36,639 bases of DNA. It comes from an uncultured Chitinophagales bacterium (GTDB lineage: Bacteria; Bacteroidota; Bacteroidia; Chitinophagales; JAHDHT01). This document shows, in pieces, positions 1 to 36,639 of this stretch. Location of the stretch: positions 1 to 36,639 of the forward strand of contig CALHDG010000264.1 of assembly GCA_938023075.1 (NCBI GenBank), given 5' to 3'. The notes under the pieces are model-generated. The model was given only the letters and a program-made list of their open reading frames with translations, was not told the origin of the DNA and did not search any database. Position 1 is the stretch's first letter; each line of letters opens with the position of its first letter. Both the position numbers and the translations under genes were made by a program.

Positions 1-363
1 TCAGGCTCCAACTCCATTCATACTCAATTCTTCCATAAACTCTTTAGCCTTGACTGGCTTTGGTTTTTCTTCAGGAGTGTACTCATAGGTATGTGTTAAA
101 GTAATTGTTTCTCCAGTATCAGGAATGGTATAATCATAAGGCTCACATTCCTTTTTAATAATTTGACCGGGCAATTGTTTACCCAACATTGTTGCTGCCA
201 CTTCTTCACTAAAAGTAGAAGTAATGTTTGCTTTCATAGCTGTTGCGTAAAAATTACCAGTAGTCTTTGATTGAACTAATGTTACATCACCTTGTAACTC
301 TAACACTACAAATTCTTCTTGTTCTTGATTTGTAGCTAATTTGTAACTTGATATGGTTACCAT
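1..363 (-). CDS. Small hypothetical protein of the integrated element (120 aa)
   Basis: Complete ORF whose TGA stop occupies the first three bases of the window; the ATG at 363 is followed by an AT-rich leader. The protein is soluble, has no signal peptide or membrane segment, and looks like a compact beta-rich fold followed by a Lys/Pro-rich tail (residues about 95-110). Motifs that stand out are LELQGDVTLVQSKTTGNFYATA near residue 22 and a GKQLPGQI segment near residue 61. Small proteins of this look occur, from memory, in Bacteroidota phage- or plasmid-like elements, but I cannot name a family. Its place in the same element as a helicase and an integrase makes a DNA-binding or replication-accessory role possible; that is inference only. 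Confidence 0.7.
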   Translation of the reverse strand: MVTISSYKLATNQEQEEFVVLELQGDVTLVQSKTTGNFYATAMKANITSTFSEEVAATMLGKQLPGQIIKKECEPYDYTIPDTGETITLTHTYEYTPEEKPKPVKAKEFMEELSMNGVGA

Positions 364-882
364 AATTAATTTAATTAAATTGTTAATGAATAAAGTTGAA
401 GCGCACGGGGCTACTTCAAAACTCGGAGATTTGTGAGGGTTTGTGTATGGAGGGATATGCGAGTAAGCTCTTTAAATAAGATTTGATAGGGGGGATAGCT
501 TCTTAAAATTGATTGGAAGTGTTTTAAATTGGTGGGGGGTATATAAAAATTGAATTGAGATTTAGAGATAAAAACACATTAATTTTTAAATTAATATGTA
601 TGAAGAAATATTTTACTCAAATAGTGGGCTTGATTTATATAAATATTATTAGCTATTTGAGTAATTAAAATATTAGTCTTTAGAAATTTGTTAGATTATG
701 TTATAACAGATTACTATTAATCTTAATTTTGGTTGTATTGTTTGATGAAATATTGGTGAGATATACATAGGTATGTTTATGATATATCTTTTATGTTCTA
801 AATGGTATATAGTTTAACAATTCTTTCATTATAATAGATATATTTTTAAATTGAGCAATTTAAATGATGATATAGACATTAC
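364..882. other. Long AT-rich intergenic region with hairpin
   Basis: About 520 bases without a credible gene, between the divergent 120-aa gene and the broken gene starting at 883. It contains a perfect 11-bp inverted repeat (614-624 and 653-663), an 18-bp palindrome centred near 586/587, and two G6 runs (489-494, 534-539) in otherwise AT-rich DNA. It could hold divergent promoters or an element origin; I see no decisive signal. Confidence 0.5.
614..663. repeat. Perfect 11-bp inverted repeat
   Basis: Arms TACTCAAATAG (614-624) and CTATTTGAGTA (653-663) pair perfectly around a 28-base AT-rich loop. There is no T-run typical of a terminator on either strand. In a mobile element this could be an origin hairpin, a recombination site or an operator; nothing in the sequence separates these. 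Confidence 0.6.
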
Positions 883-1887
883 ATGTATAAGATAAATTAT
901 TTATTTAGTAATTTTAGAAATAACAAAGAATTTGTTGACCTATATATAGTAGAAGATAATAGAGTTAAACTTATAAACATAGAAGAAGAGATTGAAGAAA
1001 ATTTTATAAAAAAAGGTCTTTCTATATCTGAAGATGAAGGCTTTGAATTAGATGAAGATGAAGGCTTATTGGATGCTTTTTTTAAAAAAGATAGATTTTT
1101 TTCTAAGTCCCCTGATTTAAAAGAATGTATTTATTTCAAAGAGGCACAAAATTTACCTGGTGCCTATTTTCCTCGTATCAATAAACCGGTACTTTCAAAA
1201 TCAGCACGTGGAATTAAACCTCGTGATTATAAAGTTAAAGAATTAGAAAAGGACATTAAGCAATATCAAGAATTTGTACCACACAATCAGAAAGAATTAA
1301 TTTCTTCTGTTAATCAGCTTTCTGTATTGTCTCAAAACCTTGGAGTATTATTTCAAACAATTCAACCTGATAATAATAACTACGAAGTATTTGGCCACAA
1401 TATCAGAAATCTGTAAATATTAGCTTGTACAGAAGTTGACGCACAATTTGTAGGAATTATTAAATCTATATCTTCTACTCCAAAAAATAGATACAATACA
1501 AGTGATTATATAAAACTATGTGAGAAACTAAAACTAAAAGACTATTCTGTTAGCTTAGGATATTTTCCATTGGATGATGAAATAAAACCTTTTGAAAAAT
1601 GGGATGACAGTAAGCCAACCCAAAGTCTAAAATGGTATCACAATTATAATGCTGTTAAGCACGACAGAGAAAATGAATTTTCCAAAGCAACACTTTTGAG
1701 TGTCATTGAAGCACTTGCAGGATTAGCCATCCTGCTGAAAGCCCAATATGGTGAAAATCTGCCATTTTGGAAAGAACTGGTAGGCGGATTTTTTGTTTTT
1801 AATACAACTCCAAATTGGGAAATTGAAGACCAATATATTCCTCCTTTTTTAAATGAAGAATGGGAACAAATTAAAATAGAATTATGA
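883..1887 (+). pseudogene. HEPN/Abi-like helical protein gene split by one in-frame TAA
   Basis: Codons 883-1413 are open, TAA sits at 1414-1416, and the same frame then stays open from 1417 to the TGA at 1885-1887, giving 334 codons interrupted once. The sequence across the stop reads smoothly as FGHNIRNL-stop-ILACTEVDAQF, as expected if a Leu TTA mutated to TAA. The N-terminal part is acidic (DEDEG twice, around residues 47-60). The C-terminal part is helical and has a conserved-looking WYHNYNAVKHDR segment, reminiscent of HEPN or abortive-infection helical domains (inference). The shorter readings 883-1416 and 1570-1887 (TTG start) would each be a fragment. The next gene is convergent. Alternatives are a sequencing error or readthrough; other genes here use TAA normally. 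Confidence 0.75.
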
Positions 1888-1929
1888 AAACAATTAGTTG
1901 ATAATATCAAACAACCTAAACCAAATAAC

Positions 1930-4407
1930 CTACACCTCATCCTCACTATCAGGCTTCAAATAAAAACCATCTTTAAGCCTAACAAATTTATAAAATGCTA
2001 CACCACCAGTACTACTGTCTTTAATTTCCTTACTATCATCAAGCTCTATAAATATGTTTAGCACTCTATTATAAATTGAATGGTAATACTTTTCAGGGTT
2101 TGAGGCTTTAAGGTTTTTAATACTTCTGGTTATCATTTCATTAGTTGATTGCTTGTAAAAAAAGTCATTTTCGGAAATATACTCTAATGCTTTGGCTAAT
2201 TTTTCAACCTCTTTATCATCTATAAAGTTACCAGCTTTATAATTCCTTTTTGGAAAATAGCTATTAAATGTATTTTTTCCTTTGGTAATCACATTTATAA
2301 CAAAGTCGCTAAATATTTTATAGTCTTTGGCTAAAGCCTCGTTAGGTCTAAATATTGTATTATCTGTAAATCTATAACTGATATTTAAACTGCTTTTATA
2401 ATAAGCATTATTTTGTGTGATTTTGTTTATTGCATAGGAACATAATATATTAAAGTATTTTGTTGTTCTTACAAATTTTGCCTTATCTTGAATTTCATTA
2501 TTCACATAAATATCTATTTTCTGTTCTCCATCTAAACCATATTTATATTTCAATAAGTTATTTTTTAAATGCTCTACTACATCTTCCATATACAAATTAT
2601 CAGTAGTAGGCATTAAGCTAATTATACTATCAAAATATCCATCCAAATCTTCACTTAAAGTAGCATCATTAATATGCAAATTTTTAACTATATATTTATG
2701 AGTAATTAATTCAGTTAATGTACAATTTGTAAACTGATTTTTTAAAGCATAATGCAATAATAAAGGGTAAGCATATTTTCCGCTTGAAAGTTTACTATAC
2801 ACTAAAAAATCTTGTCCTCTATTTAATATGAAATTGTCAAGTTCAGGAAATTGAATAGATGGTCTGCCTTTTTCTTTTGTATCTTTTTCTATTTCATCTT
2901 TAATTGGTGCGGTGTAATTGTTATAGAAGTTCTCTAATAAATTAAACTCCTCATTTATGGGATTATATGTTTCCGTATTATTAGGCTCAAATAATTGTAT
3001 GTAAGACTTATCTTTTAATACATCATAGCTTTCACCCAGAAGGTGTTTAATAGGTGGAATAAATACAATAATATCTCCTGCCCCTCTTAACCTTGCAACT
3101 GATTGTAATATACTTGGTAAACCATCTTGAAAAATACCTTCTTCCCCAATTTGTTTAAGCCCCGTAGAAAAATTAGGAGGCAAAATAATTATCAATAAAT
3201 CATTATCTCTAATATTTACACCTGTTTTAAATGTTGTACCTATATTAGTTTGGTTTCTATCAAATTCTCTTTTAGTGCTTGTATTAGTATCACTTACAGT
3301 TAGATTTATAGAGTAATTCAAGTCTGCCCAAAAATCTTGATTAGCTAATGCCGTTGATAGCTTTTTGCTGTAACTCAAAATTTGTAAGTTATTGTATGTT
3401 TTTGTTGTTTCATTTTCTTCTGCTATATATTGTATATAATCTAATTCAGTTAAATTATTTGAACTATAGGTGTCTTTGCAGAAATATAACTTTAAGTCTC
3501 CTTGAATAGCTTTTTTAATTCTCGGAGCTTCAATAATATGTATCTTATCAGAAGTGTTATATGCAATATGTTGAACTACAATTTTTGCTGCTTCTGTATA
3601 AGTAGCTGTGCTTACTAAAACCTTATGTGTTATATCTTTCCATAATCTCCAATTGTAAGCTAATTCTGATTTGTAATTTTTTACTGATTCGTGCAGTTCA
3701 TCAAATAGAAAATAAACCTTCTTATTATGTTTTTCACAATATTTTCTAAGTCGGGCTAAATACCTTCTTTTATTACCAGCCTGCATAAAGGCATTTTCTC
3801 CCGGATTAGCCAGTAATAGATTAACTGTAATTAGCTGAATTGGTTTAACCTTATTTTCATTTGCAAATGCATCAAAATCTAAAGAGGTAGGAAATGCAGT
3901 ATCATCAATTAATCTATAATCAAATATTAAATCTTCATCTATTGGGTCAACTTGTGTTACATCTTTATTATCACTTGTTAAGTATAGGTATTCTTTTTGA
4001 ACCAATGTTTTAAATGGTGTAGCTGATATAATTATATTATTGTCGTCTTTAAGGAGTTCTGTTATTATCTTTAAAATGGCTGTTGATTTCCCTGAACCTA
4101 AATCTACATTTATTAAAACTGTATTTTCTTCTTCTAAATTTATTGCTGAAACTATTTCATCAGTTAAATAGCTGGTACTTGCATTTAAATCAGTTTTAGT
4201 AGCTGTAAAAACACCTGATTTATTAAAATAGTTGGCAGATAATTTTTTATAATCTATTTCATTTGGTGCTATAACTGCTCCTTCTGCTATAGCTAATTCT
4301 TCTTCTTTTCTATTCCCAGAAAATATGTAAAACTCCTTATATAGGTGAGATGCAGTTTTTCTGGAGATTGGTATTTCTTGTTTATTTGGTGAGTTGGGCT
4401 GCGCCAT
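1930..4407 (-). CDS. DExH-box superfamily 2 helicase-like ATPase of the mobile element (825 aa)
   Basis: Helicase motifs appear in order. Motif I is DLGSGKST (residues 102-109), motif II is FDELH (235-239) and motif III is STAT (266-269). A motif V-like TTFKTGVNIRD lies at 391-401 and a motif VI-like QSVARLRGAGD at 435-445, in place of the usual QxxGRxxR. The remaining roughly 375 residues match nothing I recognise and are rich in Asn, Lys and Tyr. The protein is probably cytosolic and ATP-driven; in a small integrated element it is most likely the replication or origin-opening helicase, but a defence role cannot be excluded. The start ATG at 4407 follows an A/T-rich leader. The gene is convergent with the broken gene to its left. 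Codon use is very AT-rich, like the rest of this element. Confidence 0.75.
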   Translation of the reverse strand: MAQPNSPNKQEIPISRKTASHLYKEFYIFSGNRKEEELAIAEGAVIAPNEIDYKKLSANYFNKSGVFTATKTDLNASTSYLTDEIVSAINLEEENTVLINVDLGSGKSTAILKIITELLKDDNNIIISATPFKTLVQKEYLYLTSDNKDVTQVDPIDEDLIFDYRLIDDTAFPTSLDFDAFANENKVKPIQLITVNLLLANPGENAFMQAGNKRRYLARLRKYCEKHNKKVYFLFDELHESVKNYKSELAYNWRLWKDITHKVLVSTATYTEAAKIVVQHIAYNTSDKIHIIEAPRIKKAIQGDLKLYFCKDTYSSNNLTELDYIQYIAEENETTKTYNNLQILSYSKKLSTALANQDFWADLNYSINLTVSDTNTSTKREFDRNQTNIGTTFKTGVNIRDNDLLIIILPPNFSTGLKQIGEEGIFQDGLPSILQSVARLRGAGDIIVFIPPIKHLLGESYDVLKDKSYIQLFEPNNTETYNPINEEFNLLENFYNNYTAPIKDEIEKDTKEKGRPSIQFPELDNFILNRGQDFLVYSKLSSGKYAYPLLLHYALKNQFTNCTLTELITHKYIVKNLHINDATLSEDLDGYFDSIISLMPTTDNLYMEDVVEHLKNNLLKYKYGLDGEQKIDIYVNNEIQDKAKFVRTTKYFNILCSYAINKITQNNAYYKSSLNISYRFTDNTIFRPNEALAKDYKIFSDFVINVITKGKNTFNSYFPKRNYKAGNFIDDKEVEKLAKALEYISENDFFYKQSTNEMITRSIKNLKASNPEKYYHSIYNRVLNIFIELDDSKEIKDSSTGGVAFYKFVRLKDGFYLKPDSEDEV

Positions 4408-4827
4408 ATTTAATTTTATTAAGTTTAAATTTTGAAATTCATTTTATTTATTGATGTTCATCCTTTATTAGCATAGTTAAAAACCATATTAAACTGTGGC
4501 TTGCTTTAATAGTATTTGTTTTAAAAAGATTGATGGGATTTGCTATTTGTTTAGGAATATGAGGCAGATAATATATATTAAGAGGAGTTCCTGGGGGTAG
4601 ATTGCATTTTGTCATATTGTGTTAGTTGTAAAATGGTTTAGTTTAATTAAGTAAGTTATATTAATTAAATTTGGTGGTAAAGTTATGGAATTAAAATGTC
4701 AGGTTAAATATCTACATTGCTATTTATTAACATCGGTTATAATATATTTACACTTATCATGAATTTGAAGGTTTAATTTTGATAAGTTTGTAGATTATAG
4801 ATTAACATAAATCAAAATAATTAAAAA
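4408..4827. other. Intergenic region between divergent element genes
   Basis: About 420 AT-rich bases separating the helicase gene (leftward) from the 137-aa gene (rightward). It should contain divergent promoters. The only structure I see is an inverted repeat ACTTATC (4752-4758) / GATAAGT (4781-4787), upstream of the rightward gene and suitable as an operator. No RNA gene or credible ORF was found. Confidence 0.4.
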
Positions 4828-5241
4828 ATGGAAAAGAAGCTAACAGGTTCATTAGAGATTTTCGGAGATTTAATCAGTAAAATAAAATATAATTTTGATT
4901 TTAAACAGCCACATAATAGACCAGCACCTACTAATGTACTTGATGAGTTTAAATTGATAAAACAATCAAAGAGAGAACAATTTGATAAAATTATGGAAGA
5001 ACCAGAGATGAAAGAATTAGTGAAAGAATCTAATGCTCAAATAGACTATTCTATGAGAGGTTTTAATACCCTCCCACCTCAAATTTTATCCAGAAAAATT
5101 ACATTAAGTATGTCTGAAGAGTTTTTTACAACTTGGGTTGAAAAAGCAATTGATGACTTAATTAAAGAAAAGCCATTGCATAAAGAAACTATAAATACAT
5201 TTTATAAAGAAAATTTTGATGTAGACAATAAGTATACTTAA
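4828..5241 (+). CDS. Hypothetical element protein (137 aa)
   Basis: Complete ORF with an ATG preceded by an A-rich leader (ATTAAAAA), as is usual in Bacteroidota, which often lack a Shine-Dalgarno sequence. The protein is charged, Lys/Glu-rich and predicted largely helical, without signal peptide or membrane segment; a Pro-containing segment (HNRPAPTN, about residues 30-37) lies between the N-terminal part and the helical part. I do not recognise the family. It lies between the helicase and the 423-aa protein inside the integrated element and may be cotranscribed with the latter (123-bp gap). Confidence 0.6.
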   Translation: MEKKLTGSLEIFGDLISKIKYNFDFKQPHNRPAPTNVLDEFKLIKQSKREQFDKIMEEPEMKELVKESNAQIDYSMRGFNTLPPQILSRKITLSMSEEFFTTWVEKAIDDLIKEKPLHKETINTFYKENFDVDNKYT

Positions 5242-5364
5242 TGAATTGTTTTTAATATTTAAACCCAAATTCAAATGGAGAACAATATAGTATTTAAAAT
5301 GATTTTTATAATATGCAATATTTTGAATGCTTAATAAATTTAATTAATATATAAATCAATAAAT

Positions 5365-6636
5365 TTGACACAGCCAAATGCTGATACATTAATTGAAAAA
5401 ATATCTAATGATAGATTAAATTTTATTCGAGGATTTACGAGAAATTTAAGATCAATTTTTGCAGATTTTGAAGAAGTTATAAAATCAATCATTTTTATTG
5501 ATTATAGCACAGTCATAATATACCTTAACTTAAAAATAGAATATAAGATTGCAATTGATTTTGATATTAAAGGTAAATATAATGAAGAATTTAAATGTTT
5601 TGTAAGTACAAAGAGCTTTTCTCTAAATAAATTTGAGTATGGTGATAAGAAAATAAAAATTTTAGAATTATATTATAAAATTTGCTTTGACATAAGTAGC
5701 AAAGGAATCTTATATAATTATATTAAAAATAATTTCCAAATGTTGGTACAAAAGCATCCTAAGATTATTAGAGATATAATTAAATTAAAACAGAAATACG
5801 TAATAGAAAAGGTCAATAGCTATACATGTAAAAATGACCCGTTAATAAATTTTGAATCACCTAAACTAAAAGTAATAAAAGTAGTTGAAACTCAAATCAC
5901 AGAATATAATAGAGTAGGACGTGATAATAAAAGACAAATAGAAAACTACACTTATTTTGAATTAGAAACTAATGATGATTACAGAGGTAGTAGAATTAAG
6001 TTAAAAGAGATATTAGGAAAACTAAAATCATTCGACTATGAAAGTTTTTATTATTATGGACCAGCTCACAAATTTAGAGTTGAATATCATAAAGAAACAG
6101 ATTTAAAGTTAAGCAAAGCAGCTTTAGATTCTAAATTGGAAGAAGCATCTGATAATAAATACTATAAATATTTATTATCAAAAGAAGAGTTATATCTAAT
6201 AATTTGGATGTTAAACTATAATTTAGATAAAATACTAAATTCTATCGAACAGTATGATACTATTTTATTTCCTTTTAAAAGAAGTTTTTACATAAATATA
6301 TTACTCTATTTGGTATATATACTTGATCTTATATCAAATAATAGTGACAAGTTTGTAATTAAGCATTACTCAAACTCAATACCATTTGCAAAAAAACCAT
6401 TAGACATTTATGAATTTAAAAGTAAAATTGATTGGTTATTTAGACGTTATAGTTTAGATGAAGATGACTTATCGTTTTTAGACAAAAACCTTGAAAACTA
6501 CATAATCAAATACTGTAATAATAAAAACAAGACTTCATTTGATTCAAAATATATACACAGTAACTTTCTAAATGCAGTTGATCTAAATTTTATGTTCAAG
6601 AAAGACTATGCTTTAAGAAAGAAAGAATCTAATTAA
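5365..6636 (+). CDS. Hypothetical element protein with TTG start (423 aa)
   Basis: Long open frame without an early ATG: the in-frame TAA at 5341 and the TTG at 5365 bracket the likely start, and the first internal Met is near residue 125. The protein is Lys/Asn/Ile/Tyr-rich and soluble or peripherally hydrophobic; a hydrophobic stretch near residues 303-317 (YINILLYLVYILDLI) could be a buried helix or one membrane segment. No motif I recognise. The start codon lies inside a copy of AATTTGACACAG, the motif repeated next to the integrase. The last 8 bases overlap the integrase 3' end tail to tail. Cargo or replication function is possible but cannot be told from sequence. Confidence 0.6.
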   Translation: MTQPNADTLIEKISNDRLNFIRGFTRNLRSIFADFEEVIKSIIFIDYSTVIIYLNLKIEYKIAIDFDIKGKYNEEFKCFVSTKSFSLNKFEYGDKKIKILELYYKICFDISSKGILYNYIKNNFQMLVQKHPKIIRDIIKLKQKYVIEKVNSYTCKNDPLINFESPKLKVIKVVETQITEYNRVGRDNKRQIENYTYFELETNDDYRGSRIKLKEILGKLKSFDYESFYYYGPAHKFRVEYHKETDLKLSKAALDSKLEEASDNKYYKYLLSKEELYLIIWMLNYNLDKILNSIEQYDTILFPFKRSFYINILLYLVYILDLISNNSDKFVIKHYSNSIPFAKKPLDIYEFKSKIDWLFRRYSLDEDDLSFLDKNLENYIIKYCNNKNKTSFDSKYIHSNFLNAVDLNFMFKKDYALRKKESN

Positions 6637-7855
6637 CTACTTCAATCACTTCCAAATTCATTTCATCAATTACCTCATTACCATAACTATCTAAATAAAT
6701 ACCAGTAACTTTATTGCCATACTCATGTCCTAATGCTTCTGCAATTTTATCTTTAGAATAACCCAATTGTTTAGCCACATTAGCCCAAGTATATCGAGCA
6801 TAATAAAAGGTTAATTTAGGTATATTTAATTGTGTAGCTACCTTTTTTAAATACCGGGTATTAGTATTTTTTAAAGCAGCTTTAGCAATTCTCGGAATTT
6901 CAGTTGAAGTATATTTATCATCTATAATGGGTAATAAATATTTACTTCCTGGGGGCTTATACCTATTCAATATGTCTAAAGCAATGGGTTCAACTTTTAT
7001 AGAATAGATTTTATTCGTCTTAGCCCTTCTGTAAGTTATCCTGTTGTCTTGTAAATTATCATTAGCTTGTAAATTATCATTAGTAAGTAGTGCTAAATCT
7101 CTAAAATTATTCCCTCGCAAATAAAAAGATAGCATAAAATAATCCCTCGACCTTTTAATGGCACTTCCATTGGCAAGCTCTAAATTTTTAATGGCTTTTA
7201 TTTGATGTATAGTTAAACTTCTGCTTAAAGTTTTTTCTGTTTTAATGGTAAACTGTTTAAAAGGGTAATGTTTAGCATCAACCAAATTACTTTTTATCGC
7301 CTGATTGTATAAAGCCCTTATTGCTCTAAAATAATTAGCAATACTATTGGTCTTAATTCCATTGCTTTTAAGTTGTGTTTCCCATTTTACAAGATTCGTA
7401 TAATTGATTTCTTCAAATGGCAGAGTAGCAGAATTGCATAATTTTTTTAACACATTACATGCAGTTATATAAGTCTCTGCATTACCCATTTTACCCGCTT
7501 TTATTTGCTGTTGATACATCGTATTAGCAAATGCAAAAAAGTCTTGTATTGGCTCTTTACTGGGCTTATAGAAGGTTCTTATATCAGTTATGCAAATGTT
7601 TGGTTTACTAAGTGAACATTCAATGAGTTCTTTCTGATGTTGATTTACTATTTGAAGCAGTTGAAGATTTAGTACCTCCCAATTAGGATGGTTTTGTCTT
7701 AATTGACTTAGAGTAGTATTCCAATATTTAGCATCTAATGAAATGCCAATACTTTTATACCAAATTTTCTGATTAACAGTAATCTTTAATTTTACTGAAT
7801 AATGTCCTGAGTTTAATTTTCTTCTTTTATCCAATATCAATTTTAAACGCACCAT
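6629..7855 (-). CDS. Tyrosine recombinase/integrase (phage-type, Bacteroidota group)
   Basis: A 408-residue site-specific recombinase that would integrate and excise the element at the adjacent tRNA gene. It has an N-terminal arm-type DNA-binding region (about 1-90), a SAM-like core-binding domain (about 100-195) and a catalytic domain (about 210-400). Catalytic positions visible are Arg247 in LRGNN, Lys279 in RRAKTNK, Arg354 in YYARYTWA, His377 in ALGHE and the nucleophile Tyr387 in IYLDSY. The first position of the HxxR box is Tyr, a substitution I have seen in Bacteroidota integrases. A 6-residue tandem repeat (NDNLQA/NDNLQD, 259-270) comes from an 18-bp duplication. The gene ends overlapping the 423-aa gene and starts about 165 bp from the tRNA 3' end, the standard layout for a tRNA-targeting integrase. 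Confidence 0.93.
   Translation of the reverse strand: MVRLKLILDKRRKLNSGHYSVKLKITVNQKIWYKSIGISLDAKYWNTTLSQLRQNHPNWEVLNLQLLQIVNQHQKELIECSLSKPNICITDIRTFYKPSKEPIQDFFAFANTMYQQQIKAGKMGNAETYITACNVLKKLCNSATLPFEEINYTNLVKWETQLKSNGIKTNSIANYFRAIRALYNQAIKSNLVDAKHYPFKQFTIKTEKTLSRSLTIHQIKAIKNLELANGSAIKRSRDYFMLSFYLRGNNFRDLALLTNDNLQANDNLQDNRITYRRAKTNKIYSIKVEPIALDILNRYKPPGSKYLLPIIDDKYTSTEIPRIAKAALKNTNTRYLKKVATQLNIPKLTFYYARYTWANVAKQLGYSKDKIAEALGHEYGNKVTGIYLDSYGNEVIDEMNLEVIEVVN
7048..7083. repeat. 18-bp perfect tandem duplication inside the integrase gene
   Basis: The 18-bp unit starting CTTGTAAATTATC occurs at 7048-7065 and again at 7066-7083. It keeps the frame and adds six residues just after the catalytic Arg247 strand, in a loop before the catalytic Lys hairpin. 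Slippage duplication is the likely origin. Confidence 0.9.
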
Positions 7856-7889
7856 AGATATTTAATTTTATGGTTGAATCCACGTTAAA

Positions 7890-7953
7890 AATTTGACACA
7901 GAATTTGACACACTACAAGGGTAAAAAGCCTTTATTTGAAGTAATTTGACACA
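7890..7953 (+). repeat. Three AATTTGACACA direct repeats (candidate integrase arm sites)
   Basis: Exact 11-mers at 7890-7900, 7902-7912 and 7943-7953, all in the same orientation, between the integrase start and the tRNA. The first two are 12 bp apart, about one helical turn, and the third is 41 bp further, about four turns. Phasing and position fit arm-type binding sites of a tyrosine integrase. A fourth copy lies at 5362-5372. Confidence 0.7.
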
Positions 7954-7976
7954 CTTTTCAATCCACCTCATAAAAC

Positions 7977-8011
7977 TAAAAAACCCTCATAATTCATTGA
8001 ATTACAAGGGC
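7977..8011 (-). terminator. Intrinsic terminator downstream of the tRNA
   Basis: On the minus strand an imperfect hairpin (CCCTTGTAATTC...GAATTATGAGGG) immediately follows the tRNA and ends in TTTTTT, the form of a rho-independent terminator. Confidence 0.7.
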
Positions 8012-8019
8012 TTAAAATG

Positions 8020-8093
8020 TGGTCCCACAAGGACTCGAACCTTGGACCCCCTGATTATGAGTCAGGTGCTCTAACCAACTGAGCTATAGGACC
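8020..8093 (-). tRNA. tRNA with CAT anticodon (Met elongator, or Ile2)
   Basis: Reading the minus strand, GGTCCTA (8093-8087) pairs with TGGGACC (8027-8021) as a 7-bp acceptor stem with discriminator A at 8020. The D-arm AGCTCAGTTGGTTAGAGC, the anticodon loop CTCATAA and the T-loop GGTTCGAGTCC are all standard. CCA is not encoded. The CAT anticodon reads as Met, but GACTCATAATC also fits the lysidine-modified Ile2 tRNA, so identity is left open. Its 3' end borders the integrated element. Confidence 0.93.
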
Positions 8094-8134
8094 AATGCAC
8101 TCTCAAAATAACAGTGCGTTTTATATTTTCGTTC

Positions 8135-8162
8135 CAAAGATAAATAAAAAATTATTTACCAA
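8135..8162 (-). promoter_or_regulatory. Promoter of the tRNA gene, overlapping the tsf 3' end
   Basis: On the minus strand TTG (8162-8160) is followed by a 17-bp gap and TATCTTTG (8142-8135), matching the Bacteroidota -33 TTG / -7 TAnnTTTG pattern. The -33 part lies in the last codons of tsf. The predicted start, near 8128, leaves a leader of about 35 nt before the tRNA. Confidence 0.65.
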
Positions 8163-9132
8163 TTTCTACTCGTTTAAATTGAACTACTTCGGCACTTTCA
8201 CTGAAATCTTTTAAGGCATCCGCAACAGTCTTATTGCCATCTAATGCATAAAACTGATTCAATAAACAATACTCCTGATCTAACAACGTATTATCGGCTA
8301 CATAACGTTCCAACTTACCGGGTACAATTTTATCTAATATTTTCTCTGGCTTTCCTTCGGCAATTAAATCTGCCTTTATCTTTTCTTCTACTTGTGCCAT
8401 TACTTCTGGAGTCAACTGAACTTTACTTACATAATCTGGTACATTTTTTAAATGTTTACCTAAACGCTGACGTTCTTCATTTTCGGTGATGATTTGGTTT
8501 TTAAAGGCTTCGGTTTCTTTACCAATAAAATCCGCATCAAATTCTTCATACGAAAGTATAGTTGGTTTCATAGCAGCAATGTGCATAGCGACACCTTTAA
8601 AAAATTGGTCGGCTCCATCTTTTCCACCATCTTTATATGATACCAATACGCCTATTTTACTGCCTGCATGAATGTAGGAGGCAATATTATCTCCTTCCAC
8701 TAATTCATAGCTAGACACTTCAATTTTTTCTCCAATTTTACCGGTTTGCTCAATTAAAGCATCTGCAACAATTCCATCACCTAAAGGTAAGGCTAACAAA
8801 GCTTCTTTGTCTGTTGGCATATTATCCATCGCTACCTTAGCAATACTTTTGGCAAAGTTGGTAAAGTCTTCATTTTTAGCTACAAAGTCGGTTTCGCAAC
8901 TTACGGCTACTACAATGCCTTTGCTACTATCGTCGGTGGTGTGTGCGATAACTATGCCTTCGTTAGCATCTCGGTCTGCACGTTTAGCAGCAATTTTTTG
9001 TCCTTTTTTTCTTAAATTATCAATGGCGGCATCAAAGTCGCCATCTGCTTCAACCAATGCCTTTTTGCAATCCATCATACCGGCACCGGTCATTTTTCTT
9101 AACTTATTAATTTCTTGTGCTGTAACAGCCAT
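8152..9132 (-). CDS. tsf: Translation elongation factor Ts
   Basis: EF-Ts, the nucleotide exchange factor that recycles EF-Tu-GDP in the cytosol. The N-terminal UBA-like domain (about 1-55) contains the diagnostic LRKMTGAGMMDCKKAL, followed by the core with CETDFVAKN (about residues 79-87), the loop that contacts EF-Tu. At 326 residues it is longer than the 283-residue E. coli protein, mainly in the C-terminal dimerisation part. It is the last gene of the rplM-rpsI-rpsB-tsf operon, 57 bp after rpsB. Start ATG at 9132 gives the canonical MAVTAQEIN N-terminus. Confidence 0.97.
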   Translation of the reverse strand: MAVTAQEINKLRKMTGAGMMDCKKALVEADGDFDAAIDNLRKKGQKIAAKRADRDANEGIVIAHTTDDSSKGIVVAVSCETDFVAKNEDFTNFAKSIAKVAMDNMPTDKEALLALPLGDGIVADALIEQTGKIGEKIEVSSYELVEGDNIASYIHAGSKIGVLVSYKDGGKDGADQFFKGVAMHIAAMKPTILSYEEFDADFIGKETEAFKNQIITENEERQRLGKHLKNVPDYVSKVQLTPEVMAQVEEKIKADLIAEGKPEKILDKIVPGKLERYVADNTLLDQEYCLLNQFYALDGNKTVADALKDFSESAEVVQFKRVEIGK

Positions 9133-9189
9133 AGTAAACTATCTAAATTTGTTTTTTGTGAATTAAACTCGAAACGATTTCAATATTAA

Positions 9190-9993
9190 TTATGCCTCTG
9201 GCTTGGGTGTAGGAGTGGCAGAGGCAGATTCAGCTGCTTTTGCTTCGTTTTTAGCTTCTTGTTTTGCTCTATCTTCTTTGGCTTTAGCATTTTGCTCCCG
9301 TTCTCGCTTTCGTTCGGTTAAGCCAATTTCAACGGCATTGGTTACATAGTTGGTAATTAACTCAATTGATTTAGAAGCATCATCATTTGCTGGTATAGCG
9401 AAATCTACCAAATTTGGATCAGAATTGGTATCCACCATGCCGAAAGTAGTCATTCGCAACTTTTTACTTTCTGCCAAGGCAATATGTTCGTGACCAATGT
9501 CTACTAAAAATATAGCGGCAGGAATTCGGCTTAAATCCGCAATACCACCTAACACTCTTTCTAATTTATCCCGCTCTCTGGCAAGTACCAAGCGCTCTTT
9601 TTTGGTAATATTATTGTAAGTACCATCCGCCAAACCACGATCAATACTCTGCATTTTTCGGATTGATTTTTTGATGGTTGCAAAATTAGTTAACATACCA
9701 CCCAACCAACGTTCGGTAACAAAAGGCATTTTTACACGCCTTGCATTACTTTGAATGATTTCTTTGGCTTGTTTTTTTGTAGCTACATATAATATTTTTT
9801 TACCTGACTTGGCAATATTTTGCATAGCCGATGCCGCTTCTTGCAGCTTGGCATTGGTTTTATTTAAATCAATAATATGAAGTCCTTTACGTTCCATATA
9901 TATATATGGTCGCATTTTAGGATTCCATTTTTTACGCAAATGTCCAAAATGAACACCAGCATCTAACAATAACTTATTATCTAAAGGTTGCAT
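9190..9993 (-). CDS. rpsB: Small ribosomal subunit protein S2 (uS2)
   Basis: Ribosomal protein S2 of the 30S subunit. Diagnostic segments are LLDAGVHFGHLRKKWNPKM near the N-terminus, WLGGMLTNFATI (about residues 92-103), and FLVDIGHEHIAL and AIPANDDA later. The 267-residue length includes a charged Lys/Glu/Ala-rich tail (from about 228) ending PTPKPEA, an extension beyond the E. coli protein (241 aa). It starts 30 bp after rpsI and precedes tsf, the classic pairing. In many bacteria S2 regulates its own rpsB-tsf transcript; I see no specific leader element here. Confidence 0.97.
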   Translation of the reverse strand: MQPLDNKLLLDAGVHFGHLRKKWNPKMRPYIYMERKGLHIIDLNKTNAKLQEAASAMQNIAKSGKKILYVATKKQAKEIIQSNARRVKMPFVTERWLGGMLTNFATIKKSIRKMQSIDRGLADGTYNNITKKERLVLARERDKLERVLGGIADLSRIPAAIFLVDIGHEHIALAESKKLRMTTFGMVDTNSDPNLVDFAIPANDDASKSIELITNYVTNAVEIGLTERKREREQNAKAKEDRAKQEAKNEAKAAESASATPTPKPEA

Positions 9994-10023
9994 GTTTGAA
10001 TTTGAAATTAGAACAAATATTAA

Positions 10024-10443
10024 TTAACGCTTACTAAACTGAGTTTTCTTACGAGCTTTCACCAAACCAGGTTTTTTACGCTCTACTTTTCTGGCATCTC
10101 TGGTCATCATCCCTTCTTTTTTCAAAGCTGGTTTAAATTCCTCATCTTCATTTACCAAGGCTCTGGATATACCCAATTTAATGGCTTCGGCTTGCCCTTT
10201 AATACCACCACCTTGCACATTTACTTTTACATCAAATCTACCTTCGGTTTCGGTAACTTTAAAAGGTAATTCAATTTGAGTTAATAAGTGCTCAACGGTA
10301 AAGTAATCTTTATAATCTTTGTTATTGACTAATATTTTACCAGAACCGGCTTTTAAAAAAACTCTGGCAATAGCAGCCTTTCTTCTGCCTACTCCTATTT
10401 TATAAGGAGACACTACTGGCTCTTTTGTTTTCTTTGTACTCAT
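10024..10443 (-). CDS. rpsI: Small ribosomal subunit protein S9 (uS9)
   Basis: Ribosomal protein S9 of the 30S subunit, whose C-terminal tail reaches into the P site. Recognised by VGRRKAAIARVFLKAG (about residues 18-33), VQGGGIKGQAEAIKLGI, and the basic end KKPGLVKARKKTQFSKR, in which the terminal KR contacts P-site tRNA. It is 139 aa because of a short N-terminal extension (MSTKKTKEPVV) relative to the 128-130 aa usual length. It begins 3 bp after rplM, so the two are translated from one message. Confidence 0.97.
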   Translation of the reverse strand: MSTKKTKEPVVSPYKIGVGRRKAAIARVFLKAGSGKILVNNKDYKDYFTVEHLLTQIELPFKVTETEGRFDVKVNVQGGGIKGQAEAIKLGISRALVNEDEEFKPALKKEGMMTRDARKVERKKPGLVKARKKTQFSKR

Positions 10444-10446
10444 CGA

Positions 10447-10893
10447 TTAATTAATTTCTAAAGTTTGAGGTTTTTGAGCTTTATGTGGATGCTCATCACC
10501 TGCGTACACAAATAATTTTTTAAACATAGCTCTGCCTAATTTGTTTTTAGGCAACATCCCTCTAACGGCATTTTCTACTACCGCGTGAGGTTTACTTTGT
10601 AACAATTGTTTCGGTGTTTTACTACGCTGCCCGCCTGGGTAACCACTGTACGTAATGTATTTTTTATCGTTCAGTTTATTACCCGTAAACCGCACTTTAT
10701 CAGCATTAATCACCACAACATAATCTCCACAATCAACGTGTGGGGTATAATCGGGGCGATGCTTTCCTCTTAAAATAGAAGCAACTCGGGTACACATACG
10801 ACCTACTACCAAATCAGTGGCATCAATAATATACCAACTATGTTGCACACTATGTTTACTCGCCGATTTTGTTTTATAACTTAAAGTATCCAC
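10447..10893 (-). CDS. rplM: Large ribosomal subunit protein L13 (uL13)
   Basis: Ribosomal protein L13, an early assembly protein of the 50S subunit. The WYIIDATDLVVGRMCTRVA start, VVVINADKVRFTGNKL (about residues 59-74) and VRGMLPKNKLGR (about 109-120) are diagnostic. Its 148 residues are typical of the family. It is the first gene of the minus-strand operon with rpsI, rpsB and tsf; the promoter candidate lies about 35 bp upstream. Confidence 0.97.
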   Translation of the reverse strand: MDTLSYKTKSASKHSVQHSWYIIDATDLVVGRMCTRVASILRGKHRPDYTPHVDCGDYVVVINADKVRFTGNKLNDKKYITYSGYPGGQRSKTPKQLLQSKPHAVVENAVRGMLPKNKLGRAMFKKLFVYAGDEHPHKAQKPQTLEIN

Positions 10894-10925
10894 TTTATTT
10901 TTATTTGTTTTGAATTAACAGGATG

Positions 10926-10933
10926 CAAAGGTA
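10926..10933 (-). promoter_or_regulatory. rplM: -7 element of the ribosomal protein operon promoter
   Basis: TACCTTTG on the minus strand matches the Bacteroidota -7 consensus TAnnTTTG and lies 33 bp upstream of the rplM ATG. A clear -33 TTG is not seen. Confidence 0.6.
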
Positions 10934-11115
10934 CGGTTTTAATTTTTAAATTTCTACATACTTTTAATCATTTTTAATAACTCTGGCGATAATTGTACTG
11001 ATAATCAGTATATAAATCGCATTGAATTTAATTTTGATCATAGAAAAAACTTGTGGCATTGCATTTTATCGTGATCACTGCTATTCTGAATCGAGTTTCT
11101 GTACTGGTATTTTGA

Positions 11116-11352
11116 TATAAAGGCTACACGGTTATTAAATCGTTTATAGTTGCGCCGGAGTTTAGCGATGATTTTATTTCGGAGTGTTCCGTTGAAATGG
11201 ATTTTAGTGTGGCATTGATTAAGGCAAAATCGCTATTAAATATTTACCATGAGTTTAAAGGCTTGAAATTAAAATCGTTTCCCCATCAGTTAATAATGAA
11301 TGATTTGGTAATAAATGATGAGCGGAGTATTAAGGCTTTGAAACGGAAGTGA
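11116..11352 (+). pseudogene. C-terminal remnant of a decayed ORF, possibly restriction-enzyme derived
   Basis: A 78-codon open stretch with protein-like composition runs from just after an in-frame TGA (11113-11115) to TGA at 11350-11352; it begins YKGYTVIKSFIVAPEFSDDF and ends RSIKALKRK. There is no start codon at a sensible place, and the preceding sequence in another frame gives WYFDIK, suggesting a frameshift upstream. The shape (an FDIK-like strand, then IVAPEF, then a helical end) reminds me of restriction endonuclease C-termini, but that is weak inference. It lies upstream of higBA in the decayed toxin-antitoxin zone. A 15-bp palindrome (TACTGAT-A-ATCAGTA, 10996-11010) and a GTGATCAC palindrome lie just upstream. 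Confidence 0.45.
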
Positions 11353-11397
11353 GTACCTGTTTCAAAATGTTTTAGTTCATTATTAGAGAACTTTTAT

Positions 11398-11405
11398 TAA
11401 CTTTG
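11398..11405 (+). promoter_or_regulatory. higB: -7 element of the higBA promoter
   Basis: TAACTTTG matches TAnnTTTG and ends 10 bp before the higB ATG, so the transcript would have a very short leader. Confidence 0.55.
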
Positions 11406-11415
11406 TATTTGGTAG

Positions 11416-11712
11416 ATGAAAAGGATAATTGCCAAAAGTACGTTAAGAGAATTTTGGGGGAAATATCCTGAAGCAGAACAATATTTAAAAACCTGGTATG
11501 ATACTGCTAAAAAAGCAAAGTGGTTGACACCTAATGATGTTAAGCAATCTTATGTTTCGGCAAGTATTTTAAAAAATGGGCGAGTAGTTTTTAACATTAA
11601 AGGAAACAACTACCGTTTGGTTGTGAAATTCAATTATGAAAAACAATGGGCGTTTATTCGTTTTGTAGGAACACACGCCGAATATGATAAAATAGATGCT
11701 AATAATATTTAA
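11416..11712 (+). CDS. higB: HigB-family toxin (type II toxin-antitoxin, RelE fold)
   Basis: A 98-residue HigB toxin, expected to cleave mRNA, probably on the ribosome. The MKRIIAKSTLREFWGKYP start, the KAKWLTPNDVKQSY segment (about residues 35-48), VVFNIKGNNYRLVVKFNY (about 56-73) and FIRFVGTHAEYDKID near the end are typical of the HigB_toxin family (a RelE/ParE-superfamily branch). The gene is intact. The antitoxin gene follows with a 9-bp gap, toxin first, the usual order in higBA. Regulation is probably by HigA at the promoter containing the TAACTTTG box directly upstream. Confidence 0.92.
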   Translation: MKRIIAKSTLREFWGKYPEAEQYLKTWYDTAKKAKWLTPNDVKQSYVSASILKNGRVVFNIKGNNYRLVVKFNYEKQWAFIRFVGTHAEYDKIDANNI

Positions 11713-11721
11713 ATAAAATTG

Positions 11722-12093
11722 ATGAAGATAAGTCCAATTAAATCAGAACAAGATTACCGCAAAGCACTAAAAAGATTAGAAGTAATTTTTGATGCACCGG
11801 AAAATACTAAAGAAGGCGATGAGGCAGAGATAGTATCTTTGCTAATAGAAAATTATGAAAATGAGCATTACCCGATTGAAGCTCCCGACCCTATTGAAGC
11901 CATAAAAATTAGAATGGAAGAACTGAATTTGCGCCAAAAAGATTTGGTGGGTATCATTGGCACAAAAAGCCGGGTATCTGAAATCTTAAACAAAAAGAAA
12001 AGGTTGACTGTTGATATGATTAGAGAATTAGAACGTATGCTTCAAATTTCAGCTTCTGTGTTGGTGGGTAGTTATGAGTTGGTGAGTGAGTGA
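11722..12093 (+). CDS. higA: HigA-type antitoxin with HTH domain
   Basis: Antitoxin partner of higB, 123 residues from the ATG at 11722 (a TTG codon directly before it could extend the frame by one residue). The N-terminal half (about 1-70) is the acidic, toxin-binding part with ENYENEHYPIEAPDP. The C-terminal half is an XRE-type helix-turn-helix: IKIRMEELNLRQKDLVGIIG, then KSRVSEILNKKKRLTVDMI. Such proteins bind toxin and repress their own operon. The gene is intact, and so is higB, making this the only complete toxin-antitoxin pair visible in the 11-14 kb zone. Confidence 0.92.
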   Translation: MKISPIKSEQDYRKALKRLEVIFDAPENTKEGDEAEIVSLLIENYENEHYPIEAPDPIEAIKIRMEELNLRQKDLVGIIGTKSRVSEILNKKKRLTVDMIRELERMLQISASVLVGSYELVSE

Positions 12094-12125
12094 GCATATC
12101 AATTATAATCTATACGAATTTTAGG

Positions 12126-12133
12126 TATCTTTG
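12126..12133 (+). promoter_or_regulatory. -7 element before the parD remnant
   Basis: TATCTTTG matches TAnnTTTG, 16 bp before the ATG of the frameshifted parD gene; the promoter appears to have outlived the gene. Confidence 0.5.
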
Positions 12134-12148
12134 ATTTAAAACAAAATT

Positions 12149-12423
12149 ATGTCAAAAAATACATCGGTAACCTTAGGTACGTACTTTGGAAAGTATCATT
12201 GAGAAAAGCATCGAATCAGGCAGGCACGCTTCTGCAAGCAAAGTAATTGGAGTCGGTTTATCAGTTGTTAGATGAAAAGGAACAACAAATTGAGCTACTT
12301 AGAGCAACCATTGAAGCCGGAGAAAAAAGTGGCTATGTGAAAAATTTTGACCCCGTAAAACATTTGGAAGAACTCAATCGGAAGTATAAACAAAGTGTTG
12401 AAAAAGCATCTCGAAAACAATAA
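12149..12423 (+). pseudogene. parD: parD-like antitoxin with two frameshifts; parE absent
   Basis: Joining three frames recovers a ParD-type ribbon-helix-helix antitoxin. Frame A gives MSKNTSVTLGTYF. Frame B gives IIEKSIESGRHASASKVI, and frame C gives QLLDEKEQQIELLRATIEAG through KQSVEKASRKQ to TAA at 12421-12423. The junctions near 12190 and 12250 each need an indel, and every single-frame reading stops early (TGA after YFGKYH). The GRHASASKVI segment matches the ParD helix motif (normally SASEVIR). No parE toxin follows; the next gene is an HNH nuclease. This is a dead remnant, unless the frameshifts are sequencing errors. Confidence 0.8.
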
Positions 12424-12533
12424 ATGTATCAGACAATAACTTAATTAATCATATCCAAAATTATGAACAATTGCATTGAGTTGATAGAATTTACATAAAC
12501 GGATAGATATTGTTTCGAGCTTAATCGAATAGA

Positions 12534-13274
12534 ATGGCAACAGAACTAACAAGAACGCAATGGATTGAAATACTTCTTGACGAAAATATTACTCATGAAG
12601 TTGATTTAAAAATATTGCAGGCATTATATGGTTGTGAAGACCATAAAGCACCTGGCAAAGTAATTGGGCAATTGGTAGGTAATACAGGTAAAAAACCCTC
12701 AAGTGCAGTAAATTCAGAAATTGGACGATATGCTAAGCGAATTGGAGAATACTATGAGATAAATTTAACAGTAAGAGAAAATAAAAAATTTAAATATTGG
12801 GATTTATTCTTCAAAGGTTGGCACGAAAATTCTTCTTTTGTATGGCAACTAAAACCCGAACTAAAAGTAGCACTTGAAGAAACAGAACTTACGGATGAGT
12901 TTCAATATCCAGAAGAAATACCTACCGATGAATTAAATTCTTTTGCAGAAGGACTTCAAAAAACAATAAAGGTTAATACTTATGAAAGAAATCCGAAGGC
13001 AAGACAAAAATGTATAGAACATTGGAAACCTATTTGTTCTGTTTGTGATTTCGATTTTGAAAAAATGTATGGCAAATTAGGAAGCGGATTTATTCACGTC
13101 CATCATTTAAATCCCGTTTCAGAAGTAGGTCAAACTTATCAAATTAACCCAATAAATGATTTACGACCGGTTTGCCCAAATTGCCATGCTATGCTACACA
13201 AAAAGAATCCTCCCTTAACTATTAAAGCACTGAAGGAAATTATTCATAAACCTAAAAATTACAATATATATTGA
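12534..13274 (+). CDS. HNH endonuclease with unknown N-terminal domain
   Basis: A 246-residue protein with a zinc-containing HNH nuclease domain at the C-terminus (about 150-225). CSVC (168-171) and CPNC (214-217) form the likely zinc site. HVHH (188-191) and PINDLRPVC, with Asn208, form the beta-beta-alpha metal catalytic core, with a further His at 222. The first 145 residues, including a possible helical DNA- or modification-sensing part, do not match a domain I can name. Nucleases of this build are often modification-dependent (McrA-like) or defence enzymes, and this one sits between two decayed toxin-antitoxin loci; the defence role is inference. The frame is intact. The start ATG at 12534 gives MATELTRTQW; a clear promoter is not seen. 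Confidence 0.85.
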   Translation: MATELTRTQWIEILLDENITHEVDLKILQALYGCEDHKAPGKVIGQLVGNTGKKPSSAVNSEIGRYAKRIGEYYEINLTVRENKKFKYWDLFFKGWHENSSFVWQLKPELKVALEETELTDEFQYPEEIPTDELNSFAEGLQKTIKVNTYERNPKARQKCIEHWKPICSVCDFDFEKMYGKLGSGFIHVHHLNPVSEVGQTYQINPINDLRPVCPNCHAMLHKKNPPLTIKALKEIIHKPKNYNIY

Positions 13275-13284
13275 ACTACCAAAT

Positions 13285-13575
13285 TCACCTATTCCATCTT
13301 TTTGGATTTCTACTGGTATGATAAACACCTATAATGATAATTTGAGATTCAATAATTCTGTAGTGAATTCCATAAGGAAACTTCTGGAGAAAAGCGACTC
13401 TTACATCACGGTATTTTACTTGGTATATGCCTGGATTTTTTTATATGCTCTCAAATAGTTTGATTATGAGTGTTTCAAATTGGCTACCAACTCCGTCTCA
13501 TTTTTGCTCATACCATAAATATACCTCTGTAATTTCATGTTTGGCAATTTCAGTAAGATAAAGCGAATAGCTCAT
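13285..13575 (-). pseudogene. RelE/ParE-family toxin gene with two nonsense codons
   Basis: A 97-codon frame starts at ATG 13575-13573 and ends at TGA 13287-13285, interrupted by TGA at 13500-13498 and TAA at 13443-13441. The pieces read continuously: MSYSLYLTEIAKHEITEVYL, then DGVGSQFETLIIKLFES, then IYQVKYRDVRVAFLQKFPYG and IIIIGVYHTSRNPKRW. This is a typical RelE/ParE toxin with its closing HTSRNPKRW motif. Both stops are one substitution from sense codons (GGA to TGA, AAA to TAA are plausible), so the toxin was inactivated by point mutations while the frame was kept. The start overlaps the upstream antitoxin stop by one base (TAATG). Confidence 0.85.
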
Positions 13576-13715
13576 TACTTAAATACATCAGTCTTTGCTT
13601 TTTCCCACGAGATGAGGTTTAATTCACCACTTTCAATTTGTTGAATACGCTTCTCAGTTTCTTTAATTTGCCAATCAAAAATATCATTATCAATTGAAAT
13701 ATTATTTCTATCCAT
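13575..13715 (-). CDS. Small antitoxin of the broken RelE/ParE pair (46 aa)
   Basis: A 46-residue ORF starting MDRNNISIDNDIFDWQ and ending WEKAKTDVFK, directly upstream of, and one base overlapping, the decayed toxin gene. Its make-up (acidic helix, RIQQIESGE, W-containing C-terminal helix) fits the short unstable antitoxins of the addiction-module type paired with RelE/ParE toxins. The reading frame is intact although its toxin is not, as expected if toxin loss came first. It is too short for most gene callers. Confidence 0.7.
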   Translation of the reverse strand: MDRNNISIDNDIFDWQIKETEKRIQQIESGELNLISWEKAKTDVFK

Positions 13716-13831
13716 TAGTTGTAACCATTAATGCATCTATAAAACTACAGTTTAATATTTTATGACTGAAATAGCAATGTTCTGAGGTTTTAAATGAAAA
13801 ATTCATCTAACTTTCAAAATTTCATTTTGTC

Positions 13832-13851
13832 TTGTACGCAATTTCGTACAA
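13832..13851. promoter_or_regulatory. Palindromic operator of the yefM-yoeB locus
   Basis: TTGTACG (13832-13838) and CGTACAA (13845-13851) form a perfect inverted repeat around CAATTT, 11 bp before the antitoxin ATG. YefM-family antitoxins bind palindromes built on TGTACA-like halves in E. coli, and both arms here contain TGTAC. A TAACTTTC box (13808-13815) upstream is a near match to the -7 consensus, which would put the palindrome at the transcription start. Confidence 0.65.
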
Positions 13852-13862
13852 ATAAAAATTTA

Positions 13863-14129
13863 ATGAAAGCAATCACCGTATCCAACTTTAGGTCGAATTT
13901 AAAAACCCATTTAGATGAGGTTAGTAAGAACTCCGAGATTATCATCATACCCAGAAACAACAATGAAAAAGATGCTGTTGTAGTGATGTCAATTTCAGAA
14001 TATAATTCAATTATCGAAACCGAATACTTAATGAAGTCTCCTGAAAACAAAAAACGATTGTTAAAATCTTTAGATGAGTTGAACAAAGGAAAAACCAGAA
14101 AAGTAAATATGGATGAGTTGTTAAAATGA
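13863..14129 (+). CDS. Phd/YefM-family antitoxin
   Basis: An 88-residue antitoxin from ATG 13863, chosen over the upstream in-frame ATG at 13794 because MKAITVSNFRSNLKTHLDEV is the normal YefM N-terminus and the operator palindrome would otherwise lie in the coding region. The DNA-binding dimer domain spans about 1-60 (IIIIPRNNNEKDAVVVMSISEYNSI) and the toxin-binding tail about 60-88. The stop TGA (14127-14129) overlaps the toxin start by ATGA, so the pair was translationally coupled. The antitoxin is intact although its toxin gene is frameshifted. Confidence 0.88.
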   Translation: MKAITVSNFRSNLKTHLDEVSKNSEIIIIPRNNNEKDAVVVMSISEYNSIIETEYLMKSPENKKRLLKSLDELNKGKTRKVNMDELLK

Positions 14130-14395
14130 ATGTTGAATTACGGAAACGGCTTGGAACGATTTAATGTATTGGATGGATAATGATATAACCATTGTCCGTA
14201 AAATTAGCGACTTAATAAAATCGATAAAACGAACATCAACTAAAAGAATTGGTAAACCCGAACCACTCAGATATGAATTTAAAGGTTGCTGGTCGAGAAG
14301 AATTAATTTAAAACACCGCCTAGTTTATAAAATTACCGGCAAAAGAGGTGTTGATCAAAAGTGTACTATTTTGCAATGCATATATCATTTATTAA
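14126..14395 (+). pseudogene. yoeB: Txe/YoeB-family toxin gene with frameshifts at both ends
   Basis: The start ATG (14126) overlaps the antitoxin stop and gives MNVEL before the frame runs into TAA; a one-base shift near 14138 restores the toxin as TETAWNDLMYWMDNDITIV and onwards. The body contains the YoeB signature, EPLRYEFKGCWSRRINLKHRLVYKI (in order), with the ribosome-dependent mRNase residues recognisable. At the end CIYHL runs on without the expected stop; a one-base shift near 14389 would give YHY and TAA at 14393-14395. The frame between the shifts is otherwise open, and without a second shift runs to 14532, into the 3' end of the convergent glucanase gene. A sequencing error is the alternative. 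Confidence 0.8.
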
Positions 14396-14436
14396 TCCTC
14401 AAGTTCAAGCTTCAAAAGCCAAACTCCCAATTCAAC

Positions 14437-16413
14437 TCAATCGACAATAAAGACCTTCTCACTGCGCACTTCTTCTTTATTCTGAATTGTAAAAATATAC
14501 ATCCCGTTACTCAGGTTTTTAAAGGGATATAAACCGGTGTGTTGCAATCCTGGTTCAACAGCTAATGGCTGTTGAAATAACTCCTTTCCATGAACATCAA
14601 AAACATGAATATGGTAAGTGGAGGCAGAAGCCGCTGTAAGCGCCAACTCCGACTGTTGGTTTAATTTAGGAGAAATGGTACCAAGATTATAATTGACAAA
14701 AACGAAGATAATATTAAAAACAAAAATATCTTGACTAATGGAAGCACTACATCCATTGCCATCATCATATTGATAGGTTATAGTATGAATGCCCGGACCA
14801 GCAAGACTTGGATTGAATCCATTAAAAATGACTCCTGCTCCACTAAAGCTTCCTCCTGGCGGAGTGGCATTTAAATTAATTGGCGAATTAGAACTCACGG
14901 AGGCGGGCAAACCATTAATGCTCAATTCAACATTGCAATTTTGTGCATCTTCTTCCCAAACAATATCATCTACACACATATCAAAAATATAAGATGGGAA
15001 AGCACCATCAACACTCGAAATGGCAAACATATAAAAGATATCTTGAAAAGCAATTGAACCCGCAAAGTCAATTAAGGGAATAGTTACTTCACCCCATGCA
15101 CCATCGCGCACCAAACCATATTGTGTTTGAAAGGCTGGAAGAGTTATCCAACTTTCATTGGTGAAATTATCGGTAATGCCAATTCTAAAATCTATATCAG
15201 CCGGAATTTTAATCTTAAATCTAAGCTGCCCGTTTGGTATATAATTATACATATTTACTCCAAACGTTGAAGCTACACCTGCGCCAAACCAATTGTTGAT
15301 ACTGGTATTTTGCCAAGCTAACACTTCACTACCGTCGGGAGCTGTGCAATTGTTGTTTCCTTGTAAGGTGCCGCCCCAAACATAAATTTCGCCATCCGTA
15401 CCAAAAGCCAATTCATTAGAAGTTGGTGTGTTTTCGGTATAAACACCAAAGGTGCCGCTTTGTGCTTGCACTGCGGCATAATCAGTTTCCACGGTGCCGT
15501 GCCCATTCCATTTGTACACTCTAACATAATCAATCAGCATTTTACCGGGCAACGGAGCAGTAATTGCTGCATTGGTTGCCGCATCGGTCAAATTTCCGCC
15601 AACCGCTAAATTCATCAGCAAATAAAATGGTTTAGTAAATTCCGATAAGTTTCCACTGGCATCAAACGGCAAGGGTGCGGCGTACAAATCATATTCTACA
15701 CCATTATCTTCTAAGGTAAATCGCATTTGAGTCGGCTCCCAATACAACCGGTAAATTACAAAACGATCCGTTAAAGGCGAACTGGCTACATAGGGATTGT
15801 TAAAACCAACATCCCACGAAATGCTGCCAAACGAACCATCGGCATTAGCAAAAATGGCATTGGCACCTACATAACTATTTACATCCGAGTTGGGATATCC
15901 TTGAGTTGCCCGCGAGCTTTGCTTGTGTCCCATCTCCATCAAATCAATTTCACCATTAGCGGGCCAAGTTAAGTTTGCCGTTCCTAACATCCACAAGGCG
16001 GGCCACAATCCGGTATCTAAATCGGGCACTTTGGCGCGTATTTCAATTAAGCCATAATGTACCGATAACTTATCTTGCGTAATTACTTTTCCCGAAGTAA
16101 AACTGTTGTTGCCCACCGATTGATTTCGGGCTTCTAATACTAAGGCATTGTTGCCCGGCTCGCTCGGTATGGGTTCAATATTTACATTGTTGGCTAAATA
16201 CCATTGCAACTCAGCATTGCCCCAACCGCATATCCCTACATTGCAGCCATCGCCTTCGTCTTTGGTCCAAACCGAAGTATCAAAAGTATCAAAGTTATCT
16301 TCCCATAAAATTGCACCCACTTGTGCCTTAATATCTGAAAAGGAGAACAACACCATACTAAGAATTAATAAGGGAGCAAAATTAGCTTTAAGCATACGTG
16401 TAAGTATTGACAT
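14437..16413 (-). CDS. Secreted GH16 beta-glucanase with T9SS sorting domain (658 aa)
   Basis: Exported glycoside hydrolase family 16 enzyme, probably cutting beta-1,3- or mixed-linkage glucans such as laminarin. A signal peptide (about 1-30, ending FSDIKA) is followed by the GH16 domain (about 33-302) with the catalytic GEIDLMEMG: nucleophile Glu155, Asp157 and acid/base Glu160. Residues about 303-490 look like a beta-sandwich carbohydrate-binding module. About 495-565 form an Ig/PKD-like segment (NATPPGGSFSGAGV). About 580-658 are a T9SS type A sorting domain ending ITFNL-like strands and KVFIVD, which anchors or releases the protein at the cell surface. The start could be Met1 or Met7; both give a signal peptide. 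It is monocistronic and convergent with the yoeB remnant. Confidence 0.92.
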   Translation of the reverse strand: MSILTRMLKANFAPLLILSMVLFSFSDIKAQVGAILWEDNFDTFDTSVWTKDEGDGCNVGICGWGNAELQWYLANNVNIEPIPSEPGNNALVLEARNQSVGNNSFTSGKVITQDKLSVHYGLIEIRAKVPDLDTGLWPALWMLGTANLTWPANGEIDLMEMGHKQSSRATQGYPNSDVNSYVGANAIFANADGSFGSISWDVGFNNPYVASSPLTDRFVIYRLYWEPTQMRFTLEDNGVEYDLYAAPLPFDASGNLSEFTKPFYLLMNLAVGGNLTDAATNAAITAPLPGKMLIDYVRVYKWNGHGTVETDYAAVQAQSGTFGVYTENTPTSNELAFGTDGEIYVWGGTLQGNNNCTAPDGSEVLAWQNTSINNWFGAGVASTFGVNMYNYIPNGQLRFKIKIPADIDFRIGITDNFTNESWITLPAFQTQYGLVRDGAWGEVTIPLIDFAGSIAFQDIFYMFAISSVDGAFPSYIFDMCVDDIVWEEDAQNCNVELSINGLPASVSSNSPINLNATPPGGSFSGAGVIFNGFNPSLAGPGIHTITYQYDDGNGCSASISQDIFVFNIIFVFVNYNLGTISPKLNQQSELALTAASASTYHIHVFDVHGKELFQQPLAVEPGLQHTGLYPFKNLSNGMYIFTIQNKEEVRSEKVFIVD

Positions 16414-16533
16414 TGAATTGTATAATTTGGATTCGAAGATAGAGCAAAATAGGGATTATGCCAATAATTTTCAACTTGTTTCAGCCTGTCTGTCGTCAGT
16501 AATTTGTTTCAACAGCACTTTGTTTTATGCTTA

Positions 16534-16553
16534 TTTTTTTGAAGCGAAACGAT
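16534..16553 (+). repeat. 20-bp direct repeat, copy 1
   Basis: TTTTTTTGAAGCGAAACGAT occurs here, touching the stop of the esterase gene, and again exactly at 22492-22511 downstream of another gene. Both are intergenic; the origin is unknown. Confidence 0.6.
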
Positions 16554-17566
16554 CATTCTTGCATCAACCAATCAAAAGCCATAATCAAAGCTTCTTGAGT
16601 ATTGTCAGGATATTTGTGCCCTACATTGGAATAATGCAGATAATAGGGAACTTCCATTTCATCTAATTGATCATCTAAATTTTCATAAGCATCCAGAAAC
16701 TTTTTGGATTCTTTTAATCCCACAAAAGCAAACAACTTTAAATCTTTTTTGGCATTAGGCGACAGGGTTATTTCTTTAGGAATGGAACCGGCAACCGGCA
16801 TTAAACCTTTAAACAGATCAGCATTTTTTAAACCAAAATCGTAACATAAATAACCGCCTTGCGAAAAGCCACTTAGTATTATATTATCTTTGTCAATATT
16901 AAAACGACCAACTATACTTTCAATGTGTTTTCTAATTTTATCAATAGCTTTACGGTTTTCAAAATCCCAGTAAAAACTGTTTCTACCCGAAATTTCACTT
17001 GCCCGGCAAGCCATTAAAACCAATCCCTTGCTTTCTGCTAAGGGTTTGTATAGCTCAATCATATTGGTGGGGTTATCGCCATAACCATGCAATAAAACCA
17101 TTAAAGGAGCCGCTTCATCTTTATTATATGTAGAAGGCAAATACGTTTTTGGCATTAAAGAAGCACCACTTTTTAAAGTTTCCAATTCCTCATTGGCAGC
17201 CTTTAGCAATTTTTTGAACTTGCGTGTATTTCTAATATAGTCGAAATCTTTATCGGTTTCAAATTGAAACATGCCTTTTTCATAGGCAATTGCCGCATAT
17301 CGGTTGGCATTTTTTTTATCTTTTGCTAAAGCGTAGGAACATCCGGCATTAAAAGAGGCATATTGCGCTACTCTTGATTCCGGCTCTGCTGTTTGATAGC
17401 TTTTGGCAAACAAGTCGCCTGCTTCTTCAAAATTTTTAGCTTCGTAAGCCTGCTCTGCTTTAGCGTATAAAGCTTCTGCTTCGCTCGTATTTTGAGCATA
17501 AGCGGTTATAATAAAAAGTAGCGCAAGTGTTGAACAAAGTAGTACATTTTTATATTGCATCTTCAT
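16553..17566 (-). CDS. Exported TPR-alpha/beta hydrolase (phospholipase/carboxylesterase type)
   Basis: A 337-residue secreted or periplasmic serine hydrolase. A signal peptide covers about 1-24 (ending TAYA-Q). About 26-120 are TPR-like helices (EALYAKAEQAYEAKNFEEAG). The alpha/beta hydrolase domain (about 135-337) has the oxyanion HGYGD (160-164), the nucleophile elbow GFSQG with Ser235, and His317 in NVGHKYP. The acidic triad member normally follows the strand FAFVGLK; here the sequence is GLKES, so Glu may replace Asp or the assignment may shift. Substrate is unknown; relatives act on carboxyl esters or feruloyl-type esters. Two adjacent Met codons (1 and 3) are possible starts. A TAAATTTG promoter box lies just upstream. 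Confidence 0.85.
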   Translation of the reverse strand: MKMQYKNVLLCSTLALLFIITAYAQNTSEAEALYAKAEQAYEAKNFEEAGDLFAKSYQTAEPESRVAQYASFNAGCSYALAKDKKNANRYAAIAYEKGMFQFETDKDFDYIRNTRKFKKLLKAANEELETLKSGASLMPKTYLPSTYNKDEAAPLMVLLHGYGDNPTNMIELYKPLAESKGLVLMACRASEISGRNSFYWDFENRKAIDKIRKHIESIVGRFNIDKDNIILSGFSQGGYLCYDFGLKNADLFKGLMPVAGSIPKEITLSPNAKKDLKLFAFVGLKESKKFLDAYENLDDQLDEMEVPYYLHYSNVGHKYPDNTQEALIMAFDWLMQE

Positions 17567-17579
17567 AAATTTTATGCAG

Positions 17580-17587
17580 CAAATTTA
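17580..17587 (-). promoter_or_regulatory. Candidate -7 element of the esterase promoter
   Basis: TAAATTTG on the minus strand matches TAnnTTTG, 13 bp before the esterase ATG. No well-spaced -33 TTG is seen. Confidence 0.4.
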
Positions 17588-17640
17588 ATTAAAATTTTCA
17601 AAGTGTTTTTATAGCGTTATGGAATTTCTTCCTTAGAATT

Positions 17641-18951
17641 TTAAACCTGTCGAATGTTGACTTTTCTGGTTTTTAGTTTAGTTTGATCGAGTTGTTGAAT
17701 AAGTTGCCGGGCTTTTTTACGGGGTACTGCCACAAAGGCACAGTCTTGTTTCAATTCAATTACTCCTAATTCTTCCTTTTGTAAATTGGCTTGTTTAAAG
17801 AAAAAACCGGCAATGTCGCCTTTGGATATTTTATCTTTTCTTCCACCGGATATAAACAAGGTAGACCAATAAGGAATTTTTGGTGGAGCTTGATCGGTTA
17901 AAGATTCTACTTCATCGGTTTGTATAAAATCAGGTAACATTTCTTGTGTCCATTTTAACACAAAAGCAGTGCCTTGTTGATGCATCCGGGCAGTTCGTCC
18001 GTTGCGATGCGTAAATTCAACCGCTCTTTGTGGTAAATGATAATGAATGATAAATTGTATTTCGGGTACATCAATACCTCTGGCAGCGAGGTCGGTTGCA
18101 ATTAGTAAGCGATGGGTGCCATTTCTAAATTTAATTAATGCCCGCTCTCGTTGCCGCTGTTCCAAACCTCCATAAAAACAACCGTGTGGTATGTGATGAT
18201 GGTGTAAAAAATCACTCAATCGCTCAATTGAATCTTTGTAATTACAAAAGATGATACCGGGTTGATCGCCCAAATGACAAAGGGCTTTCAACAGGGTTTG
18301 TAATTTGTCTTTTTCTGGTGAAAGTAGAAGTTTGAGGCTTAATTGCTGTACACCATCTTGCAAATAATTTAAATATTTGGGTTGATGCAAACCAACAAAA
18401 TTGGGAATCTCTAATGCTTTGGAAGCAGAAGTCAACACGTTTTTTCTATTGCCGGGTAAGGATTCAATAATAAAACGCATCTCATTTTCAAAACCTACTT
18501 CTAAGGATTTGTCAAATTCATCTAGCACTAAAATTTTTAGTTGATCGACTTGCATTTGCTCTCTTCGTAAATGATCTGCAATTCTACCGGGCGTACCAAT
18601 AATAATAGCTGGGTGGTTTTTTAAATCTGCTTTATCTTTTTTAATCAGTCTGCCACCATATAAGGCATGTATTTTATAGCCGCTTCCAATTTCTCTGGCA
18701 ACTTGTTCTATTTGTAAGGCTAACTCTCTGGCAGGTACTAAAATGAGTGCTTGAATGGCAATTTCTTTAGCATCTAACATTTGCATAAGGGGCAATAAAA
18801 AGGCTAACGTTTTACCGGTACCGGTTGGAGACAAAATAACCACCTCTTTATTGGAATGAATAGCCAAGTGAGCCGCTTCTTGCATGGCATTGAGCTTTTC
18901 AATCTTCAATTTTTCTAATACCGCTTGTTGCGTTTTGCCCGATTTTAACAT
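17641..18951 (-). CDS. DEAD-box RNA helicase, DbpA-like, with variant motifs II and III
   Basis: A 436-residue ATP-dependent RNA helicase, likely acting on 23S rRNA assembly as DbpA does. The Q motif region is at about 19-25, motif I is SPTGTGKT (41-48), Ia is PARELA (73-78) and Ib is GTPGRI (119-124). Motif II is DEFD (144-147) instead of DEAD and motif III is SAS (175-177) instead of SAT. Motif V is ATDLAARGID and motif VI is HRNGRTAR (315-322). The C-terminal 70 residues (GDIAGFFFKQANLQKEELG to the end) resemble the DbpA RNA-binding domain. The variant motifs keep the ATP-binding Asp-Glu pair, so activity is plausible. A TAACTTCG near-consensus promoter box lies at 18956-18963, upstream of the ATG. 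Confidence 0.92.
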   Translation of the reverse strand: MLKSGKTQQAVLEKLKIEKLNAMQEAAHLAIHSNKEVVILSPTGTGKTLAFLLPLMQMLDAKEIAIQALILVPARELALQIEQVAREIGSGYKIHALYGGRLIKKDKADLKNHPAIIIGTPGRIADHLRREQMQVDQLKILVLDEFDKSLEVGFENEMRFIIESLPGNRKNVLTSASKALEIPNFVGLHQPKYLNYLQDGVQQLSLKLLLSPEKDKLQTLLKALCHLGDQPGIIFCNYKDSIERLSDFLHHHHIPHGCFYGGLEQRQRERALIKFRNGTHRLLIATDLAARGIDVPEIQFIIHYHLPQRAVEFTHRNGRTARMHQQGTAFVLKWTQEMLPDFIQTDEVESLTDQAPPKIPYWSTLFISGGRKDKISKGDIAGFFFKQANLQKEELGVIELKQDCAFVAVPRKKARQLIQQLDQTKLKTRKVNIRQV

Positions 18952-18989
18952 GCTGCGAAGTTAAGATTATTAGTTGTTGTACCATGTTT

Positions 18990-19439
18990 TTATTTTGATG
19001 GTGCTTTAGTCATTTTACTATTTAACAATTGGACAAGTTCTTGTTGCCTTTTACTCATAAGAACTATTTCTTTCCTTTTTCCGTCTTTTTCAAATACAAC
19101 AGTTATATGTTTATTTTCGTTTTTTACAGATAAGAGCGATTTAATAAGAATTCTATGGATTAGGTCATGTCTTTCAGCAATTACAGCTATAAGGTAATTT
19201 GTGCTTATCCATAGTTCATCTGAGGTAACCCTAATTCTTAACACCTTTCTCGCACCGCCCATTTTTGTTTTGAATGATTGTGTAGCATATCCTGATACAG
19301 AATTTTCAGAAAATTCAAACGCTGACTTATTCAGGTTTGGAAACTTCTTTAATAATCGTTGACCTTTGATTAAGCATATAAAAATGAAGCTAATTGCAAA
19401 AATTAACCATGCTATGATAACTATTTGTCCTGGTTGCAT
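18990..19439 (-). CDS. Small membrane-anchored hypothetical protein (149 aa)
   Basis: One N-terminal transmembrane helix (about 6-25, IVIIAWLIFAISFIFICLI) followed by a soluble, likely cytoplasmic domain of beta-rich appearance with alternating hydrophobic strands (VLRIRVTSDELWISTN, HITVVFEKDGKRKEIVLM) and a final helix QQELVQLLNSK. The strand pattern suggests a PH-like or similar small domain, but I recognise no named family. It lies 38 bp upstream of the helicase gene on the same strand, so cotranscription is possible. Confidence 0.65.
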   Translation of the reverse strand: MQPGQIVIIAWLIFAISFIFICLIKGQRLLKKFPNLNKSAFEFSENSVSGYATQSFKTKMGGARKVLRIRVTSDELWISTNYLIAVIAERHDLIHRILIKSLLSVKNENKHITVVFEKDGKRKEIVLMSKRQQELVQLLNSKMTKAPSK

Positions 19440-19630
19440 ATTTGTTATACTTTAGTTTGCTTCTTTTTTAAGAAGAAATATACTTTTACCTTTATCTTTT
19501 TTGATTGATTATGGTTTTTTTGTAATAAACAAGTCACTATTATCTTTTTTGATCAGTCACGATAAACCAAGGAATCTTAAGTTTACCATTTCTGAAGTAT
19601 ATATTTATTTCGTTATTAATCTCAACTCTA

Positions 19631-20224
19631 TTATACATTTTTGTCATATTCTGCTTGCATAAGTAGGTCTCTCCAATCTATCATTGCAAGCTCAATAATT
19701 TTTTCCAATTGAACGATATCGTTATTTCCCAAGTATATAATTGCTCTAATAATTCTATTACTCCTAAGCTCTTTGTTAGAAATTATTAGCATTTGAATTT
19801 TTCTTATCGCTTCCCCATAATTTTTTCCATAATCAGATTCAAGTCTTTTTAGTATATCAGTCGGATATAAATTCAAGTTGATTGTCTTTTGATCTGTATC
19901 AGATTTCAATTTCAAATCAGGATTTACAATTTCAATTATTTTTCCAAAACCAACAGCCCGACTGCCTTCACAAAATTTAAATCGCATATTTTCAAAGAGT
20001 CTTTGTTCAAAATATTTAGTACTTAAAATTGCTATTTCTGCCATCACCTTATCGCCAGGTTGCACAATATCTTGTCCAATAAAGGTTTGTTGTCCGGAGG
20101 TAAGGTATTCAGGATACTTGTCGAATTCAATATGTGGTCTATATCCAGATTGAGCATATCCTGTTCGACCGCCTTGTTCAGTTGTTAAAAAATCTAATGC
20201 GGCTATAAAATCTGTTTCTTTCAT
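19631..20224 (-). CDS. EF-Tu domain III-like protein with helical C-terminus (197 aa)
   Basis: The first 95 residues follow the pattern of EF-Tu domain III: ALDFLTTEQGGRTG (EF-Tu has VLSKEEGGRHT), SGYRPHIEF (GYRPQFYF), IVQPGDKVMAEIAIL (MVMPGDNIKMVVTL), then FCEGSRAVGFGKIIEI (IREGGRTVGAGVV). The GTPase domain and domain II are absent. Residues about 115-197 form a separate helical part (DILKRLESDYGKNYG, then SNRIIRAIIYLGN). Proteins of this build exist as free-standing genes in other bacteria but I know of no established function; a translation-linked or toxin-immunity role would be guesswork. The start MKETDFIAALDF at 20224 directly begins the domain, so no upstream GTPase part is missing within this frame. 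Confidence 0.75.
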   Translation of the reverse strand: MKETDFIAALDFLTTEQGGRTGYAQSGYRPHIEFDKYPEYLTSGQQTFIGQDIVQPGDKVMAEIAILSTKYFEQRLFENMRFKFCEGSRAVGFGKIIEIVNPDLKLKSDTDQKTINLNLYPTDILKRLESDYGKNYGEAIRKIQMLIISNKELRSNRIIRAIIYLGNNDIVQLEKIIELAMIDWRDLLMQAEYDKNV

Positions 20225-20295
20225 TAATAATGATTAATGTAAAATACGTTTTAATGTTTATTTATACAGTGTTTTCGTTTTTAATTCTGTTTCAG

Positions 20296-20451
20296 TCAAA
20301 AAACACTTATCGGTTCTCTTAAACTAAAATAAAAGGTTTCATATAAAAGTTGTTTAATTTTTGTTTTTGTCAATTTATACATCGTTGTTTTAGTTGGCGA
20401 AGGTCTGCAATCAATTTTATAATATTTAGCTAGTTTCATTGCTCTTTTCAT
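20296..20451 (-). CDS. Possible small ORF (51 aa)
   Basis: A basic, Lys/Tyr/Thr-rich 51-codon frame starting MKRAMKLAKYYKIDCRPSP and ending at TGA 20298-20296, between a degraded ORF and the EF-Tu-like gene. Nothing in it is recognisable. It may be noise or a leftover of the degraded ORF next to it. Confidence 0.2.
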   Translation of the reverse strand: MKRAMKLAKYYKIDCRPSPTKTTMYKLTKTKIKQLLYETFYFSLREPISVF

Positions 20452-20461
20452 ATGAATTGGG

Positions 20462-20788
20462 TCAAAAACTAATAAGTAATGTTACAAAAATAAAACTACA
20501 TTTCTGTCTTTGCCATTTTTCGATATACTTCCTTGAAAAGCTTCTTCTAAGCCCCATTAAGTCTAAGTTTTTCAACTCGTCTATCAAAAAAATGACTTTA
20601 TCAGAGTTGATCAATTTATTTTCTCATCGTTCCTTTGCTGTTCCTACCTTGCCATATTCCATAGCTAAGAGTTCGTCAAATTTATTTGCATTAATAATCC
20701 TAATTAAAATATTTTAAAAATCATCATATTGAGCTAAATGTATTTGTTTTAAAAGTTCAGGATTACTTCCTTCAAATTCTTCCTTCTG
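20462..20788 (-). pseudogene. Degraded ORF with two internal stops
   Basis: One frame on the minus strand reads as protein for 109 codons, from after a TAA (20791-20789) to the TGA at 20464-20462, with one TAA and one TGA inside and no start codon. Readable pieces are FEGSNPELLKQIHLAQYDDF, ILIRIINANKFDELLAMEYG and LIDELKNLDLMGLRRSFSRK. The FDELLAMEYGKVGTAKER piece resembles the N-terminus of small XRE-type antitoxins (which continue GTPKR), but what follows does not. No function can be given. The plus-strand ORF over the same bases looks like its shadow. Confidence 0.4.
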
Positions 20789-20816
20789 TTATAAAAATTT
20801 ATCGTATTTTCACATC

Positions 20817-22436
20817 ATGCGATATATCGTTTTATTGGTATTACTTACTACCTCTTACTTTATGGAGGCTCAAAAAACCAACGTCAACATTAAATGGGGA
20901 GAAATAATTCGTACCTCAAGAAGTTCAAACATTCAACAGATTGTGGCTTATGATGCAACTTCCTTTTTTGTTAAGAAGGTAAAACCCACCTCTATTATGG
21001 CTACCTTCGGGCAAGAAAACAGAACCAAATACATTATAGAAAAGTATAACCGCCAACTAAAAACTGCTGGAACGGCAGACTTGCAAAAGCTGTTAAAAGG
21101 GTCGAAAGAAGAAGTTCAGGATATCTTTCAATTTCAAGATCGATTGTATTTATTGACAACTAAATTAGATAGGGGAGAAAAACTACACCAATTCTTTTTA
21201 AGAGGTTTAGATAAAAATTTCTTATCGCTGACTAAAGAAAAAATTAAGGTCTATCAATTTGAATACGATTGGACTTTGGGTATGCCTGCCATAGATTTCA
21301 GAATTTCGAGAGACAGTACTCAACTGATGGTTATTTACAATTTACCCAATAAACGCAACGAAAATGAGAAGGTTGGCTATACCATTTTTAATGAAGATTT
21401 AGAGAAAACTAATCAACGCGTGCATGCTCTGCCGGTTAAAGATCGCCTGATGGAAATTGAAGATTATGATGTTTCTAATAGTGGGCAAGTGATGGTTTTG
21501 GGGGTAGAATACAAAGGCAACCGCAGAGAAATGACCACTTTTGGAAAACCCAATTATACCTTCCGTTTATTTTATGATGGATTGATAAACGAAGACACTA
21601 AACTGAACGATATAGAAATGACCCTCGAGGAAAAATTTATAACCGATTTACAGTTGGCTTTTACTAAAAATGGAGATATTATTGGTGCCGGATTTTACTC
21701 AGAAGAAGGCACTAAAAGCATTAAAGGCTCTTATTATATAAAATTAAACAATACTAAAACAGCTATTGAAGTGGAAGAACATAAACCCTTCGACATCAAC
21801 TTTATTGTAACTGAAGTACCAGAACGACAGGAAAAAAGATTGAGAAGGCGATCAGAACAAGGCAAAGCTGTGGAGTTGTATGAGTATGATTTAGATCGCT
21901 TAATTTTAAGAGATGATGGCGGTGTGGTGCTACTGGCGGAGCAATATTATATCTCAACGTATTCGCGTACTGCTAATTTTGCTTCCGACCCGTATGCCAA
22001 CAACCGCCGCGAGGTAGTGAATAATTATCATTACAACGATATTATTATAATTAATATTAATCCCGATGGCAATATTGAGTGGGCAAGCAAAATACCGAAA
22101 CAACAAACTACTAGCGGCGATAATGGATATTACTCCTCTTATCAACCGGCAGTTATTGGCAATAAAATTTACCTCTTTTACAACGACAATCCTAAAAACC
22201 TGTTTAAAGACAATGCCAGAAAAGATAAAACCCATCCCTTTGTTATTAACCGCGACGGTGTAATGGTGATGGCAATTTTAAATTTACAGGGCGATTTAAA
22301 GAAAGCCAAATTGTTTCGCTTTGCCGAAAGTGAAGTATATATGCGTCCGAAAATTGCTTTACAAGTTGCTGAAAACGAGCTCATCATTTATGGTGATCGT
22401 TCCCGCAAAATGCGCTTTGGGAAGATTGTTTTTTAA
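20817..22436 (+). CDS. Exported beta-rich hypothetical protein (539 aa)
   Basis: A signal peptide (about 1-18, ending YFMEA-Q) followed by some 520 residues of repeated beta-strand patterns (for example KRNENEKVGYTIFNEDLEKT, NGDIIGAGFYSEEG, DGGVVLLAEQYYIS), suggesting a beta-propeller-like secreted or periplasmic protein. Relatives are common as unnamed proteins in Bacteroidota. No catalytic motif and no T9SS C-terminal domain are seen; the end YGDRSRKMRFGKIVF is an ordinary strand. The gene stands alone, flanked by long intergenic regions. The start ATG at 20817 directly opens the signal peptide. Confidence 0.75.
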   Translation: MRYIVLLVLLTTSYFMEAQKTNVNIKWGEIIRTSRSSNIQQIVAYDATSFFVKKVKPTSIMATFGQENRTKYIIEKYNRQLKTAGTADLQKLLKGSKEEVQDIFQFQDRLYLLTTKLDRGEKLHQFFLRGLDKNFLSLTKEKIKVYQFEYDWTLGMPAIDFRISRDSTQLMVIYNLPNKRNENEKVGYTIFNEDLEKTNQRVHALPVKDRLMEIEDYDVSNSGQVMVLGVEYKGNRREMTTFGKPNYTFRLFYDGLINEDTKLNDIEMTLEEKFITDLQLAFTKNGDIIGAGFYSEEGTKSIKGSYYIKLNNTKTAIEVEEHKPFDINFIVTEVPERQEKRLRRRSEQGKAVELYEYDLDRLILRDDGGVVLLAEQYYISTYSRTANFASDPYANNRREVVNNYHYNDIIIININPDGNIEWASKIPKQQTTSGDNGYYSSYQPAVIGNKIYLFYNDNPKNLFKDNARKDKTHPFVINRDGVMVMAILNLQGDLKKAKLFRFAESEVYMRPKIALQVAENELIIYGDRSRKMRFGKIVF

Positions 22437-22491
22437 GAATTTTTTGTCGAGTTTATCTAAACCATAAAGTAGTTTACAGTTTTATATAAAT

Positions 22492-22511
22492 TTTTTTTGA
22501 AGCGAAACGAT
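22492..22511 (+). repeat. 20-bp direct repeat, copy 2
   Basis: Second exact copy of the sequence at 16534-16553, here 15 bp before the palindromic repeat element in the 346-bp gap after the 539-aa gene. Confidence 0.6.
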
Positions 22512-22526
22512 TAGGTTTTTAATTTA

Positions 22527-22612
22527 GGGCAGTCCCGCTTTCCGCTCAAATGCTGCGCCAACGCTTCAAAATCCTGCGCTTAAGGCAGCATAACCACTGC
22601 AATCGGGGCTAG
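22527..22612. repeat. Palindromic intergenic repeat element (REP-like)
   Basis: A GC-richer island of about 86 bases in AT-rich DNA, bounded by GGGCAGTCCCGCTTTCCGCT (22527-22546) and CCACTGCAATCGGGGCT, with inner inverted arms TGCTGC (22551-22556) / GCAGCA (22585-22590). Its ends and composition resemble the scattered palindromic repeats I know from many Bacteroidota intergenic regions; no protein is encoded. The rest of the 22437-22782 gap holds one more inverted repeat, CTTGAT/ATCAAG (22762-22779), just past the stop of the thioredoxin gene, possibly part of its 3' end structure. Confidence 0.6.
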
Positions 22613-22782
22613 TTTGCAAACTTCGGTTCTTCGTAGAAAGATAAAAAAAGAGGGCACTCAAAAACCGGAAAGTATCAACCACTTTGATAAACTTATCGAA
22701 TTTTTTCTGCAAAAAGTTTTTTTTCCTTGAAACTAAGCACGGACTAAATCAATTCCAAGCGCTTGATACGCGCATCAAGAAA

Positions 22783-24387
22783 TTAAATCCCTAAAACATC
22801 AAATTTCAAACGAATATCAGCAGAAGGTTTGGAAGTAGATAGATCATTAATTTGCCCTTCCGGATCAATTAATATATACTTTGGTACACTTCTCAAATCA
22901 AAGGCTTCTGCAAAAGAAGAATTCCAATTACCGGGTGCGATGTATTGTGGTGCAGTAATTTGTCTTTCTCTTAAAGCATTCCGCCATTTATAAGGTTCTT
23001 CATCAATAGACACACTAAATATTTCAATATTTTTATTTTCAGCATATTCTTTTTTAAGAATTTCTAAATGCGGTTGTTCAATTTTACAAGGTGCGCACCA
23101 TGTAGCCCAAACTGCAATGTATGCCCATTTACCTTTTAAATCATTCAATTTTAAAGGATTCCCCAATTGATCTTTCACCACAAAATCAGGTGCAAAAACA
23201 CCATCATCCATAGGCACATGTTGATGGTAATGACGGCTAATCATCGCCAAATATTCTTTGTCTTTTACATCTTTTTTCAATTTGCTCACCAAAGGATTCA
23301 CCAAGGGTTTTTTAGTTTGCTCAATCATATCATACACCAAGTGCACTTTCAGGTATTCTCTAATTTGGGCATCTTTAAACAAAAAATTAATACGATTGTA
23401 CCGCTTTAGGGCTCTTTCTTCTGGTGTATATTCATATTTACCATCTTTGCCATAGGTATCGTTTAAATATTTCTTACTAAAAAAATCAAAATATTCGTAT
23501 AGAAATTTTTGGTAATGATAAATGTCAAAATAATCAGCATCAAATTTTAATTCGTTAAAATATCTTCCATCACTTGTTAAAGTTGCTCTTGGATTATCAA
23601 TGTTCGTTTTTTGATATTTTAAATGTTTCCGCGCCCATGCAAATTGAATGTTGGCTTTTTCCTGTTCTACAAAATCTTCCGAAAGGTTTACACCATCTTG
23701 TGCTAATAAAGTTTCAAAATCATTCGCTCGCACCGCTTTTAATCCATTAACCTGTTTTTTAAATTTCTTAAATTTTTGATTGACCATATCCACCTCATTT
23801 ACCTTCATCGCTTTATCTTGCAAATATGCACACCGTAAATAGTTATTGGCATCTTGAGTTTTACCGGTAAATTTTAAGCCTTCATCGGTACTATGGTCTA
23901 TTACTAAATTGATCGAGTCGCCGGGTGTTAAAAAAACATCATATTTATTTTTTCGATGTTGAAGTTTATAATAACCGGCTTTTTTTATCGTAATCGATTG
24001 TTCAAAGGCTTGATCATTGACCGCTATAGTTTGCTCCACATCTCTTTTAAATAAATGAGGTTGAATGATTTTAATATGTGGTTCAGCTTTGCCTTTTATA
24101 GTGCCTGTAATGTAAACCGCCGTATCAATACCCTTTTGATAGGTATACCATTTAGGAGTGAGCTCAGTTGTTTTATCTTCCTCATCCATCTTCTCAAATG
24201 TTGGAAGTGGCGCACCAAATTCTGCTTTGTTAGGGATGGTTTGAAAATATAACAAACCTGCTTCACTGCTTAATTTTTGAGGCTCAATTAAAGATGCATT
24301 ACTTTCTTGATTAATTTGATTATCATTGGATTTATTATTACAAGTAGCGAGTAGCAGTACGATTATTATACTCCACAAAAACTTCAT
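22783..24387 (-). CDS. TlpA-like thioredoxin-fold lipoprotein (534 aa)
   Basis: An exported thiol-disulfide protein anchored by lipidation: signal peptide with lipobox LLATC (Cys16), then a low-complexity linker NNKSNDNQ. About residues 30-390 form a poorly conserved N-terminal region (beta-rich first, helical later), typical of Bacteroidota TlpA/DUF-type fusions. The thioredoxin domain (about 395-534) has the active site WCAPC (Cys431, Cys434) in AVWATWCAPCKIEQPH and the cis-Pro SVPKY near residue 508. The likely role is reduction of periplasmic or outer-membrane protein thiols, for example in cytochrome maturation or oxidative stress; the exact partner is not visible. It is a single gene, separated from the sulfotransferase by about 100 bp. 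Confidence 0.9.
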   Translation of the reverse strand: MKFLWSIIIVLLLATCNNKSNDNQINQESNASLIEPQKLSSEAGLLYFQTIPNKAEFGAPLPTFEKMDEEDKTTELTPKWYTYQKGIDTAVYITGTIKGKAEPHIKIIQPHLFKRDVEQTIAVNDQAFEQSITIKKAGYYKLQHRKNKYDVFLTPGDSINLVIDHSTDEGLKFTGKTQDANNYLRCAYLQDKAMKVNEVDMVNQKFKKFKKQVNGLKAVRANDFETLLAQDGVNLSEDFVEQEKANIQFAWARKHLKYQKTNIDNPRATLTSDGRYFNELKFDADYFDIYHYQKFLYEYFDFFSKKYLNDTYGKDGKYEYTPEERALKRYNRINFLFKDAQIREYLKVHLVYDMIEQTKKPLVNPLVSKLKKDVKDKEYLAMISRHYHQHVPMDDGVFAPDFVVKDQLGNPLKLNDLKGKWAYIAVWATWCAPCKIEQPHLEILKKEYAENKNIEIFSVSIDEEPYKWRNALRERQITAPQYIAPGNWNSSFAEAFDLRSVPKYILIDPEGQINDLSTSKPSADIRLKFDVLGI

Positions 24388-24491
24388 TAGGCAATTAAAT
24401 TATTGCGCTAATATACTAATTATCAGTGGTTTTTAAACGAGTTGATTTATTTTTGTAAGATTGTTTAACAGATAATCGATAACATTCAAGA

Positions 24492-25595
24492 TTATCGCTT
24501 GATCTTTTCAAACATAAAATCTAAATCTTTGCGTATTTGTTCTTCTGATAAGCCAAATTTAGATAATTCGTAAACTTTATGCTTGCGTTGGTAGCTTTTC
24601 TGTTTTTCGGCTTGTTCGTCAATGGCTTTTTTTAACTCATCACTTATTTCTACATTCATAAAAGATAAAGCACGGTTAATCGTAGCCTCAAAATCTTCTA
24701 ACAATTGAGGATAATGAATTTGCATAACCCTCTCTTTAAGTGCTTCATTGTTATTCAACACATTTTCCATATACTTATAATAAGTTACGTTATACCGGTA
24801 ACGCCGGTTAATATAAATTTGCATGCGCTCCTCCCCTATTTTATCTAAACCCCATTTATAGTCAAACACACTATGGTTAAGCGACAAATGTGAAGGAATC
24901 GACTCCATAGGATTTCTATAAAAATAAATAAATTTGGCATCGGGAAAGGCTTTTGCCAAATGTAAAATGCGCATACCCGAAAAATTGCAGCGCGCCATCA
25001 CCTGTTTTTTACCGGTATAATATATATGTCGTTTTAAACAATTCTTAAAAAATTCAACAGATTTAGGTTGATGCTTTTGTTCATCATTAAATAAAAGTTC
25101 ATCAAAATCGGCTTTACCAAAACCCAATGAAAAGATGATAGACGTAAACTGCGAATCGCAATTATGCATAAACAATTGTTCTTCTTCCTCCTGCAAATCA
25201 AGCCGGCTGTAATGTCCCGTTTCGGGTGGAAAAATTACCGCTTTACCCTTGGCAATTTTACGATCAATAATTGGCTTAATCAATTTCCGCGAAGTAATAG
25301 AAGGAAAAAACAATTGCCACGACATAAAGTTGAGGTAATCATCCGTTTTAATCATTAAGCGATGAAAAAAGGTGGTGCCACTACGTGGATGTCCAATAAT
25401 AAATATAGGATTTTTGATTTCTACTTTTTTATAACCAGGGAAAAACAAATTATCTAAGCAAAAACATACGTGGGTAAACAACAAGTAAAAAGGTACACCC
25501 AAAGTGGTTAAAAAATCTTTGCTGAACAAACCAAAGGTTCCTAAACTGGCTTTAAATAAGCGGCTATAAATTTTTATGATGTGCTTGACTATCAT
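24492..25595 (-). CDS. Sulfotransferase family protein
   Basis: A PAPS-dependent sulfotransferase of about 367 residues. The 5'-phosphosulfate-binding loop FIIGHPRSGTTFFHRLM lies near residues 65-81 and the 3'-phosphate-binding region KFIYFYRNPMESIPSHLSL near 215-235. I place the start at ATG 25595 (MIVKHIIKIYSRLFK); the longer frame to 25610 would need a GTG start. An N-terminal hydrophobic stretch (about 30-48) may associate with membrane, as in bacterial sulfotransferases that modify lipids or polysaccharides. The acceptor cannot be told. It is divergent from the large secreted protein gene; only about 160 bp separates their start codons. Confidence 0.88.
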   Translation of the reverse strand: MIVKHIIKIYSRLFKASLGTFGLFSKDFLTTLGVPFYLLFTHVCFCLDNLFFPGYKKVEIKNPIFIIGHPRSGTTFFHRLMIKTDDYLNFMSWQLFFPSITSRKLIKPIIDRKIAKGKAVIFPPETGHYSRLDLQEEEEQLFMHNCDSQFTSIIFSLGFGKADFDELLFNDEQKHQPKSVEFFKNCLKRHIYYTGKKQVMARCNFSGMRILHLAKAFPDAKFIYFYRNPMESIPSHLSLNHSVFDYKWGLDKIGEERMQIYINRRYRYNVTYYKYMENVLNNNEALKERVMQIHYPQLLEDFEATINRALSFMNVEISDELKKAIDEQAEKQKSYQRKHKVYELSKFGLSEEQIRKDLDFMFEKIKR

Positions 25596-25649
25596 TGGGT
25601 AAAAGTACACTTTTTTGCCACATATTTATACCGAACAGCCATCAACTTA

Positions 25650-25718
25650 ACCGTTTAGCTGACTGTACTTGCCGTTTACTAATTGTAATGCAATAGGTAA
25701 TTTACTTCATCTACTTTC
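25650..25718 (+). promoter_or_regulatory. Promoter of secreted paralogue 1 with LytTR-like direct repeats
   Basis: ACCGTTTAG (25650-25658) and GCCGTTTAC (25671-25679) are direct repeats with a 21-bp period and 12-bp spacer; TACTTTC (25712-25718) follows 40 bp after the second core and is a degenerate -7 box. The first repeat fits the LytTR-family consensus [TA][AC][CA]GTTN[AG][TG] fully, and 12-13 bp spacing is the family standard. The same layout occurs at 30567-30635. Confidence 0.7.
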
Positions 25719-25758
25719 ACCATCAATTCAACATTTCAAACTTCTAAAATTTAAACAG

Positions 25759-28700
25759 ATGAAAACGAATGATTACCTCTTTTATCCTATTAAACTTTTT
25801 AAACCCTTTAAAATGAAATTTTTTTTACTGATCTTAACTTTATTTTTTGGAACCTTTCAATTGGTACAAGCACAAACCGCTTGTGCAGATTTTGTTGCCG
25901 GTACTTATACCGTTACCCAAGAAAACTCTTTTTTCGGTCCAATAGATGTTTATCACTTCAATTGCATAGATGATATTCTGTTGTACCCCTCTTGTTCAAT
26001 TGGTGCAGCAAGCTACCATATGCGGGTTGCCGAATTTGATTTAAATTCCTGGACATGGACAAAAGATTTTTATGGAGGTTGGGAATCAGGTCCGGTACCT
26101 TCCATCATTAGTGTTTCTGATTATTTCCCTCCAAACGAACCCACCTGCGAAAAAATTTATGCAGTCGGTTTTGTAGAAGGGCCAACCTGGAATCCTGCAG
26201 ATGTATTGTTTTTTACAATTGATTGTCAAGATATTCCCTTAGAAGAAACCTATGCCTGCAAAGAAAACATATTGTATCCGAACCATACAGAAACCTTTGA
26301 CAAAGCTTTCGATCAAGTACTTTTAGATGATGGTACCAGAGTAATTACAGGAACCACCTACATTGGTAATCATATGCGACTTTTTATTAAAGAACTTGAT
26401 CCATCTGGAAATACAATACGCAAACATTCTTATCCTATTCAAGGCGATGACGTTTTAAATGTTCAAATAATTTATGACAAACAGACCGATGAATATGTCT
26501 TATTTTTTGATACCCGAATCGGCAGTGACAGAGATGTGTATTTTGTAAGAATTGATTACGGAACACTCAACACTTTTATTGAATATTACGGACCTTTGGT
26601 TAATGATATAGGGAATTTTTCGCAAGAATATGCTGTAAAAATTGAGGATGACTTGAATGATAAATATATGCTGGTAGTTAATCAAGTAATACCGGGAGAA
26701 ACAAAAAGTTATGTAGTAATGGTTGACAAAACTAATTCGTATCTCTATTGTCCCTCTTATATCCAAATTAATAACAGCAAAACAGTTGTTAGTCACGATA
26801 TTATAGAAACCGGTGGTAGAATAAATGATTTAGGTTGCGTTGATAAAACATCTTATTTGCTTATTGGTTCAGTAGATAATAATGCATTTATAGTAGGCTT
26901 AAATTGTAATGGAGAAATACAACCCAATGCTAACATTTTTGACGTAGATGCAAATGAAGTTACCAGAGACCCGGCTAAACGTATTCAGTATTATAATGGA
27001 AATTTTTATATCGCTGGCGAAACTGGTTCAATTTTTTCAACAAATGGAAGTATAAGCGGCAAAATATGGCTTGGTTCATTTTCCTTTAACGATGCCTTTA
27101 AAGCTAATTTAATCTGGTTAAATATGTATGAGAAAAATAGTGTACGAAAAGAATCACTTGTTGATTTAGATTACTCTGATGAACTATTATATTTAACTGG
27201 ACAAACTGAAATAGAAGATGTTGTAATATCAGTTAATGGTAATATCATTGGACCTAAAGCGTATATCTTTTCAACTGATTTAATTGGCAATCCTATTTGG
27301 TCAAAAGAATACTTTGAAAACTCTAATACCGAATCTCACATTTGTGATATTGAATTATATTGCGGTGCCATTTATGGAGTTGGCGGATGTAATGAACGAT
27401 ATTGGATTAATGATCCAGAATTTCCAGTTGATTATGTTGCTTCCCGAAACTTTGATACTTATCGCAACAAAACCAATTTATCTGGTGCGCTTGCTGGAGA
27501 TTCCTGTTATGAAGAGATTTATTTTGAACCCATTGAAAGGCAAGTAGCTGTTGAATTGGTAGAAACTCAGCCTTATGGCGAATGCCGTGAAGGCGACAGA
27601 CCGGGTTATGGAGAAGAATTAGTTTGTGAGTTGGCTTGTTGTGGTGACTCTGGTTGTCAAATATCATCAACAATACGGGTAGATACACAAGAAAATTGCC
27701 CTTGCTGTTTTATGTTAGATTTAAGCAATGTTAGTGTAAGCTCTCAGGCAACTTCTATTCAAATAGATATTACCAATCCATCAAGTGTGTTTTTTGATCA
27801 AAATTCAATATCTACTTCATTAAACTTGGCTAATTATACTTCAACATCATTAACAATAAACAACAATGGTAGTTTGCTACCTAATGGAAATACCAACAGC
27901 TATTTAAAATTTTGTTTTGGCAATAGTAGCACTTTAGCAACCAACCAAACATTTACCATCAAATATTTTGATATTAATGGAAATGAGTTGGTAGATTGTG
28001 AACAAGAGTTTGTTACAAATTGTGAATTACCACCTACCGATAAAGGATGTGTTGCAGTAACAGAAATTAGTGTAGAATGTGATTCATTAAATTATGGTCA
28101 ATTCAAGTTCACTTATCAGGTAACTAATTTAACCACTAATCATATATTAGACGCCTTACAATTCACCGTTGTAAATCCTGCAACCGGTATTATATTGCCA
28201 ACTACTGTAAATGCGATTGTTGCCCCAATTAATCCGGGACAAACATCTACTAATCAATGTATTGATATTTATGATGTTCCACCCGGTCCTTATCCGAAAC
28301 AGGTAGATATTATTTTTGGTGCGAATGGCTATCATCAGATGGATTCAACTTTATTTTGCTGTCACGACAGAATGGATACTTTGCGCATCACATTACCAGA
28401 TTGTACAAATTGTATAGATATAGTTGAACACAATGTTTACTGTGATGATAATGGAGATTATTATTTAGATTTTTGTGTCGCCAACAATTCAACCCCTTTG
28501 TTTATGGCGGATGAATTAGATATTGCCAAACTATCTTCTACTCCACCTTCCATTGGTTTGAGCCAATATTTATGGAATAACACCTCTAATCCAGGCGATT
28601 TCCCAATCACTTCTACAACCCCATTTTGCGAAACAGTACAAATTATTGGTGTAAATCCACAAGCAGGAGATGTGATTAGTTTAGAATTTAGATTTAATAA

Positions 28701-30453
28701 TGTTGCTTTAGATTCTTGTTGTGTTGAAAGGGAAATATTGAATATTACTTTGCCAGAATGTTTTGATTGTGATGTTTCTGAACTGGGTATATTATCTAAT
28801 TATAGAGCGGCTATTACATGTGGCACCAGTACCTCAATGTCTCCCAATTATACATTAGGGTATATAGACGTGGTAGATCCGGTAATACAAGGCAATACTA
28901 CACGTCAGCAAGTGAGCGTAGGAGACTATCATCACCCATCATGGGTAGTAGATTCAATCGGTAATGTATTTGGCTTAACCATTGACCGGGATGGTAATGT
29001 ATATGCAGCCGCATCAGCCAATTATCCTTCCGAATTTTTTAAACTTGGACAGGCAATTTTGAGATATGGTGATATAGGTGGCGGTGCAAATGATTTAAGC
29101 GCAGCAGGCACTATATATAAAATTGACCGACTTACCGGACAGGCAAATGTATTCACTGTACTTCCTCAACAGGCATTTACATTTAACCATACTCCTTGTT
29201 ACTCATTAACAGGAATTCCGCCAGTTACACGAACAACCGGACCCGCATTAGGTAACATTGTATATGATGAAATTCATCATCAGATGTTTGCTGCCAATTG
29301 GGAAGATGGTCGTATTTATAGAATTGCAATGAATGGAAGCATAATAGACTGGTTTGACCCATTTACACTTGATAATAACTTGCCTGGCTTACCAATTGAT
29401 CCTATTCCTTATGGATTGGATGTAAACTTAACAAGTACTGAATTATTTTTTGGAACATTATTCAATGGACCAGACTTATATTCAATAGCACTTACCTCCT
29501 CTGGTGGTTTTAGCACTGCTTCCCCAACCTTTCATCAATCATTTCCATTACCTCCTTTAGGAAAACTATCAATATCTGATTTAGAATTTCTACCAAACGG
29601 AGACTTAATGGTTGGTTTGAGGAAAAGTATTGATGTTTCTTCTCCATTTTCTCACGCATGCAATCATTATGGAACGAGCTATATAGTATCGCAAAATACA
29701 ACTACAGGTCTATACTCCAATAATGTTCAACTCTGTGCAACTCAAGATTCTAATGTTGAAGACGACCAATATGGAGGAGTTACATATTATCAACGGCAAG
29801 ATGGTACGATTGACTATTTAGTATCTTCATCGGATATGCTTAACTACTTGGGTCCTCATGGAATAGCAGTTATCCCTGAATATGCAACCGGATGTCCAAA
29901 AAATATTTGCGCGGTTATACCATATAGCCCAATGACGGTTACTACAGATGCCAAAGGTATTGGCGGAGATGTTCAAGTATTTAACTGTATTGAACCCAAT
30001 CGTAATCCTTGCCCACCCATCATCATAAAAAACGATGTTCCCATTTTAGATGACATTTACCATGCAGCTCAAAAATTAGAATCGGCAGGTACAGTGTCAT
30101 CAACTGGTAATGTGGATTTTAAAGCCGGGCAGAACATTCGTCTAAATACAGGTTTTAAAGTCGCAGCAGGTGCCACTTTTAGCGCAGACATTGAGCCTTG
30201 CTGTTGTTGCGACGATCCATTAAACGACTTAACTTGGTTACAACCATTTGTAGACGATCCGAATTATGCCATTTCAAGAGGGCTTTACCAAAATCAATGT
30301 GTGTTTATTGTTACTGATTTTTGTTTGGTGAGCGACGGAGTAACTTCCTATTACGATTGTCAAGGCAACCTAATTTGCGAGTCCTACCAAGTTGGAACAA
30401 CTTGTCCAGCCAATTTTATTGTACAAAATAGTACGCTGTTACAAGGCTGTTAA
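25759..30453 (+). CDS. Large secreted Cys-rich surface protein, paralogue 1 (1564 aa)
   Basis: I start at ATG 25759 (MKTNDYLFYPIKLF), because it matches the second paralogue's start and lies after the promoter; an inner ATG at 25813 (MKFFLLILTLFF) is also possible. After the signal peptide (ending LVQAQ) comes an N-terminal domain shared with the downstream paralogue (TACADFVAGTY...TQENSFFGP). A propeller-like region with repeated N-x-D/G strand motifs follows to about residue 600. Then come Cys-rich beta domains (about 620-1020), a six-bladed, SMP-30-like repeat area (about 1030-1400; FGLTIDRDGNVYAAA), a coathanger-like strand (FKAGQNIRLNTGFKVAAG), and a Cys-rich end with ENQC-like pairs. 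No T9SS tail is obvious. Role inferred: cell-surface or matrix protein. Confidence 0.8.
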   Translation: MKTNDYLFYPIKLFKPFKMKFFLLILTLFFGTFQLVQAQTACADFVAGTYTVTQENSFFGPIDVYHFNCIDDILLYPSCSIGAASYHMRVAEFDLNSWTWTKDFYGGWESGPVPSIISVSDYFPPNEPTCEKIYAVGFVEGPTWNPADVLFFTIDCQDIPLEETYACKENILYPNHTETFDKAFDQVLLDDGTRVITGTTYIGNHMRLFIKELDPSGNTIRKHSYPIQGDDVLNVQIIYDKQTDEYVLFFDTRIGSDRDVYFVRIDYGTLNTFIEYYGPLVNDIGNFSQEYAVKIEDDLNDKYMLVVNQVIPGETKSYVVMVDKTNSYLYCPSYIQINNSKTVVSHDIIETGGRINDLGCVDKTSYLLIGSVDNNAFIVGLNCNGEIQPNANIFDVDANEVTRDPAKRIQYYNGNFYIAGETGSIFSTNGSISGKIWLGSFSFNDAFKANLIWLNMYEKNSVRKESLVDLDYSDELLYLTGQTEIEDVVISVNGNIIGPKAYIFSTDLIGNPIWSKEYFENSNTESHICDIELYCGAIYGVGGCNERYWINDPEFPVDYVASRNFDTYRNKTNLSGALAGDSCYEEIYFEPIERQVAVELVETQPYGECREGDRPGYGEELVCELACCGDSGCQISSTIRVDTQENCPCCFMLDLSNVSVSSQATSIQIDITNPSSVFFDQNSISTSLNLANYTSTSLTINNNGSLLPNGNTNSYLKFCFGNSSTLATNQTFTIKYFDINGNELVDCEQEFVTNCELPPTDKGCVAVTEISVECDSLNYGQFKFTYQVTNLTTNHILDALQFTVVNPATGIILPTTVNAIVAPINPGQTSTNQCIDIYDVPPGPYPKQVDIIFGANGYHQMDSTLFCCHDRMDTLRITLPDCTNCIDIVEHNVYCDDNGDYYLDFCVANNSTPLFMADELDIAKLSSTPPSIGLSQYLWNNTSNPGDFPITSTTPFCETVQIIGVNPQAGDVISLEFRFNNVALDSCCVEREILNITLPECFDCDVSELGILSNYRAAITCGTSTSMSPNYTLGYIDVVDPVIQGNTTRQQVSVGDYHHPSWVVDSIGNVFGLTIDRDGNVYAAASANYPSEFFKLGQAILRYGDIGGGANDLSAAGTIYKIDRLTGQANVFTVLPQQAFTFNHTPCYSLTGIPPVTRTTGPALGNIVYDEIHHQMFAANWEDGRIYRIAMNGSIIDWFDPFTLDNNLPGLPIDPIPYGLDVNLTSTELFFGTLFNGPDLYSIALTSSGGFSTASPTFHQSFPLPPLGKLSISDLEFLPNGDLMVGLRKSIDVSSPFSHACNHYGTSYIVSQNTTTGLYSNNVQLCATQDSNVEDDQYGGVTYYQRQDGTIDYLVSSSDMLNYLGPHGIAVIPEYATGCPKNICAVIPYSPMTVTTDAKGIGGDVQVFNCIEPNRNPCPPIIIKNDVPILDDIYHAAQKLESAGTVSSTGNVDFKAGQNIRLNTGFKVAAGATFSADIEPCCCCDDPLNDLTWLQPFVDDPNYAISRGLYQNQCVFIVTDFCLVSDGVTSYYDCQGNLICESYQVGTTCPANFIVQNSTLLQGC

Positions 30454-30494
30454 TTATATAAAATGCACTTTACAAATTAAGTAAAGCAGTAATG

Positions 30495-30532
30495 GAAAGG
30501 ATGCCGGTTTTTGCTGGTGTCCTTTCTTTTTG
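30495..30532 (+). terminator. Intrinsic terminator after paralogue 1
   Basis: GAAAGGATGCCGG (30495-30507) pairs with CTGGTGTCCTTTC (30514-30526), including G-U pairs, around TTTTTG and is followed by TTTTT. It lies 42 bp after the stop codon. Confidence 0.85.
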
Positions 30533-30566
30533 TAATACCATAATCCCCAATTTGTACCCCAATTTA

Positions 30567-30635
30567 ACCGTTTACCTTACTCCTCTTACCGTTTAATAAT
30601 TGTGGTTGGTAAGCAATAACATATATTCTACTTTC
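30567..30635 (+). promoter_or_regulatory. Promoter of secreted paralogue 2 with LytTR-like direct repeats
   Basis: ACCGTTTAC (30567-30575) and ACCGTTTAA (30588-30596) repeat with the same 21-bp period as upstream of paralogue 1; TACTTTC (30629-30635) again lies exactly 40 bp after the second core. Bases after the second repeat (TAATTGT) are also shared between the two promoters. Confidence 0.7.
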
Positions 30636-30677
30636 ACAATCGAATATATCTTTGTTCAACATCTAAACCAAAAAAAA

Positions 30678-33551
30678 ATGAAAACGAATTACTGCTTTAT
30701 TAATTTATTTAAACTTTTAAAACGCTTGAAAATGAGAAAATTATTACTATGTTTAAGTTTACTTTCAATATTTTTTCAAACTGCCGAAGCACAAACAGCA
30801 TGCGCCAATTTTATTACTGGTAATTATACTACCATAACGCAAGAAAATTCATTTTTCGGACCTGGTGACGTGTATCATTTTGAATGTCTCGATAATGTTT
30901 TATTGGATGGTTCTTGCACATCAGGTGCAACAGATTACCATCTACGAATTGCAGAATTTGACTTGAATAGCTGGTCTTTTACGAAAGATTATATTAGTGA
31001 TTGGGTAGCCAATTCACCACCTTCTGCAACCATTGATGTGTCTTCGTATTTTCCAACAACCGAACCAACTTGTGGTAAAATATATACAGTGATTCTTGCG
31101 GTAGGTCCGGTATGGGATGTAACACCACCTTTGTTTTTCACTATTGACTGCCCCTCCATTCCATTTGAGGAAACTTACGCTTGCAAAGAAAATTTGCACA
31201 TAGATAGCACTTCTGTTGATGTGGCTTATGATCAATTATTTTTGAACGACGGTACAAGAGTAATAACCGGCTACACCAAATTAGGCAACCAGGTAAGTTT
31301 GTTCATCGAAAAAATGGATGCAAATGGAGTTGTTTTCGATAAAAAGCAATACCCCATACAAGGTGATTTTGTAAGCAATGTTCAAATTGTTTTAGACAAA
31401 CCCAACAATGAGTTTTTGTTATTTTTTGATACCAGAGTAGCCAATAATCATAGTGTGTATTTGCTGAATGTAAATAGTACCAGTTTAGCACCAATTGAAT
31501 ATCATAGTAGAATAGTTCCGGAAATTAACAACTCTAATGAATATGCCATAAAAATAGAGCCTGACCTAAATGGTGGTTATATGTTGTTGGTTAATCAATC
31601 GGAAAGCATCAACCGGTATGCCTACACGGTTTATACACAACGCTTGGGTACCGAATTTGGTTTTTCGCACAATCAAATCAGTATAAATATTATAAATTCC
31701 GATAATGTATTTGTATATGATATTATAGAAACCAGCGGAAGAATAGGCACAACGGCTACTTGCGCAAGTTCATTTTTACTTTGTGGTTCTGTAAATAATA
31801 AGGCTTTTTTGTTGGGCATTGATTGTTTTGGAAGAGCTTACAGCACCGCCAATACATTTGATGTTGATGGAAATATGTTTACCACCGACCCTGCAAAAAG
31901 GTTAGCCTATTATAATAATAAATTTTATGTGGCTGGTGAAACAGGTACTTTTAGTGATTTTAATACTCAAATAAGTGGTAAAACATGGTTAGGCGAATTT
32001 GAGTTGACTCATATACTTGCCCCTGTTGAATATTTTTCAGCTTACAATACCTGGTTAAATATCTATGAAAAAGACAACAATCGAAAAGAATCGCTACTTG
32101 ATTTAGATTTTTCTGATGGATACTTATATGCCACCGGACAAACCGGAATTGAAGATCACTTTGTTATTACTATTGGAAATACAGTTGGACCCAAAGCATA
32201 CCTTACTAAATTTGATTTAAGTGGCCAAATCATTTGGAGTAAGCATTATTATGAACAAAACAATACAGAAACCAAAATAAATGATATTGAATTGATTTGT
32301 GGTTCAATACAAGGCACTGGTTACTGTCACGATAGATTGTTGGATCTGACAGTACTTTTACCAACACTTTTTATTACTAATCAATTTGTATATAAAAATA
32401 AATTAAATTTAAACGGATTGGTTGCAGAAGCAGCTTGCTATCACAATTTAAAATTTAGCAAGATTGCCGTTAACCTGCCTGTAGATGAAGCCTTTAGCAT
32501 ATCAGATGGATTAAGTTTAATACCTGAGCAACTTTCATCAGGTTATGATAATTTACTATGTGAAGCAGCGTGTTGTTCCAATGTTGGAGTATATTGCCCA
32601 TCTGTTATTATATTAGATGAAACATCGATATTACCTGATACTTATCATGCGGATATTAGGGTTGAATCTGCCGGGAGCGTGGAGAACAGCACTATTGTTG
32701 AATTGAAAGCCGGGCAAAATGTTAGGTTGAATAATGGTTTTAGCGTGGAAGCTGGGGCAAATTTTAGTGCGCGTATTGAGCCTTGCAACTGTAATTTACC
32801 AGCACCAGTTAATTTAACAATAGATGATGCAGATGCGAACAACATTTATTTAAGCTGGCAGCCAGTTACCGGTGTAAGCCAATATTATATTGAATATGTG
32901 GTTGATGGAGGAACACCAACGTATCATTACACCACCAATCCATATATTGCCATACCTTTTGTAGCAGGAACTGATCACCAATACACCGTTTTTACAGATT
33001 GTGGAGAAACCGGCAACCAAGGACCCACTGTGAGATTTACCAAAAGTACAGAATGTGTCGATTGCGACCCTGTACAAGATGTTGAAGTTACTTTTAATAA
33101 TGACAGTCTGGCAATTAGCTGGGATGGAGCTGAAAATGCCAGTTCGGTTTTAATAAATGTATATGATGAAAATGGAGACATTTTAGAAACATTTGAGGTA
33201 AATCCTGATGATGACCCTTTTGGAATACCGCAAAGTTTATTTGACGGAGAAGAGGTAATTGAAATTGGCGTTTCTGTTATTTGTAATTCACCGGATACTT
33301 TTAAAAATAATGTACTATATAGGGAGAATTGTCATGAAACGAATATAATCGTAATAGTTTCTGATGATGAACCATGGAGATACGGAGACTATTGCGGCAA
33401 ACCAAATGATAGACCATATAAAATACTATGTTCGCATACCGGAGCTTCTGCTACAATGGCAGAGTTCCAATGCATACATTGTGAAAATAGTAGCCCCAAA
33501 AACATAAATAATGTTATAAACTGCAATGTTAGCTGTAGTTGTATGAACTAA
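30678..33551 (+). CDS. Large secreted surface protein, paralogue 2 with FN3-like domains (957 aa)
   Basis: Start placed at ATG 30678 (MKTNYCFINLFKLLKRLKM), which matches paralogue 1 and follows an A-rich leader; the frame could be extended to 30600 only with poor starts. The signal peptide ends QTAEAQ. The N-terminal shared domain (TACANFITGNY, QENSFFGPGDVYHFEC) and the following propeller-like region (to about residue 640) align well with paralogue 1. The coathanger-like strand LKAGQNVRLNNGFSVEAG is also shared. Then two fibronectin III-like domains (about 710-880; PVNLTIDDADANNIYLSWQ, and DSLAISWDGAENASSVLIN) replace the long middle part of paralogue 1. The C-terminus is Cys-rich (CIHCENSS, CNVSCSCMN). 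No T9SS type A tail is seen. Confidence 0.8.
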   Translation: MKTNYCFINLFKLLKRLKMRKLLLCLSLLSIFFQTAEAQTACANFITGNYTTITQENSFFGPGDVYHFECLDNVLLDGSCTSGATDYHLRIAEFDLNSWSFTKDYISDWVANSPPSATIDVSSYFPTTEPTCGKIYTVILAVGPVWDVTPPLFFTIDCPSIPFEETYACKENLHIDSTSVDVAYDQLFLNDGTRVITGYTKLGNQVSLFIEKMDANGVVFDKKQYPIQGDFVSNVQIVLDKPNNEFLLFFDTRVANNHSVYLLNVNSTSLAPIEYHSRIVPEINNSNEYAIKIEPDLNGGYMLLVNQSESINRYAYTVYTQRLGTEFGFSHNQISINIINSDNVFVYDIIETSGRIGTTATCASSFLLCGSVNNKAFLLGIDCFGRAYSTANTFDVDGNMFTTDPAKRLAYYNNKFYVAGETGTFSDFNTQISGKTWLGEFELTHILAPVEYFSAYNTWLNIYEKDNNRKESLLDLDFSDGYLYATGQTGIEDHFVITIGNTVGPKAYLTKFDLSGQIIWSKHYYEQNNTETKINDIELICGSIQGTGYCHDRLLDLTVLLPTLFITNQFVYKNKLNLNGLVAEAACYHNLKFSKIAVNLPVDEAFSISDGLSLIPEQLSSGYDNLLCEAACCSNVGVYCPSVIILDETSILPDTYHADIRVESAGSVENSTIVELKAGQNVRLNNGFSVEAGANFSARIEPCNCNLPAPVNLTIDDADANNIYLSWQPVTGVSQYYIEYVVDGGTPTYHYTTNPYIAIPFVAGTDHQYTVFTDCGETGNQGPTVRFTKSTECVDCDPVQDVEVTFNNDSLAISWDGAENASSVLINVYDENGDILETFEVNPDDDPFGIPQSLFDGEEVIEIGVSVICNSPDTFKNNVLYRENCHETNIIVIVSDDEPWRYGDYCGKPNDRPYKILCSHTGASATMAEFQCIHCENSSPKNINNVINCNVSCSCMN

Positions 33552-33558
33552 ACTACTG

Positions 33559-33608
33559 ATACAAGAAGCTATTTTGAAAAATTTAAAATAGCTTCTTGTA
33601 TTTTTTTT
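33559..33608 (+). terminator. Strong intrinsic terminator after paralogue 2
   Basis: A perfect 17-bp stem (ATACAAGAAGCTATTTT at 33559-33575 with 33585-33601), 9-base loop, then a run of T to 33608. The last codons of the convergent 481-aa gene lie inside this stem; its TAG is at 33571-33569. Confidence 0.92.
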
Positions 33609-35014
33609 GATAGCCATAGCTTGTTGGGTACGGCAATTGGTTCAAATTCATTTTCTATTCCGTTCAAATTTACTTTATTTGCATTTGTTTTAATCTTAAT
33701 GAGCTTGCTAATCCAGTTAATAAAAGTTTTATTTAATTCTCTATGTATTTCACTAAGTTGTTTGCTCCTTTTCGGTATTATTGCAACCCGGAACTTTTTT
33801 ATTAAAGACTCTAAATAAACATACTCTTTTAATTCAAAATAAATCATTATTTCTAATCTTAAAAGAGCTAACTTAAAATTCACTCCCACAAAATTTGCTT
33901 CAGAAATATAGTTTTGAGCAAGTTCATAGTTACCTTCATAAAATTCTAACCTGGCTAATGCGTAATTTTTCATATCAATAGAAATATTTTTAGGTGTTAG
34001 TTTCATGCTGTGTTCCTTAACAAAGTTCTTGGTCCATTCTAATTCATCATTTAAAATACCTAAATCTACCACACCTTTAAAAACTGATAAATACATTTTA
34101 CCTTTATGAAAAAAAAGTCCGTTCTCTAAAAATTGTCTATACAATGTAAAAATATATTTAGTATATGTTTTGTTCTTTCCTTTAAAAACTCGATAAAGCA
34201 TATTTTTTAATAGAATAACTAAATTATAGCATAAGTCATCATTAATTTGATTTTTATTTTTTATAACTATATTTTTAATGCTTTCAAATTCAACCAAAGT
34301 AGGATTAATACTTGACTTAAACCTGTAAATATTAACTAATAAATTCAATAATACGTTTTTGTTAATTTGTCCAGTCTTTATATTTTCATCAATCGGATCA
34401 ATTAAATGATAATCAAATTTCTGATTAGTAATATTTTCAATATTTTTTTTAGCTAATTCTAAGTAATATTTTTGACATAAATAAAAATCATCTAAAGTAT
34501 CAGCGGTTTGTTGAAGATTCGATTTGTTTATTTTGTCCTCATTTTTAATTGATTCATAATCTGCATTTAACCTCTGTAGCAAATACTTATTTGTCAAATT
34601 ATCAAACGACAATTTCTCTTTACTCAATTCTGCTTTTGCCTTCCCATAAATCTTATCAAACAAGTTCAACTCATCCCCATCTATCAAATGCTCCATCAAC
34701 AAACTGCTTTTTAAAAACTCCTTTTCTTTTAGTTTTTCCTGACCAACAAAATCTAAAGCTAACAGGTAAATACGGCTTAAATATTTATCTAGATTTTTCT
34801 GACTGATGGTTTTTTTTTCTTTAGAAAAATGGCTTTCGAAGTAGTTATAGTAATTTTTGTTGCTATTGCTTAATACATACTTTTTGCAGATGGTGTATAT
34901 AAAACACAACTCCTCACTCTTATTAAAATAAGGAGAATTCACATAATCTTCACAATGGTTGAGTTGCCTTTTGCTAAGGGTTTTTAAAAATTTAAATACT
35001 TTTCTGTTTTCCAT
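33569..35014 (-). CDS. Helical TPR-like hypothetical protein (481 aa)
   Basis: A soluble, all-helical, Lys/Leu/Asn-rich protein with TPR-like spacing in the C-terminal half (YALARLEFYEGNYELAQNYI near residues 350-370). The N-terminus FLKTLSKRQLNHCEDYVNSPYFNKSEEL resembles a widespread unnamed Bacteroidota family with an SPYFNK motif (from memory). It has no signal peptide, so it is cytosolic, perhaps a protein-interaction or regulatory partner. It is divergent from the LytTR regulator gene and shares a 218-bp intergenic region with it, which suggests a functional link; its 5' leader contains a LytTR-like ACCGTTTAA (35028-35036) in the opposite orientation. The 3' end overlaps the terminator of paralogue 2. 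Confidence 0.75.
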   Translation of the reverse strand: MENRKVFKFLKTLSKRQLNHCEDYVNSPYFNKSEELCFIYTICKKYVLSNSNKNYYNYFESHFSKEKKTISQKNLDKYLSRIYLLALDFVGQEKLKEKEFLKSSLLMEHLIDGDELNLFDKIYGKAKAELSKEKLSFDNLTNKYLLQRLNADYESIKNEDKINKSNLQQTADTLDDFYLCQKYYLELAKKNIENITNQKFDYHLIDPIDENIKTGQINKNVLLNLLVNIYRFKSSINPTLVEFESIKNIVIKNKNQINDDLCYNLVILLKNMLYRVFKGKNKTYTKYIFTLYRQFLENGLFFHKGKMYLSVFKGVVDLGILNDELEWTKNFVKEHSMKLTPKNISIDMKNYALARLEFYEGNYELAQNYISEANFVGVNFKLALLRLEIMIYFELKEYVYLESLIKKFRVAIIPKRSKQLSEIHRELNKTFINWISKLIKIKTNANKVNLNGIENEFEPIAVPNKLWLSKKIQEAILNFSK

Positions 35015-35027
35015 CTCCTAAAAAATT

Positions 35028-35036
35028 ACCGTTTAA
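35028..35036. promoter_or_regulatory. Single LytTR-like half-site between the 481-aa gene and the regulator gene
   Basis: ACCGTTTAA occurs once here, 14 bp upstream of the 481-aa gene's ATG, identical to the second repeat of the paralogue 2 promoter; no partner 21 bp away is seen. Confidence 0.5.
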
Positions 35037-35159
35037 TTGTTAAAATTTAAATGACGAGTAAATTGAAATTCAATATAAATCATTGATTATCAATATCTTG
35101 AAATTTAAACTATCTTTCCAAAAACAGAAAACACCCTTCGAAAGTTGAAATAATTGTAA

Positions 35160-35190
35160 TTGTCTACAAGACTCGCCCATCTTACATTTG
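35160..35190 (+). promoter_or_regulatory. Promoter of the LytTR regulator gene
   Basis: TTG (35160-35162), a 20-bp gap and TACATTTG (35183-35190), a full match to the Bacteroidota -33/-7 pattern; the start codon follows 42 bp later. No CCGTTTA pair is present, so this promoter looks constitutive rather than self-activated. Confidence 0.65.
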
Positions 35191-35232
35191 GGTCAACAAT
35201 AAGCGATTAATTAATTACTAAACTCTTATAAT

Positions 35233-35853
35233 ATGAATTCATCAACTGCTTTTACCAACTTAAAAAATACTGGAAACCACCCGCCTTCACTTTACAGTAA
35301 TGCCGGTATAGTTACCGATACCAACAACTTAAGTAATATTAAAGCCAAGATAAGGATTGTGTCAAATACAAACAAACCGGTTATTTATTTAAATCTTAAA
35401 TTGTTAAATAACAAATGTATGGAAGTATTGAAAATGGCTAAGGAAAATAACGTTTCTGTAATGTTTGTTAACCATAAAAAAGTTGATAACCTACAAAAAG
35501 AAAAAGTTGATTTACCTGTTAAAAATTCCATAAAATTACGTTTAGAAGATGGAACCCGCTTTTTGAAATACAGAGATATCATCCGGTTAGAATCGGTATC
35601 TAATTATACCTTTATTCATACCACCTTATCAACGAAACCAGTTATCAGCTCTAAAACACTAAAGTATTTTCAACAAAAGCTCAATAAAGTTCAATTTGTC
35701 CGGGTACATCGTTCTCATTTGGTGAACAAAGCATTCGTCAAAACATATGTAGGTGGTGCAGAAAAATGTTTATTGCTCACCACGCACAAACAAATAGAAA
35801 TTTCACGAAGGAAACTCAAAGAAGTACTAAAAAGCATCAATTATAATTACTAA
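35233..35853 (+). CDS. LytTR-family DNA-binding regulator without receiver domain (206 aa)
   Basis: The C-terminal LytTR DNA-binding domain spans about residues 97-200. It includes IKLRLEDGTRFLKYRDIIRLESVSNYTFIH, the QFVRVHRSHLVNKAFV signature and RRKLKEVLKSI. The first 95 residues are not a CheY-like receiver; they contain a beta-alpha-beta-like stretch (KPVIYLNLKLLNNKCMEVLKMAKENNVSVMFV) of unknown type, so it may sense something directly or act without a kinase. LytTR proteins bind pairs of direct repeats about 21 bp apart. Such pairs stand before both secreted paralogues upstream, making this protein their likely regulator (inference). Start ATG 35233. A symmetrical terminator follows at 35901. 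Confidence 0.9.
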   Translation: MNSSTAFTNLKNTGNHPPSLYSNAGIVTDTNNLSNIKAKIRIVSNTNKPVIYLNLKLLNNKCMEVLKMAKENNVSVMFVNHKKVDNLQKEKVDLPVKNSIKLRLEDGTRFLKYRDIIRLESVSNYTFIHTTLSTKPVISSKTLKYFQQKLNKVQFVRVHRSHLVNKAFVKTYVGGAEKCLLLTTHKQIEISRRKLKEVLKSINYNY

Positions 35854-35900
35854 ACATTAATTCTAAACAAAGTAAACATCCAAATCATCCCCAAAAAATC

Positions 35901-35934
35901 AAAAGCCCGTTGCAATAAATTGTAATGGGCTTTT
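35901..35934. terminator. Bidirectional intrinsic terminator
   Basis: AAAAGCCCGTTGCAA and TTGTAATGGGCTTTT pair around a short AT loop, with A-runs before and T-runs after on both strands. It would end the LytTR transcript and also the leftward polyketide synthase remnant, whose TAA lies at 35935-35933. Confidence 0.85.
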
Positions 35935-36145
35935 AAATCTTCTCTCCTACCAAGCCATAAACCGTTAAACCCGGTCCGAAAGCCAGCGATACAATAGGTG
36001 TATGTTTTTTGATCGATGCATCTTCACTCAAATCTCGCCAAATACGGGGCAACGTTGCTGACGACATATTGCCATAATTATGTAATACTTGCCGGCTATG
36101 TTCCATCCTTATAAAATGAGCATCGCGCTCAAAAAAGTCGTTCAA
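35933..36145 (-). pseudogene. 3' fragment of a type III polyketide synthase gene
   Basis: Only about 70 codons remain, corresponding to the C-terminal end of a chalcone/stilbene synthase-type enzyme. They include the catalytic-Asn segment VLHNYGNMSSATLPRIW (part of the Cys-His-Asn set) and the closing FGPGLTVYGLVG. An in-frame TAA directly before the open stretch and the absence of the other roughly 280 residues, including the nucleophilic Cys and the His, show that the 5' part is deleted or lies elsewhere. Reading the frame as an independent small gene (TTG start) is unlikely. Such enzymes condense malonyl-CoA on a starter unit to make pyrones or resorcinols. Confidence 0.75.
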
Positions 36146-36282
36146 TTAAGATAATGACAATTTGGAAATTGAAAATCCAATTCATCATTCAACATTATTC
36201 AGTGTTGCATATTCGATATTCAGAAAAATAAGCTTTTTGGAATATCAAATATCGATTAACGAACGTCGAAAGTCGAAATTTT

Positions 36283-36639
36283 TCACTCCCGAACCAACTT
36301 CTCCAATCCAAGCAGCTGACCATCATTTAAAACTTGCATTACATAAACCCCACTTGACCAATTAGCCGTATTTAATGATAAGCCACCTTTCAATACTCCC
36401 TCATAAACCGTTTTACCTTGTATGTTGTGTATGCTTATTTCGAAAAGTTGATTGTTATTACTTTGTACCACCAATTGCTCACTAAAAGGATTGCCCAACA
36501 CGTTTACCAAATCAACATTGAGCAACTCCGGTTCAATAACACTCACCATAGTATCTAAACCAAAATAGGCATCTAAGGTGTAGTAGCAGGTATCTTGTAC
36601 CGTGCCGCAGCCTTGGCTATCGGTGCGGAAAAGCCAGAG
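36283..36639 (-). CDS. Partial secreted protein with T9SS type A sorting domain
   Basis: The frame stays open to the right edge, so only the C-terminal 118 codons are present. The part at the edge, LWLFRTDSQGCGTVQDTCYY, belongs to an extracellular domain. The last about 80 residues (NVLGNPFSEQLVVQSNN, IHNIQGKTVYEGVLKGG, WSSGVYVMQVL, EKLVRE) are a T9SS type A sorting domain, directing the protein through the outer membrane to the cell surface. The nature of the main domain is not visible. It would start to the right of the window on the minus strand; the ATG at 36549 is internal. Confidence 0.85.
   Translation of the reverse strand, partial: LWLFRTDSQGCGTVQDTCYYTLDAYFGLDTMVSVIEPELLNVDLVNVLGNPFSEQLVVQSNNNQLFEISIHNIQGKTVYEGVLKGGLSLNTANWSSGVYVMQVLNDGQLLGLEKLVRE

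Follow-up and report, generated by a model that had tools for sequence, protein, structure and literature searches.

The window, 36,639 nucleotides long, is a whole contig from one metagenome-assembled genome (MAG) of an uncultured Chitinophagales bacterium. Its forward strand encodes P0001 (25759..30453) and P0002 (30678..33551), two secreted paralogues of 1,564 and 957 amino acids (aa), each with a 3-coathanger stack domain (NF045639; 53 and 47 bits, respectively, against a cut-off of 26). They are 47 to 49% identical over the N-terminal ~600 aa. In both proteins, a typical signal peptide starts at a second in-frame ATG, preceded by a conserved 18-residue extension (MKTN...; 25759-25815 and 30678-30734); either ATG may be the true start. 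A search with the N-terminal domain finds no orthologues in GTDB contigs, and 398 genomes of the order have only weak homologues.

Convergent with P0002, on the reverse strand, is the gene for P0004 (33569..35014), a 481-aa protein that is predicted to be all-helical and belongs to a family with 33 matches in this genome. Members of this family are helical proteins of ~480 aa, and their genes are often convergent with (5 to 20 bp between the stops) or divergent from genes for large secreted LRR/coathanger proteins. The fold shows a weak TPR-like match to Rap/NprR-type proteins, which is not significant. Elsewhere in the window, a phage-type integrase (6629-7855), a HigB-type toxin (11416-11712), an HNH endonuclease (12534-13274), and a PhdYefM-YoeB pair (13794-14532) flank a gene cluster that includes rpsB-tsf and L13-S9. 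A 197-aa open reading frame at 19631-20224 matches domain 3 of EF-Tu at its beginning and is perhaps a repurposed fragment.

P0003 (35233..35853, forward strand) is a LytTR regulator (Pfam ID PF04397; 58.6 bits against a cut-off of 22.6) with a truncated, phosphoacceptor-less receiver remnant. It carries the sequence FVRVHRS, a match to the LytTR DNA-contact motif FhRhHRS (PMC4227749), and its LytTR domain folds like those of AgrA and ComE (Foldseek, best E value of 1e-8). A receiver domain is not detected in P0003 by Pfam. Its N terminus aligns with receivers, with Asn at the position of the phosphoacceptor Asp, but stops after the fourth strand and so lacks the C-terminal half of a receiver.

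The sequence CCGTTTA is found twice upstream of each paralogue, at 25651 and 25672 and at 30568 and 30589, with the starts 21 bp apart; TACTTTC follows at 25712 and 30629, in both cases 40 bp past the start of the second repeat. These positions and spacings are exactly those given in the preliminary description. When read as 9-mers, the half-sites are ACCGTTTAG (25650..25658) and GCCGTTTAC (25671..25679) in the first promoter and ACCGTTTAC (30567..30575) and ACCGTTTAA (30588..30596) in the second, all on the forward strand and separated by 12-bp spacers. The core promoter of Bacteroidota consists of TTTG at -33 and TAnnTTTG at -7 (PMC7366714). Both promoters have the same candidate -7 box, TACTTTCA (25712..25719 and 30629..30636, forward strand), a poor match to TAnnTTTG. 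The second 9-mer ends 32 bp (~33 bp) before this box, and a -33 element would start ~9 to 10 bp downstream of the 9-mer; no good one is visible at either promoter. A single additional half-site is located in the divergent intergenic region between P0004 and the LytTR gene (35029..35035, forward strand), 204 bp upstream of P0003, whose own promoter contains no CCGTTTA pair. At this site, CCGTTTAATTGTTAAAA is conserved in a paralogous cassette on another contig, C63. Altogether, the 591 bp of intergenic DNA in the cassette include 5 copies of CCGTTTA, against 0.085 expected.

A genome-wide scan, proposed in the preliminary description, shows that the exact pair is not scattered. The 6,124,846-base genome has two copies of CCGTTTA-N14-CCGTTTA, both at these promoters, whereas the frequency of CCGTTTA, estimated from 704 kb of sampled DNA, predicts 0.06 copies. 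Pairs with up to 2 mismatches number 85 genome-wide and show no excess over a reversed-pattern control (122), which points to an element of two promoters rather than a genome-wide motif. Among 150 genomes of the order, perfect matches to the pair with TACTTT at the right distance are found only at these two promoters.

Both upstream regions are homologous by descent, and the repeats might accordingly be seen as a neutral relic of a recent gene duplication, if not as chance. This explanation is contradicted already by the divergence of the two copies. Fourfold-degenerate coding sites of P0001 and P0002 are 37% identical, compared with the 30% expected at saturation, so the conserved promoter blocks cannot be attributed to recent duplication. 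The repeat block (25643-25686) retains 36 of 44 identical positions and the -7 block (25709-25719) 10 of 11, whereas their flanks retain 11 of 43 and 17 of 38. The 22-bp gap between the operator and the -7 box is random in sequence (6 of 22 identical), yet its length is exactly equal in both promoters. With silent DNA almost randomized while the blocks and their spacing are kept, the sequence of the sites and the distance between them have been under selection. Considering also that only 0.06 exact pairs are expected in the genome, a relic or a coincidence is highly improbable.

The preliminary description had classified these promoters as LytTR-type from the consensus [TA][AC][CA]GTTN[AG][TG] and the 12-bp spacing. 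One half-site, ACCGTTTAG at 25650, does fit the consensus fully, and the spacers are indeed 12 bp long. As an argument, the consensus is weak: the other three half-sites miss 1, 1, and 2 positions, and 25 of 261 background upstream regions also reach 14/16, so that the consensus scan does not discriminate. The layout fares better. LytTR sites have a common layout, with repeats of 9 to 11 nt and a spacer of 11 to 13 nt, and no common consensus (PMC4847170); in LytTR Regulatory Systems (LRS), most repeats are separated by 12 bp and lie ~10 bp upstream of the -35 element (PMC6193735). Both promoters have this layout, with two direct repeats of 9 to 11 nt and a 12-nt spacer, at a constant distance from the core promoter (40 bp from the second half-site to the -7 box).

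This frame of 21 plus 40 bp was first noticed in the window. Independent sequence was then provided by 79 LytTR loci from other Bacteroidota, in which near-identical 9-mer pairs (at least 8 of 9 positions) upstream of TAnnTTTG were counted for all combinations of spacing (14 to 32) and distance (28 to 55). The maximum falls at spacing 21 and distances 39 (18 pairs) and 40 (16 pairs), with a mean of 0.5 per cell. For 10-mers, the same loci contain 41 sites in 30 loci at spacing 21, versus 0 to 9 at each of 15 other spacings from 15 to 30; many of these 41 sites come from Flavobacterium, near the start of the LytTR-holding operon, and not all of them are independent. Further contributors are MAGs of Bacteroidales, Saprospiraceae, Sphingobacteriales, and Ignavibacteriaceae. 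The 621-kb control set has 11 sites at spacing 21, which is also its top value, and part of these may be real sites. Aligned on the -7 box, the half-sites at the 79 loci are in the same register as those of the promoters at 25650 and 30567. This geometry, rather than the match to a consensus, supports the presence of a putative LytTR-type operator before both genes.

The best homologue of P0001 outside its own genome is encoded in a member of another family of the order (27% identity, E value of 2e-28) and also contains the coathanger domain. Its gene adjoins that of a divergent response regulator with REC and LytTR domains, and the long gene at this locus is read as the sensor of that regulator. 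Between the homologue and the regulator are the repeats ACCGATAATCCA and ACCGATAGTCCA, 21 bp apart, and the promoter has the structure CCGATAA-N14-CCGATAG-N33-TACTTTTG, in which the CCGATA repeats are 21 bp apart and TACTTTTG begins exactly 40 bp after the second repeat, CCGATAG. Relative to the window, the frame is kept and the half-site has changed. At this locus (L227:2450-9072), the promoter and the P0001 homologue are separated by a short LuxR-type HTH frame.

AraC-type half-sites are also ~21 bp apart, next to a weak -35 element, and the repeats could in principle serve another class of regulator, for instance an AraC-family activator, that likewise recognizes direct repeats spaced by two turns. 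None of the window proteins scanned has an AraC domain, the recurrence of this register is specific to LytTR loci, and the homologue with the same frame described above adjoins a LytTR gene. An AraC-like regulator is thus quite improbable here, and the LytTR-type operator is the preferred reading.

The genome encodes 17 LytTR domains in total, several of them with an apparently complete receiver. Receiver-less LytTR genes number 11, and each of the 11 is located within 3 kb of a gene for a coathanger-domain protein. By chance, such proximity is expected for 0.106 per gene, which gives ~2e-11 for 11 of 11, or 2e-8 if they are counted as 8 groups (clustering and relatedness ignored). The proteins of these cassettes include an S8 subtilase, M4 thermolysins, and M12B reprolysins. 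At loci from other genomes, the LytTR regulators are almost all ~250 aa long and have a receiver. Among the 79 GTDB loci, nearly all of which encode full-length response regulators, the combination of an orphan LytTR gene with a coathanger gene is absent. The expansion of receiver-less LytTR genes therefore looks lineage-specific. No relatives of P0003 are found in viral contigs.

Two further operator families of the 21 plus 40 type are found in the same genome. In the first, a pair of TTGCAAGC and TTGCAACC, 21 to 23 bp apart, precedes six coathanger paralogues of LytTR cassettes (contigs C203, C223, C153, C274, and, twice, C59; 43 to 66% protein identity), and several of the six promoters have a T[AT]CTTTT-like element ~39 bp past the pair. 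The strict form of this pattern occurs 4 times in the genome, always in those cassettes, and 0 times in the control. Most of these multi-copy cassettes, which combine a reprolysin-like coathanger protein with an LRR protein and LytTR, are located on short contigs that end at or close to the LytTR gene, so that the assembly probably collapses further copies. The second family consists of ACCATT[CT]AT (ACCATTCAT-type) pairs, with six intergenic copies in the genome, 4 of which are followed, at a distance of exactly 40 bp, by a TAnnTTT/TACCTTGC element (TACCTTTC, TAGTTTTG twice, and TACCTTGC). The arrangement ACCATTCATC(A/C)T-N-ACCATTCA at 21 bp is found on contigs C6, C262, C77, C105, C216, and C219 (L245, L246, and L248 to L251), and the ACCATTCA-type family probably represents the regulon of a different LytTR protein. 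Counts of the ACCATTCA pair in relatives are unusable because these pairs are mostly tandem heptamers; the relatives G113, G045, G042, and G055 have arrays of 7-bp tandem repeats (ACCATTC or ACTATTC) at many places.

The closest paralogous cassette, on C63, has CCGAAAA and CCATTCA in register before TACTTTTA; these sites are degenerate, and as an operator they are suggestive only. The cassettes on C34, C56, C101, C46, C21, and C68 contain no convincing repeat pair. The top geometric match, C68_15572, was dismissed as lying inside a coding sequence, and a CCGTTTA before the LytTR gene of C56 appears, by eye, to belong to a terminator-like hairpin.

Taken together, P0003 probably activates both secreted genes through LytTR-type operators. 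The sites and their restriction to these promoters, the selection on their sequence and spacing, the shared geometry at other LytTR loci, the LytTR domain, the decay of the receiver, and the recurrent combination of regulator and exoprotein genes are observed; that the sites are bound, that binding activates the genes, and that P0003 is the protein concerned is what we infer from sequence. In the proposed mechanism, the two ~9-bp direct half-sites, separated by exactly two helical turns (21 bp), would face the same side of the DNA, where two P0003 LytTR domains could bind them and recruit the housekeeping RNA polymerase. Such recruitment would make up for a poor -7 box and the lack of a -33 box, and both secreted proteins would be switched on together. 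P0003 itself probably descended from a LytR/AlgR-type response regulator. As its receiver has lost the phosphoacceptor Asp and the second half, its output would depend on how much of it is present, or on a partner, and not on phosphorylation.

P0003 itself is likely to bind these sites: its proximity, the recurrent cassette, and the CCGTTTA half-site at 35029 favor it as the regulator. The last of these, shared with C63, hints at feedback but could instead belong to the leader of P0004. Against this pairing are the absence of a repeat pair from its own promoter, the degenerate sites on C63, the lack of a convincing pair in the six other cassettes named above, and the abundance of LytTR domains in the genome, several of them attached to an apparently complete receiver. 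The sites might then be LytTR operators of a different protein, e.g., a full-length response regulator encoded elsewhere, with P0003 being a bystander or controlling something else, and the half-site, as CC[AG]TT[TC]A, does resemble the ACCATTCA sites, which are far from any cassette. Yet CCGTTTA is concentrated in this very cassette, including the gap between P0004 and the LytTR gene; the dispersed CCGTTTA pairs that a global regulator would need are absent from the genome; and every receiver-less LytTR gene has a coathanger gene nearby. Control by another LytTR protein therefore seems unlikely, and P0003 is retained as the probable activator.

The geometry described here, with half-sites 21 bp apart and the -7 box 40 bp on, apparently has not been described before, and literature searches revealed no LytTR operator map for Bacteroidota, where LytTR genes are abundant. 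It may allow prediction of LytTR targets from sequence in this phylum. More tentatively, and with some doubt on our part, the cassettes could represent a private-circuit module that has multiplied in this lineage: a receiver-less LytTR regulator beside each coathanger-tailed secreted protein (subtilase, thermolysin, reprolysin, or adhesin-like), with its own half-site in a common frame of 21 plus 40 bp, so that many exoproteins would be switched independently by insulated paralogous regulators. The expansion of receiver-less LytTR genes tied to secreted coathanger proteins offers a natural set for studying the insulation of paralogous regulators.

Among known systems, the LytR/AlgR-type response regulators of Bacteroidota align with P0003 along its length, the decayed N terminus matching the second beta-alpha-beta part of their receivers. 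P0003 differs from them in having Asn for the phosphoacceptor Asp and a receiver cut after the fourth strand, and no sensor kinase gene is found in the window. The LRS (HdrRM and BrsRM) similarly combine a LytTR regulator without a working receiver with repeats spaced by 12 bp. In contrast to these systems, there is no membrane inhibitor gene beside P0003 (its neighbors encode P0004 and a secreted protein with Por_Secre_tail), the promoter of the regulator lacks a repeat pair, and the presumed targets are exoprotein genes. The operators of the LytTR family (targets of AgrA, ComE, YpdB, and HdrR/BrsR) resemble the ones described here in having two ~9-bp direct repeats with a 12-bp spacer, ~9 to 10 bp upstream of the expected -33/-35 element, and a suboptimal core promoter, whereas the present operators are distinguished by a Bacteroidota core promoter (TAnnTTTG at -7), the half-site CCGTTTA, and their restriction to two sites in the genome.
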